Assembly (NCBI GenBank): GCA_015178975.1
Contig: WHVD01000040.1
Coordinates: 496,001-560,000 of the forward strand
DNA length: 64,000 bases
From: Hysterangium stoloniferum
Taxonomy: Eukaryota; Basidiomycota; Agaricomycetes; Hysterangiales; Hysterangiaceae
Direction: 5' to 3'
In this document: positions 1-64,000 of the stretch, piece by piece
Layout of the letters: each line of letters starts with the position of its first letter
Position numbering within the stretch: position 1 is the stretch's first letter
Made by a program: the position numbers and the translations under genes
The notes under the pieces: model-generated
Told to the model about the DNA's origin: nothing
The model's input: only the letters and a program-made list of their open reading frames with translations
Database searches by the model: none

Positions 1-845
1 TCCATAATGACTCAATTCTGATCACAGAACTCTTTAAAAGCTCTGTTCATGTACTCCCACCCACCGTTGGGATTCCTGTTCTGCCACCCCCTTGGCTGTG
101 TGCACTGTACAGTTTCACAAGTTATTATGGGTCATGGCTCAATCATACTTTGAACTCAACATGTAACTACAGTCGGGCCCCATCATCACCATAATTGAGA
201 CCATCAATCATGATGCCAAAATCACTGTCTCAGGCAAGACGAACACTACTACACACTCAGGATACTTGCTTATCATATAAATAATAACATATAGTGTTCC
301 CTGTGACAATGGCACTGAATCAATTCTCATATTAAGAGGGACCTTGAGAGTCTGTTCATGTGTATCTGTAGAGCCACAGCCCTGACGGTGGAGACAATGC
401 CTCTGTTGGATAACATCATTGAAACTTCTCGTATCAACCTAAGATCACCCAACCTTAATCCTTGGGCATAGGCCCCCAGTATCACTTTGACAGTGCCTGG
501 TAACATATGTGGTAAAATATATAAACTAGAGGCAATAGTAGTATCACCTCAGTCCGTTATACGATATACAAGACTGAGTTACATTACTATTAGGTCTTGC
601 TTTCTAACAGCCTCAACTCCCCCATCTAATTGGCACACATTTTCCCCATTCCCTCCAGAAAAACATCTGTTTCCACTGGCATATTGCTTCACTCAGTTCC
701 TTTGGAGTGTCTGGGCCAAAGCTAATAATGATGCAATCGCCTCTCGATGTCACACTTGCTGGGTAGGATTAATTTGTATATTTACTCTTTCAGCAATTGA
801 AATTATTATAGTCAAGTGCAGTTGTATATAACAGTGTCGGCATTG
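1..845. other. no recognisable gene
   Basis: I see no convincing coding pattern here. The open frames are short, lack family motifs and do not join across plausible introns. Confidence 0.5.
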
Positions 846-849
846 AGTA

Positions 850-1480
850 TGCCATTCCATACCTCTCCCATTGAACAGTAATGTGGCTGATGATGATACC
901 GTCCCAGCCGTTCTGGTGTATGATGTAGTTCTTAACCTCAATCAGGAAGTCAATCATATTTGGAGAAAAAGGTTTGGCATCCTGACGATACTGTACGGAT
1001 TTTCACAGTATGGTTGTCTCATGCGGTTGGGGGTGTGGTTCGTAATATCCCAGGAAATGTTACTGCAAAGGGTACGAATTGAATGAAATGCTATAAAAAA
1101 TTAACGCTTAGTGATAACCCCGTAGTCTGTTACATAATCCTTCCTTGGAGGAGGGGTTGAAAATAATATGAGAGGAACCTACTTATAATCTGTGATCTTT
1201 CTGCAGGTCTCCTACTGAACTTTCAGTGGTGTATGCTATTATCTATATGCTCAATTTCATTTCACTCCACGGTTATTGATATCAGATATTACATTGTCTC
1301 TATTCGTTACTAATAATCACTTAGGCCTCTGGTACATTGCTGCATTGGCAATAACACGTGGAATATGGCCCATTCGAATATTTCTAGGTCTCGGTTTAGC
1401 AATTGCCTCTTGCATTACTGTTTGTTTCTCCACCCCAACATCCCCACTTATTTAGTGTTGGATTTTTTCAGACAAACTTC
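850..1480 (+). pseudogene. DUF6533-type membrane protein relic
   Basis: I read this as a decayed copy of the basidiomycete DUF6533 family of multi-pass membrane proteins of unknown function. From about 871 the frame gives the family's N-terminal signature: VLVYDVVLNLNQEV, then HIWRKRFGILTILYGFSQYG. This matches the usual pattern of a first helix, an acidic turn, an aromatic-basic I/VW.+KW/F segment and a following helix ending near RY. Further hydrophobic stretches follow in other frames, for example GLWYIAALAITRGIW at about 1326 and a helix after it, as expected for later transmembrane segments behind introns or frameshifts. No ATG in frame precedes the domain (a stop lies at 844), and the later segments cannot be joined cleanly, so it is probably a pseudogene. 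CpG is low, as in the surrounding repeats. Confidence 0.5.
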
Positions 1481-2709
1481 ATTCTTATCGCCTTGGACTG
1501 GAACTCTGTGTTGGTGCATCAGAGTCAAGTTGCATGTAAGTTGTGCTTTCATTGTTTCAGGTATAGTGCACCCATTTCATGTAGGCAACATTGCATCGAG
1601 AGCATTGTCGATCGCTTTAGACTTAGGAGGCTTAGGTAGTGTAATTTATTCTATCTGGAAATGGGGTGAGTTAGATGCCCTTCAAGGGCGGAGGACCATA
1701 ATTCATTTGACGGTGCATTATGGTGAGCCACAACAAAGGCAATAAAGTTCTAGAGGCCAAACTAATTCCAATATGCTTTCCAGAAGCATTAATCCTGTAC
1801 ATGTCAGTGAAACAGCTAAATCATTATCTTATAGCATATTGACAATGTGTCAAGAATAATGGTATCACTGAACATTTCACAGGCCATAGCTAACCAAGCA
1901 AGTGCTTATAAACACTTTTTTTTAAGAATGCATCACTGACTGGCCTTTTACTGCAGTTTGTAACAGTAGGATATCAATGTCTCCTTTTAATACCATGCTA
2001 AAGTATACTATTTCAGGACCCATAGAAAAATGTATCTACTCAATTGGTCAATTGGTGGGTTGAGTTCAGTTTGGTTTCATTAAACATTTTTTCCCTGGAT
2101 ACTTAGTGAGACCTCTTAGCATTTCCACCATAGTAACATCTCATATAATCCGACTACTGAGAGAATTTAATGCTTTCAGCACTGAAAATAGAGAGGTCGC
2201 AATATCAGCCATAATAAGATTCGACCAGATGTCAAACCCCAGCATACCCACTGGGACAATCAATTATGGAAGCTGGACGTAGACAAATCTCCCTAGCCAA
2301 CAAGAGCTGATGATGAACGACAGCATACAAGTGTACAACGATGCATATGAAGCCGATATCGAAGCCCAATATAATCCTTCAAGTAAGTTTGTGCTCTTGG
2401 TTGTACCCCACAACGTCTGACAAGGGCCCAAGGCTCACTACATTGAGCGTCAGTGGCCAAACATAGTATAGTGTATGGAAGATGCGAAGAGAGGATATTC
2501 CTTTAAAATGTCTTTCTTTAAATGATAGCATGAGGTTACACTGGACTTACCATAGATCAAGGGGAAGTTTATTTGTTTGTTAGTGACTGGTATACACAAG
2601 CTCAAATAGACTTTCTACAATACTTTTGATCTTGTAGCTAGAAGCCTCAGCTATTATTTGGCCACAACCAGCTAAGGCATGAGTAGATATTTTCCCCCTT
2701 CATAGTTTA
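1481..2709. other. unassigned, possible tail of the DUF6533 relic
   Basis: The stretch contains short frames only. The start (to about 1750) may hold remains of later helices of the preceding membrane protein. I recognise nothing beyond that. Confidence 0.4.
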
Positions 2710-4036
2710 CCTATTGTTAGGATCTGTGTCGGTTCAGAGCCCCACAACCTGTTTTAGTCTTGTAACCCTCTGACATTCCACTATTGGTACCCCTGCTCAT
2801 GGAATCACCACTTGCAGCACCCCCAACACTTGTTTCTTTGTAGCTTAGTCCCTTAGCCTTCCATTCCACCTCCATTCCATTTGTTCCCCATTACCATTTC
2901 CATATATACATCCCATTTGCCACCCACCTTTTCAGAATACTTTGCTATATTGTATTTAGTCTTGTTTGGATCCCCATTCCTTCCCCTACTTCTTTTTGAC
3001 TCATCATCACTCTCACTTCCCTGATTGGCCCTCCAATCATCCATCCCATTGTAGTATAAAGCTCTTCCATGTATGCTACAGTTTCTTTAGTTAAATATTG
3101 ACTTAGGTTACCCCCTTCTAGTTCTCAGTCCTATTACTCCTATTCTAATACCCTCAAAAGCATCTTTGGCAAGCTGTGACTCTGTTACAACCATGTTGCA
3201 ACCCGATGGTCCATGAGGATACTACCATCTATTGACATTCCAAGTTATTGATCAAGTCATCATTTCGGCAACCATCGGAACACCAACACTGATGTATACC
3301 TTCATGGCGATCAAACCCCATTTACACCCCTGTCAAAATATTTTTATTCTATGTTTCACATATGCCTGTATATACTTGTAGCCTGTGTACTGACATCAGT
3401 TAGTTTCTGTTCTTAACAGACTCCTTACTTCATGGCTCTTAGTAAGTTGGCCCTCCAGTTGATTGAGCTAAGTGTTGATCTTCATTCCTATCATACTATC
3501 TGCTCTGTTTGAAATACCATAGCACCTTAACAGTTTGTATGAGAGCACAACACATATGTTGAGGCTGTTATGTATTTTTAGATTTTTCCAATTTTTAACC
3601 AATCTCCCCTAACAAATTGTGAAAAAGAAAGTTGCAATGTATTTATATCACGACAATAAAATTGTACAATATTCTCTTGATTTATCTTGAAATTATATAA
3701 TTTATTTTGTATTTTTATCTAATAAATTGAGAGAGCTACAAAATTTGTATCTTTTATTCTTTTTTAATTAATATGTCATTTACTGGTGACTCAGCGCTAA
3801 TTCACAATACACGAAAAGATCACATGATACTCACATGACATTTCAAACTCCGATAACGACAAAATGCGATGTGAAATAATCACGCATAATTAAGGTGAAA
3901 TATATATTTATATATTATTATAATAAAATATTATTATATTTATAATTAACTAAAAGTAAACATAATAATTATATAATAATATAAAATCGGCCACCTGGCA
4001 TTTATTACACGGCACGCAGGAAAATCGTCACATCGA

Positions 4037-4205
4037 GTGACAGCCATCACAACAGGTGACAGTTGTCACAAAGGTGCATGATGGTCACAAAAGGCGCACG
4101 ATGGTCACAAAAGGTGTGCAATGGTCACAAAGGCACGCAATGGTCACAAAGGCCTGTGACAGTCACAAAGGCGCACAACAGTCACAACATGTGACAGTCA
4201 CAAGA
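4037..4205 (+). repeat. degenerate tandem repeat with GTCACAA
   Basis: About eight to nine repeats of roughly 18-20 bp built around GGTCACAAAGG / AGTCACAA. The short frame through it is a by-product of the repeat. Confidence 0.8.
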
Positions 4206-4564
4206 CATGAAGGGTGTCATACGCACACACGAGAGCATTATGTCATCATGTATGCTACTACAGCAAAAACCGGAAACTCCCTGGAATATTCCAGTGGCTT
4301 CCAAAGGAATAGTAGATAATAAGTACAAATAGTAGATAGAATATTGTAGAATATTCTATAATATTCTAGAATGTTCTATTATGCCAAGAACATTCTATAG
4401 TGTCTTAGAAGTAGTTAGAACCTTCCACAATGCTCTAGAATCTCTAAATGTCTCAGACTAAAATGTATGTAAGGAGCTCAGCTCCAGCCTTGAATATCAT
4501 CAATCATATCATATCATATCATCAATACACCACATCTGTGTGTCACTGCAGCAAGCAGGCTACT

Positions 4565-4770
4565 CCACCTAATCTGGGCAGTTGGACATCTAATTCCACC
4601 TCTATCAAAGCTGTTGGAAACCCTTGCCACCTCTATCAGAGTTGTTGGCCCAATCAGATCCCTTGTCACCTCGATCTGAGTTGTTGACTTTTGTTCCCCC
4701 TTGCCACCTCTTAATTGAATAGTTGGCTTTTATATATCTGTTGCCACCTTGGTTAGAGTTGTTGGCTATC
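4565..4770 (+). repeat. degenerate tandem repeat (CCACCTC...GTTGTTGG)
   Basis: Four to five repeats of about 40-45 bp, each with a CCACCT box followed 10-15 bp later by AGTTGTTGG. They lie inside the nested LTR-like insertion. Confidence 0.7.
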
Positions 4771-5631
4771 AACCTATAATATATAAATAATCTTATACTA
4801 TAGTCAACTCTTAATTGAGTACTGATTACTAGTTTTCTTTACATTGTTATTTGTAGTCTAAAACTTCAGTCACCTCTAGTTGAGTAATTTGACTGTTTAT
4901 TACATTACAAATAATCCCTGTTCCTTTCTCATTCATTGTGAATCAGTAAAGCCTGTTCACAAAATATCTTAAGTGTTGAGCATCAATAAATACTGAGAAT
5001 ATCCTTGCAAGATCTTTAAGACTACATTAAGATCCTGATAAGTTACTATCACAGTAGACCCTGTAGGTTAGTGTAAATAAAGCATATATTAGCCAAATAG
5101 TGTTTTATTCTATATCTAATCTTTTGACCTGTTTATAAATATTTTTACTGTTTGATAAATAGTATAAAATATATATAAACTAGCTAGAATTGAAGTTAAA
5201 TCTAGCTTCGGAATCAGTGAATTGTTATTCATATTTTAGTAATTGTTTTCACAGAAAAAGAACAAGCTTGCACAAGCAGCTCTCAAAACCTTCTTTGCGA
5301 AGTAGGGTGCATATATTCAAGTAAACTCTTGACTTCAGGGGTTCTAACTCTATTTAGGCTGCCACTGATTAATATCAAATACTTAAATTATTTTACCTTG
5401 CAGTGAATTGAGTATTTGCACATTTTGATAGAGCACTAGGCTCCTTGTTCGGAAAATAGTATTAAAATAAGGCTAATACATCACAGAAGCCAAGCTCCAC
5501 TACATTTATAGAGTTGGACCTCCTGACTAGTACACTCTCTATCATTGGCTCCCTCATTGACTTAGCTACCATCATCAGCCCCCTGACTTAGAGCCCCCTC
5601 TCCCCCTTTTGGCTTAGATCTTAACACCTAT

Positions 5632-7447
5632 GCTGACAGTGCCAGTAGTTACCCTTGTTAGGTATTTATATCCATATATTCCTGCCCACTTTACCAAGTA
5701 TAGCAGTTTGCAAGTGTGGTGACAATTATTGATTTTTGAGTCTAAGATCTGTGATATCTCAAACTTGGGTTCTCCATCTCTGATGACCAGGGGTGGCAGA
5801 GGTTGGGCATGTTCCAGTATAGTGTTGGGTACACAGGGTTCCAGCATAGATACATGAAATACAGGGTGTACTGTGCACATGTTGTCCAGGAGCTGCAGGT
5901 CCAGGAAAGGGAACTGGCTTGTGCAATAATTTCAATGGGGCTTAAATATATCTCAGTGAGTTTCTTAGAAGGTCAAGTAGTATGGAGGAATTGGGTCTTA
6001 ACAAAAGCATGGTCACTAATTTTGAAGTTAGGTGGCAGGCTCTGGTGTATGTCTGTGGAGTGCTGGTACTGTTCCTGAGCAGATGCTATGGCTTTCTGAA
6101 GTTCTTGATGTAACTCATTAAGATATTTAATGAAATCTTGAGCATGGACAGATGTGAGGTCATGTTCTGGATAAACTGTGATATTCAGATTATAACTTTT
6201 GTTAGTGAAGAAGGGTGATGTCCCAGTAGTGACTAGGAGTGTTGTCGTAAGCAATTTCTGCAAGCAGGAGGAGAAATTTCCAATTGTCTTGTTGATAGTT
6301 CCAATATACACAGAGGTATTGTTCCAATGTTTGGTTAACATGCTCAGTTTGTCTGCCACCTTCCAGTGATATCCTGAGGTGAAATGTAACTTCATGTCAA
6401 GGGCTTTTCCAAGGAGTGGGAGGAAATGTGAGATGCACTTGGAACTCTGATCAGAAGTGACATGAGATGGGACACCATGTTTGGAAAATACATGAATAAC
6501 AAATAATTCTGCTAATTGTGCAGAAGTGATGGTATTGTGTGTGGGGATGAAAATTTGTTTGGAGAATCAGTTGACAACTACAAGAATTACAGTGTGGCCC
6601 TCAGATGCTGGGAGTTGCTCAAGAAATACATAGATATTGAATTCCACAGTCTTTCTGGTATTGGGAGTTGCTTGAGTAGGCCATAGGGTTTGTGCCATTG
6701 CAATTTAGAGTGTAGACAAGTGGTGCAAGATTTGCAATCATGCTTGATGAAGTCTCAGAGTCCAGGCCAAGTATATTCCTTGCAGATCATTGCAAGTATC
6801 TTGTCAAGCCTGAAATTTCCAGAGATTGAGTAATCATACTTGTACTGTAATATTCTAAGCTAAAGAGATTGGTACATATATGCAATTGTAAAGTCTTATG
6901 AAACCTTTCAGGTTGTGGGACTGCCAAGGATATTTAGGGTCTGCAGGATTGTTGAGGTGTGCCTTGGTGAATGGATCCAATGGTATAGCCAATAGGATGT
7001 CCTGATGTAACTTTTCTATGTCCATGATGATGGTGCTACACAGTACTGGATGAATAAGGTAAGTAGCTCTGATGGATGTGGTGAGTTGTGCATTAGTAAA
7101 AATATGGGTTTGCCATGGCATAGTCACTACTCCCCTCTTTCAGGTAGATGTCCCATCATCTAGTCATAGCATTGGGTTTTCCTCCAAGGTAGCCAGGCCA
7201 GAAATGAATAACCATATTAAAATCAAACAGATGTTTGGACCATCAGGCTTGCTGACAGGTGAGAGGTTTTATGGTCAAGGAGTATTCCAGATTTTTGTGG
7301 TCTGTTACAACCTCAACTGGAGTACTAGCAGCCTCAAGGTAAGATGCCAATATTTGAAAGCCTCAACAATGGCAAGCAGTTCCTTTTCATGGACATCATA
7401 GTTGAGTTCACATGCTGTAAGAGTGCAAGATAAAAAGGCTACTGGGT
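5632..7447 (-). pseudogene. gypsy G0 pol relic (integrase, chromodomain)
   Basis: Minus-strand Ty3/gypsy chromovirus remains. Reading from right to left on the minus strand: an RNase H end (about 7440-7130), a spacer carrying SIRATYLIHPVLCSTIIMDI, integrase core pieces, the integrase C-terminal part (5973-6395, with SPFFTNKSYN and LPPNFKISDHAFVKTQFL), then a GPF-chromodomain linker and chromodomain start (5640-5880: VFHVSMLEPCVPNTILEH, EISQILDSK, LLYLVKWAG). Frameshifts and stops separate the pieces, and the chromodomain is cut near the F4 LTR. The same stretches occur, better preserved, in the minus-strand element at 48.6-53.7 kb. It is inactive. Confidence 0.85.
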
Positions 7448-7452
7448 GGACC

Positions 7453-8071
7453 TGTTAAGCTTAGGGTTTACAGGCAGGCATCCAGGGGAAACCCATAGAT
7501 GTTCCAGGACAGGTAGGACTTGGCTTCAGCTTATGTGCTGTGCCCTCCCATGATTGTTGAGTGTAATTTCAGACAGGAGAACATGGGAGACCCATAGGAT
7601 CCAGGATTATGGGAACCCAGGGCTCCAAGAGTTCAGTATGTTTTTGTCAGAGGACCTATGGGTTCTGGGAATATACTGGTGTAATGTTTACTAGGACAGA
7701 TAGATAGAATACTAGATGGGTGCTGAGTCAATTTTCTGATCATATTGTAAATACAAATATTTACTTGACTATATAGTACTACAGATTATTTTACTACTAA
7801 TCCGGGAAGATAAGAAGACAAAACAGGCAAACAAGAAACAAGGCAGGCTTGACCATACTAAGAACAAGGGTCAGGATGGAATAGGGACAAATGTAGGAGC
7901 TTAATGAACAAGATGTTAAACCAGCTCAGGAACAGATTGTGGAAGAGATCTTCAAGCATCTAAGTGGTCAGGGATATCTGGTCAGGGTCCAGTTGGTAGA
8001 TTGTCTTGTAAACAGGAAGGTAGGTGCTGATATGGTAGGATCCAGGTCCCAGTGGGTTCCCAGTCCTAATA
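7453..8071 (-). mobile_element. 3' LTR (family F3) of a minus-strand gypsy (G3)
   Basis: On the + strand it runs from TGTTAAGCTT to CCTAATA (an altered TAACA end). It is followed at once by GTACCCTCCCTTT, the reverse complement of a polypurine tract of the same form as those of G1 and G2. This marks it as the 3' LTR of an element whose interior lies to the right on the minus strand. It carries the shared core (7516-7534). No second LTR or target duplication was found. Confidence 0.65.
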
Positions 8072-8237
8072 GTACCCTCCCTTTAAGGCTGATTTACCAA
8101 AGAGGCCCTAGAGCTTGATAAGGTTTGTTAGTTATGCATATGTGTCAAGATGTGAGGTGATCTGGAGGTATTTTCCAAACATGGGGCATCTATAAAAAAA
8201 TTGAAATATTAAAATATCTCTTTCTTCCAAAACACCA

Positions 8238-8960
8238 TGGTGCCAAAACCAACACCCAAATGCTCCACACAACCCTTGCCACCTCTACCCCTGTGGGGTC
8301 TGTCATCCACTCATGGCTGCTCAAATTTTGGAGCAGCATGAAGACAAAAGGTGATGATGAGAAGAGGAAGAACAGCAAGTGAGGGGGGAGGAAGAGGAGA
8401 TGGACAGGGAGTACCAGGTGGTAGTGGCTGTGGAGAAAGAGGAGAGGGAGCAGAAGAAGTGGGAAGAGGAGGAAGCTTCCAAAGAAAGCAGCTGAAGAGA
8501 AGGCAGAGGCCACTTGAATGCAGTGGAGAAGGCCCGGATACCCAGGACTTCTGCAGGTAAGGTAAAGTGTTTTTTCTTTTCAAACAAGTCCTTTACTGAC
8601 AAAAATATTATTATAGTGCAAGGTGGTGGAGGTGGAAATGGAGTCTGAGGGAGAGCCTGGGACTCCACATCACCACAAGGTAAGGACATTTTCCCCATAG
8701 GATCCCTGGTACTAATGATTTGGACAGAAAGCTAAGAGGGTCCCAGCTCACTTGGAGTTAAAGAATGACCTGGGATGCTCTGATTGCCAAAACTGGGGTG
8801 TAGACTGTTTCTGGAAATCTGGATGGAGACTGGGATGTTACCTATGCTCCCATTTGAAGGCCAAGTGCTCCTTGGTACAAGAGACCATAGTGCCTGGAGC
8901 TCAGGAAGTTGGGGGAGCTGTGGAGTGGAGGAGACACTGGGGTGGATAGTGGCAGGCATA
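8238..8960 (+). pseudogene. antisense accessory gene of G3: coiled coil + Zn2Cys6-like cluster
   Basis: A + strand gene lying antisense inside G3, starting about 165 bp from the LTR edge. The first part (about 8300-8500) encodes a Glu/Lys/Gln-rich helix (VAVEKEEREQKKWEEEEASK), interrupted by stops. Two GTAAGG-type donor sites follow (8558 and 8680). A third segment has six cysteine codons at 8776, 8785, 8806, 8836, 8845 and 8866. Their spacing is CX2CX6CX9CX2CX6C, exactly that of the fungal Zn(II)2Cys6 binuclear cluster, with basic residues before the last Cys (HLKAKC). The gene order and upstream leader match the antisense gene at 47592. A DNA- or RNA-binding role is inference. The present copy has stops in the helix and is probably dead. 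Confidence 0.6.
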
Positions 8961-9229
8961 GATGTGCTCCTGGGGAGGGCTTGCAGGTGCAAAAGGATGG
9001 GTTCCATGGAATCACAAAAAGTGTCTGGGAGCTCTGGTGAATTCCAGGAGTTCCTAGATAATTATGCATGGTGTAAAAATATGGTGCAGATGTATATTGA
9101 GACATGGTGGATGCAAGCAAAGAGTGTTAGTAATACTAAGCAGCTATACAGTAGTAACTTATCTATTTACAAAAGAATGCAAGATTACTAATTATATATA
9201 TCATATTTCAACACAATCCCTTAATCAAA
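8961..9229. other. unassigned spacer
   Basis: Non-coding tail after the antisense accessory gene; nothing recognisable before the copia gag relic. Confidence 0.4.
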
Positions 9230-10044
9230 GCATTTGAACAAAGGCTCCCTAAGTGTGAATTATTGTATCTGTGCAGTATGCACCCATTGCACACTCTGAG
9301 GTATTGCCAATTTCGATGTTGTCATTACAATTAGCAATGGCATTGGCAGAAGTCTTAGGGCTTGGACAATCAACCTGGTAATGACCATGTCCCCCACAGT
9401 TGGAGCATGAAACATTTGGTGGGTGCTTACAGTAATTGTATGGCAGTGGGCAGCAGAAAAGGCTTGAGTTTCTGCATTGTTATTAACAATGGATAAATTA
9501 CAAGGGCCAAGCTGGCGTGATTCTTCATTGAGGAAGCAATCGATGACATATTCGAGGGTGAGTTGTTCAGGTGGAATGGGAATCCAAGCTGACAATGAAC
9601 TTGTCATATTATTCATCAAGGCCATTGGTGAGCACCAGAATTATTTCTTCATCTTCATGGGTTTTGAGCCAACAATGGAGGGTGGTATCCATGTGAATTG
9701 AGGGAGGGCTGGTTGCATGGCTGAGGCACTGTGAGGTATGTTTCACAGCAGCAATCCATAGCTGCATGCTTTGTAAGCCATCTTTCTTCATGGTCAGAAA
9801 GTGGCGGCAAAGAGCAAGACGAGATGCAAATCCATGGGCAATGTGCACTTGGTGCAGGTTTTCCCAAGAGATAATGGGATCGTTTTTGTGGAGGTGAGGG
9901 ATTTGCTCTGGTTCAATACCAAGAGTAAGTTCCGATTGCATGAGTTGCTGTTTTTTAATGAATGTGTGGACCAATTTTGAGGATGATGAGCTGAGTGGTT
10001 GAGTTTCTGAACCATCAATAAGATCCCAGACATCCTTTCAGAGG
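9230..10044 (-). pseudogene. copia gag relic with intact zinc knuckle
   Basis: Minus-strand Ty1/copia gag in two frames. The first (9974-9609) has the typical gag block: a WENLHQVHIAHGFASRLALC segment, then a FLTMKK box and an ILVLTNGLDE end. The second (9625-9260) has IPPEQLTLEYVIDCFLNEES, and after a frameshift a perfect CX2CX4HX4C knuckle (CSNCGGHGHYQVDC, about 9370-9411). Length and order fit the copia gag N-terminal half. Pol is absent. Frameshifts near 9609-9625 and 9430 make it non-functional. Confidence 0.85.
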
Positions 10045-10217
10045 GCTGAAGAGGTTCAGGAGCTGGTGGAGGAAAGGAAAGAGGAGGATGCCAAGTATGA
10101 TGTCATAGAAAAAAATTCTCACAAAAGAAATTTGGATTGCCTGGCTAAGAACAACCAAGACAACAAACAGGCATCCTCATCTTCCATTAAGGTCTAAGGT
10201 TCCAGGTAAAGGTAACA
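10045..10217 (+). pseudogene. gypsy G4 gag fragment
   Basis: A short + strand frame rich in charged residues (EEVQELVEERKEEDAKYD then NSHKRNLDCLAKNNQDN). It resembles the hydrophilic middle of chromovirus gag and precedes the gag knuckle segment at 10848 once the intervening LTR is removed. Low-complexity makes the assignment tentative. Confidence 0.4.
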
Positions 10218-10220
10218 GAA

Positions 10221-10847
10221 TGTCAGGGGTCCACAAGGTTAGTACATACTCACCTGGGAGGTCCAGTTCTACAAATCAAGTGGAGGCTGGCTTCAATGTA
10301 TGTATGTGTTCCACCCTTGCACAAACTGTCAGGTTGCTCTAGTATTTCAAAACATGCAAGTAGTATGTAGCAGAACTAAAGTTGACATGCAGCTTAATCA
10401 ACTGGGGGGCCAAAGTACTAAGGGTTGAGATAAGATGAGTCTTGGTTGGCTGAAGACTTTAGCAGAGAATAGAAAGTAGAGAGTTGGGGAACCTAAGTCA
10501 ATATTCACACTGAAGGGCTGTAGAATACAGGACAGGGGCTTTTATACTAAGTAATGCAGGTGATCAGAAGGCTGATCACAGAGGTAAGAAGCAGGTAATG
10601 GAACAAGGGATTGAAAGGAAACTGAATATGAGATAACAGAAGAATACTAAATGGTTTGAGGTGGCAAATGATGCATACAGGTAGAAGGGGTGATGGAAAA
10701 GCATCATAATAGGATGACCAAAAGGGTAAGTGAAGTGGTGGGATGCTGGTGGTGGTGACACTATGATCAGGGGTACTGATATTGGGATGCCAGAGGATTA
10801 CCAGAGTGGAAAAAAGTTGTGGAGGCCCACAAAAAGGATTCCTAACA
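10221..10847 (-). mobile_element. solo LTR, family F4, antisense
   Basis: Read on the minus strand it begins TGTTAGGAATCC and follows the F4 LTR through a CCACAAC box, GTACCCCTGATCAT, a TATA-like AGTATAAAAG (about 10538), ATATTGACTTAGGTT and the diverged core (about 10285-10300). It splits the gag of G4. The flanks CAGAA and TCTTC do not match, so the exact ends are approximate. Confidence 0.7.
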
Positions 10848-12209
10848 TCTTCTGGCAATAATAACAATGGTAACAACTTGTCAAAGAAGTCCAACAACAA
10901 GGATAAGATAAGACCAATTAGATATCCAACAAGTTACAGCCTCTGGCAGCAATTCTGGAACCTCTACATCCAAGCCCAAAGAAGATTTGAGTGGCAAACT
11001 TGATGCGAGTAGTAAACTCACAGATGCCAAAAATCAGTGATAAAAGGACAACAACCTCTGCTTGTGGTGTGCTGCTGCCAGCCACATGGCTAACAAATGT
11101 GCTCTTAATACAAAAGGTCACACTGCCAAAACAGACAAGGCTTCAGAACTGACCAAGCTGGCAGCCAAAGCCAAAGAAGCATAAGCAACCTTTGGGCCTC
11201 TGCACAGGCTGAGGGTTGTATTGAATCCCCCTGTGTGATGAGGAATTTATTCTCAACCCATCTACTCTTTCCAATCAGAATTCCCTTCTTGTTCCCTTAA
11301 CTTCAGACCCCATCCTTTCTAGTTTTCAAGCTTTGATAGATTCTGGCTTGACTTATTGTTTTATACATACTTCCTGCTTAACTTCTCACAAGCTCAAGAC
11401 TCAATTAGTTGACCTGATCCCTCTCCATTTATTTGATGGCTCTAGCAATAATGTGATTACACAGGTTTGCAGCATACCAATTGTTTTCTCATGGAACTCT
11501 TCAGTACATTACACTGTAGTGACCTTCTTGGATTCAAGTTACATGGTTGTCCTTAGAAATGATTGGCTCACCTGCTACAATCTGTTGATTGATTGGGCAT
11601 TGGGCCATCTCACCTTCTGGACAGAAACTAGTTTCCCAGCAACAACTTTAGTTTGAGCCAGGGAGCAGTAGCTCCACTGGCCACCCCATCCACAACAGAA
11701 CATCCCTTATCAGTACTGACACATCCATGCATTCATCTATCATTTCAGAGGCTCCCATTGATCTTGAAGGTGTCCCAGAGAAGTATCATGACTTCATGGA
11801 TGTTTTCAGTAAATGATGTGCTGATACTTTAGCTCCCCATAGACCTTATGGCATCAAAGTTGACCTTGAGGATGGCATGGAACCTCCCCTTATGCACATT
11901 TATTCCCTTTTACAATCTGAACTTTCCACTTTTTAACAATTGATTGATGGGCATCTTCATATAGACTTTATCTGGCCTTCCAAGTCACCTTGGAGGATGG
12001 TCACAATTTCTTCAATATCCAAATACCCTCACAGTTTTAAGTGAGACCATTCCTTCTGGCAATGACTACATATTCTATGAGTTTATATTTCATTACCCCA
12101 AAATTTTATCTTTAAGATTTGTATGCTCTTTTAAAATCTGTACAAATGTTGTACAAGATCATTTGGGGTACGACCTGATCTCTGGGATAGGATGTATTCT
12201 CTAGTATCT
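10848..12209 (+). pseudogene. gypsy G4 gag knuckle, protease and pre-RT relic
   Basis: Plus-strand Ty3/gypsy relic. Around 11060-11100 a CCHC knuckle is intact (CLWCAAASHMANKC). The protease region is at 11333-11656: LIDSGLTYCFIH has the DSG triad, and MVVLRNDWLTCYNLLIDW matches the end of retropepsin-like domains (usually VLGxNWLxxxNPxIDW). The linker to RT is at about 11750-11935 (DLEGVPEKYHDFMDVFS and APHRPYGIKVDLEDG), followed by a disrupted RT start (PSKSPWRMV). Most of RT and RNase H is missing before the F2 LTR. Confidence 0.8.
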
Positions 12210-12214
12210 GTGTG

Positions 12215-12993
12215 TGTTACGACTGAAATTCCCCCTGGACTCCAGGCACTAACTTATACGCACCCACAATAATGCACCAATTGTCAGTTTACTGGAATTC
12301 CCACCGGACTCTGTATGTCAGACTTGTCCATGTTCGACCTCATTATGTTGTGTATCAGTCACTGGAATACCCACCAGACTCCATCCCTGTCTACATCTGA
12401 CCTCGTCCCACGCATCAGTCACTGGACCCTGCTCAAAAAACCCGTCTTCCCTCTAACTGAGCCCTGTTCCCATTTTAGTCAAATGGCCTGTCACGATTCG
12501 GACTCCACTCCCACTCCATTTCCTGTTATGGTTTATGATTTGTCACGATTCGGACTCCGCTCGTTTTGCTAGTTTTATTTCATTATTACTGGATTTGGTA
12601 TGTTATTCATTCCACAGTCTATAGTCTGGCAGATGTTGTACATACAATCCAGTCAGAAAATCAGCTTAGATTCTCCCCAGTAATCTAGTACATTTTCCAC
12701 TCTAAACTTCTCTCTGAATTACACTGCTCTCACTGGTCGGAGCCCACAGGCTCCAACGCATCTATCTCTTAACCTCCAACTTATTTATCTTGCCTCCCTG
12801 ACCTCTCGACCCATGACCTCTGACCTATGATCCCTTGACCCATGAACTCTGCTTGGACTCCCCAGGTTTCCCAACTGCCTGTTTCAAATTAGACAACACG
12901 ATCTCACAAGGGCACAGCCAATAAGCTGAAGCCAAGTCCTACTGGATTTTTCACAGGTTTCTCCAGAAACCCTCCATGTACGCACCCTTAAAA
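12215..12993 (+). mobile_element. solo LTR, family F2
   Basis: Starts TGTTACGACTG and ends CCCTTAAAA, with a perfect 5-bp target duplication GTGTG (12210-12214, 12994-12998). It contains the core (12921-12939) and AGTCAGAAAAT (12651-12661), the presumed transcript start. Two copies of TGTCACGATTCGGACTCC lie inside. CpG is partly retained. Confidence 0.85.
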
Positions 12994-12999
12994 GTGTGA

Positions 13000-13370
13000 C
13001 TTTTAAAATATGCACAAATGTCATGGTTAAACAAAAGTATTTGGGTTATGACTTAATCTTTTGAATAATTGTGAACTTTCAAATATAGTTCATATAATTT
13101 AAATTTATTTCATCTAGAAACTTAACCAGAACTATCTGGCCTACCAATCCATGTTGTGGACCTTATTCCAAAAGAATAATCTACAGATGATTGTTTGCCT
13201 TTTGTCAGATGCAGGATAAATATTAATATTTCCTCATTCTCCAGGGTATCATCTGATGGACCAAACACTGGAAAAATATCTCTGCATATATTGCAACTAT
13301 CAACAGCACAATTGGAAATCCCTGTTATCCCTTGCAGAGTTTGCATACAACAATGCACTATCTGTCACTT
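13000..13370 (+). pseudogene. gypsy G4 integrase fragment
   Basis: Plus-strand integrase core remains. Around 13250-13360, in two frames, I read [20 protein letters not shown] followed by [13 protein letters not shown]. This is the standard block after the second catalytic aspartate in chromovirus integrases. It is the continuation of the relic left of the F2 solo LTR. The remainder is deleted. Confidence 0.75.
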
Positions 13371-13970
13371 GGTCAAATGACCTGTCACACTTCAGACTCC
13401 ACTCCCACCCCATTGCTGTTATGGTTTAACGACCTGTCACAATTTGGACTCTGCTCTGTTCCATTCCTAACACCAAGTTTGGTGTTTACTTATCTTTTTT
13501 CATGTTTCCTAGTTTAGTTTTCATTATTACTGGATTTGGTATGCTATACATTCCACAGTCTATATAGTCTGGCAGATGTTGTACATACAATCCAGTCAGA
13601 AAATCAGCTTAGATTCTCCCCAGTAATCTCAAGTACATTTTCTGCTCTAATCTCCTCTTTGAAACACACCACTTTACCTCGTTGGAGCCCACAGGCTCTG
13701 ACCCATCTATCACTTGACCTCTGACCATCTATCTCAACCCCTGACTCATCTCTGCCTGACCCCTCAACTTCTGCAGGATTCCACAGTTGACTCCCCAACC
13801 TCTCAACCCACGAACCCCTCCCAGACTCCCCAGGATTCCTGTCTGCCTGTCTGAAATTGGACAAGACAATCTCACGAGGGTGCAGCCTATAAGCTGAAGC
13901 CAAGTCCTACCAGCTTTTCCGTGGGTTTCTCCAGAAACCCTCCAATAAGCTCTGCACACAACTCTTAACA
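13371..13970 (+). mobile_element. 5'-truncated LTR, family F2
   Basis: Aligns with F2 from its internal GACCTGTCAC repeat to the TTAACA end, lacking the first ~255 bp. It keeps CTATATAGTC, AGTCAGAAAAT and the core (13889-13907). Confidence 0.8.
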
Positions 13971-13977
13971 GGCATGG

Positions 13978-14702
13978 TGTTAAGAACTGAAAACTGACTA
14001 ATGTCGGTGGCCGACAGGGACCGATCGGAAGGACTTGGCTTCAGCTTATGTGCTGCGCCCTCGCAAATATCCATGGGGTGTCCTTAGATTTCGGGCGGGT
14101 GAAGACTAATCCTAAAGAGCTCCTTTCGGCGAGATACCGATCGGAACCGAAGGACAAGTCGAGCGTCGGGCCAAGGGGTTGGGGCCAGGAGTGGGTGAGC
14201 GCACGCGAAGGTGGATGTGGGGGGGTTCTTAGTATGGGACTGTTACAGACGTATGAGGGTATTTTGGGTCGATATTCTGATTGCCTAGTAACTACAACTA
14301 CAGCGGGTTCATATACAAGTAACAGGCATCTAGAAAATACTAATGGGGAGAAGGGCAGAAAACGGCATTAACAATAAGCTTGACTAGGAACGGGAAGTTT
14401 ATGATTAGTTCGGAGGCCGATGATAACCGAGAGTGGGATTATGATAAAAGGAAATAGTTCAAGGACTACAAATATAGATAGACATATGTGAAACATAAGG
14501 TTGAACGGATCAACATAATAAAGGGGACGTATCAAAAGTTTGACCAGACAATACGAGTTATTTTGACGTGGGCATAAATGGAGTTTGATCTTCGCGAAAA
14601 CATACGTCAGCTTCGGGGCCGATGGTTTCCGAGATGGTGACTTGAAATGTTGATAAGTGGCGATAACCTCGGGACCGATAGGGTTGTGACACGGTCGTAA
14701 CA
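13978..14702 (-). mobile_element. solo LTR, family F1, CpG-rich and young
   Basis: On the + strand it runs from TGTTAAGAACTG to GGTCGTAACA, 725 bp, with a perfect target duplication CATGG (13973-13977, 14703-14707). It aligns with a second solo copy at 59907-60628 and the decayed copy at 46682-47419. CpG is abundant here and largely lost in the decayed copy. The core is at 14031-14049. Confidence 0.92.
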
Positions 14703-14759
14703 CATGGAGTGCCCAAACACTCCCAGTGAGGGTCGAAAAATCCCGAATGTAGCAATTAG

Positions 14760-15140
14760 TCAGTGTGGGAGCATTTCTGAAGTTGTGGGAGCATTTGTGG
14801 CACTGCAGGACTATTCCGTAACAGGCATGGAAGTATTGTGTGACAGGCATGGAAGTATTGTGTGACATGCAGAAGTATTTTTGCACATGTGGAGGTATTT
14901 TGTCATGTGTGCAGAGGTATTTTATGATGAGTGGAGGTATTTTGACATGTGTGGGAGTATTTTAACATGTGTGGGAGTATTATGTCACATGTGCAGAGGT
15001 ATTTTCCAATGCTGTGGGAGTATTGTTACACTCGCAGGAGTATTTTGTCATGTGCATGGGAGTATTGTTACATGCCTAGGAGTATTTTTGAAATGTGTGG
15101 GAGTATTTTGTCAGGCCATGGGAGTATTTGTCACATCTGC
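14760..15140 (+). repeat. minisatellite, ~22-25-bp units (GGGAGTATTTT)
   Basis: Around fifteen imperfect units of the type GTGGGAGTATTTTGTCACATG, varying by substitutions and small indels. Long reading frames through the tract are repeat artefacts. Confidence 0.9.
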
Positions 15141-15540
15141 AGAACCAGTTCACATGCCCTAAAGGAGACATTTCCCACAAGTCTCTCCCATGCCATTCCT
15201 GTGAGCATTTTCTGCACCATTCATGTAACTATTTTCCACACCATTCACAGGACCATTTCCTGGGCTGTTCACATAAGCATTTCCTGGGCTCCTCCCAGGC
15301 ACCTTTCCCATGACCTTTCTGGGGGAAATTCCCATGGCCTGCAGAAGCATTTCTGTGACATGCAGAAGTATTTCCACATGCATGGGAGTATTTTCATTGG
15401 CACGGGAGCAATTTGGTTGTTACAGAAGCATTTCCCGTGCCCCTCATAGACATGTCTTCCATGCCCAGAGGAATTTCCTGGGCCCTCCATGGAAACATTT
15501 CCCATGCCCTTCAATGGAGGCATTTTGAGGCCAGTTCTCT
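15141..15540 (+). repeat. diverged continuation of the minisatellite (CATTTCC units)
   Basis: Units around AGCATTTCCCATG and GAAGTATTTCC recur every 20-30 bp. This looks like an older, degenerate extension of the preceding array. Confidence 0.65.
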
Positions 15541-15598
15541 GGAAAAGGATCACATATCCCTGGGGGAGGTCTATAAGGATTTCCCAGGAAAATCTCAA

Positions 15599-15870
15599 TA
15601 AAATCAGATTAATGCAGATAAAATAAAATAAATGGAAAAGAAATATGATCTATCAAGGAGAAAAAGCAATAATTGAAAATAAAATAAAATAAATCAAAAT
15701 AAAATACAATAAATCCCAAAACAATATAATAAATCAAAATAAAAGACAGTATATCAAAATAAAATTCAATAAATCAACATAAAATACTGTAAATCAAAAT
15801 AAAATGCAATGAATCAAAATGAAATAAAGTAAATCAAAATAAATACATTGAATCAAAATAGATAAATCAG
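15599..15870 (+). repeat. A-rich tandem tract (AAATAAAATAAATC)
   Basis: Repeated AAAATAAAAT and AATCAAAAT blocks with a period of roughly 18-20 bp. No coding potential. Confidence 0.85.
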
Positions 15871-15953
15871 GTGACCATAGTAATTACTGGCAGTTGACAG
15901 TCAATTCAACCATTGGAACTGTTGGTCCTGTTGTAATCATTTTTCCTTTTGTA

Positions 15954-16111
15954 ACGGGTTCCTTTTGCAATGGGTTCCTTTTGCAATGGGTTCCTTTTGC
16001 AATGGGTTCCTTTTGCAATGGGTTCCTTTTGCAATGGGTTCCTTTTGCAATGGGTTCCTTTTGCAATGGGTTCCTTTTGCAATGGGTTCCTTTTGCAATG
16101 GGTTCCTTTTG
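15954..16111 (+). repeat. 16-bp perfect minisatellite
   Basis: Nine consecutive identical units of TTTTGCAATGGGTTCC starting at 15963, with partial units at both ends. Because 16 is not a multiple of 3, each frame gives a 16-residue periodic peptide; these frames are not genes. Confidence 0.97.
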
Positions 16112-16226
16112 AGGGCACTATGGGCAGTGATACCATGATCAGAAGTACCAATGGTGGGATGCTGGAGGGTAGGGAGAATAGAACAAGGTTGCAGGGGGCC
16201 AAATGACTGGGATTCTAATACTTAGC
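16112..16226 (-). mobile_element. F4 LTR fragment, antisense
   Basis: The reverse complement reads TATTAGAATCCCAGTC then TTTGGCCCCCTGCAACC, the first ~110 bp of F4 as at 17157. The 16-bp minisatellite is directly attached. Confidence 0.65.
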
Positions 16227-17156
16227 CTTTCTGGAGCACATCACATCAAGTTCATCTGAATTTGTCAAGAGACTAAACAACTATTGACTTTAGTTGTTTA
16301 AGCTTAATAGTATAGCTAATTACTCTATTAGCATTTAAATAACTAGGCCTTTATTTCTTTATTTCTTGAAACTCTTGCCACATCAACATTTGTTAAACTA
16401 TTTGAGAAAGTAAATAGCTGAATTCCTTACAGTAGGGTGAAAGACTACACAGGTTGTACCTACATGCCCTTCAGTCCCACATCCCTTCTCTCACTCCATG
16501 AGAATGAAGTATGTCCAATCCCAACATCAGGCAGTAACAAGACCATAATATGATTCATCACTCACAACCTATAAGGGCCACCTCAGTAGAGCCTGTGGTA
16601 CTCACACTAGACCAACTAACAGAGGGATATCCAGAGTATACTAGGTAGCTACTAGATACAGATAAGGACTACTCACCTAACAGAGGGATATCCAGAGAGA
16701 AAAGGATAAGGAGGTGCCTCTGCTAGATGTTCCGAAACATGGGGGTGTCTAAAAATAGAATCACAGCTTACCCTCAATGGTCCATAACTATCTACTCTAT
16801 CCTAGAATATTCCTAGAGGATGGAACAGCCCTCTGAAAAATGTGAGAAAAATATAGGAAACAATATAAAATAACCTCTAAGGGTTAGTAAGTATAGACAT
16901 GACAAAAACCAAGAGACAAGACATAGAATGTCCCCTTACACAACCCCTACTATTCTATTACCCATCCTTGTGATTCCATGCATCTTATCTTTGTCCCCAT
17001 GATCATTATCACCCAAGCTCTCTTCTTACTATTTTTTCTTTGTTCTCTTTTGATCCTATGTATACTTTGTTTTGATCCAATTGTTTGCTGATTGTTTTCC
17101 TTGTCACGACAATTGCACCATATCATTAGTGTTGTTGTACTACATTTTTGATGTTC
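16227..17156. other. unassigned repeat-like sequence
   Basis: No gene seen. The phrase CTAACAGAGGGATATCCAGAG occurs twice (about 16616 and 16677), suggesting a local duplication. Confidence 0.45.
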
Positions 17157-17748
17157 TGTTAGGATCCCTGGCATTTGGCCCCCTGCAACCTGGTTTTCAC
17201 TATCAGTACTCCTGGGCATCCCATCCCATCTTCATCCTGACACTCCCATTACCCATTCTACATGCACATGATATTTGCCACCTCATATCTCTTAGAATAC
17301 TTTTGTTACATTGTATTTAGTTTTCAGTTTGATCTTTACTTCTTCCTATGCTTCCTTTGACCCATCACCACAGTTCACTTCTTGATCAGCCTTCCAATCA
17401 TCCATTACACCTTGGTATAAAGTTCCTCCCATGTATCCTACTATTCTCTAGTTCTAATATTGACTTATATTACTCTCATTTAGACTTCAGCTACTTTACA
17501 CACACTCTAATATCCTCAAAGATACTGTCAGCAAGCTGCAACTCTTCACTCTATGACTCTTAATATTTTGGCTCTCTGGTTGATTGAGCTAAGTGTTGTC
17601 CTTAGTCTTTATCATGATATCCACTCTGCTTGAAATACTGGAGCATTTTAACAGTTTGTATGAGGGTACAACACATACATTGAAGCCAAGCTCACCTGTT
17701 TTATAGAGTCAGACCTCCCAACTTTGCCCCTTTGCTTAAATATTAACA
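17157..17748 (+). mobile_element. solo LTR, family F4
   Basis: Starts TGTTAGGATCC, ends AATATTAACA, 592 bp. TATA-like GGTATAAAGTTCC lies near 17410, and the diverged core is at about 17661-17693. It serves as the uninterrupted reference for the nested insertion at 3566-5485. The flanking 5-mers do not match. Confidence 0.8.
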
Positions 17749-18180
17749 CTACCTATTCTCCCTCATGTATATAAAGGCCCCTTTTTTGCCCATTGTATAG
17801 GAAACAATTCATTAGATCTTCTTTTTGAAGCTTATTCTTAAGCCTCTCAAAGTTGGATCTACCATTTAGCAAATCCAGTAGCCCGTTCAGACATGTGAAC
17901 CTGACCAAGCCTGGACAACCAGTTCCAAGTTGGAATAGACTAATGAAGTTAGTCTGTGTTCTTTGTAATGAGAGCATATCTCCCTATTACACTCCACCAT
18001 CATGGAGTCAGTTCCTGCCACCTTTGTCTCTTTTCGGTGGCCCTCAAGGTATTGCTCTGCCCTCCCTTGAGTAATTGTCTTTTTCCCGCCATCCCACCCA
18101 TTATTGCTCCTTAGTGCCCTAAAACCCATAGTTTAGATTGATTTTTCATGTATTTATTATTAGCTTGGCATGCTGTTGGG
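17749..18180. other. unassigned spacer at the edge of the CpG-rich island
   Basis: No gene or repeat recognised. CpG content rises from about 18.0 kb onward. Confidence 0.4.
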
Positions 18181-18345
18181 GATAACTCATGCTCCCATCA
18201 GCATGTTTCGTGCACGGCCCCCGGATTCACTTCCATTTGGGGGTCGGCTCATCCAAACACGGACAGAGAGAAAGACTTCGACGAAATCAGGCCTGATCAA
18301 CGAGTCGGCAAATCCCAGCGTCTGACCGAGCTGCAGGCTGCTTAG
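18181..18345 (+). pseudogene. possible 3' exon of a truncated gene
   Basis: A CpG-rich frame ends with DREKDFDEIRPDQRVGKSQR followed by LTELQAA and a stop at 18343. It has the look of a hydrophilic C-terminal exon rather than repeat sequence. An AATAAA lies at 18531. The upstream part of any such gene would have been lost at the repeat boundary. I do not recognise the family. Confidence 0.25.
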
Positions 18346-18635
18346 GCTGAGCGGAGCTGGAATGAATGATATTCAGACACTGACTATATGTGTATTTAGT
18401 ATTGTGTATTGAAGGAATATGCTCCACCAATATCATCTGCGCCTTTTCCGTTGATATAAAGGGTAGGTAAGAGTGGAAGACTTCGGAGCCGACCGGGTCA
18501 TGTGTTCGCTTAGTAGCATGGGGGATGCATCAATAAACTTTGCTGATTAAATGAGCTCGCCGACTTACATGACGTTTGGCTGAACAGGCGCGTCAAGGGT
18601 TGTACTCAATGCAGCAAGCGAGTACGCTGAGTTCA

Positions 18636-19654
18636 CAGTCGATTGTTACGACTCGGCATCCCGGCCCCAGATCTCATCCCATTAGCGTCAACTTAAACTT
18701 ATGCGCCGTACCGTCCCCCAGACACGCATTCAGACTTTTAAAATGTGTAATCATCAATTTCTAATAAAGAAATTATTCTCCTGCAATAATGAGACAAATT
18801 TCTGTTGCTGTATTTACATAATAACATCTAAAATTACGTTTTTATAAAAAAAGTCTTATTATCTGGACCAAAAAGGAGATGTGTAAGAATAAAATTCATT
18901 AGGATATGACTCTGTGACATTAGTGTTGAAATAGGATGGATAGTAACTTGCAGGATTCCCGGTGTTGATGGCAGCGAGTTGAGGGGGGCGATGTAAGGCT
19001 CGGTGTAATGATCGGAAAATAATCTACCCTCTATTTACCTCTTGAGACAAGGCGGTGGACCGCCCCGTGCCAAGTCCGCCACCAGGTCCGCTCCCGTTAC
19101 AGGCCACCGGTGCTGATGGCGACAAGTTGAGTGGGTCGATTAAGCGTGTGGTGACTGGACCATTTAACACTAGGTAAAGGGGGGCTATAGGATATGTTTG
19201 TGAATTTTATCTTAAAAATTCGGGCCCTACACAGGAAATGGCGAGTTGTGGATTCGTGCAGGTACTTGTATTGCGATGATTGCGAAGCAGCATACCCTGA
19301 CGATGGGATCCACTATTGTCACCATCAGCGCTAACAGGAATTTAGCAAATAATTCCTCATTCTCTCCCAAATAATTTCTTTGCTATATTAATTAGATACA
19401 TACTTTTAATGCTTGAGGGCTAATTTTCATATTGATGGCGTTTTCGACATTGCCAGGAGGTTTTCCTTCTACTTTTTATAATGCTTGTGTTCCGGCTAGA
19501 CTACACTGCTTTTAATATCATTTGTCTGGGAGTTTATCAATTTACTTATAATAAATAAAAGTAGCTGGGGGCTCAATGAGGCGATATGACACGACGTAGC
19601 GAATATTGATGTGACAGATCTATGGCCGGGATGCCGAGTCGTAACAATCGACTG
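18636..19654. mobile_element. 1.02-kb element with ~39-bp terminal inverted repeats
   Basis: The left end (18636-18674) begins CAGTCGATTGTTACGACTCG and reaches AGATCT. The right end (19616-19654) is its reverse complement apart from two bases (CC versus AT) before AGATCT. The interior is non-coding and holds two ~55-bp direct repeats (CCGGTGTTGATGGC at 18959 and CCGGTGCTGATGGC at 19107). CpG is retained, suggesting recent insertion or a hypomethylated location. No clear target duplication is visible. Confidence 0.75.
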
Positions 19655-20134
19655 AGTCCTGGAGTACGCTCTAATGTGGAGTTATGGATATCTAGAAACG
19701 TCTTCTTGCAGGAACAGTACGAGCTGTTTCTCCCCAAACTATCATGCCCATACCTTTACTCCTAGGACTCTATAAGCATATTAAAGTCGTAATTTCTGAT
19801 GTAACCTTTTGGAATCAAGTCAATGAGCCGGCGAAATAAATTGATTCAATGGTCTCATTGAGTAATACATAGAACAGTAAAGTATAAATATATGTACTGT
19901 TAAGCAGATTGACTCCCTGTCACGTGAGATTTTCTTTTCGCCTTTCACGGAGGTGAACAGTTCAAAATTTGAATGGCTGTATGGGTATGTCCCTTTTAGC
20001 GAATCCGTAGACCGCTGGAATATCACGCAGGTGTGGGCGTATTCCATACACTTGTTCATACCATCTGCGTCATTTTTGGAGCCGTCCTACTTCCAAAAGA
20101 AGGAGAAATACAGTTTAGCGAAGGTATGAAACAC

Positions 20135-20142
20135 TTTATAAG
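20135..20142 (+). promoter_or_regulatory. TATA box of the laccase gene
   Basis: TTTATAAG lies 55 bp before the start codon, in the expected position for a fungal core promoter. Confidence 0.5.
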
Positions 20143-20196
20143 GAGACCACACTGCACGCATATTCCCCACCTCCCCCGGTGTATAGCTTGTCTACC

Positions 20197-22790
20197 ATGC
20201 GCGGAGTATCAGTGGCTTTTGTTCTCGCCAGCTTGTCCCTTGTGCAAGGGGCCGTTAGGCAGTACGCCCTCAACATTGCATCCACTTTAGTCAACCCCGA
20301 TGGTTTTCCCCGTCGTGCCACTACAGTCAACGGTCTAATGCCAGGACCTATTCTCGCCGGCTTCAAGGGTGACGATTTCTTGATCACCGTGAAGAACAGC
20401 CTGAATGATCCTTCAATGTACCAAAGTACGACCGTTCACTGGCACGGAATTGTATGCAATGGTCTTTTCTGTCAGTTTGTTTGGTCGCCCACTGATTCTT
20501 TATCTTTGTCTAGTTGCAACACCGAACCAACTACGATGATGGCCCAGCTCAGGTCACGCAGTGCCCTATCGCCCCCGGGTAAATACAATTAAACTCTAAT
20601 GCCGCATTTCTCTCTAAAATATATTTCTTTCTATCATCGTAGCCGCTCCTACACATACAAGGTTGAGACTAGTGACTTTGAGGGTGGCCAGGCTGGCACT
20701 TTTTGGTACCACAGTCATTTGGGTGCCCAATATATCGATGGTCTTAGGGGTGCCCTTATCATTTATGGTACCAATCTCATTACTTCTCTCCAGTTGTTAC
20801 AGGCTCACCGCTCTTTAGACCCCAATGACCCCCACAGGCAATTGTACGATGTTGATGACCTGAGCACCGTCATCTCCCTAACTGATTGGTATCATGGCTC
20901 TGCCAAGAACTTGGGACGTAAGTTTGGCCTTATTATCCTCCTCCCGGGTCTGACTTTGCCTAAGATGATTGGATTGCTAACAAGACTGCGGAGCCTGTGC
21001 CTGATTCCAACCTGTTCAACGGTTAGTCTAGAGATATTATGTCTCACCAACTGATTCAATGCCTTGTAATAATAGGCGTCGGCCGTTACCTCGGTGGTCC
21101 GGCCACACCCCGTGCGGTCATGACCGTTACCCGCGGTTAGTATGATTTTCTTGTTAAGATGGCACTGTTGACAGTTGTTTCCAGGTAAGAGGTATAGGTT
21201 CCGTGTCATTAACATGAGCGCGATTGTCCCCTTCAGTAAGAGCCAGATCTGTTTTCCATGATGTGCGCTAACGCAGATATAAGACTTTACCATTGAGAAT
21301 CACCCTTTGACTATAATCGAGGCCGACGGTGTCAGCCACAGGCCATACGTGGTGAATTCAATCGGAATTTCCGCTGGTCAACGCTACTCTGTCGTCGTGA
21401 GTCATCGTTATTAGATTTATTTCGGGTTATTAAATGACATTGGCCTTGTCAGCTCAATGCCAACCAGCCTGTTAGGAACTATTGTAAGTCCATCAATGAA
21501 TCAAAGCAATGATGTTGAAACGTCGCCAGGGATCGCCTACCCTAGCAATTTCCGAGGTGAGCTGAGCTTGATACCTGTCAACCCTGCCATGACACTTATT
21601 TAATTCAACAGATAGTGAGTCGCTGGTTCTGGTTTAAGACCAAAATATATCATGTTCATGTATGATGTCAGATATTACCACCCCTCTTGTCAACAAGAAC
21701 TGTGCGTAATCCCATTATTTCAGCGCCGTTAACCCTCTAGTCTGAGCTTTTTCTCTAGACAACGGAACTGAAGCATTTGCGATCTTGCGCTACAGGGGTG
21801 CTCCTAACGCCGACCCCTTTACTCCCCAGATCAAGCCTTCTGAAGTTGGTGTTTTCCAAGAATACAGATTGCAGGTCGGAAATTGGAAAGTCTAGCGTGG
21901 ACATGACAATTAATCTAAATTTTAGCCACTCGTTCCCGTACCTCCTCCCCGTCGTGGCGAACCTACCTTGAATCTCACGTTAAGCTTCCACCCTGAAAAT
22001 GGAGATGGTAGCATTGAGGCCATAGGAGGTGCTAATGTCTGGAAGATCAACGATGTTCAAGTAACTAGGTCTTTTTCACGCTTTAATAACAATTGCTTAT
22101 TCCTATCACAGTACACGCCTCCGAAGATTCCCACTCTGTTGCAACTCCTTAGCATGGGTGCCAATCAAACCGGTCAGTTGCCCCCAGACGTCCACGTTCT
22201 CCCACCCAACACTGTCGTCACTGTCGAACTTGTTGGAGACCAGCACCACCCCTTCCACTTGGTAATCTTCTCAATTAACATGGTCTCTGCAATACGCTAA
22301 CCGTTGACGTTAGCACGGTCATACGTTCCAAGTTATACAATCTGCACTTGGTCCCCGTAATGAATTTAACAACCCTCCTGTCCGTGACACTGTTGACACC
22401 AGCAACGCCCCTGCTGGCCAAGCTGTCACTATCCGTTTCAGGACTGACAATGACGGCCCATGGGTGGGTTTATTGGTATATACTCCTTGACATGTAGCTG
22501 ATTCTTGATCGCAGTTCTTGCACTGGTATATAATTAAGTCCACAAACAAATCATACGCTAACATGCATTTTACAGCCACAAGGACTGGCATTTGGAAGCT
22601 GGTCTTGCCGTTGGTGAGTATCACTGATGATACTATGCCCTATTCTATGCTTACAGTTACTCTAGTGTTTGCTGAAGACCCCGTTGGGGTTAGGAAGACT
22701 ATTAACCCTCCTCCCCAATGGAGACAGCTTTGCGACATCTACAATGCACTTCCTCCCGATGTGCGTACACTCGTATCTTTTGTGAAATAG
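20197..22790 (+). CDS. laccase (multicopper oxidase), 18 exons
   Basis: Predicted secreted laccase of 545 residues, oxidising phenols with reduction of O2. Exons: 20197-20451, 20514-20578, 20643-20767, 20819-20917, 20965-21021, 21076-21135, 21185-21235, 21284-21396, 21453-21483, 21530-21556, 21672-21701, 21759-21874, 21926-22060, 22112-22261, 22314-22463, 22515-22525, 22576-22613, 22666-22790. All introns are GT-AG and the joined frame is open. Residues 1-18 form a signal peptide (VQG/A). Copper sites: HWHG 81-84, HSH 130-132, HPFHLHGH 434-441, HCHKDWH 491-497, with Leu502 as the axial position. Cys102 (QCPI) and Cys527 (QLCDIY) keep one canonical disulfide, but the other pair is lost: Ile138 in QYIDGLRG and Ala233 in NMSAIVP. 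A ferroxidase is unlikely given the QCPI and [14 protein letters not shown] contexts. The start is ACCATGC; a frame extends upstream only through a GTG. Confidence 0.93.
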
Positions 22791-22920
22791 CTAGAGGGCT
22801 AATGTACACTCTAGCAACAATGATCCATCATGGCCCATTATCGCCTCTGTGGCTAAAATGACATGTTGCTCGATATTGCTCTCCCGGAGCACTTCCTTAT
22901 ATGATAGAAACTCTAGCAAT

Positions 22921-22926
22921 AATAAA
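22921..22926 (+). terminator. polyadenylation signal candidate of the laccase gene
   Basis: AATAAA 131 bp after the stop codon. Confidence 0.45.
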
Positions 22927-23924
22927 ACCACATTTCTCTTGGCAATGTTTCTACGTCTGAAAAAATTTATTCTGACCGGCAAGGTACCCTTTCAGTTGAC
23001 GTACTTGAATATTCTCATTATACTCTATCCAACTCTCTGTCTCGAGGCCACGACCCCACGGCTATTGCAACGCAATCCTGTAAATGTTCTCCACCGATCG
23101 CGTGTATGGGTTTGTGATCATCACCCCATGTCTTTTATATGCATTTTCTACAAATCAATACCAGCTGGAAAAATCTCCGCGGCCGCGTAAATTTATTCTT
23201 GCATCGCAATTTACCCTCAGGCACTTTGACATGTTAATAAATACTCCATGACCTTGACGTTCTGGTATGTACTACCTCCCACAGATACAATATGCTCCAC
23301 CAAATGAATGGTGTAAATCCCTTACCAACTCGCCACGCTGTGCGTTATGACATTCGTCGTGCCAGCCCAACCTTGGCTCTTCAGACCGCCAATTATTTGA
23401 TTGTTGTTTACCTCCATGTTTTCATCAACAAATGTGTACCCGTTTTTACAAAGATCACCAGGACCAACGCAGATTCGTCTATTCAGCAGCCCCTTTGAGG
23501 TATTTATTCATTTGCCATTTTAACCTTGCCTACATTCATCCCCAAACGGTATATCAGAGATGATCATTGTGAGAAGAACCGTGGATGCACTAACCCCATT
23601 TATCAAATAAAGGTTGACTAAGACGGGGAATTGACGAAGGTTTGGCTTCAACCTCGTATTCCCCTTTATCACAGTTTCATTCTCTAAGATTTTCAATTCA
23701 ATTCCTTTGCCCAAATTCCTTTGGAGAGAAATAGTATTTCTTAAGATGATCTCTATTACTATTATTAGCTGCCATGTGCGCAGCCTGGTAATGGATAATA
23801 CATTGGTGTGAGAAATTACCAAGGTAATTTGTGAGTATCCTGGAGGGTGCATGTAAAAAGAGTGTGAACAGGGCTCCGTCTTCCTGCGCCATAGTAGCAA
23901 AGCGTGCCTACCCTAAAATCTAGC
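22927..23924. other. unassigned intergenic region
   Basis: CpG-containing, single-copy-looking sequence. Frames at 23292-23498 (+) and 23520-23900 (-) are open but show no family motif and no plausible splice extensions. Confidence 0.4.
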
Positions 23925-24785
23925 GCTGAAGAACGTGGAAGTCCAAATTATGCGGTGCCAGCTTTTCAAACCATTCCGAGTTGCCTTTGGTGTTGCCTGC
24001 GGTAAGTGATCTAATGAGGTCAGGAATAAGTGTAGAAAATAGTAAAGTAACTTCAGAGTATCATCTCTGTATTATTGAAGAAGGATCAGTGGACCTAGTG
24101 GTTAAAAGGAAGGCACGAGCTAGCGTGTATCCTGTATGAGCACGGTCACAATACTATACCCGAAAACCACTGCCCAGCTAAATGAAAATTCACAGCGCAG
24201 TATCCCCTTCTGGTATGACCACAACCGTTAGCCACCAATGACAACTTCAAACGAGACGACTCTGAAGAGCCAGGATATCCCCCCGCTGAAACCCACTTAA
24301 AGAGCTTGAGGCTACATCAGGAAAATGGGAAGCTCAGTAAGTATGCCGTCTATATTGCCTAGAGCCATCTAGGAGAGCTAGCTAGTTCGGCTAGACTCGG
24401 CTAGACACACTACTTTCGTGAGATCCTTATTTACTAGTCAGTATAAAAGCTTACTATAGATCTAGGGAGGCTAGGGAGGCTAAGGAGTCTACATAGTGGG
24501 TGTAGACATTCCCAAATCCCTGATATACAACCCTTAGATTCCCCAGCTGTATGGAGCTCAGAAGAACGGGAGGAAATCATTGAGGCGAGGATGAGTCAAA
24601 TATTCCGGATGAAGCATCGAGAACGATGGAGCTGTATCGAACATGGGCATGGTTTGTGTTATCGAGTTCCCGAAGACGACCAGCATATGGGCGGTAGTTC
24701 TAGGTTTCTAGCTCAAGAACCTTTTAGAAGTATCGCACTGTGCGGTGTCAACTCGCTAGATTGGTATGTGTCGATCCTGTGGTAG
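23925..24785 (+). pseudogene. gene-family unit 0 (leader + partial exon 1)
   Basis: First of three tandem relatives. The leader (TCTAGCGCTGAAGAACG, TTATGCGGTG, a GTGTATCCTGTATGAGCAC box) aligns with the leaders of units 1 and 2. The exon-1 start is interrupted at about 24325-24530 by an insertion rich in GGCTAGAC/GGGAGGCTA. The coding remainder (24591 on: IFRMKHRERWSCIEHGHGLC then YRVPEDDQH) matches unit 2 exon 1. The unit stops soon after, with no later exons. I do not recognise the protein. Confidence 0.65.
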
Positions 24786-24944
24786 TCGACTTCCAGAAGG
24801 ATAGGAAATCAGTGCAAGAAATTGGGAGGGTCATTTGAGAGTTAACCGAGGCTATATCTTGAAATCAGCTCTGCGTCTTCCTGCACAATGGAACTACAGC
24901 GTAGCCTCCTGCCGTAGCTGTATGTACAGGATTGCTGGATTGAC

Positions 24945-27110
24945 CTCAGAAATAGCGCGCAAGAACACTGAAATTGCCACATTATGCGGTGATAGCTTGT
25001 CAAACTATTCATAGCCGACATGTGTGTGTAGGCGGCACATGAGGGGGAAGCAATGAGTGTAGAAAATCGTACGGGAAATTGAGAGTAAGTATCCCGGAGT
25101 CTGTAATATTGAAGGAGGGTGAGTGGACGTCGAAGTTACTTAAAAGGAAGGGATTTAAGCACGGCCACAATACTATACTTGGAATTTCATCCCCCTGATA
25201 ACTGCACCTTAAAAGCGCAGCATCCCGTTTCACAACAGCTGCTACACCCCAATGTCAACTTCAACTCAGACGACTGTGAGCAGCCACGATATCGGATAAG
25301 CTGAAAGTCTCCTACAAGAGGTTGAGTGGCTTCAACGCTTGGTTTCCACAGCTGCACTGAGCGTAGAAGAACGGGAGGAGATCACTGACGCAGTCATAAG
25401 GGAAATATTCCGGGCTAACCTTCGAGAACGATGAAGCTGTATCGAACATGCTGATGGTTTATGTTACCGAACACCCAAAGACAACCAGCAATACGACTAT
25501 CTGAAGAAGACGTTGAGGGTTGGGTAGAGGAATTGGTGCGCAAAATAAATATCATTTTTACGTCCATTGTTGACAAACCTCATGTTTTCAGTGCAAAAGA
25601 GAGATCAACTGCCATGACCCACCAACTATAATTCAGTTGCGAGAGAGATCCGCCAACACCACATCGAACCTGCGTCCATATCGTAGTCATAAAATGGACT
25701 GGGGGGTAACCGTGCTGGGTAATAGCTCGCTTTCAAGTTTTGAAATTCGCTCGGGATATTGCTTAGGAGTCGGTATAGAAAAGGTTGGGATGAAAGTGAT
25801 ATACGAGCGAATTGGACATAGAGATAACAAGGCCTTTAACAAGTGTCTAAAGAAGTATCTCAAGCTGCCAAGACTGGGAATAGTAATTCAAGAGAGCATC
25901 GATTTGATGAGGTAGGTATACAACAGCGTCAATCATTGGATACACTCAAAACACTGACGGCTTCCTAGCCCCACTTATCCCCCTCGAATTCGAGAACAGG
26001 CATCAGTAGTCTTGAAAGGGTTCGGCAATTCAAATGTTATACAGCGGCAACGAAGCACCACTGCCAAGCTTATGGCACATTTGGCTTGGACCTTCCTCTG
26101 GTGTCCCGGCTCTCGATGGTTGGGTGCAGATCGGCCATCACCCGTGATTACGTCATCGCTGTAATCAAATCACCGCTACACACCAACTTGGATGAGGTTG
26201 CGTCGATATTTATTGTACAAATCGCTGGATATTTATCATCCCCATGCAATCCACCTGTCTCCCTCCTCTCCAACCTTAAATGGACTGTGAACAACACGTG
26301 CCACGTGCGTCAACTGTGTTGAGGAACTGACTGCGACCAGAGGTTGACTCCTATACAGCTTCTCGTGTGTTGCATCCACCAAGATGCCCGGTTTCGAGAT
26401 ATTTCTGGAGATATTGAGGGTTATAGTGGACAATACAAGCCTCCACATAGCATCGTTGACTCTTCATATCGACGAGGACACATCACTCTGAATCTGATAG
26501 CTGGATCTTCCGACATCGGATTTGCGTGTACCAGTCTGCATGTAATCCTGGTGCCCCCAGTCTTACGCACGGACCCTTTAGTTTTACGTGATTACATAAT
26601 CACCGTGTTGTACGGTATAAGTAGCAGGGAAGTTTTCAAGACCTTAGATCTTACCGTACGCTGCACTTGCCTGTATCCTGTCTTGTTCTGGACAATACAC
26701 CGTGGTCCTGTCAACTCGTGTGACCGCCAGTGATCCCAATTGACGACGGGATTACACTGCAGCCTCAATATAATCCCCATTCTCCCTCGTCTTCTTCCAC
26801 ATTGTGATGCAATGCGCCGCTCAGTCAACGATCAAGTCCTCGGGTACTCCTGTGAGCAATTACACCTCATGGCTCATTCCTTCCTTTGTGTCATTGCCAT
26901 CCCTTTCACGGGTGTGTGCGTAACATCTAATTTAAATTCCAGATCAGTGTTGAAATTCCATGACTGGTGAGTGGATACTCTGGTTCCATCCATTCCGTAC
27001 AATTTATCACAAGTTCTCTTGGATAACACGGACACATTATCCGAACCAGGAGGAAGGATGGTACTATGGCTCTTTAATTAACTCGCCTTTTGGCAATACT
27101 TCTAATTTAT
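24945..27110 (+). pseudogene. gene-family unit 1, broken
   Basis: A full-length but damaged relative of unit 2. Exon 1 (about 25320-25530) has TGA at the position of a conserved Cys (CRE-NDEA...RERW-type block). Exon 2 (about 25625-25913) holds SPYRSHKMDWGV-like and VGIEKVGMKVIYERIGH segments ending QESIDLMR, and the intron at 25912 has GTAGGT...CCTAG as in unit 2. It lacks 14 codons present in unit 2 after MKV. Exon 3 is frameshifted; around 26340-26510 it keeps the reading phase that unit 2 has lost. Exon 4 is split by a 216-bp solo LTR (26541-26756). Confidence 0.7.
26541..26756 (+). mobile_element. small solo LTR (TGTAATCC...GGATTACA)
   Basis: 216 bp, perfect 8-bp inverted ends, perfect target duplication CTGCA (26536-26540, 26757-26761), and a TATA-like ACGGTATAAGTAGC. 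The empty site is seen in unit 2. A second member is at 35737-36010. Confidence 0.93.
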
Positions 27111-27236
27111 GTAAAGCTACGCCAATTCAAGAGCGCATATAGTCGCTTTTCACTGCCTTAATTCTAAGAATATAGCGATGAGGCGTTCGGACCCTCCCAT
27201 GAAGTCTAATGTTGGAAGGTTGGCCACATAGTGGTC

Positions 27237-27821
27237 CTAGAGAGGTGGCACCAACAGATGTGAGCTTAGAGGTTCACATGGACTCACAGCGCTATTTCGC
27301 TCCGACCACAAGAATCTTGAAAAAGTGAAAAGTGGAAGGGTCAACTGGTGCCACAAACTCGGATACGATACAAAATCACTATAGTGGTAGGGAATAAAGC
27401 TTACTGCGACAGCCGTTGTGAAGTCACCGGGGACAAAGGAGTGGCCGCCTTCGAAGGAGCCGAGAGAGGAAAACGGCACGTAAAAGCATATCGAGTATCC
27501 TGAATCGTTAGAAACCCCAAGAGCTCTGCCTCCACGAGGTAAACCTACAGAGTCCCGCAATGTTTGATCTGTCTTGACATTGTCGAGTCGAAAAGACAAG
27601 TCACTGACAAATAACGTGAACCTGGGGCGAATTAGTTTACTGAGAACGATAGAATAACTGGTGTGTAATAAATATTGATTCGATATTGAGTACACGCACA
27701 ATTTGTTAATAAAACATTGTCGGTTTCGCCACAAAGAAGGATATTCAGGGTCAACGCTCATTAAAAAAATTATTGGAATGGATTGCTCGTTGGAATTGTG
27801 AAAGAATTGAACACGAAGCAC
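27237..27821 (-). CDS. hypothetical ORF, 194 codons
   Basis: The longest uninterrupted frame outside known elements, in CpG-retaining sequence between units 1 and 2 and antisense to them. It contains TDQTLRDSVGLPRGGRALGV and FSSLGSFEGGHSFVPGDFTT. Composition is Ser/Phe/Leu-rich. I recognise no domain; there is no signal peptide at the first Met and no obvious introns. It may be chance. The frame starts at an internal methionine-like codon and no promoter was seen. Confidence 0.25.
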   Translation of the reverse strand: MLRVQFFHNSNEQSIPIIFLMSVDPEYPSLWRNRQCFINKLCVYSISNQYLLHTSYSIVLSKLIRPRFTLFVSDLSFRLDNVKTDQTLRDSVGLPRGGRALGVSNDSGYSICFYVPFSSLGSFEGGHSFVPGDFTTAVAVSFIPYHYSDFVSYPSLWHQLTLPLFTFSRFLWSERNSAVSPCEPLSSHLLVPPL

Positions 27822-28413
27822 TCCTTTCCGTTAGAATACGGCTAGAGTGGAAAGCGCCTTGGGCTGTACCTCATCAACACTGCGATGGATAGCGTCCACT
27901 ATACTTACATGTTCCATCCATGAAGATGTCACTTCTGACGGAAAACTGGATTGCGATGAAATCTAGCGCTCAAGAACTCGGAAGTTAGCACATTATGCGG
28001 TGACAGCCTGTCAATTTATTCTCAGCTGCCATGTGTGGTTTCTGCCGTAGATGATCTAATGAAGTGCAACGAATCAGTGTAAAAATGGTGAAGTAACGTG
28101 AGAGTATCCTGCCTGTAGTATACAAGATGGATTAGTGTGCCTTCAAGCTGGGTAAAAGGAAAGGATGGAACGGTGTGTATCCTGTAGGAGCACCGCCACA
28201 ATGCTATGCCTGGAAATTGACTGTCGGGCTAACTACACCTTAATGACGCAACATTCTGTTCGATGAGGTGTAACGAAAACGGACAAGGTTTATTTACAAT
28301 GACTAAGCTACTGTAAAGTACGAAATAGCCGAGCATTGAAATGCGTCAACGGCTTGCAATACAACATACGCTAACACATTCCCTTCCTGGATAAGTACGA
28401 CTGCTACCCACCA

Positions 28414-30316
28414 ATGTCAAGTTCCAACGAGATAACTCTGAGCAGGCAGGATATCATATCCCTCCTACGAGAGGTTGATTGGCTACAGCCCTTGGTTTCC
28501 CCAGCTCTATCGAGTTTGGAACGACAGGCGATCAATGACACAATAATGAGGGAAATATTCCAGGTGAAGCTTCAAGCGCGATGTAGCTGCCTCGAACATG
28601 TGCACTGTGTATGTTACCAAGTACCCGATGACGACCAGCACATACCATTGTCTGAAGAAGGCGTGGAGGTTTGTGTGGAGGAATGGGTGCGTAAAACGAA
28701 ATATCCTTTTTATGTACACTGCTCATAGACCAGATGTTTTCAGCGTCAAGGAGAGAGAAATTGCGATGACTCACCGAATAATATTAAGATACGAGGAAGA
28801 TCCATCAACGCCACATCCAAACTCAGTCCATATCGTAGGCATGACATAGACTGGGGAGTCATCTTATCGCCGGATAGCTCATCTTCCAGTGTGGAAATTG
28901 GGCCCGGGTATTACTGTGGAGTCGGTTTGGAAAGGGTTGGGATGAAAGTGCTTTACAGCGCAAAGAAAGCTTCGCTGATGACAAAGTTGATGATATACGA
29001 ACGAATGACGCGTGGACCATTGGAAAGGCACAAAGGCCTTTACAAGTTTCTGCTCGGGCATATCACGCTGCCAAGAATGGGAATAATAATTCAAGAGAGC
29101 GTTGATCTGATGAGGTAGGGATAACAGAGTGTCAATCAGTGAATACACTCACAATATTCACGTCTTCTAGACCCACTTACCCACCTCGAATTCGACAACA
29201 GGCGTCAGTGGTATTAGGGGGGATCTGGCATTCGAGTGATATGCAGTGGACGAACCAAGGTCAGCTTATGACAAATTTGGCTTGGGCCTTCATTTGGTGT
29301 CCCGGCGCTCGATCGGCAGATAAATCAACTGCAATTACGTCATCCCTTTACAATGCTGTCATAAAATCACCGCTGCACGCCAACTTGGATAAGGTTGCAT
29401 CAAGATTTATCACACAGATCGCACGATGTTTGTCATCCGATCACCATCCCTTACTCACTGCCGGCCTTAGCAATATTGTGGAAAATATCTGCCATATGCG
29501 TCAGCTATCTGTACAGGAGCTCATCGCGATCAGAGATTACTCTGAATGCTGGTTACAACCGTGCGTCCCACGATCACATCTTATCACCATGTTCACGAAA
29601 ATCATGACAGACAAAATCGCGAGGGAGGACGCTTTGATGTGTACCTTATACAGCCTTTCATGCGTTGCATGTACCAAGATGCGTGGTTTCGAGATATTTC
29701 TGGTGATGTATTGAAGGCTATAGTGGACGACACAAAGATCCAGATAGCTTCATTGACACTTCATATCGATGAGGACATGTCACATTCACTGTGGCGTGAT
29801 ATCTGGGCCCTAAAAACCTTCTTCGAGGACAGAACGCTTCGCACCGATCATATAACCCAACTGCATGTGGTTTCTTCGTTGATCAGACCCCTTCTATGGT
29901 ATGTGTAAATATTTTACTTTCCATCATTGTCTCACATCCACCCATGAAACTATCCTACCAGTCTGACTCTGGCACACGAGAGTCCACATTGGCCGCTCCT
30001 AGAGTCTGGCAAGGGACTAATCGAGGTCATCCTGAAGCTGATAGCTGGGTCTTCCGACACCGAATCCGCGTGCACAATAGTCCGCAGCCGCAATATTATG
30101 TCCATTCTCGCTCGTTTCCTTCCACATTGTGACACAATGCGCCGCTCAATCAACGATCGATTTTGCAGTAGCTGCCTACATTCTTTAAATGAGATTGTAC
30201 ATTCCTTCCTTTCCGTGATTGCCACACCTTTCACTGGTGTGTCGGTAACGTCAGATTCAAACTCCATATCAGTGTTGAAGAATCATGGCTTGCCCGTTGA
30301 AGGCCATGCTCCATGA
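28414..30316 (+). pseudogene. gene-family unit 2, best-preserved copy (unknown family)
   Basis: Best model: exons 28414-28686, 28744-29114, 29171-29898, 29962-30316, with GT-AG introns of 56-63 bp, coding about 575 residues. Exon 1 starts MSSSNEITLSRQDIISLLRE and has a Cys/His patch (CSCLEHVHCVCY). Exon 2 has RRHDIDWGV, SVEIGPGYYCGVGLERVGMK and QESVDLMR. Exon 3 runs through IWHSSDMQW, NLAWAFIWCPGARSADK and ELIAIRDYSECWLQPC. Exon 4 ends with FLPHCDTMRRSINDRF and a Ser/Thr-rich tail. Relative to unit 1, two extra bases near 29700 shift the frame between GFEIFL and LKAIVDDT, so the copy is either recently broken or uses an unseen splice. No domain is recognised; the many helices suggest an alpha-solenoid-like fold, which is a guess. 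A leader of about 450 bp is shared with units 0, 1 and 3. Confidence 0.6.
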
Positions 30317-30439
30317 TTTAGGTTCGACATATAATCATTTCTCTGGATAACGCTGACACATCTGATCAAAACCAGGAGGAGAGATAGTGCTATTACTCCC
30401 TACTTAAATCACTTTGTAACCAGACTTACATGGTGTATA

Positions 30440-31982
30440 CAGTGGCTCAAAAAAGTGTCCAAATGTTTCAGACTTTTTCAAAGAAAATCCAATAACAAAT
30501 CACACAGGGCATCTATAATCATTATATAATGGTAGTAATTGAAATTTAATATATATCAGCTACAAAATGACTTCAACTCTGTCCTAGTTTAATCAGAATT
30601 GGTGGAACTATAAATGTTTGAAAACATAAGCACACTTGGATACTTTTTTGAGCATTATTTTTTAAATACAAAACAACAGTTCAGTACTTGTATTGCCTCC
30701 CTTGGCCCTAATTACAGCTTCCAACCTTCTGGACATACTTTCTATGAGTCCCTGACAATCTTCTTCAGTGATATTCCCCCACTCTGTTGATGCCTGCTCC
30801 CATAATTCCCAAACTCCCTTAGCTGGTACCTCATAATCCAAAATCTTCCTTTTCAAGGTAGTCTGGATATGTTCAATGGGATTGAGGTCTGGGGATTGTG
30901 CTGGCCAGTTCAGAATAGTAATATTTTGGTCTTCAAACCATTTCTGAGCCAGTTTTGAGGTATGCTTGGGATCATTGTCCTGTTGGAATATTAATTTCCC
31001 TTCCATAATTTCCAATTTGCCAATACTTCCCAGATGACCATCCTCCAAAATGCTCACATACATACTGTTTGGCATCCATCTTTCCCTCAACTTCACAAAG
31101 AATTACAGGCCCATTCCACCCCATTCCACCCCAAACTATGATGCTATCTCCTCCAAAGTTGATGGTTGCTTCCATCTTTCTGTCTCCAAGTGGTTCTCCA
31201 GGCCTTTTCCAGCAATACTGGTGTCCATCTGACCAGATAACTCACTTCCAGTCCTCCACTGTCCAATTTTGGTGCTTCTCAGCAAAAGCCAATCTGGCTT
31301 TACAGTTCCTGGGAGAGAGAAAAGGCCATTTCTTCTTTGCATAGGACTTGTAGCCCTCCTGCTCAAGTGAATTTCTGATGGTTGGTACAGAAACAGGGGC
31401 CTGGAGGATGGAGTTGATGTGTTTGGTGGCTGCAACAGCAGTATTAGTCCTGCCAGTCCTAACCAAGGTAAGTATGGCTCATTGATCAACAGCTGATAGC
31501 TTCTTGGGACCACCATATTTGATGTTCTCCTTGTCAAAGTCATGGATTTTGTGAACAATGGAGACTGTACTCTTGCTAATACCAAGCTTTTTGGCAGTTT
31601 GCCTGGGTAGAATAGCCAGAAGAGAGGAGGGAAATGATGCTCTTATGTATAGCAGAGGAGACAGGCTTCATTGGGGATAAGTAATGGATAAGGCATGAAT
31701 TCAACCACTTTATATACTGATTGAACAATAATAATGTCATAGGTATCCATGACAACCAAGATCAACTTTATATTAAGGCACACAGAGCCTGTATTATATA
31801 GATTTGTATATGAAAATAGCATGCTCAAAAAAAGTGTCCAAGTGTACTCATGTTTTTGAAAATTTATAGTTCAGTGATTCTCATTGGATAAGGACAAAGT
31901 TGGCCTCATTTTGTAATTGAGATGCTAAAGTTCAATTCTTACTATTACATAATGGGAATTCATATATTGCATGATTTGTTAC
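30440..31982 (-). mobile_element. Tc1/mariner element with ~200-bp inverted ends, right end truncated
   Basis: The left end is CAGTGGCTCAAAAAAGTG preceded by TA (30438-30439). The inner ~160 bp of the left end (to about 30660) is an inverted match of 31822-31982 (for example TGTTTGAAAACATAAG versus the complement of CATGTTTTTGAAAA, and ATACTTTTTTGAGCAT). The outermost right end is missing, where Helitron sequence begins. The transposase is on the minus strand. Confidence 0.8.
30662..31585 (-). pseudogene. Tc1-type transposase, broken
   Basis: DD34E transposase in at least three frames. The middle part (31466-31242) has a Tc1-like linker ending RLAFAEKHQNWTVEDWK, then after a stop VIWSD with the first catalytic Asp. 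The C-terminal part (31096-30662) has LIFQQDNDPKHTSK (second Asp) and WPAQSPDLNPIEH (Glu) at 34-residue spacing. The N-terminal helix-turn-helix region is present but frameshifted (31585-31470). It would bind the inverted ends and cut the element. It is inactive as it stands. Confidence 0.88.
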
Positions 31983-31984
31983 AA

Positions 31985-34900
31985 GGCTATGACTTGTGGG
32001 GGGCACCATGCTACCACCTTACAACTTTACTTGGTTGCTTTACAACCTGGTGGATACAATATAATGTCTTTAAACACTACATCAGCAGTTTGTATTACCT
32101 TCTGTGACTACTTCTGTACATTCCAGCTTCCCATTTATTCTCATTTAGAAACTTATTTTTAAAGTGATTAAATTTTACATTATTCAGAATTATATACATT
32201 ATATACATTTGTAAATTCACTGAACCTAAAAAGCATAAGTCAGTCTCCTTTTGGAACCTTGCTGAATATTTACTCATGGATCAATAATAACATCCTTAAA
32301 AACTACATTTGCAGTCATATCAGTGTCATGGAGTAGGATTTTTACTCTTCCCAATTTGTCCCTCTTGAAACACCAACATAAAACTGTCCACATGAGAACA
32401 CAGGAGTATGCAGATCCGATCCAACTAATTTTAAAGATTGACCCCATGACTTATTGATAATCATAGAAAATGCCAGCCTGACTAGAAACTGCTGATGATG
32501 CAGTTCAAATGGCACTTGTTTTGTAGTTGGAATAATTGTCATTCAAGGGATGTGCCAGCTCTCCTGCTGAAGGTCCTGTAATGACCTTTACTCTGTGAGT
32601 TATTTGTATTAACCACAGTCTTTTTCCATTGCAGAGTCCTTGTCCTGGATCCAAGTTTTAAGGAAGCATTGATGGCACTCCAGGTTTCAAATGCAATTTA
32701 CTTGGCAATCCTCCAAAGTTGATTGAGTTTAAGTACTCAGGAGGATATAATGTCTCATTGCCTCCATCCTTGACATGGTCTGCACTGTAATATGTAGGTT
32801 TGCTCAACACCTGGAAATTTTTTCACAGAGCATGTCATTGATTTGATCTACATCTAAATTTTGAGGACAGAGAATGGCCCACTCCAAGAAAAACTCATCA
32901 GTAAGAACCTCAGGATCATGTATATTTGGATAAATAGTTGAGACTAAATTATCTACTGTTGGTGTTCAGGGACTTTAAACATATGATCAAGAGGCATGTC
33001 CTTTCCATGTCCAATATCCAAAAGCCACTGAGAAAAACAGCACTCTCTTGATCAGTAGGATCTACATGCATATTCTCAGTCAAGAACAGAACCTTGACAT
33101 TGTTCCAAAGGTGAGACTGTGAGATACATGCACTGATTATATCTTTTTCTAAATTTTTAGGAATGACAGTCTGTTGAAAGTCACCACCCCATGCTACTAT
33201 AATGCCTCCAAAAGGAATATCCTTGTTAAGAATATCTCTAAGGCTCTGATCTACTGCCTCACAGGCAAAGTAAGTCTACATTGGAACCTCATCCCAAATA
33301 ATAAGGGTGACTTCTTTCATCAGATTGGCCTTATCTGAGCCTTTCTTTATTGTACAGAAGGATTTCTCATCAACCTCAAGGGGAATTTGAAATATGCTGT
33401 GAGATGTCTGCCCACCACTCAGAATAAGTGAAGGAATGCCAGAGGAGGCAACACAGAGTACAATGAGTCCTTTGCCTCTGCAGGCATGTGCCAAAGTATT
33501 CCAAATAAATGATTCTCCAGTACCCCCAGGTCATTCAAAAAGAAAAGCTTTCCATCTACTTCAGTTTTATGCCTTGCAATGACAGCATCCATAATTTGAT
33601 TGTATGCAACTCTCTGGCCCTCATTCAACTTTTCAATATTTATACCTGCTTTCATTTGGTCAGTTGCCTGGTCATAATCCCTCTGTTCTTTGATGAGTTG
33701 ATTTGACACTCTTTCTTCCCATGGCTCTCTATATTGAGGTATATGAGGGTACTCTGAGAGTGGTTTCCCACTTGTATGAAGAATTTCATCAAACTCAAAG
33801 TCATGGATGGTCTCATCAGATGGGTCTGGCTGATGAAGATGTGTCTGAATAATGTATTTCAAGTCATCACAAATGTCTGCTTTGAATTCATGCCAGAGTG
33901 CAGCTGGATCAGAAGGAAAGCACTGGCTGATAATAGTAGCAAATAGTCTCCATAATTGAGATCCAGTCTGCATAGTCTTTGCCTCTTAGACACAACTTCC
34001 ATTCTTTATCATCTTCAAGTAGAGCATGTGGAATGCAGGCTGCTTGAAATGAAGGATAGACCTGTCCTTCATAGGTCCTGAGGTCTTCAAAAGAAATTGC
34101 CCCTTGACAACTGTGAGCAATGTATGTAAGAAGAACCTTGGATGACTTGAGGGTCTTGAAAAATAGATATGTCCAATGGCAAATCCTCTTTTCCTTGTAC
34201 TCCATTTTCTGTTTTTTGAATTCCATGGGAGAAATTCTGGAAACTCAACATAGTGGATTGACTTGGCTGCTTGACCATTAAGGCTTATTGAATTTTTAGC
34301 ATTGGCCTCAAAGTATGGCATCAACTTGGTCTTGGAATGATGGGCAGCATTCAAAGCCTCTTCTGGACCTTCCATGCCATGAAAGATAACTGACTGTTGA
34401 TTCTATAAATGCACAGGGAGGGCTATAACAGCAGGAATTTGAGTATGTATCTCATTTTCCAAAAGTCTCCAAAAGGCTTCATGTGCACTGACATAGTGGG
34501 TATCAATAAGTGGGCATCAATATGTAAGTGGGCATCAATATATTGCTGAATTTCATCATTCTTTCCAAACTCCATTGTTGTACAATCATGCCCTTTGTAT
34601 ATATATTTGTGAATATATTTAATGGAGCAAACATAAAAGTCATCTCACCATTGATATGACATTCCAGAATGAGAAGAAGGGCAGCAGAGTAAGGGACAAT
34701 ATTTTGATTGTCCAGCTCATGACCTCTGTCTTTATGTTTTATGCCATCATTTCTACAGCAGTACTTTGAATAGCCATCTTCATTAATACTTGTAGATTCA
34801 TGAAAGGGCTTGGGAAAATGCTTTGTGCATTTGTTATATTTGATACATTTTTCACCATATACATGAGTCATGAGCTCAGACACCAACTTTTAAAGCTTTG

Positions 34901-35640
34901 GGTGGAAACTCTGCAGATATCATAGAATCAACTTCTGCAAGAGTCTGAAGTTTTGCCCCCTCTTCAAACCATATGAGAAAATGCATATGAGGCAGTCCAT
35001 GCTTCTAACATTCAATGGTATAGACATGGGCAACTTTTTTGTCAAGAAAATGTTTTTCAAAATGAAGTGAAGCAAGTATGCCTTTTTTTTCAATGCAAAA
35101 ACATGTGACACAACATCTGGGTGATCAGCTGCAGTTTGCCCTGGAAGAAGTGCTTCAGTTATTTCCCTCCATTTGGAGGTTGGCTGTCATGGTAATAAAC
35201 ATGCTTGCATTGCCATGCTTGCATGATATAGCCAGTGAATTTTGCAAATTTTCCATCATATCCCAACTGCTACCTTGGAAGGTTGCTGGCAGTATAAATC
35301 TACTTCCAATTTCATTTGGCTCAGATTGCTGGTCATCATCCTGTACTGTGAAGGCATCAACCAACTGATGGTACATTTCAGCTCATAAAGTGCCTTGATT
35401 GTGTATTATCCATGATAGCCTGCTTTGCTCTGCGGCTGCCCATGCATCTACAATGTATTGCTGAAGCAGTTTTCCACCCCTCAGAATTGTTGTTGCTTCA
35501 CCAATTCTTTGAAAGAGTTGATAAGCATAATATTTCATCTGGGAAATCTTTGTCTGCTTTTTTGTGAAGATCCATTCACAGAGACTCTATGGAGTATTTC
35601 CTGGACATCATATCAGGTTCCAAACCATCTTCTGGACTAG
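31985..35640 (-). pseudogene. Helitron Rep/helicase relic
   Basis: Minus-strand Helitron polyprotein in many frames. Rep part: MYHQLVDAFTVQDDDQQ (35376), then HVYTIEC-stop-KHGLPHMHFLIWF at about 35030-34970, where HMH is the HUH metal site. Central part: 34886-33986. PIF1-like helicase: EKLNEGQRVAYNQIMDAVI (about 33650-33600), then the Walker A region in a shifted frame reading PGGTGESF, so the catalytic Lys is Glu. Next come AHACRGKGLIVLCVASSGI, LIIWDEVPM (Walker B), GGDFQQTVIPK, LFLTENMH and a C-terminal VRLAFSMIINKSWGQSLK. A second C-terminal-like piece (DVVFKDIIL) near 32070 suggests two overlapping copies. The element ends (5' TC, 3' CTRR hairpin) were not identified. Confidence 0.87.
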
Positions 35641-35736
35641 TATCAAAATCCAGAATCCACTGGAACCCAACCCTCATCCCTCAGGTACCCTTCACCTCAA
35701 ATCCCATTCTGGTATTCTGCCCTCAACTAGACACCT

Positions 35737-36010
35737 TGTAAGCCTGGCGCCCCAGTCTTACTCTTTCACTCATTGTTCCTGTTACGTGTTCACTCCTTTG
35801 TTATGTGTTCACCCTTTGTTCTTGTTTCCTTTGTTCCACTCCTTGTTCTGGCACGTGACCACATCATACATGTATATAGCCTAGGTACTTTTCTCTCTCT
35901 TACCTTACTGTACGCTGTAACCCCCTGTATCCCGTCTCGGTTCTAGACAATACACCGTGGTCCTGTCAACTCGTGTGACCACCAGTGATCTCATTGACAA
36001 CGAGATTCCA
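35737..36010 (+). mobile_element. small solo LTR, same family as 26541-26756
   Basis: Starts TGTAAGCCTGG and ends GAGATTCCA, with a perfect target duplication CACCT (35732-35736, 36011-36015). The last ~100 bp match the 26.6-kb copy (ACAATACACCGTGGTCCTG). A TATA-like GTATATAGCC is at 35872. Confidence 0.88.
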
Positions 36011-36017
36011 CACCTCC

Positions 36018-37650
36018 TGTTACAACCCAGAACCCATCAGAATCCAGCCAGACTCCCTGCATGTTTTCTAGATACTTTGGTCCATGGCCCAACCTTCACC
36101 AGATCATCCTCATCAACCCCTCTCTATGCCAATGTTCCAACTTGGCTAGAACCCGTGGCTTTCCCAGAAATAAGCACACTTAGTCATTATAGTGTTAGGA
36201 TCCATTTCTGGATAGTATCAGATATCTGTGGATATTCTGACTTGCTTCCTTTGTTCCACATTTGGTAACTGACTGGTTGACAGATGTTCATTTATTTATT
36301 TATTGTTCTTGCTCTTATTTGCTGATCTGTCCCCATCCTTGTATTCTCATTTATCTGACTTGTTATTATATCCTTAGTTTGGAAACAGTTCCAAATATGT
36401 AGGTCTTATTATTCTCCCTGACTTGTAGTACAATTATTGGAACATCTATGTATGTATATACATAGTCTTCCATAGTCATGTACTTACTCTTTAGTTTTAA
36501 TCTCCAATTAGTTTATATCTCATTAGTTCTTATCTCATCTGTCTTTCTGTATCCTCACTATCTAGAACTCTCTGGACTTCAGACATCCAGAGCCCCCAGG
36601 AACTCCGAGTATCTGTAAACACTCCAGATATATGTATATAAGTATAACATGAATTACTACTTATTATCCCCTACACCATGAACGTAAGAATTTAAGAAAC
36701 ATGGTACTTATGTCACACCAACAGCTGTGATACCAAATTTGTGAGTTCATGCCAAGTGGATCTCTTATGTAATGCATTACAACTTGCTTTCAGTACCATT
36801 GATTCATCAGGCTGCACAATCCTGGGCAGGTCTGTGCAGAGCCTGGCCAGCCTGATGTCTTGGCTGCACCAGGCATGACCAGTCTGCTGGGCACCTGTTC
36901 AGACCCTGGGCAGCCAGGATCTGGTAAACTGGCACCTAGTCAGGCTGACAGGCCTGATCAGTTCAGATTTTTCCAACATATAGCACATTATCTAATTTAG
37001 ATCACATGATATCATGTGATGATAATGTGATGATGCATTCACAAGTCATCATGTATGGTTTTCACAGCTGCCCAGCCAGGTTTACTTCCATTTCAGCCAC
37101 TTGGCATAGCTTCTGACTCGAGCAGCTTGGATCTTCAAGTCAGGTGAGAGCTATGATATCATAGTGGAATTATGGAAACTTCTAGAAGCTTCTAAGAATT
37201 TCCTATTTAGTTATTTAGATATTACTAAGCAATGCTGTCTACATGTATTAAAGGAGGCCTGTAAGAGCAACTCTCTAGCTTACACGACTTGCACAATTGG
37301 CTGAGTGGGACACTAGTAGAGGGAATCCAAAGATAAATCTGTTGTGTGCCAACACCATACCATACAACTCATCTAGTAGAGGAAATCTGAAGATAAAAGA
37401 TCTAGGGAGCCCTCTACTTGTTACAGACTTAAATAGAATACAAAACATATCATCTGATCACACCACAATACTGTACATATCACCAGTCAGGGGAGACCGA
37501 CTAGACACAGCTTGAGTCATCTGTGGCCTACAATGCCTGATGCAATCCCGAAATAGAATTGATGAAGTCAAATGAAGTTTGATGAGTTGCAGATGAGACC
37601 TGACAATTGAATGATGGTTGGAGACGAGTTGGAAATGAAGGAAAATGAAG
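36018..37650. other. unassigned LTR-like repeats
   Basis: No gene seen. At 36200 a TGTTAGGATCC start, and near 36605 a CTCCGAGTATCTGTAAACA block that recurs at 61665-61690, suggest remains of LTR family F6. From 36710 (TGTCACACCAACAG) to about 37290 another LTR-like stretch holds repeated CTGGGCAG/CAGGCCTGA phrases. Confidence 0.45.
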
Positions 37651-37655
37651 ATGTC

Positions 37656-38047
37656 TGTCACAACATTGTCTCAAAATATTCAAGGTAACATTCAACAACT
37701 ATTCGACTCATCTTTGACATCATATCTGATTTCATTCATAGATCATGATTTGATCATAGTTTAATGGAGAAAGGCATAAAAGGGCAATCAGAAGAGTGAA
37801 GGACTTCAGTCAGAAAATCTCTCTTGTATATTAGTCATCTGTATTATTAATCTACTCTCAATCTTATTATTTGTGATTGTTGATATTCTTCAACATTAAC
37901 ATCTGTGAGCTTTTGTGACTGGTATTAGCCTCTCACTTCATCGACAGGGTGAATCTATACTTCGTCAAATGAGGCTTCTGTATTTGGTTTTGTAGAATAT
38001 ATTACGATTATTATTCAACTTAATTGAAGGAAATTTGATTTGTGTCA
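37656..38047 (+). repeat. 5' LTR of G1
   Basis: 392 bp. It lacks about 100 bp present in the 3' LTR (the CATTGATTTATC...TTTCATTTTG block). TATA-like GCATAAAAGG is at about 37774, and AGTCAGAAAAT, the likely RNA start, at 37808-37818. Confidence 0.93.
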
Positions 38048-38049
38048 GT

Positions 38050-38060
38050 ATTTTCTGACT
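38050..38060 (+). promoter_or_regulatory. self-priming primer-binding site of G1
   Basis: ATTTTCTGACT starts 3 nt after the LTR end. It is a perfect 11-nt complement of AGTCAGAAAAT at 37808-37818. This is the Tf1-type arrangement, in which the RNA 5' end folds back as primer. Confidence 0.8.
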
Positions 38061-38257
38061 ATCAACTGTTGATGAAGCCTGGAACACGATCAGAGACTAC
38101 CAAAGTGTCAAGTACCACAGCACTTCAATCTGTGGCTCCTATTCCTTCACCAAGGGCTATTTGGCCATTGCGAATTCCAGTATCTCCATTGACCAAAACT
38201 TTAAGAGCTATGATGTCTTCAATTCGAGAACCTGAAGAAGTTTGAGAGGAGCCGATC

Positions 38258-39290
38258 TTGCCAATTCAAGAATCTGAATCCCCTTTAATGCCTTTGCCCG
38301 AGTCTCCACCTCCCAAACCTGTTACATCTGATGATGAAACAATGTTACAACATTTCAGAGATGTGCTCGGAAATGTATTGAAGGAACAGATATCTATGAA
38401 GGACCCTGAAATCACAGTGAATAAGCCTGAAGAGTTTACTGGAGAAGAACCTTTGATATTAAAGAATTTTATCATGCAATGCAAAATGGTTTTTGGATCT
38501 TGACCAAAATTGTTTGAATCCGATCAATTGAAAATTATGATGGTAACTTCATATTGCTGGAAAACAGCTCAAGAATGGTGGCAACCTTATTTATTGAATC
38601 CTCCGATTCCTCCTCCATCTTTCCTTGTCAATTATCTTGATTTTTTGGATGAATTATATGCTCAGTTTGGAGAAATTGATGCAGAAGGAGAAGCCGAAGC
38701 AAAACTTGACAATCTTCAAATCAAAGTACATCATTATGATGCGAAGTATTCAATTCAATTTACAAGTCTCACTGCTCAAACTCGATATGATGAATTCACT
38801 TTATGACAACAATTTTATAAAGGACTTCCAAATCAAATTAAGGATGAAATAGTGAAGCTTCAAGTTCAACCTGAAGTCTTATCAAATTGCGAACGGCAGC
38901 CCTTCGACTCGATTCTTACTATTGGATGCAAGAAAATGAACAACAATGTGAAACAGAATCAAGTTCGACTCCATGAAGATTTGAAAAGAAACAAACAACG
39001 ACACCTTCAACTTATTCTTCAACATCATGAACATCCTTGACCTCAAAACCGACAACTTCGATTTCAAGAATATTTAGGCCTTCGACTCAAGTGAAACCAT
39101 CTTCAACAATTTTAGGACCTAATGGACAATTACTTCCTGCCGAATGAGAGAGAAGATTTAAAGAAGGATTATGTATATTATGTGGAGAAAAAGGCCATTC
39201 AGCAAGGGATTGCCTGAAAAGAAAAACTTGTCAAATTGCAAAAGGATAAATCATTGAAGTTCAAGATTCGACAACTCAATCCAATCAGTT
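38258..39290 (+). pseudogene. G1 gag
   Basis: Retroviral-like capsid/nucleocapsid precursor. Visible blocks: KDPEITVNKPEEFTGEEP, TAQEWWQPYLLNPP, FLDELYAQFGEIDAEGEAEA, and ARYDEFTL-stop-QQFYKGLP. A CX2CX4HX4C knuckle (CILCGEKGHSARDC) is intact at 39172-39213. Stops at 38501 and 38804 are TGA where Arg is expected, fitting CGA to TGA change. No other frame damage before the knuckle was noted apart from one shift near 38850. The upstream frame at 38042 starts within the LTR and is unlikely to be the true start. Confidence 0.8.
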
Positions 39291-39399
39291 GAATCAAGCA
39301 TCAAATATTCAATTGGAAAATTGAAAAGGGATACTCTTCAGACATGTGAAGAGTATCAAAGAAAACTCAATCACATTGAAAAAGATTCACGTGTAATAT

Positions 39400-40811
39400 T
39401 ATGAGTGGTAACAATTTCTGATTCTTTAATTATCGAACTTACTGTAAATCGAAGAAAATTCCAAAAATAAAAGTATTAATTGATTTAGGATCTAGTCACA
39501 TTTTTATGGACAAAACATTTGCTTGACAAAACAATCTATCTTTCGATCAATTGAAATTATCATTGAAATTAATCAATGGATCAATTCCAACAACAGGACA
39601 AATTACACATACAACTATGTTACAAATTTATTTTCCATCCGGGCAAACTCAAGAATTACAATTCTACTTAACCAATCTCGACTCATCTTGTCAAGTGGTA
39701 TTAGGATTCAACTGGCTGAAGCACAATCCTGTGATTGACTGGCAATCTGGCCATATATTGTTTGAACCCACTTGACACCTTCGACAAATCTGAATCTGAT
39801 TCAATCGTTAATCAAAATATTATTGGAAGAGAAGCATGCTTCAACCTTGGTGAGTCATTCATTTACTTCTGAGAAAATTTGTGAAAAATCAAAACCTGAG
39901 ACTATTAATCCGAGTATAAACATAGTAAACCAGAAAACATTCTTACAAGCTGCAAAAGCAAAGGATTCACAAACCTTTGTGGTCTTTATTTGTGACAACT
40001 CTTTCAAGACTTGTAAAGCCTCCGGTGCAAAAACTACAACTTTGACTTCATTTGACATACCAAATGTTCTGACCGAATATTCCAACTTCTCAGATATTTT
40101 TGATAAAAAAGAAGCTGAAGCCTTACCTCAACATCAATGTTATGATCACACTATCCCATTAGAAGAAGGAACTATTCCACCTATGGGTCCAATCTATTCA
40201 TTATCTGAGACAGAACTTCAAGTATTATGAGAATATCTTCAAGAAAATCTTTCAAAACAATTTATTCAATTGTCGCAATCTCCTGTCAGTGCACCAATTT
40301 TATTTGTTAAGAAAAAATATAGAAGCCTATGACTTTGCATTGACTATTGAGGACTTAATAACAAAATAAAATTACACGAAAAAATTGATATCCACTTCCT
40401 TTAATTCCTGATCTTTTGGATCGACTTCAAAAGGCAAAATATTTTACGAAAATCGATCTTCGAAGTGCCTATAATTTAGTTAGGATCACTCCAGGTGACA
40501 AATGGAAAACAGCTTTTTGGACTCGATATGGATCTTTCAAATATTTGGTTATGTCTTCTGGACTATGCAACACTCCAGGAACCTTCCAACAATTAATGAA
40601 TGAAATATTTTCAGATTTACTTGATATTTGGGTAATTATCTATCTTGATGACATATTAATATTTTCTGACAATCTCAAAGAACATTTACGACATGTTCAA
40701 GAAGTTCTTTGATGGCTTTGACAAAATTGATTATTTGCAAAACCCAAAAAATGTGAATTTCACAAGACTAGCATTGAATTTTTAGGATATGTTATTTCTC
40801 CTCAAGGCATA
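39400..40811 (+). pseudogene. G1 protease and reverse transcriptase (5' part)
   Basis: Protease around 39470-39770: the triad reads DLG instead of DSG (LIDLGSSHIF, a C-to-T change), with VVLGFNWLKHNPVIDW at the end. The linker SDIFDKKEAEALPQH precedes RT. RT: KKYRSL-TGA-LCIDY-TGA-GLNNK is the classic LRLCxDYRGLN motif with both Arg codons changed to TGA (40330, 40348). Next come [39 protein letters not shown], and the catalytic [11 protein letters not shown] at about 40640. RT breaks at a Tc1-like insertion after GYVISPQGI. Confidence 0.88.
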
Positions 40812-41850
40812 CAGTGACTCTCAAAACCTTTTCAATGTTTGACATTTGCATATTGGCAGGCCACTACCAGGAGAGAAAAAGTAGCAAAATATCTCAAAGA
40901 AATGCAGTATATAGCTAACATATGTAGAATCAGTGTCTAGAATATTATTACATAACATCCATTTTTGGGTATGCTAAAAATAGTTTATTCAGGCCTGCTC
41001 ATTGAAATGGTTTTGATGCTGATGATTATGATGCAATATATGCAATATTTTAATACTTGGTATACCCTCCCTTGGCCTTTATGACTGCCTCAATCCTTCT
41101 TGGCATGCTTTCAATTAATTCTGACACTCAGAAGCTGGTATATCTTCCCACTCCCTCTCTATCCTCTCCCACAACTCCAGAATCCCACTTGGTGCAGTGG
41201 CATACTGTCCCAGCTTTCTCTTCAAGTAATCCCATAGATGCTCAATTGGATTGTGGTCTGGAGATTGGACAGGCCATGGTAGGACAGTCATTCCATTATT
41301 TTCAAAGATTCCTTTGCCTTTTTGCAGGTATGTTTTGGATCATTATCCTGCTGAAAGATGATTTTAGCAGGGTCCAACTGGTAATACCTGATGCTGTTTG
41401 GGAGGTCATCATCCAAGATGCTCCTGTAAAGTTCCCCATCCATTATACCCTCAATCCTGGTGGCATATCCCACACCCTCCCACATGAAGCACCCCCAAAC
41501 CATGACAGACCCTCCACCAAACTTCACTGTTCCTTGAACTAGCCTCTCATTCAGGCCTTCCCCAGTCCTTTTCCATGCCCACTTCCTCCCATCTGATCCA
41601 AAGTGATTTATTTTAGCCTCATCAGACCATATAACCCTCCTCCAGTCATCTAAAGTCCAATACTGGTGGGTCAATGCAAAGTCAAGCCTCTCCTTCATGT
41701 GTCTCTTGGACAAAAGTGGCTTTTTCTTCTTCACAACTGCTTTCATCCCTGCACTCTTCAAGCTCCTCGGAACTGAATGAGCTGAGATAGAGTTGTTGGT
41801 GATGGTCTGAATTGTTTTGGCTATGTCAACTGCAGTTTCAGCCTATATAC
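40812..41850 (-). mobile_element. Tc1/mariner element nested in G1 RT, 5' truncated
   Basis: The left end CAGTGACTCTCAAAACC is preceded by TA (40810-40811). The transposase reads from right to left: VVKKKKPLLSKRHMKERL, VIWSDEAKINHFGSDGRK (first Asp), FGGGSVMVWGCF, IIFQQDNDPKHTCKKAKE (second Asp), then after a one-base shift WPVQSPDHNPIEHLWDYLK (Glu). The right junction falls inside the transposase N-terminal region, so the helix-turn-helix and right inverted end are missing. Confidence 0.85.
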
Positions 41851-41854
41851 TGTA

Positions 41855-43645
41855 TAATGAAGAAGAAATCTCAATCCTTCAAGATTGGCCTGAACCACAA
41901 AAAGTCTGTGACATTCAATCATTGTTAGGATTCATGAATTTCTATCAAAGATTTATTCCGAGTCACTCTGAAATCATTTTACAGTTGACTCATCTTACTC
42001 AAAAAAAGGTTCAATGGCATTTTGATGACAAATGTCGACAAGCCAATTATTTAAAAAATAATTTACTACAGCACCAACTCTAATTCATTGGAATCTGGAA
42101 TATAAACCTATACTCAAAACTGATGCTTCTGATCATGCTGTAGCTTCAATATTCTCTATGCAGACTCCTGATAATGCAATTCATCCCATCACTTATCATT
42201 CAAGAACTCTTTCGTCTTCTGAAGTCAATTATGATACTTACAACAAAGAATTATTAGCAATATTTGAATCTTTCAAAATTTGGTGACATTACTTTGAAGG
42301 AACAAAAAAACCAATTGAAATTTTAATGGATCACAAGAATCTCAAATATTTTGCAACCACTTGAATTCTGTCCTGACAACAAGCTTGATGGGCTGAATAT
42401 TTATCGACTTTCAATTTAATTATGATTTCGACTGGGAAAACTAAATTTAAAAACAGATATTGTTTCAAGAAGAAAGGACATTTATCCAAATTTTATTTGA
42501 TCATGTGTAACATGTACAAAATCGAACACTCTAGGACATCGACCTATTGGATTACTTAATCCACTTCCGATCCCTCTTTGACCATGGCATTCAATCTCGA
42601 TGGACTTTATCGAACAATTATTACCAACATCAAATGGTTATGACTCAATACTCATAATCATCAATTGACTATTGAAACAAGCAATATTCATTCCAACTTA
42701 TACTACAATTAACACTCCTGAACTCACTCGACTTTTCATATTACATGTCTTTTCAAAACATGGAGTCCCAAGTCATGTAACTTCCGATTGAGAATCTGAA
42801 TTTGTGTTGCATTTCTTTCAATCTCTTGGAACAGCCCTCGACATGAAATTACATTTCACTTTGGGATACCATCCTGACAAACCAAATGAGCCAATCAAAC
42901 CCTTGAACAATATTTATGAATATATTCCAATTATCAACAAGACAATTGGGCAGAATTACTTCCTCTAGCTGAATTCACTTATAATAATGCACCTTCTGAA
43001 ACAACTGGTGAAACACCATTTTTTACCAATAAAGGTTATCATCCATTGTTAGAAATTCACCCTGAAAAAGATCTAGCTTCTGCTCTCACTCATGATTATA
43101 CAACAGATTTCAAAGCTCTACATAAATATCTCAAATCAAATATCAATTATGTTATCAAAAATATGCCGACATACATCAAAAAGAAGCAATTGCTTTTCTG
43201 ATTTATTCTCAAGTTTTTGTACAATCCAACTTTATTCGAACAACTTGACCTTTGAAAAAACTATTGGAAAAATTACTAGGTCCTTTCGAAATCATCGCTC
43301 AACCCAGATCTCATTCGTATACGTTAAAACTCCCCAATCATTCTAAAGGAGTTCATCCCATATTTCACATCTCTGTTAGAACCATTTTATCCCAATACTT
43401 TCCCAAATTGAAAACAACCTCCTCCACCACTGATTTACGTTGAAGAAGAACCTGAATATGAAATTTGAGAAATTTTGGATTCAAAATTTGACAAAAGATA
43501 TAAAGACTCATTACAATATTTAGTTGGTTAGGATACGAAGGAACAGATGAAGAAACTTGTTGGTTAGGATCTCAAGATCTCGAACATGCATTCGACCTTA
43601 TTGAAGAATTTCATAAAAAATATCCAAATCTTCCATGACATTAAA
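41855..43645 (+). pseudogene. G1 RT end, RNase H, integrase, chromodomain
   Basis: RT continues with ISILQDWPEPQKVCDIQSLL and NFYQRFIPSHSE. RNase H: KTDASDHAVASIFS, then EVNYDTYNKELLAIFESFK and LMDHKNLKYF. Integrase: LGHRPIGLLNPLPIP, SISMDFIEQLLPTSNGYDSI (first Asp), HVFSKHGVPSHVTSD (second Asp), LHFTLGYHPDKPNEP. Linker: LLEKLLGPFEIIAQP and VHPIFHISV. Chromodomain around 43425-43640: PEYEI-TGA-EILDSKFDKRY, LQYLV, then in a shifted frame GYEGTDEETCWLGSQDLEHA and ELIEEFH-like end. Many TGA stops lie at expected Arg positions. Confidence 0.87.
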
Positions 43646-43739
43646 AATTTTAACTCAAAAATATTTTGACAATATTTTCAACATTTATTCAACATATCGA
43701 AAAACACTTCAAAATCACAACAAAATTAAAAATCAAATT

Positions 43740-44603
43740 TTCAAACTACATATCTTCAATTCCCTCTTCCCTCAACTCTGCCATCCTTTTAAACCATTCC
43801 TCTCTGAATTCTGCACTATTAACACTTATATCAGTTCTCTCACTAAATTCACTATTTTTGACTAATTTCTTCAACAGAATGAAAAAATCATCCCTGAACA
43901 ATTTTATCTCACCAACTAAATCTTCAATCCTTTCCTCCATTTCGAGATTTCTTCACACATCAATTTCATTTCATTCTTCAAGTCATTTTCCAACCTATTT
44001 TTGACCATTCAATGAACCATTCCCGACCTTCTAGATAAAATCAACCTTCTCGAAAAAACCAACATTCTCGAATTAATGTTTCAATGAGCATTCTTCCTTG
44101 GACCAAGTTTTCAAATTTCAGGACTTCTGTTTTCAACCTCATCATCTGATTCTTTGATCACATTTCGACTTTTCTTCTGACTATGACATGGTTTTCCAAC
44201 TGGCCTATTAACAGTCCAATAATGAAGCCTATTGCATCGATCACAATTCAATGATGCATTCATTTTCTTGCACACAAAATTCATATTAAAATACATCGTG
44301 CAACTAAAAAACAAGCTTCTATTGAAGAAAATTCAATAGAACGAAAAAAAAAAACTTATAAATTTTTCAATTTAGCTTCAAACTCCCATTTCATTTCAAT
44401 ACCTTTTTGAGTTGCCTTATCGAATGGCTCGTCACAATCTGCCAGACATCTTTTGGGAATTTCTTCTAAAACTCACTAATTAATACTAATTTCAAGAAAA
44501 CCCAAAAAACAGCTCTTACCAGCACCATTAACTCCATCATTATCATTTCCAAAACCCAAAACTTAGATTCAGAACCAAATCCTTCAAATTCGATATCAGA
44601 CAT
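43740..44603 (-). pseudogene. antisense accessory gene of G1: Cys cluster + coiled coil
   Basis: Lies between the chromodomain end and the 3' LTR, on the opposite strand to pol. The N-terminus is MSDIEFEGFGSES (44603). After a GTAAGA...TTTTAG intron comes EEIPKRCLADCDEPFDKATQ and KWEFEAKLK. A further exon has NCDRCNRLHYWT and RPVGKPCHSQKKSRN followed by ESDDEVE (about 44250-44120), a degenerate CX2C...C cluster. Then comes a long charged helix (MEERIEDLVGEIKLFRDDFF and FREEWFKRMAELREEGIEDM, 43940-43746). The same ingredients occur in the antisense genes of G2 and G3, in a different order. Stops (mostly TAG/TGA) interrupt the helix. Function is unknown. Confidence 0.55.
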
Positions 44604-44682
44604 TGATTGATGAAGATCAAAATAGACAATGAAAAACTTTTCAAACTCCGACCTCGTGGGCTCAGTCACAAAGGGAGGATAC

Positions 44683-45193
44683 TGTCACAACTGTCATAGT
44701 CACAAAACTGTTACAATATTGTCACAAAATATTCAAGGTAACATTTGACAACTATTCGACTCATCTTTGACACATTGATTTATCTTTGACTACAATTCCG
44801 ACTCGACATTCTATTCAACTTCTTCAACATCATTGAATTTATTCAACTTGTTTCATTTTGACATCATATATGATTTCATTCATAGGTCATAATTTAATCA
44901 TAGTTTAATGAAGAAAGGCATAAAAGGGCAATCAGAAGAGTGAAGGACTTCAGTCAGAAAATCTCTCCATTGTATATTAGTCATCTGTATTATTAATCTA
45001 CTCTCAATCTTATTATTCGTGATCATCAATATTCTTCAACATTAACATCTGTGAGCTTTTGTGACTGGTATTAGCCTCTCACTTTATTGACAGGGTGAAT
45101 CTATACTTTGTCAAACAAGGCTTCTGTATTTGGTTTCGTAGAATATATTACAATTATTATTTGACTTAATCAAAGGAAATTCAATTCATGTCA
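44683..45193 (+). repeat. 3' LTR of G1 with polypurine tract
   Basis: 511 bp, TGTCACAACTG to TTCATGTCA. It is preceded by the polypurine tract AAAGGGAGGATAC (44670-44682). Confidence 0.93.
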
Positions 45194-45200
45194 ATGTCCC

Positions 45201-46010
45201 TGTTATGACCGGAATTCCAACTGGACTCCGGGCACTAACTTATACACACCCATGCCCTATATGCACCAATTGTCAGTTTACCGGAATTCCCACCGGACTC
45301 CATACGTCAGACTTTTCCACATTCAACTTCATTACATCATGTATCAGTCATCAGAATACCCACCAGACTCCATCCCTGTCTATGTCCGACCTCATCCCAC
45401 ACATCAGTCACTGGACCCTGCTCGGAAAACCCGTCATCCCTCTAACTGAGCCCCATTCCTATTTTAGTCAAATGACCTGTCACAATTTGGACTCTGCTCC
45501 CACTCCATTTCCCATTATGGTTTATGATTTGTCACAATTCAGACTCTGCTCCATTCTATCCTGTTCCTAACACCAAATTTGGTGTTTACTTATCCCATTT
45601 TATGTTTTGCTAGTTTCGTTTCATCATTACTGGATTTGGTATGTTATTCATTCCACAGTCTATATAGTCTGGCAGATGTTGTACATACAATCCAGTCAGA
45701 AAATCAGCTTAGATTCTCCCCAGTAATCTAGGACATTTTCTGCTCTAAACTCCTCTTTGAATTACACCACTCTCACTAGTCAGAGCTCACAGGCTCCGAT
45801 GCATCTCTCACTCAACCTCCGACTTATTTATCTCGACTCCCCGATGCCACGACGCATGATCACAACCCCTCGACCCACGAACTCTGCCCATCTGCCCATT
45901 TGAAATTGGACAACATGATCTCGCGAGGGCGCAGCCAATAAGCTGAAGCCAAGTCCTGCCAGATTTCCCACAGGTTTCTCCGGAAACCCTCCATGTATGC
46001 ACCCTTAACA
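45201..46010 (+). repeat. 5' LTR of an F2-family gypsy element
   Basis: TGTTATGACCGG to CCCTTAACA, 810 bp. TATA-like TCTATATAG is at about 45659, AGTCAGAAAAT at 45694-45704, and the core at 45938-45956. It is followed directly by a primer site and a gag frame, so it is a true 5' LTR, not a solo. Confidence 0.88.
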
Positions 46011-46012
46011 GT

Positions 46013-46023
46013 ATTTTCTGACT
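46013..46023 (+). promoter_or_regulatory. self-priming primer-binding site of the F2 element
   Basis: ATTTTCTGACT, 2 nt after the LTR end, is a perfect complement of AGTCAGAAAAT at 45694-45704 within its own LTR. It is identical to the G1 site although the LTRs are otherwise unrelated. Confidence 0.8.
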
Positions 46024-46035
46024 AAGACTCGCAGA

Positions 46036-46305
46036 TTGTTCAATATGCCACCAAGAAGAAAAGTGCATGCACAGGCATCATTACCTGGACCGTCAACTCT
46101 TCATTCCCTGTTAACTTTGTATACCAGCCAGACACTTGCGAACCAGCTGGAAGCCATGGAAGAAGCCTGTATTGAAGAAGTCCTGGAAAACCAGGACGAA
46201 TCTGAGCATGAGGACGAGTCTGTGGCCCCTGACAAGGGCAAGGGTGTCAAAAATCCCCCATCTAACGATCAACCGCCGCTTTCAGATACCGCTCTGAGTA
46301 TTTAG
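46036..46305 (+). CDS. F2 element gag, N-terminal fragment
   Basis: An 89-codon frame starting MPPRRKVHAQASLPGPST, 25 nt after the LTR and in the expected position for a gypsy gag start. It has an acidic middle (ENQDESEHEDES) and a Pro-rich end, then TAG. Chromovirus gag proteins commonly begin with a short basic stretch followed by a low-complexity acidic region. The rest of gag and pol has been lost before the G2 LTR at 46682. Whether the stop is original or a mutation is unclear. Confidence 0.5.
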   Translation: MFNMPPRRKVHAQASLPGPSTLHSLLTLYTSQTLANQLEAMEEACIEEVLENQDESEHEDESVAPDKGKGVKNPPSNDQPPLSDTALSI

Positions 46306-46681
46306 CAATCACTACCCTGAACAGTCCCCTTACAAGGCCTAAATCTTGAATAAAGAACAACTACTTTACTACTATCAACAGCACCAGCTCAGAAGCACGA
46401 TCTTCTTCATACTAAAAGACAGAATAATAGCCTTAGTGTGAAATTACTAAACTGCAAGCACCTACACTTGCAGAATCTTGAACTCTTTGTCAGCACTCTT
46501 GAACTTAGCTAATTCATCTACGTTCCCTCAGCCTCCCAGAAACCTTTAGGCTTACTAATCACAAAAGTAAATATACATAAAGTCTTATTACTGAAATCCC
46601 TGCCCATTTAGGTTATTCAAGAACCCATATTAACAGCACAGTTAATCAATATTTAAACACACACTTGGATATTTAACACTC
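46306..46681. other. remnant of F2 interior, no gene seen
   Basis: CpG-poor sequence continuing from the gag fragment with stops in all frames. It ends at the G2 LTR. Confidence 0.4.
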
Positions 46682-47419
46682 TGTTAAGAACAGAAAACTG
46701 ACTGATGTCGGAAGACTGATGGAGACTGAATGGAAGGACTTGGCTTCAGCTTATGTGCTGCACCCTTGCAAGTTACCATCAGGTGTCCTTAAATTTCAGG
46801 CAGGCAGAAAACTAAGTCCTATTGAGTAATCCTCTCAGTAAGTCACCAATTGGAAACCAAAGGATAGTTGGGGGTTGGAGGGTCAGAGAATGAGAGTGAG
46901 CAAGTGCAAGCAAAGGTGGGAGTGGGATACTTAGAGTGGGACTATGAAAGAAGTATACAAGTGTTCTGAGTTGATATTCTGATTACCTAGTAACTACATT
47001 TATAGTGGGTTTATATATGAGTTATGGCATCTAGAAACTACTAACTAAGGGAAGAGCAGAAATACTGTTGACAAATAGACTTGACTAGAAACTGGAAGGT
47101 TACGATAAGATTGGAAGCCGTGATTAACCAAGAGCAGGATTATGAGAAAAGGAAATAGTCCAAGGGTTACAAGTATATATGGCATAGGTGAAACATAGCA
47201 TGGAACGGATTATCATAAGTAAAAAGGGGACGTATCAAAGCATAACCAGATGGTATGAGTATAACTTGACAGGGCGTAAATGGGGTTTGATCGCCATGAG
47301 GGTATATGTCAGTGTCGGTTTACCAATGGTTTCCAATATGATGACTTTGGCCAGTAACTTGAAGTGCAGACAGACAATAGTATCATCGAGGACTGTTGGG
47401 TTGTGACACAGTCGTAACA
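46682..47419 (-). repeat. 3' LTR of gypsy G2 (family F1, CpG-depleted)
   Basis: On the + strand, TGTTAAGAACAG to AGTCGTAACA. It is followed by GTATCCCCCCATTT, the reverse complement of a polypurine tract, so the interior of a minus-strand element lies to the right. Compared with the CpG-rich solo copy at 13978, most CpG sites are TG or CA. The core is at 46736-46754. No matching 5' LTR was found on the right. Confidence 0.8.
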
Positions 47420-47591
47420 GTATCCCCCCATTTGGCTGAAATCCCAAGGAGGCTGGAAATCTAGATCTTGTATGTAAAATTTGTTGGGTATGGGTGGTGT
47501 GTCAAGACATCATGTGACCTGGTAAAAATTTACATATAAAAATTTGAGGGATGCTGGCACTTGAGATTTTAACTCTTTCCCTTCAACCACA

Positions 47592-48230
47592 ATGACCATG
47601 GGTTTAGGATCAAAGCCTTTCCCCTCCAGGCCAACCATCGCCCCATATTGGGTCCGAGCAGACCCTGCACAAGAGCGTTGTCAGCTTCTTGAAGAAAAGA
47701 AGAAGGTGCATGAGGAGGAGGAACATAAGGAGAAGGAGGAGCTGAAGGCGATAGAGGCAGAGGAGAAGAGGTTGGCAGAGGTGGAGGCTGCTCACAAGCA
47801 TTGGGAAGGTTGCAAAGAAGAAGCAGAGAGAGGCCGATCAGGTGCAAGAAGAGGAGGCAAAAAAGAAATGGGATGGTAAAGTAAGTTGGAGATATATATA
47901 TTTTTATTCTTGTAACCTCGCTGACATCCTTTCACAGCACAAGGTGGCAACACCATTGGATTCCGATGATGAAGAGGATGAGGAGGATGAGGAGGGAGTG
48001 CCGGGGCCTTCGAGCCCTAAGGTAAGTTCAGACTCCTATATTGTAGTTTTTATTTTTATTTTTTTGGTTATAGCAACAAAAACAGGCCCCCAAGGTGGGG
48101 CCCAAAATGGACCAATGGTGGGGGCCACACCTGTCAAGAGTGTGCCAACCAGAACCTTAGTTTCATCTTCCCAGATTCCAATGGGAACAGGCCCTATCAA
48201 GAGTGGCAGGCAGACACATTTGTATTTATA
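47592..48230 (+). pseudogene. antisense accessory gene of G2: E/K coiled coil, acidic tract, Cys cluster
   Basis: Starts MTMGLGSKPFPSRPT 173 bp from the LTR edge. It encodes a long Glu/Lys-rich helix (EEEEHKEKEELKAIEAEEKR), then shifts frame near 47810 to AKKKWDGK. A GTAAGT...CACAG intron (about 47881-47937) leads to an acidic tract DSDDEEDEEDEEG, and a second GTAAGT...TATAG intron (48022-48074) to the Cys segment. That segment keeps CQEC (48132-48143); the next four positions of a CX2CX6CX10CX2CX6C pattern are Phe (48162), Tyr (48195), Trp (48204) and Phe (48225). Each is one base from a Cys codon. The leader (TTTGTTGGGTATG, GTGTCAAGA) matches that of the antisense gene at 8238. Dead copy; function unknown. 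Confidence 0.6.
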
Positions 48231-48272
48231 CTAGTCCAGGATCCTGCTTACTAAGTAATGTGACTAGGAGAA

Positions 48273-48410
48273 TGAGTCAGTATATCCCATACTTGACTCA
48301 TAAGTGTATTTCAGAGTCATCCAACCAGCTATGACTATGTATCTGAGTCATAGCTCTGATCATAACTCATAGCATACATAGTCAAATTGACATGACTCAC
48401 CAATGAGTCA
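48273..48410. promoter_or_regulatory. cluster of five TGASTCA (Gcn4/AP-1-type) sites
   Basis: Perfect heptamers at 48273, 48294, 48344, 48393 and 48404, in 138 bp between the antisense gene and pol. Such heptamers bind bZIP factors in fungi. Whether they act here is unknown. Confidence 0.45.
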
Positions 48411-49497
48411 TCTCCCTCAATATGTAGTCAAGGAGATGGGTAAATTGCATACCATAAGGGCTAGAGATATCTTATTAGTATGTAATCCATGACTCTGCTG
48501 GTTTCCATGGCAAATCTTATGTTATCAGAACAATGACATCTTAAAATCTTGAGCCAAAGTTAAAGGATCCAGTCCTCTACTATTTGACTAATGTCCCTTA
48601 AAGGTTAAACAAAAAAACAAACTGATAAAATATATGACAGGGACTGGGCTTATTTGGATATGCTTGATGAAAACTTAAGACAATTTCTGATGCATTGCCG
48701 AGCTCTGTAGCTAGGATCCATGAAGTTTCTTCATCTGTACCTTCATAGCCAGCCCATGTGACCAAATAAAGCAACTTGCATGAGCATCAGCGATTGTCGA
48801 TTTTGGAGTCTAGGATTTCCGATATCTCGAATTCAGGTTCTCTGTCAATAATCATGGGTGGTGGTGGTGGTTGTATGTGATTCAGTATATTGTTAGCAAC
48901 ATGTGGTTCTAACATAGATACATGAAATACCAGTTGCACTGCATGCATGTTGTCAGGAAGCCGAAGAGTCCACGAAAGCGTACCGGCTTGTGCTATACAT
49001 AACTTCAAAAGGACCTAAATATTTTTCAGAGAGCTTCTTGGAAGTTCTAGTGGTTCGGAAAAATTCAGCTTTAATGAATACTCGGTCTCTGATCTTAAAT
49101 TCTGGAGGCAGAAGTCGATTCTTATCCACAGACCATTGGTATTGTTCTTGGGCCATTGCAATAGTTTCCCGAAGTTCTTGATGTAGCTCATCAAGGTTTG
49201 TAATGAAGTCTTGAGCACGGATGGATGTGAGATCACGTTCCAGGTGGATTGCAATATTGGGGTTATAGCCTTTGTTTGCAAAGAAAGGTGAAATGCCAGC
49301 AGTGGCATTCAGTGTGTTGTTATATGCGAACTCAACCAGCGGTAGTAGTGACTTCCAATTATCTTGTTGATAGTTACAATAGACGTGAATGTATTGTTCC
49401 AAGGTTTGATTCATGCATTTGGTTCAGCCATCACCTTCCAGGTGATAGCCCGAAGTAAAGTGTAACTTCATGCCTAGTGGTTTTCTGAGTGACCTAA

Positions 49498-50176
49498 GGA
49501 GGGTGTTTATAATTACTATAATCTCAAATATTTACTAATAAAAGTCTTATTTTTACAAAACTCTATCTTTAAATAGTGACATCTATTCTGAAACAATTAT
49601 ATCATCAAAAAACAACCATCAGAAATAGTTCTCCATATTACATCTTATACAACCCATAATTATTTAACAAATTCCATTGTATATAATTTCCTTCCTTTTA
49701 CAGATGCCTACTAATACTTTTATTAGTACTTTGTTTTTTAAAAGTTGTAATGTAGTTATTTCCATGTAAAATATGTAAAATATTATTGGAAATTTTTCAT
49801 ACCACAGCTGTCTTTATTAAGTAAAACCCCCTATATATTCTGGGTATGTTGAATCAAATAGAAATATCTTCAGATTGACAGATCCATTCCAAAGTAATAC
49901 ATATGTATTTAGAGGTGCCAATGATATACATATGCATGGAATGGACTATCTAAAGGTATCTATTTTTTAAAAGTATTAGTTTTTCAAACTACTAATTGTT
50001 TTTATTGTCTACTCATGTCTGGAAAGATTCTTTAGTTTGTAATGTACGAGAGAGTTTAAAACTTTCAAAAAGTTTTAAAAACCAAGTTATGTTTGAGTCA
50101 CATCCCAGATGTTTAAATGACCTTTAGAGTATATTAGAATTTGGTATACTTAATAGTTTTCAGATACATATCCTCC
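49498..50176 (+). mobile_element. MITE copy M1 in G2 integrase
   Basis: 679 bp. Ends GGAGGGTGTTTATAATTAC and CCTCC, with target duplication TAA (49495-49497, 50177-50179). It is nearly identical to M3. Internal palindromes include TACATATGTA and GTTTTAAA pairs. It interrupts the integrase after SHFFRR. Non-coding. Confidence 0.93.
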
Positions 50177-52561
50177 TAAAGAAATGAGAGACAAACTCAG
50201 ATCCACGATCAGATGTGACATGCAATGGAACACTGTGCTTGGAAAATATATGGGTGATGAATAGTTCAGCTAACTGTACAGATGTTATTGTGTCATATGT
50301 TGGAATGAAAGTACTTTGCTTCGTGAGCCTATCCACAACAACTAGGATCCACAACAACTAGGATTGCTGTATGACCTTCGGATGCCAGTAGGTGCTTGAT
50401 GAAATCCATAGAAATTGAGTTCCAGGGTTTTTCCGCTATCGGGAACTGTTTGAGTAGACCATATGGTTTGTGTCGCTGTGATTTAGAGTGTAAACAAGTT
50501 GTACAGGATTTGCAATAGTGCTTAATGAAATCTTAAATTCTGGGCTATGTATATTCTCTTCTAATGAGTGCAAGAGTCTTATTGAGGCCAAAATGTCCCA
50601 AGATCGGGTGGTTGTGCTTATGTTGTAGGATTCGCAGCCGAAGGGTGTCAGAATCCAGTACATAGATGTGGTTGTCAAGTCTAATGAAACCCTGCAAGTC
50701 TAGTGACCATTAGTGTTGATTGGGATCAGATGGGTTATTGAGGTGTGCTTTGGTGACTTTGTCTAATGGAATTGCCAATAGTACAGTAGGTCTTGATGTA
50801 ACTTTTCAGTATCCATAAGGATAACACTTTGCAAGACTGGATGAATGAGGTAAGTGGCTTGGATAGACACAGACAGTTGTACAGATGAAAACATAGGCTT
50901 AAAGTTATGCAGATTAACTGTGGCATAATTGCTACTCCCCTTTTTAGGATAGATGTCCCATCATCTAGTCATAGCATCAGGTTTTCCACCAAGGTGGCCA
51001 GGACGGAAGTGGATGACCATGTTTAAGGCAGAAAGGTATTTGGACCAGTGAGCTTGTCAGCAGGTTCAAGAGTTTAGTGGTTGAAAAGTAAACCAAATTT
51101 TTGTGGTCAGTTATAACATCTATTGGAAAAGCCAATCCTTCTAGATAATGTCACCATGTCTTGAAAAAATATTGTGAGTAGTTCTTTGTTGTGAACATCA
51201 TAGTTGAGTTCAGATGCCAAAAAGGTGCAAGACAAGAAGGCTACCAGGTGGACTTCACCGTTAGTGTCCAGAATGGACAATATCACAGCAAGCATATAAT
51301 CCGAGGCGTCAGTTTCCACAATGAGTTGAACATTGGGCTTCCAGTGCAACAAAATAGGGGCAGATGTAAATGCACTTTTCAATTCTCAGAATGCCAAGTG
51401 GCATTCCTCAGAGAAATTCCATGGGGCATCTTTACAAGTAAGATGAGTAAGCAGAACAGCAATTTTTGAGTAGTTGTGAATGAAACGACGATAAAAATTG
51501 GCAAAGCCTAAAAAGGACTGGATGTCCTTAACCTTTCGGGGTTCCAGCCAATCTTGAATGACTTGAACTTTAGAGTCATCCATGTGGAGACTGTCGGGTC
51601 CCATCATGAAACCTAAATATTCAACCGTGTCGACATCAAAAGAACATTTTTTACCATTCACAAAAGACCATGTTTTCGGAATCTTCAGAGAACTTCATGG
51701 ACATGTTCATTGTGAAGTGTGGGGTCTTTGGAAAATATGAGGATGTCGTCTAAGTACACAATAACATAGATGTTGAGGAAGTCAGAAAAAACATCATTGA
51801 TAAAACATTGAAAGACCAACAGAGTGTTGGTGAGACTGAAAGGCATCACTAACCATTCGAAAGAGCCATAGCAAGTGCGAAAAGCCATTTTCCACTTGTT
51901 GCCTTTAGCGATCCAAACCAAATGATAGGCGTGTTTAAGATCTACATATCTTTGTATAGATTCAGGCCTTCCGAGGGGCATCAAGTAAATCAGAGATTAG
52001 TGGTAATGGGTACTTATCTTTCCAAGTGATCACATTGAGTCCTTGAAAGTCAACGCAAAGCCATAGGGAATCGTCCTTTTTCCAAACAAAGAGAACAGGG
52101 GCTCCATAAGGAGATTTTGAGGGTCAGATAAATCCTATAGCCAAGTGTTTGTCAAAGAAAGCTCAGATAGCCCATATTTTGGACTGCAAGAGAGGATAAA
52201 CCGGGCCTAAGGGTGGATGTGAACCTTCTTCAATATCAATTTTCAAATCGTAAGGCCTGTGAGGGGCAAGCTGATCAGCTTTTTGTTTACTGAAGAGGTC
52301 TGCAAATTCGTGGTATTTTTCTGGAACACCTTCCAAATCTGCGACAGGTTCAGCTACCAGAGTTGTGAAATGACTGGTGGCTTCATCAACTTTAAGATTG
52401 ACTGTAAATGCTTGGGAGCCTTCCAACTTGATGGTGATCATAAAAGCTGTGGCATTTATTAGAGAGATGGGAGGCAGAGAGCTTGGATTTGCCACAGGGG
52501 CTGGAGGTGCCATAGAGGCCATATTTGCCGAAACAGGCGGAGATGGACCAGTTGTATCAGG

Positions 52562-53363
52562 TGTTAGGATACACACACAGGGTGGGTCTCTGGAGAAACC
52601 CGCGGGATATCTGGTAGGACTTGGCTTCAGCTTATAGGCTGCGCCCTCGCTAGATCATGTTGTCCAATTTCGAACAGGCGGACGGGAATCCTGGGGAGTC
52701 CGGGCAGGGTTTGTGGGTCGTAGGTCATGGGTTGTGAGTCGAGATAGTTGAGAGAGGTAGATGGCCGGAGCCTGTGGGCTCCAACTAGTGAGAGCGATGT
52801 GAATCAAGCAAGGATCTAGAGCAGAAAATGGATTAGATTACTGGGGGGAATCTAAGCTAATTTTCTGACTGGATTGTATGTACAACATCTGCCAGTTTAT
52901 ATAGACTGTGGAATGAATGACATACCAAATCCAGTAATGATGAAACGAAACTAACAAAACATAAAACGGGAATAATAAACACCAAGTTTGGTGTTAGGAA
53001 TGGGACAGAACGGAACGGAGTCCGAATCGTGACAAAGCATAACCCATAACGGGAAATGGAGTGGGAGCGGAGTTCAAATCGTGACAGGTCATTTGACTAA
53101 AACAGGAATGGGGCTCAATTAGAGTGGTGATGGGATTCTGAGTGGGGTCTGGTGACTGATGTGTGGGATGAAGACGGACATAGACAGACACGGAGTCTGG
53201 GGGAGGTCCGGTGACTGATATGTGTCGTAATGAGGTTGAACGTAACAAGTCTTGACGTACAGAGTCCAGGCGGGAATTCCTATAAACAGACATTTGGTGC
53301 GTGTAGGGTGTGGTGGCGTACAGGTTAGCGCCTGGAGTCCAGCGGGATTGTCCGGTCGTAACA
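52562..53363 (-). mobile_element. F2 LTR inserted in G2
   Basis: On the + strand, TGTTAGGATACACAC to CCGGTCGTAACA, 802 bp. Flanks TCAGG and TTGGG are a poor match, possibly a mutated duplication. CpG is partly kept. Core at 52617-52635. Confidence 0.85.
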
Positions 53364-53769
53364 TTGGGTGCCAATGGGGTTTGGAAATGGATACTGCCCA
53401 ATACCTAATCAATCAATGGATTGTAGTGGGTGAGCCAGTTATGTCCTAGAACCACAGAGCAGCTCAAGTCCAACTGTGTTACAAAAAGTGTAACTGTCTG
53501 AAAATTTCCACATGGGAACTGTTTGCAGCCTTGTGAGATTACAGAGTTTGAGGTACCATTGAAAAGTCGGAGCAGAATCAGATCTATTGCATAGGTTTTT
53601 AACTGATATTTTGAGGAAAACATTATATCTATGAAACAATGAGTTGACTGAATCTACAAGGGCTCAAAAATTGAGACTCCCGAAGGGTTCCAAAGTGAAA
53701 TTTATAAACAATGAATTTGGATCATAAAGAGCAGACACGTTAAGATGACAATTCTCCAGTGTGTGGGGA

Positions 53770-53885
53770 GATTCAATGCAACTCACCAATTCTTCCTCCT
53801 GGTTCACAGAATGTGTTTTCCAAGAGAAATTATAATATATTGTGTGGAATGGATGGAACAAGAGCATCAGCAGACCAATAACAAT
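53770..53885 (-). repeat. short match to the 3' flank of the gene family
   Basis: The minus strand reads GTTCCATCCATTCC, then TTCTCTTGGAAAACAC, then GAACCAGGAGGAAG. This order and spacing match the 3' flank of unit 1 (about 26980-27060). Confidence 0.45.
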
Positions 53886-53951
53886 TCTCTACCTCTTATG
53901 TGGAGTTCAAAATAAAGTGTTAGATTGAGTAATGCTAGCAGTGTTTCCCAG

Positions 53952-54023
53952 GGTCAGGTGGTGTAATGGTTAACACCCTTGCTATATATGCAGAAGCCCT
54001 AGGTTCAATCCCCAGTCTGGCCA
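53952..54023 (+). tRNA. tRNA-like sequence, probably a SINE head or pseudo-tRNA
   Basis: 72 nt folding as a cloverleaf: acceptor GGTCAGG/TCTGGCC with discriminator A, D stem GTGT/ACAC around AATGGTTA, T arm CTAGG-TTCAATC-CCCAG. The A-box (TGGTGTAATGGTTAACAC) and B-box (GGTTCAATCCC) are intact. The anticodon stem has mismatches and the loop TATATAT lacks U33, so no reliable anticodon can be given. The D-arm resembles tRNA-Gln/Glu types. Confidence 0.6.
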
Positions 54024-54588
54024 TTCATTTTCTACACTTTTAACATAAAGGTGACCAAAAGAGGTGTGGTGATGATGCAAAGGAGGGAATGAGCGATGAG
54101 GTTTAATTTATCACACCAGGTATGGGTGGATGGATCGTTGATTGAGCCAGGGATTGCATCACACTATGGAAGAAGATGAGCAAGAGTAGTGATTATATTG
54201 AGGCTTGCACACTGTGGTACATGTAGATTCAATGGGAAGATGCAGCTATCAGCTTGAGAGTAACCTCAATTTTTCCTTCCCTGGCCAGAAAACCCCATGA
54301 ATATGATTTGTGTGTGTGTCAGAATCAGACTGGTAGGATATTTGAATGGGTGGATATGAGATTATGCTGGAAGGTCAAACAATGTTAATATACCTTGGGA
54401 TGGGTTTAATGAGTGAAGAAACCAGATTCAGCTTATTGATATCATCTGTGCTAAGCATGCTGTTGTCAAAGGTGTTCATGGCAGAGAGTTCACGCCACAG
54501 TGAACATGAGATGTCATTTTTGACATTAAGTCTTGATGTTGCTATACAATGAAATGCACTGCATCTTCTTGAATATTTGTGAATAACA
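54024..54588. other. possible SINE body / unassigned
   Basis: Non-coding sequence after the tRNA-like head. No poly(A) or simple tail was identified, so the extent of a SINE is unknown. Confidence 0.35.
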
Positions 54589-54735
54589 CTGAATCACACT
54601 GTATCTTGAATATTTGTGAATTGCACTCAATCCCCCCAAACAATTGTGAATCACAATGAATCACACTGTATCTCGAATATTTGTGAATTGCACTCAATCC
54701 TCCCAAACAATTGTGAATCACAATGAATCACATTG
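54589..54735 (+). repeat. ~72-bp tandem duplication
   Basis: Two units of GAATCACACTGTATCT, then TTTGTGAATTGCACTCAATC and CCCAAACAATTGTG, almost identical. A third degenerate unit is on the left and a partial one on the right. Confidence 0.9.
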
Positions 54736-54876
54736 TGTCCCTTTGAATATTTGCAAATCATGCTGAATCAGGAAAAATCAGTTCAGGGTTTCTCACCTTG
54801 AAAAACCTTTAAGAAACTCATGGGAAATTGTCAATTTCTTCATGATTTCACAAATACATTTCTTGAATTTCCATAG

Positions 54877-55026
54877 TGTTTCCAGACTCCCCAGGTTTTC
54901 CATCCACCTGTTTGAAATTGGACACCATGATCTTGCAAGGGTGCAGCCTATAAGCTGAAGCCAAGTCCTACTGGATTATCTGCAGGTTTCTCCAGAAACC
55001 CTCCATGAGCCTGCACATCCCTTAAC
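54877..55026 (+). mobile_element. F2 LTR 3' fragment
   Basis: Only the last ~150 bp of F2, ending CCCTTAACA, with the core at 54950-54968. CpG depleted. Confidence 0.75.
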
Positions 55027-56460
55027 ACCCTTAGTATAATTACATAAGATGTACACACTCAAACCCCAGTTTCAATCTGTTAGGATTTCCACTACATACA
55101 AGTGTGATCTTCTTGAGTCATTAGAACTTCCATCTCTTATCCCTCCTTCTTGTCTTACTTCCTCTCTTTCTTTGTTTGGTAGCCTTGTTAGTATTGCCCT
55201 AACAAGGGGAAGGCTTCAAAGGGTTAATCAGATGCACCGGGGAATGATCATGGATGGTGGTGGTTCTCACAGGCAGTGATACACATTTCTTGGTTCCCAG
55301 TACTTGAATACCTGGTGTGCTTTTGTCACTAGTATCAGTCTCAGTGATGTCAACTTTCTTCCTTCTCTTCCATTTCCTTTCCTTCAACTTCTCCTGTACA
55401 CATCTTGAGAATTCCATGTCTTCTTCAGTGCCATAGGTAGATGTTGAAGGTGTAGGTATGCCCCCCCAAAGACCATCAGCATTACCCCAAGTATTCACTG
55501 GTGGGGAAAAGGATGTTGGCAGGGGCAGCACCACCTAAGCCCAGGCATACTCGACATTTTCTATATGAGATGAACTGGTGAGGTTGGTGGTAATTTACAT
55601 CTCATTGTATATTGAATTAAACTCCACTTGGCTGTTGGTATGAGGAGGTTGGGGAAGGGGAAAAGGAAATTGGTGGATTATGAATTTGGATATGATAAAG
55701 AAGATAAACAAATAAGTGGAATAGAGCTAGTAATCAGAGAAAAAACAACAGCATATAGTCCTTTAAATGCCATACATAGCTTGTAAGCCCTTAGGAGTGT
55801 GGGAGCATTTCAAATGTCCACACTCACAGGGGTGTTCTGCAAAGTGTTATTCAACTGTTTCAACAGGTTATGGGCCCCAGTTTCTAAACTGCTACATCCA
55901 GTTGCTATCTGTGCAATCCATCACTTCCCACATCTTTTTTGACAACTTCTATTATCTACAACACTCTACATTGCATTTGGATCATATTTGTAGTCATATC
56001 TCTGTGGTTTTGGACTTGTTTTGGTCACTTTCAGCACTCACCCCACTCCCCTGCCCCTGTGCACATTTTTCGCTTATTAAGTGCCCACTTAGCGCTGGTT
56101 GCCAAATAAGGAAATATATTCCCACACTCCAAATCAAAAACTGTCCTCCTAATTTCCATTTTTAGAGTGAAAGTATTTTTGTCACTCTTGTGACTCCTTG
56201 TGACTTATCTCATCTGTCACACTTCCTCCTACCATTTCTGGAACTTTCCAGTGTTGTCTGCATCTCTGCCACATTATTTTATCTTTTATTATAGGGTTGG
56301 TTTTGAACTGTTGGCATAGTGTACTTTAGTAAGCCTGTGTTTTTACCTTCCTTGCAATATCACAGTAACCCTGTTGAGCAAAGCAGTGTTACAACTGCTT
56401 CTCCAATTAATTAGTCCTTTGGTGATACACAGTTAAATTTTTGGTCAACATTGATCTGTC
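55027..56460. other. unassigned; weak basic ORF on the minus strand
   Basis: A minus-strand frame at 55534-55199 contains MEFSRCVQEKLKERKWKRRK and a Ser/Thr-rich end, which may be the remains of a transposon or host protein. No family is recognised. The part after 55540 is non-coding and may include the copia 5' LTR, whose ends I could not define. Confidence 0.35.
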
Positions 56461-59400
56461 ATAGCATCTAGCAATACTCACAAGCACCATAGTGTTATTT
56501 TGGGAGAGTCAAATTATAAGGATTGGAATCATGATCTTATTGGTTTATTGCATATGGAGAATTGTCTTTCCATTGTCCTTAGAAAAGAAAAACAGCCCAA
56601 TGATGTTAAACTACTTGCATCCTGGTTGGAACACTCCAACAAAGTAGCTGGTATTATTTGGCACTCTATTGGATCTATCCAGAGCAGTCATATCGATATT
56701 AGTGATACTCCTAATGATATGTGGTTGAAACTTCACCAGGCACATTCTACTTGCACCTTTTGCAAGTGTCACTATTATATACAGAATAATTGCCATCTCT
56801 ACAAATTTGCACAGAAGAAGGCATTAAAACAAGTAGAGCAGAAGAAGAAGAAGCATAAAAGGAGAAAGGTAGCCAAAGCACATACTAGTGTCTCTGATAA
56901 AGTCTCAGAAGAGAAACAGCCAGAGTCTACTGGAAATGCAAATGCTTGCATTCCTGATCCTTCTGATCCATCTTGTGCTCTCCTTGTTCATGCTATGTAG
57001 TTCTGATTGGACAGCTGACATAGGTGCATGTTCCCATATGACACCACTATTAGGATACATACAGGGCGGGTTTCCAGAGAAACCCACGGGATATCCAGTA
57101 GGACTTGGCTTCAGCTTATAGGCTGCACCCTCGCGAGATCGTGCTGTCCAATTTCAGACGGATGAACGGGAATCCTGGGGAGTCTGGGTGGGGGTTGTGG
57201 GTCGAGGGGTCGTAGGTTGTAGGTTGTGGGTCGTGAATCAAGATTGATGAGAGAGATAGATGCGCCAGAGCCCATGGGCTCCGACTAGTGTGAGCGGTGT
57301 GATTCAAGTAGGGTTTTAGAGCGGAAAATGTATTAGATTACTGGGGAATCTAAGCTGATTTTCTGACTGGATTGTATGTACAACATCTGCCAGTTTAAAT
57401 AGACCGTGGAGTGAATGTCATACTGAATCCAGTAATAATGAAATGAAACGAGCAAAACATAAAACGGGAATAGTAAACACCAATTTGGTGTTAGGAATGG
57501 GATGGAACAGAGCGGAGTCCAAATAGTGACAAATCATAAACCAAAACGGGAAATGGAGCGGGAGCGGAGTCCAAATCATGACAGGTCATTTGACTAAAAT
57601 GGGAACGGGGCTCGGTTAGAGGGATGACGGGTTTTCTGAGTGGGGTCCAGTGACTGATGCATGGGATGAGGTCAGAAATAGACAGAGAGGGAGTCCGGTG
57701 AGTATTCCAGTGACTGAAATGCAATGTAACAAAGATGAACGTAGACGAGTCTGATGTACGGAGTCCGGTGGGAATTCCAGTGAACTGATAACGGGTGCGT
57801 ATAGGGCGTGGGTGCATATAAGTTAGTGCCCAGAGTCTGGCAGGAATTCCGGTCGTAACAACCACATCGTCACTGGTTTTCAAGCTACAAACTATTTCAA
57901 ATTCCTATCCAAGTTGCAAATGGTCATATTATTATGTCTGCAGGAATAGGAGCTGTGCGGTTTAAGCCTAAAGACAAAGGCAATATAACATTGGAATTTC
58001 AAAGAGTTCTCTATGTTCCCCATCTCACAAGCAACTTACTCTCAGTTTTATACTTGACAAAGAAATAGAACTCCCATGTTTCTATCTTTGGTTCCACCAT
58101 GTCTTTCTATCAGAAGAAGGTTTTACATTTCAATGCAACAGTTAATGTGGATGGAATTACAGTACCTATGACAGATTATGCTGGTCTTGTTACAACCTGT
58201 CCACTAGACTCTACACTTTGGCATCATCATTTCAGTCATCTGAATCATGCTGATGTGAAGAAGCTTATGACAGGGGACTTGGTCACTGGTATTCAGATTG
58301 ACTCTCAGATTGCTCTAGACCCTATCTGTGAACCTTGCTTAGCTGGTAAACAGAACAGAGTGGTTAATAAGATGGCAACAACACGCTACACGATACCACT
58401 TGTACTTATTCACGGTGATGTTCATGGTCCTCTACCTACACAAACTGTAGAAGGGTTTCACTACTGGGTAATTTTCATTGATGATGCCTCACATTATACT
58501 GCCACTGCATTACTTAAAATAAAAGTGATGCATTTCAGGCATTTAAGCTATATAAGGCCAAAGTTGAGAATATGCTTCATCAGAAGATCAAGATCTTTAG
58601 AGATGACAAGGGTGGAGAGTATATGTCAAAGAAATTTGATACTTTCCTTGTAAATGATGGCATTAGTCAGCAGCATACTGTCCGAAATGAGCCTCACCAA
58701 AATGGTGTGGCTGAATGCTTTAATAGGACATTGGAAGAAGGAGCTACTTCAATTATGACTGAATCTCATCTTCCTCCTTCTTTTTGGGAACATCCTGTCC
58801 TTGCAATTACTTATGTGCACAATCGCACCTACTACTGCTCTCAAACACTCTGTGCCTTACACTGCTTTCCATAGCAGTAAACCAAATGTGTCACAACTCA
58901 GAGTATTTGGATCCACTGCCTATGTACATGTACAGAAAGATCAACGTATTGGACTTGGCTCTCATACACAGAAATGTGTCTTCATTGGATATCCCCCAGA
59001 CTACAAGGGTTAATTATTTTACAATCCATTGACTAAGAAGACAATTATCAACATTAATGCTGTTTTTGATAAGAGAGGTTTGCCAGGACTATCCAAGCAG
59101 ACTACCATCACCACCACCATCTATTCCTAAGGTTTTTCCTGATAACCAACAATTCATTGATATGTTTATTCCTGGCCCCTCTGGATCCACTCAGTTGGGA
59201 GCTCCACAGGAACCCAATCAGGTGGGAGATGATCAGGGTAATGCTTTGGCTCCTGATTCTGGCTCTAACTCTGATTCTGCTTCTGAGCATTCTCCTCCTT
59301 CTAAACCACATTGCAATCCACCCAGAAACAGAGTTCTTCCTAAGCATTTCTGGCAAGTTGACCCTGCTAACATCCACAACTATAGAGAATCTACTCCTGT

Positions 59401-59574
59401 AGTTGAGTCCAGTGATGAAGCAAAGGATTCTGTACCAACTTTTCCTCAACCAGTTGAGTCTGAGGAGGAAGCTCTAGGTGCCAGTGAAGGAGATCTTTAT
59501 ATCTCTGTAGATGAGGCCTTTGAGTTTGCTTACAAGGCTAGTGCCAATGATAATGCACCTAGAACTCTCCAGTA
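56461..59574 (+). pseudogene. copia element relic (gag to integrase)
   Basis: Gag at 56500-57000: ESNYKDWNHDLIGLLHMENC, PNDMWLKLHQAHS, then a zinc knuckle CTFCKCHYYIQNNC with Tyr in place of His (CX2CX4YX4C). The gag C-terminal half is deleted before the knuckle. Protease: TADIGACSHMTP (DTGA changed to DIGA), split by an F2 solo LTR. Integrase zinc site LWHHHFSHLNHADVKK...CEPCLAGK at 58218-58350. Catalytic positions lie in IHGDVHGPL, FIDDASHYT and PHQNGVAECFNRTLEE (Cys where Arg is usual). A Pro/Ser-rich spacer 59057-59575 leads toward RT, which is absent. Frameshifts at about 58530 and 58830; the 3' part ends at gene-family unit 3. Confidence 0.88.
57048..57860 (-). mobile_element. solo LTR, family F2, in copia protease
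   Basis: On the + strand, TATTAGGATACATAC to CCGGTCGTAACA, 813 bp, with perfect target duplication ACCAC (57043-57047, 57861-57865). It keeps many CpGs, so it is younger than its copia host. Core at 57101-57119. Confidence 0.93.
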
Positions 59575-59854
59575 GATGATCTGATGAAGTATAAGGAAAA
59601 ATGATAAAGTAACGTGAGAGTATCCTGCCTGTATTATACAAGAAGTATTAGTTGGCCTTCAAGTCCAATGGAAAGGATGGAATGGTGTGTATCCTGTATG
59701 AGCACAGCCACAATGCTATGCCTTGAAATTGACTGTCAGGTTAACTACACCTTAATGGTGCAGCATTCCCTTCTGGGATGAGTATGACTGCTATCCACCA
59801 ATGTCAACTTCCAATGAGATAACTCTGAGTAGGTAGGATATCATATTCCTCCTA

Positions 59855-61255
59855 GGAGGATATCTGAAAACTATTAAGTATACCAAAGTCTAATATACTC
59901 TAAAGGTGTTACAACCGTGTCACAACCCTATCGGTCCCGAGGTTATCGCCACTTGTCAATGTTTCAAGTCATCCTCTCGGAAACCATCGGCCCCGAAGCT
60001 GACGAATGTTTTTGCGAAGATCAAACTCCATTTACGCCCACGTCAAAATAACTCGTATTGTCTGGTCAAACTTTGATACGTCCCCTTTATTATGTTGATC
60101 TGTCCAATCTTATGTTTCGCATATGTCTAGCTATATTTGTAGTCCTTGAACTATTTCCTTTTATCGTAATCCCGCTCTCGGTTATCATCGGCCTCCGAAC
60201 TAATCATAAACTTCCCGTTCCTAGTCAAGCTTATTGTTAATACCGTGTTCCGCCCTTCTCCCCATTAGTATTTTCCAGACGCCTGTTACTTGTATATGAA
60301 CCCGCTGTAGTTGTAGTCACTAGGCAATCAGAATATCGACTCAGAATACCCTCATACGCCTGTATCAGTCTCATACTAAGAATCCCCCCATCCGCCTTTG
60401 CGTGCGCTCGCCCACTCCCGGCCCCAACCCCTTGGCCTGACGCTCGACCTGTCCTTCGATTCCGATCGGTATCACGCCGAAAGGTACTCATTAGGATTAG
60501 TCGTCGCCCGCCTGAAATTTAAGGACATCCTACGGATATTTGCGAGGGCGCAGCACATAAGCTGAAGCCAAGTCCTTCCGATCGGTCCCTGTCGGCCACC
60601 GACATTAGTCAGTTTTCAGTTCTTAACAAAAGGTCATTTAAACATCTGGGATGTGATTCAAACATAATTTGGTTTTTAAAACTTTCAAAAAGTTTTAAAC
60701 TCTCTTGTACATTACAAACTAAAGAACCTTTCTGGACACGAGTAGATAATAAAAAAAATTAGTAGTTTGAAAAACTAATACTTTTAAAAAATAGATACCT
60801 TTAGATAGTCCATTCCATGCATATGTATATCATTGGCACCTCTAAATACATATGTATTACTTTGGAATGGATCTGTCAATCTGAACAGATTTCTACTTGA
60901 TTCAACATACCCAGAATATATAGGGGGTTTTACTTAATAAAGACAGCTGTGGTATGAAAAATTTCAAATAATATTTACATATTTTACATGGAAATAACTA
61001 CATTACAACTTTTAAAAAACAAAGTACTAATAAATGTATTAGTAGGCATCTGTAAAAGGAAGGAAATTATATACAATGGAATTTGTTAAATAACTATGGG
61101 TTGTATAAGATGTAATATGGAGAACTATTTCTGATGGTTGTTTTTTGATGATATAATTGTTTCAGAATAGATGTCACTATTTAAAGATAGAGTTTTGTAA
61201 AAATAAGACTTTTATTAGTAAATATTTGAGAGTATAGTAATTATAAACACCCTCC
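59855..61255 (-). mobile_element. MITE copy M2, split by an F1 solo LTR
   Basis: Ends GGAGGATATCTGAAAACTA and CACCCTCC, with target duplication CTA/CTG (59852-59854, 61256-61258). The uninterrupted site is seen in unit 2 (CCTCCTACGAGAGG at about 28464). Without the LTR and its duplication it is about 674 bp. Confidence 0.92.
59907..60628 (+). mobile_element. solo LTR, family F1, CpG-rich, nested in M2
   Basis: TGTTACAACCGTG to CAGTTCTTAACA, 722 bp, perfect target duplication AAAGG (59902-59906, 60629-60633). It is the youngest layer in this stack. Core at 60557-60575. Confidence 0.95.
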
Positions 61256-61659
61256 CTGTGAGAGGTTGAGTGGCTACAGTACTTGGTTTCCATGGCAGTA
61301 TCTAGTTTGGAAAGACAGTTGATCAATGACATGAGAATGAGGGAAACATTCCAGATGAAGCTTGCAGAACAATGTAGCTGGCTTGAGCATGGGCACTGTG
61401 TATGTTACTGAGCACCTGATGACAACTGGCACATACCACTGTCTGAAGACATGGAAGTTTGTGTGGAGGAATGGGTGTGTAAAGTGAAATGTCCTTTTTA
61501 TGTACACTTTCACATACCAGATGTTTTCAGTGTCAAGGAGAGATAAATTGTGATGACCTACCAAATAATATCAAAATACAAGGGAGGCCTACCAATGTCA
61601 CATAAACTCAGTCCATCTTAGAGCCATGACATAGACTGGGGAGTCATCTCATTGCTCCC

Positions 61660-61910
61660 AGAACTTCCGAGTATCCGTAAACATTCCGGCATATATTCAT
61701 CCTCTGAAATATGGACACCCGAGTGAGTGCACAAGGATGCAGCACATAAGCTGAAGCCAGGTCCATCTGTACTCTGGTAATATTCTGATACTCCCATTAC
61801 TAATCCCCAGAAACTCCCGGACTAATTCTCCAAAACTCCATGGACATATTTCTGGGAAGTGTCTGGAATATCCCTGGAAAATCTGCCCCAAGATCCAGAA
61901 CTTAACAGTG
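61660..61910 (+). mobile_element. LTR fragment, family F6
   Basis: Contains TTCCGAGTATCCGTAAACA (as near 36605), the core with one change (61746-61764), and ends CCAGAACTTAACA. It replaces a deleted part of unit 3. Confidence 0.6.
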
Positions 61911-62140
61911 AACCAAGGTCAGCTCATGACATATTTGGCTTGGGCCTTCAATTGGTGTCCTGGTGCTTGATGGACAGATAGAGATTAGCCATCACCTCCA
62001 ATTACATCATTGCTTTACAATGCTGTAATCAAATCACTGCTACAGGCCAACTTGGATGAGTTGAAAAAGAATTTCACACACAGATCGCATGATGTTTGTC
62101 ATCAGATCACATCCCTTACTGCCCACCTTAGTAATATCAT

Positions 62141-62815
62141 GGAGGGTGTTTATAATTACTATACTCTCAAATATTTACTAATAAAAGTCTTATTTTTACA
62201 AAACTCTATCTTTAAATAGTGACATCTATTCTGAAACAATTATATCATCAAAAAACAACCATCAGAAATAGTTCTCCATATTACATCTTATACAACCCAT
62301 AGTTATTTAACAAATTCCATTGTATATAATTTCCGTCCTTTTACAGATGCCTACTAATACTTTTATTAGTACTTTGTTTTTTAAAAGTTGTAATGTAGTT
62401 ATTTCCATGTAAAATATGTAAAATATTATTGGAAATTCTTCATACCACAGCTGTCTTTATTAAGTAAAACCCTCTATATATTCTGGGTATGTTGAATCAA
62501 GTAGAAATATCTTCAGATTGACAGATCCATTCCGAATTAATACTTATGTATTTAGAGGTACCAATGATATACATATGCATGGAATGGACTATCTAAAGGT
62601 ATCTATTTTTTAAAAGTATTAGTGTTTCAAACTACTAATTTTTTTTATTGTCTACTCATGTCTGGAAAGATTCTTTAGTTTGTAATGTACAAGAGAGTTT
62701 AAAACTTTTTGAAAGTTTTACAAACCAAATTATATTTGAATCACATCCCAGATGTTTAAATGACCTTTAGAGTATATTAGAATTTGGTATACTTAATAGT
62801 TTTCAGATACCCTCC
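62141..62815 (+). mobile_element. MITE copy M3
   Basis: 675 bp, GGAGGGTGTTTATAATTAC to ATACCCTCC, target duplication CAT (62138-62140, 62816-62818). The empty site is seen in unit 2 (AATATTGTGGAAAATATC, about 29473). Confidence 0.94.
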
Positions 62816-63770
62816 CATGGAAAATATATGCCATGTGTGTCAGCTTTCTGTACAGGAGCCCACTGTGATCAGAGCTTACTTTGAATTTGGGTTAATACCA
62901 TGTGTCACATCACATCTTACCACCCTGTTCACAAAAATCATAACACTGGAGGCACCCCAATGTTTTTGGAGTTTGAAAACCCTAAAAATTTGTATCCAGA
63001 GACTGTGACTAATAATGTTTCCTCATATTTTCTAATACAAATATTTAAAGTTTTCAGATATGATTTTCCAGTTTGGAAAATCCTACTAAAAATTAAAACT
63101 TTCAATCAATTTATCTGTTCAAAGAATTCTCAGAAATTTGGCCAAATAGTAGGATTGTCAGAAGGTTTTCCAACTCCATATTGACCAACTGCATGTAGTT
63201 TCTTTGATGATTGGCCCCCTTCTAGAGCATGTGTACAATATTTTACTTTCCATCATCATCTCACATCCATCCATGACACTATCTTACCAGTCTGACTCTG
63301 ACACACATGTCCAAATTGGCCACTCCTAGAGTCTAGCAAGGGATTAATCAAGATTACCTTGAAACTGATAGCTGGGTCTTCCAACACCAAATCTGCATGT
63401 ACCACAGTCAGCAGTCTCAATATTACATATGTCCATTGTCACTTGTTTCCTTCCACATTGTGACACAATGCACTGGTCAATTAACAATCAATTTTGTAGG
63501 GGCTTCTTACATCTTTTAAATGCCATTGTAAATTCCTTCCTTTGCATGATCACCACACCTTTCATTGGTGTGGCAGTAATGTCTAATTTGAACTCCACAT
63601 AAGTGTTGAACAATCATGGCTGGCCTGTCAAAGGCCTTGCTCCATGATCTAGACTCAATATATAACCACTTCTCTGGATAACATTGACACATCTTATTAA
63701 ACCAGGAGGAGAGATAATGCTATTACCCCCTACTTAAATCACTTTGTAATAGGAGTTAGAAGTTGTATAA

Positions 63771-64000
63771 CACTACATAGTTTGGGGAAATTTACAGCAT
63801 ATACAGTCACTTTTTCCCATTCCTCGGTGTGTTTTAGCTTCTCATTCATGACATACACATGTAAAATAATATTTGCAAGCCTTAGGTGTGGCTATAATCA
63901 CCTCTGATTTATGACCGACAACTACTCCAAATAGAATAACACTTATAATTCTCAAAAGACACCACCATGAGTTTAGTGTCAGTTATGAACCAAGTCATTT
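63771..64000. other. unassigned window end
   Basis: TACAGTCACTTTTTCCC at 63806 could be the left end of another Tc1-like element running out of the window, but too little is visible. Confidence 0.3.

Follow-up and report, generated by a model that had tools for sequence, protein, structure and literature searches.

Putative spliced antisense genes with a Zn2Cys6-like cysteine spacing in high-copy Ty3/gypsy elements of the fungus Hysterangium stoloniferum

Three genes in a window of Hysterangium stoloniferum DNA (the whole stretch of 64,000 nucleotides analysed here) begin close to the edges of long terminal repeats (LTRs), raising the question of whether Ty3/gypsy elements of this fungus encode a protein on the strand opposite to pol and, if so, what it might do. 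The initial annotation had interpreted these genes, G1, G2 and G3, as an intron-containing antisense accessory gene of chromovirus-type elements; judged from the sequences, this is essentially right, all three being damaged copies of antisense genes that are spliced and belong to high-copy Ty3/gypsy elements. The relevant features of the window are:

37656..38047, plus strand: 5′ LTR of the G1 element; the 3′ LTR is longer, and the two are identical at 314/342 positions of the main block
40365..40796, plus strand: G1 element, decayed reverse transcriptase (PF00078, E 2.5e-28; X in place of stops)
42104..42412, plus strand: decayed RNase H of the G1 element (PF17917, E 9.1e-25)
43213..43374, plus strand: Tf2-1-type SH3 domain near the integrase end of the G1 element (PF24626, E 2.2e-9)
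43746..44603, minus strand: G1 antisense gene, broken copy (start 44603, stop 43746; exons 44603-44520, 44465-44360 and 44303-43746, mapped by alignment of 16 copies)
44683..45194, plus strand: 3′ LTR of the G1 element, directly preceded by the purine-rich tract AAAGGGAGGATAC
46680..47419, minus strand: 3′ LTR of the G2 element, itself on the minus strand (left border approximate)
47592..48221, plus strand: G2 antisense gene, broken and truncated copy (start 47592; exons 47592-47880, 47938-48021 and 48074 to about 48221, near which homology stops)
48901..51945, minus strand: decayed and interrupted pol of the G2 element (reverse transcriptase, RNase H, H2C2; stops read as X)
8237..8949, plus strand: G3 antisense gene with broken exon 1 and open cysteine exon (start 8237; exons 8237-8561, 8617-8679 and 8728-8949)

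The affinities of the G1 and G2 elements are indicated by reverse transcriptase and RNase H domains of Ty3/gypsy chromovirus type that exceed the Pfam cut-offs in both, joined in G2 by the integrase H2C2 domain and in G1 by SH3_Tf2-1. In G2 the integrase core (rve, 23.4 versus 32.6 bits) and SH3_Tf2-1 (20.7 versus 30 bits) fall below their cut-offs, and the Pfam scan returned no integrase-core match in the G1 pol. A chromodomain-like stretch can be discerned by eye after the G1 SH3 domain, up to about position 43640, with no Pfam Chromo match at E 0.01 in either pol, and a gag-like DUF4939 match lies, under the cut-off, on the sense strand of the G1 element. As originally proposed, the genes start close to an LTR edge, the distance being 80 bp for G1 (edge TGTCACAA at 44683), about 173 bp for G2 and about 166 bp for G3, and the leader said to be common to G2 and G3 is real. 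The placement opposite to pol and before the 3′ LTR holds for G1 and G2; it fails for the window copy of G3, which has to its right a copia-type gag fragment and no gypsy pol beside it. Two other G3-type copies were read beyond the gene, of which one (C533, L063) faces a pol end with an SH3_Tf2-1 domain (1.8e-10), and the other (C517, L062) has a tannase-like gene in that place. The window copies are all damaged: G1 is interrupted by two in-frame stops and by small deletions, no longer has the donor of intron 2, and of its motif cysteines one has become tyrosine and another is deleted; exon 1 of G2 is frameshifted, and this copy further shows a deletion that removed the first cysteine trio and a change of the last motif cysteine; and exon 1 of G3 has stops and frame shifts.

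All three belong to repeated families (the best 40 were scored of 374 candidates for G2, 150 for G1 and 257 for G3), and the layout recurs among the copies. At 20 G2 loci of ten kb, the leader is present in 20/20, adjoins the LTR end in 17/20 (the exceptions being L023, L029 and L032) and is accompanied by an opposite-strand pol end in 16/20, with pol inverted in L022 and L024 and missing in L029 and L032. Among the best 40 of 806 G1-type candidate loci, a ranking that favours complete loci and includes the window's own, 27 span the pol end, the gene and the LTR start, 12 keep the gene in part, and one ends before reaching it. Related elements devoid of the gene, which would have spoken against the initial annotation, are thus scarce in this set, part or all of the gene being kept in 39/40. 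Like the antisense ORFs (aORFs) of certain plant elements, these genes lie between pol and the 3′ LTR in most copies (16/20 for G2; 39/40 of the best G1 loci). The copies also differ from each other by C-to-T changes more often at CpG (0.32-0.38) than at other cytosines (0.10-0.21).

Several signals indicate that the G1 and G2 genes have been maintained as proteins. When old, decayed copies of each were pooled and compared in all six frames, dN/dS was lowest in the gene frame in all five cases (G1 exon 3, 0.183; G1 exons 1 and 2 together, 0.214; G2 exons 1 to 3, 0.237, 0.240 and 0.238). This range of 0.18-0.24 is far from the values near 1 that had been named as grounds for abandoning the idea. 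The second-lowest value always fell in the shadow frame with common third positions (0.30-0.36), and the remaining frames ranged from 0.51 to 1.79. A sense-strand gene as the source of the signal was rejected, the reverse shadow frame lying above the gene frame in 5/5 comparisons and containing more stops in 4/5 (G2 exon 2 being tied at zero). Simulations of neutral decay that included CpG and transition bias, run for G1 and for exon 1 of G2, yielded dN/dS of 0.38-0.82 and a minimum of 0.388, respectively, at a simulated divergence below that observed (pS about 0.27 versus 0.48 for G1 and about 0.2 versus 0.35 for G2 exon 1). The pol gene, with a pooled dN/dS of 0.39, offers a rough yardstick only, its frames being broken. 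Transversions per codon position in the G1 gene (0.039/0.038/0.099) show a third-position excess that is not an effect of CpG decay and speaks for coding; the corresponding excess in G2 exon 1 is weak (0.019/0.021/0.027).

The short GT-AG introns posited in the initial annotation are borne out across 21 G2 rows, the donor GT being kept in 21 and 20 and the acceptor AG in 21 and 20 at the two introns. Introns retain place and phase among copies; the GT donor of G1 intron 2 is lost in 8/16 rows. Database gene models agree with these junctions, P0002 and P0004 at both and P0001 at that between exons 2 and 3. Motif cysteines persist in about 97% of cells among untruncated copies, namely 92/95 in the 16 G1 copies and 91/94 in 16/21 G2 rows, the latter count leaving out WIN, L029, L030, L032 and L034, in which motif loss has gone further than in the other rows. 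A chance open frame, or the simple decay of a compositionally skewed stretch, was rejected on the strength of the six-frame dN/dS, splice-site and cysteine tests and the neutral simulations. For G1 and G2, the structure and position of the gene, its copy number, purifying selection on it and the conservation of its cysteines are all evident, and the sequences support a conserved antisense accessory gene that belongs to these elements as a standing part.

What the genes might encode is hinted at by their cysteines. The cysteine cluster first noticed is indeed present, and its initial description was too general: all three families display six cysteines spaced as C-x2-C-x6-C-x8/9/10-C-x2-C-x6-C (linker x10 in G2, x8 in G1 and x9 in G3), within the C-x2-C-x6-C-x(5-12)-C-x2-C-x(6-8)-C pattern of fungal Zn2Cys6 clusters. 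None of the sequences tested reached the gathering cut-off of Pfam Zn_clus (PF00172, 21 bits); the best score was 17.0 bits (window G3 exon), followed by 13 bits for L064, the one intact G3-type exon read, while 3/6 G2 members matched with an E-value of 0.97 at best and none of seven G1 members did. In G2 and G3 an invariant lysine sits in the second half of the cluster in place of the basic first half of Zn2Cys6 domains, and in the Pfam alignment of L064 this second half aligns to the start of the Zn_clus profile. A low-confidence AlphaFold2 model (pLDDT 50.5) has a helix-strand-helix-strand-long helix order. Taken together, the protein is predicted to combine acidic segments, the six-cysteine cluster and a long, probably dimerising helix, and it would by its cysteine spacing bind zinc and DNA. 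Pfam scans placed the gene products in no known protein family and, specifically, detected no bZIP, no TRP28 (PF04195) and none of the other plant aORF domains; a weak PHD_2 (PF13831) match in 2/7 G1 members (best 7.8e-4) comes with no last cysteine pair of a PHD finger (C4HC3) apparent by eye.

G2 and G3 are homologous, and G1 has no detectable relation to them at the sequence level; a single family of G1 and G2 was rejected, hhalign detecting no relation between their cysteine regions (probability 0.3%). The G3-type cysteine exon is especially abundant: the best 150 of 908 candidates, taken regardless of pol or LTR setting, all have E <= 3.1e-11, and 97/150 by hand count have no stop inside the match. 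Searches with a single G2 sequence, a G2+G3 alignment (weak, since no more than 8000 candidates were scored) and a G1 alignment recovered no protein relatives outside H. stoloniferum. Sequence searches of the PDB gave no match for G2 and L064 and four weak matches for G1: a short ACYW-like motif in a designed protein accounts for two of them, and the other two are to bromodomain-containing protein 1.

The region upstream of the genes bears on their expression, for which a bidirectional LTR had been envisaged. For G2 and G3 we find instead a TATA-like box between the LTR edge and the ATG:

47531..47541, plus strand: TATA-like box (TACATATAAAA) of the G2 antisense gene, with its start 61 bp upstream of the ATG
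8191..8198, plus strand: TATA-like box of the G3 antisense gene, present in 6/7 G3 rows

In 17/21 G2 rows the box starts at -57 to -61, which suggests a dedicated promoter for these two families, whereas for G1 an LTR-borne promoter is possible. Upstream of G1, the motif TTGTGAC occurs 2-4 times per 110 bp in 16/16 copies as against 0.015 in shuffles; these repeats could serve as an operator or simply belong to the LTR end, and through shared ancestry the copies count as one observation.

We propose that several high-copy Ty3/gypsy families carry an intron-containing antisense protein gene between pol and the 3′ LTR. We infer that this gene is transcribed, in G2 and G3 probably from a promoter just interior to the 3′ LTR, and that its product most likely enters the nucleus, where it would bind its own family's DNA close to the LTR edge and tune transcription of the element, repression and activation both being allowed as the direction of the effect. 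Such an element-encoded nuclear regulator stands at about even chances in our estimate; the earlier suggestion of a regulator of the element or of host silencing remains plausible as a reading of sequence, and is strengthened by the Zn2Cys6-like spacing. A protein that does not set transcription directly but shields the element from host silencing through RNA interference or cytosine methylation seems unlikely: the excess of C-to-T differences at CpG fits methylated, silenced elements and an acidic helical protein could block the silencing machinery, but the Pfam scans offer no known family for it and the cysteine spacing indicates DNA binding first. Less probable still is an antisense-encoded accessory protein with a structural or nucleic-acid-chaperone role in the particle, for which the predicted long helix could drive assembly. 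Nucleocapsids, too, have cysteine clusters with basic residues; however, the spacing here is not CCHC, the pol domains, and in G1 the sub-cut-off gag-like DUF4939, lie on the sense strand, and an intron-containing antisense nuclear transcript would be an odd source.

We hold it to be improbable that the transcript acts purely as RNA, forming a double strand with the 3′ end of pol that feeds silencing, with the frame incidental. The tail-to-tail arrangement would suit this, and antisense RNA has been proposed as a regulator of plant elements (PMC7264820); yet the in-phase introns, the retained cysteines and the purifying selection on one of the six frames show the protein to matter, and while RNA and protein functions could coexist, RNA as the sole function is disfavoured. 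Finally, a functionless captured host gene fragment or chance open frame is strongly disfavoured for G1 and G2, for even though P0003 joins a DUF6533 (PF20151) protein to G2-type exons, such that exchange with host genes may happen, dN/dS lies under the neutral simulations, the gene is at least partly kept in nearly all of the best G1-type loci, and two families with no detectable relation have the same cysteine spacing.

Antisense accessory genes were already known from plant elements and some retroviruses, those of plants having no established function. The initial statement that no such architecture was known in fungi agrees with searches of the open-licence PMC literature and of proteins, which turned up no fungal case beyond H. 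stoloniferum. That unrelated fungal elements have, at the same position, a gene that is spliced, under selection and equipped with a DNA-binding-like cluster suggests that antisense regulators beside the 3′ LTR evolved more than once; numerous 'hypothetical proteins' and potential zinc-cluster genes of such genomes may be retrotransposon-borne, and element self-regulation becomes testable in a fungus.

Comparison with known systems favours, as the best reading by analogy, a gene laid out like HBZ of HTLV and the plant aORFs and unrelated to both. The plant genes (aORF-3R; Grande gene23, RIRE2 and Retand TRP28) likewise lie between pol and the 3′ LTR and are kept in many or most copies and suspected to be nuclear DNA-binding regulators, with an own promoter upstream of the antisense gene in Grande (PMC7264820, PMC11963269). 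The fungal genes differ in residing in elements whose pol end has a Tf2-1-type SH3 and a chromodomain-like stretch, in their three exons and Zn2Cys6-spaced cluster, and in the absence of plant aORF domains. HBZ of HTLV-1 and APH-2 of HTLV-2 are likewise spliced antisense genes near a 3′ LTR, and HBZ combines an activation domain with basic domains and a zipper for dimerisation (PMC3736048); the fungal genes, in contrast, have no bZIP match or detected sequence relation to them, a coding region in three exons inside the element, a cysteine cluster and a fungal host. Gal4-type fungal Zn2Cys6 factors (PF00172) share the C-x2-C-x6-C-x(8-10)-C-x2-C-x6-C spacing, acidic segments and a long helix after the cluster, the last predicted in G2 at low confidence, whereas the genes described here fall below the Pfam cut-off, have the lysine-bearing half second in G2 and G3, and are encoded antisense in a retrotransposon. 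Somewhat short of an even chance, we tentatively suggest that gypsy elements of fungi, whether through independent origin or deep descent, encode antisense spliced Zn2Cys6-like DNA-binding regulators with their halves swapped in G2 and G3, such that the at least 150 diverged G3-type exons, mostly open across the cluster, would constitute a hidden zinc-cluster reservoir and a fungal counterpart of HBZ.

In the window (contig C335, 496001-560000), the element carrying G1 has an LTR pair about 92% identical in its main block, encodes RT, RNase H, protease and Tf2-1-type SH3 domains (Pfam) on the plus strand, and has a purine-rich tract directly adjoining its 3′ LTR; the interval from the pol end to this LTR holds the antisense gene. 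G2 is on the plus strand and faces a minus-strand pol, of which RT, RNase H and H2C2 exceed the Pfam cut-offs and rve and SH3_Tf2-1 fall below them. G3 adjoins an LTR edge, with a copia-type gag piece on its far side. All three window copies are broken (3/3). One of the two other G3-type copies read past the gene (L063, contig C533) has an SH3_Tf2-1 pol end on the opposite strand; in L062 (contig C517:210151-211650) a minus-strand tannase/feruloyl esterase-like gene (PF07519) adjoins at that place.

DNA searches of the 111-Mb genome recovered 374 (G2), 150 (G1) and 257 (G3) candidates, the best 40 per gene being scored. With protein queries, 127 candidates for a G1-type exon yielded 119 matches, several of them stop-free with a 183-residue open frame. 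The best 150 of 908 candidates for the G3-type Cys exon, counted by protein match alone irrespective of retrotransposon context, all scored E <= 3.1e-11, and the match is stop-free in 97 (hand count). The leader common to G2 and G3 was present at 20/20 G2 loci of ten kb each, with an LTR end beside it in 17; the pol end was on the opposite strand in 16, inverted in two and absent in two. The initial annotation had described an antisense accessory gene in such elements, and related elements mostly keep it: with the G1 pol end, gene and LTR as query, all three were spanned in 27 of the best 40 loci (of 806 candidates), the gene was partly kept in 12 and one locus ended before it, so that 39/40 retain it at least partly, in a ranking that favors complete loci and includes the window's own.

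The exon-intron structure is likewise recurrent. G2 comprises a Glu/Lys-rich exon 1 of ~100 codons, an acidic exon 2 of 28 codons and an exon 3 of ~170 codons, separated by two phase 0 introns with GT and AG each in 21/21 rows (intron 1) and 20/21 rows (intron 2). Among database gene models matching G2, P0002 and P0004 have both junctions and P0001 that of exons 2-3. In a further model, P0003, G2-type exons are linked to a DUF6533 (PF20151) protein, through either a real fusion or a gene-model error. G3 has three exons on the same plan, and a TATA-like box occurs in the leader in 6/7 G3 and 17/21 G2 rows. G1 has exons of 85, 106 and ~538 bases (~242 residues) with fixed intron places; its second donor is changed from GT to AT in 7/16 rows and missing in 1/16, and the first intron lacks the GT donor in 1/16 and the AG acceptor in 3/16.

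All 16 of 16 G1 copies (window 44570-44720 and L041-L055) carry two to four instances of the heptamer TTGTGAC/GTCACAA within the 110 bp preceding the start codon, against 0.015 in shuffles of one copy; the heptamer is possibly an operator or an LTR-end sequence. Tandem arrays in the window are:

15943-16111, 16-bp tandem array TTCCTTTTGCAATGGG, 10.6 copies, 98% matches, nearly perfect
4065-4203, 19-bp tandem array GTCACAAAGGCGCACAATG, its unit including the GTCACAA heptamer seen upstream of G1

The initial annotation's treatment of these reading frames as genes bears up for G1 and G2: dN/dS (Nei-Gojobori, each of six frames) is well under 1 and lowest in the gene frame. It is 0.183 for exon 3 and 0.214 for exons 1+2 of G1 (16 copies), and 0.237, 0.240 and 0.238 for exons 1-3 of G2 in 15 of 21 rows (the window row, L029, L030, L032, L034 and L040 dropped), or 0.245, 0.267 and 0.333 with all 21 kept. 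The reverse shadow frame with the same third positions gives 0.30-0.36, and all remaining frames 0.51-1.79. Mutational bias alone lowers neutral dN/dS, and therefore the proper null is not 1; the observed gene-frame values still lie under those of simulated neutral decay (G1, 0.38-0.82; G2 exon 1, minimum 0.388), which covered G1 and G2 exon 1 at a divergence below that of the real copies. Transversions provide a signal that CpG decay does not cause: they are ~2.5 times commoner at third positions in G1, and by codon position in G2, exons 2 (0.005/0.005/0.062) and 3 (0.036/0.030/0.057) show a clear third-position excess and exon 1 (0.019/0.021/0.027) a weak one. C-to-T differences in the G1 and G2 alignments reach 0.32-0.38 at CpG and 0.17-0.21 at CpA, a 1.8- to 1.9-fold ratio that fits methylation decay better than it fits CpA-type RIP. 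Across the same seven G2 copies (among L021-L040), differences per site are 0.104 in pol, 0.126 in the leader and 0.167-0.203 in the antisense exons; with the pol frames broken, we treat this as a lead that the gene may either evolve faster than pol or be a module exchanged between elements.

The cysteines are spaced C-x2-C-x6-C-x8-C-x2-C-x6-C in G1, with a middle linker of x10 in G2 and x9 in G3, which is how cysteines are spaced in fungal Zn2Cys6 clusters. They are kept in 92/95 cells in G1 (16 copies) and in 91/94 in 16 of 21 G2 rows, the count excluding the window row, L029, L030, L032 and L034, which are truncated or have lost homology and where more cysteines are gone; a G3-type copy, L064 (contig C268), has an intact exon with an undamaged motif. 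A long helix is predicted behind the G2 cluster (residues 59-84 of 88; low-confidence model, pLDDT 50.5), and G1 and L064, read by eye, also appear to have one. Window G3 (17.0 bits) and L064 (13 bits) did not reach the Pfam Zn_clus cut-off (21 bits); the best stretch of L064 aligns its second cluster half to the profile start, as if the halves were swapped, and G1 weakly matches PHD_2 instead in 2/7 members. Because Zn_clus is only approached and G1 touches PHD_2, we limit the claim to a cluster that, judged from sequence, probably works like Zn2Cys6, and do not claim membership.

Database protein matches were all from Hysterangium stoloniferum (Hysterangiales, basidiomycete), with no relatives outside it among those listed for the queries G2, G2+G3 and G1; one G2 copy, on contig C84 of the same genome, agrees with a database protein in its exon-1 reading. 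No fungal precedent for such an antisense gene was found in the titles and abstract openings of the literature searched.

The antisense gene would be best explained as encoding a nuclear regulator of its own element family, since it is an intron-containing coding gene by the 3′ LTR whose predicted product combines acidic segments with a cluster of DNA-binding-like type and a helix that likely dimerizes. No sequence relation to HTLV HBZ/APH-2 or to plant antisense aORFs was found, and the likeness to these is therefore one of position and layout. Both HBZ and APH-2 are antisense, spliced, start within the 3′ LTR and inhibit viral transcription that depends on Tax; HBZ additionally contains an activation domain and a zipper (PMC3736048). 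Plant aORFs, some nuclear or predicted to bind DNA, occupy the same position in their elements as the genes described here (PMC7264820, PMC11963269).
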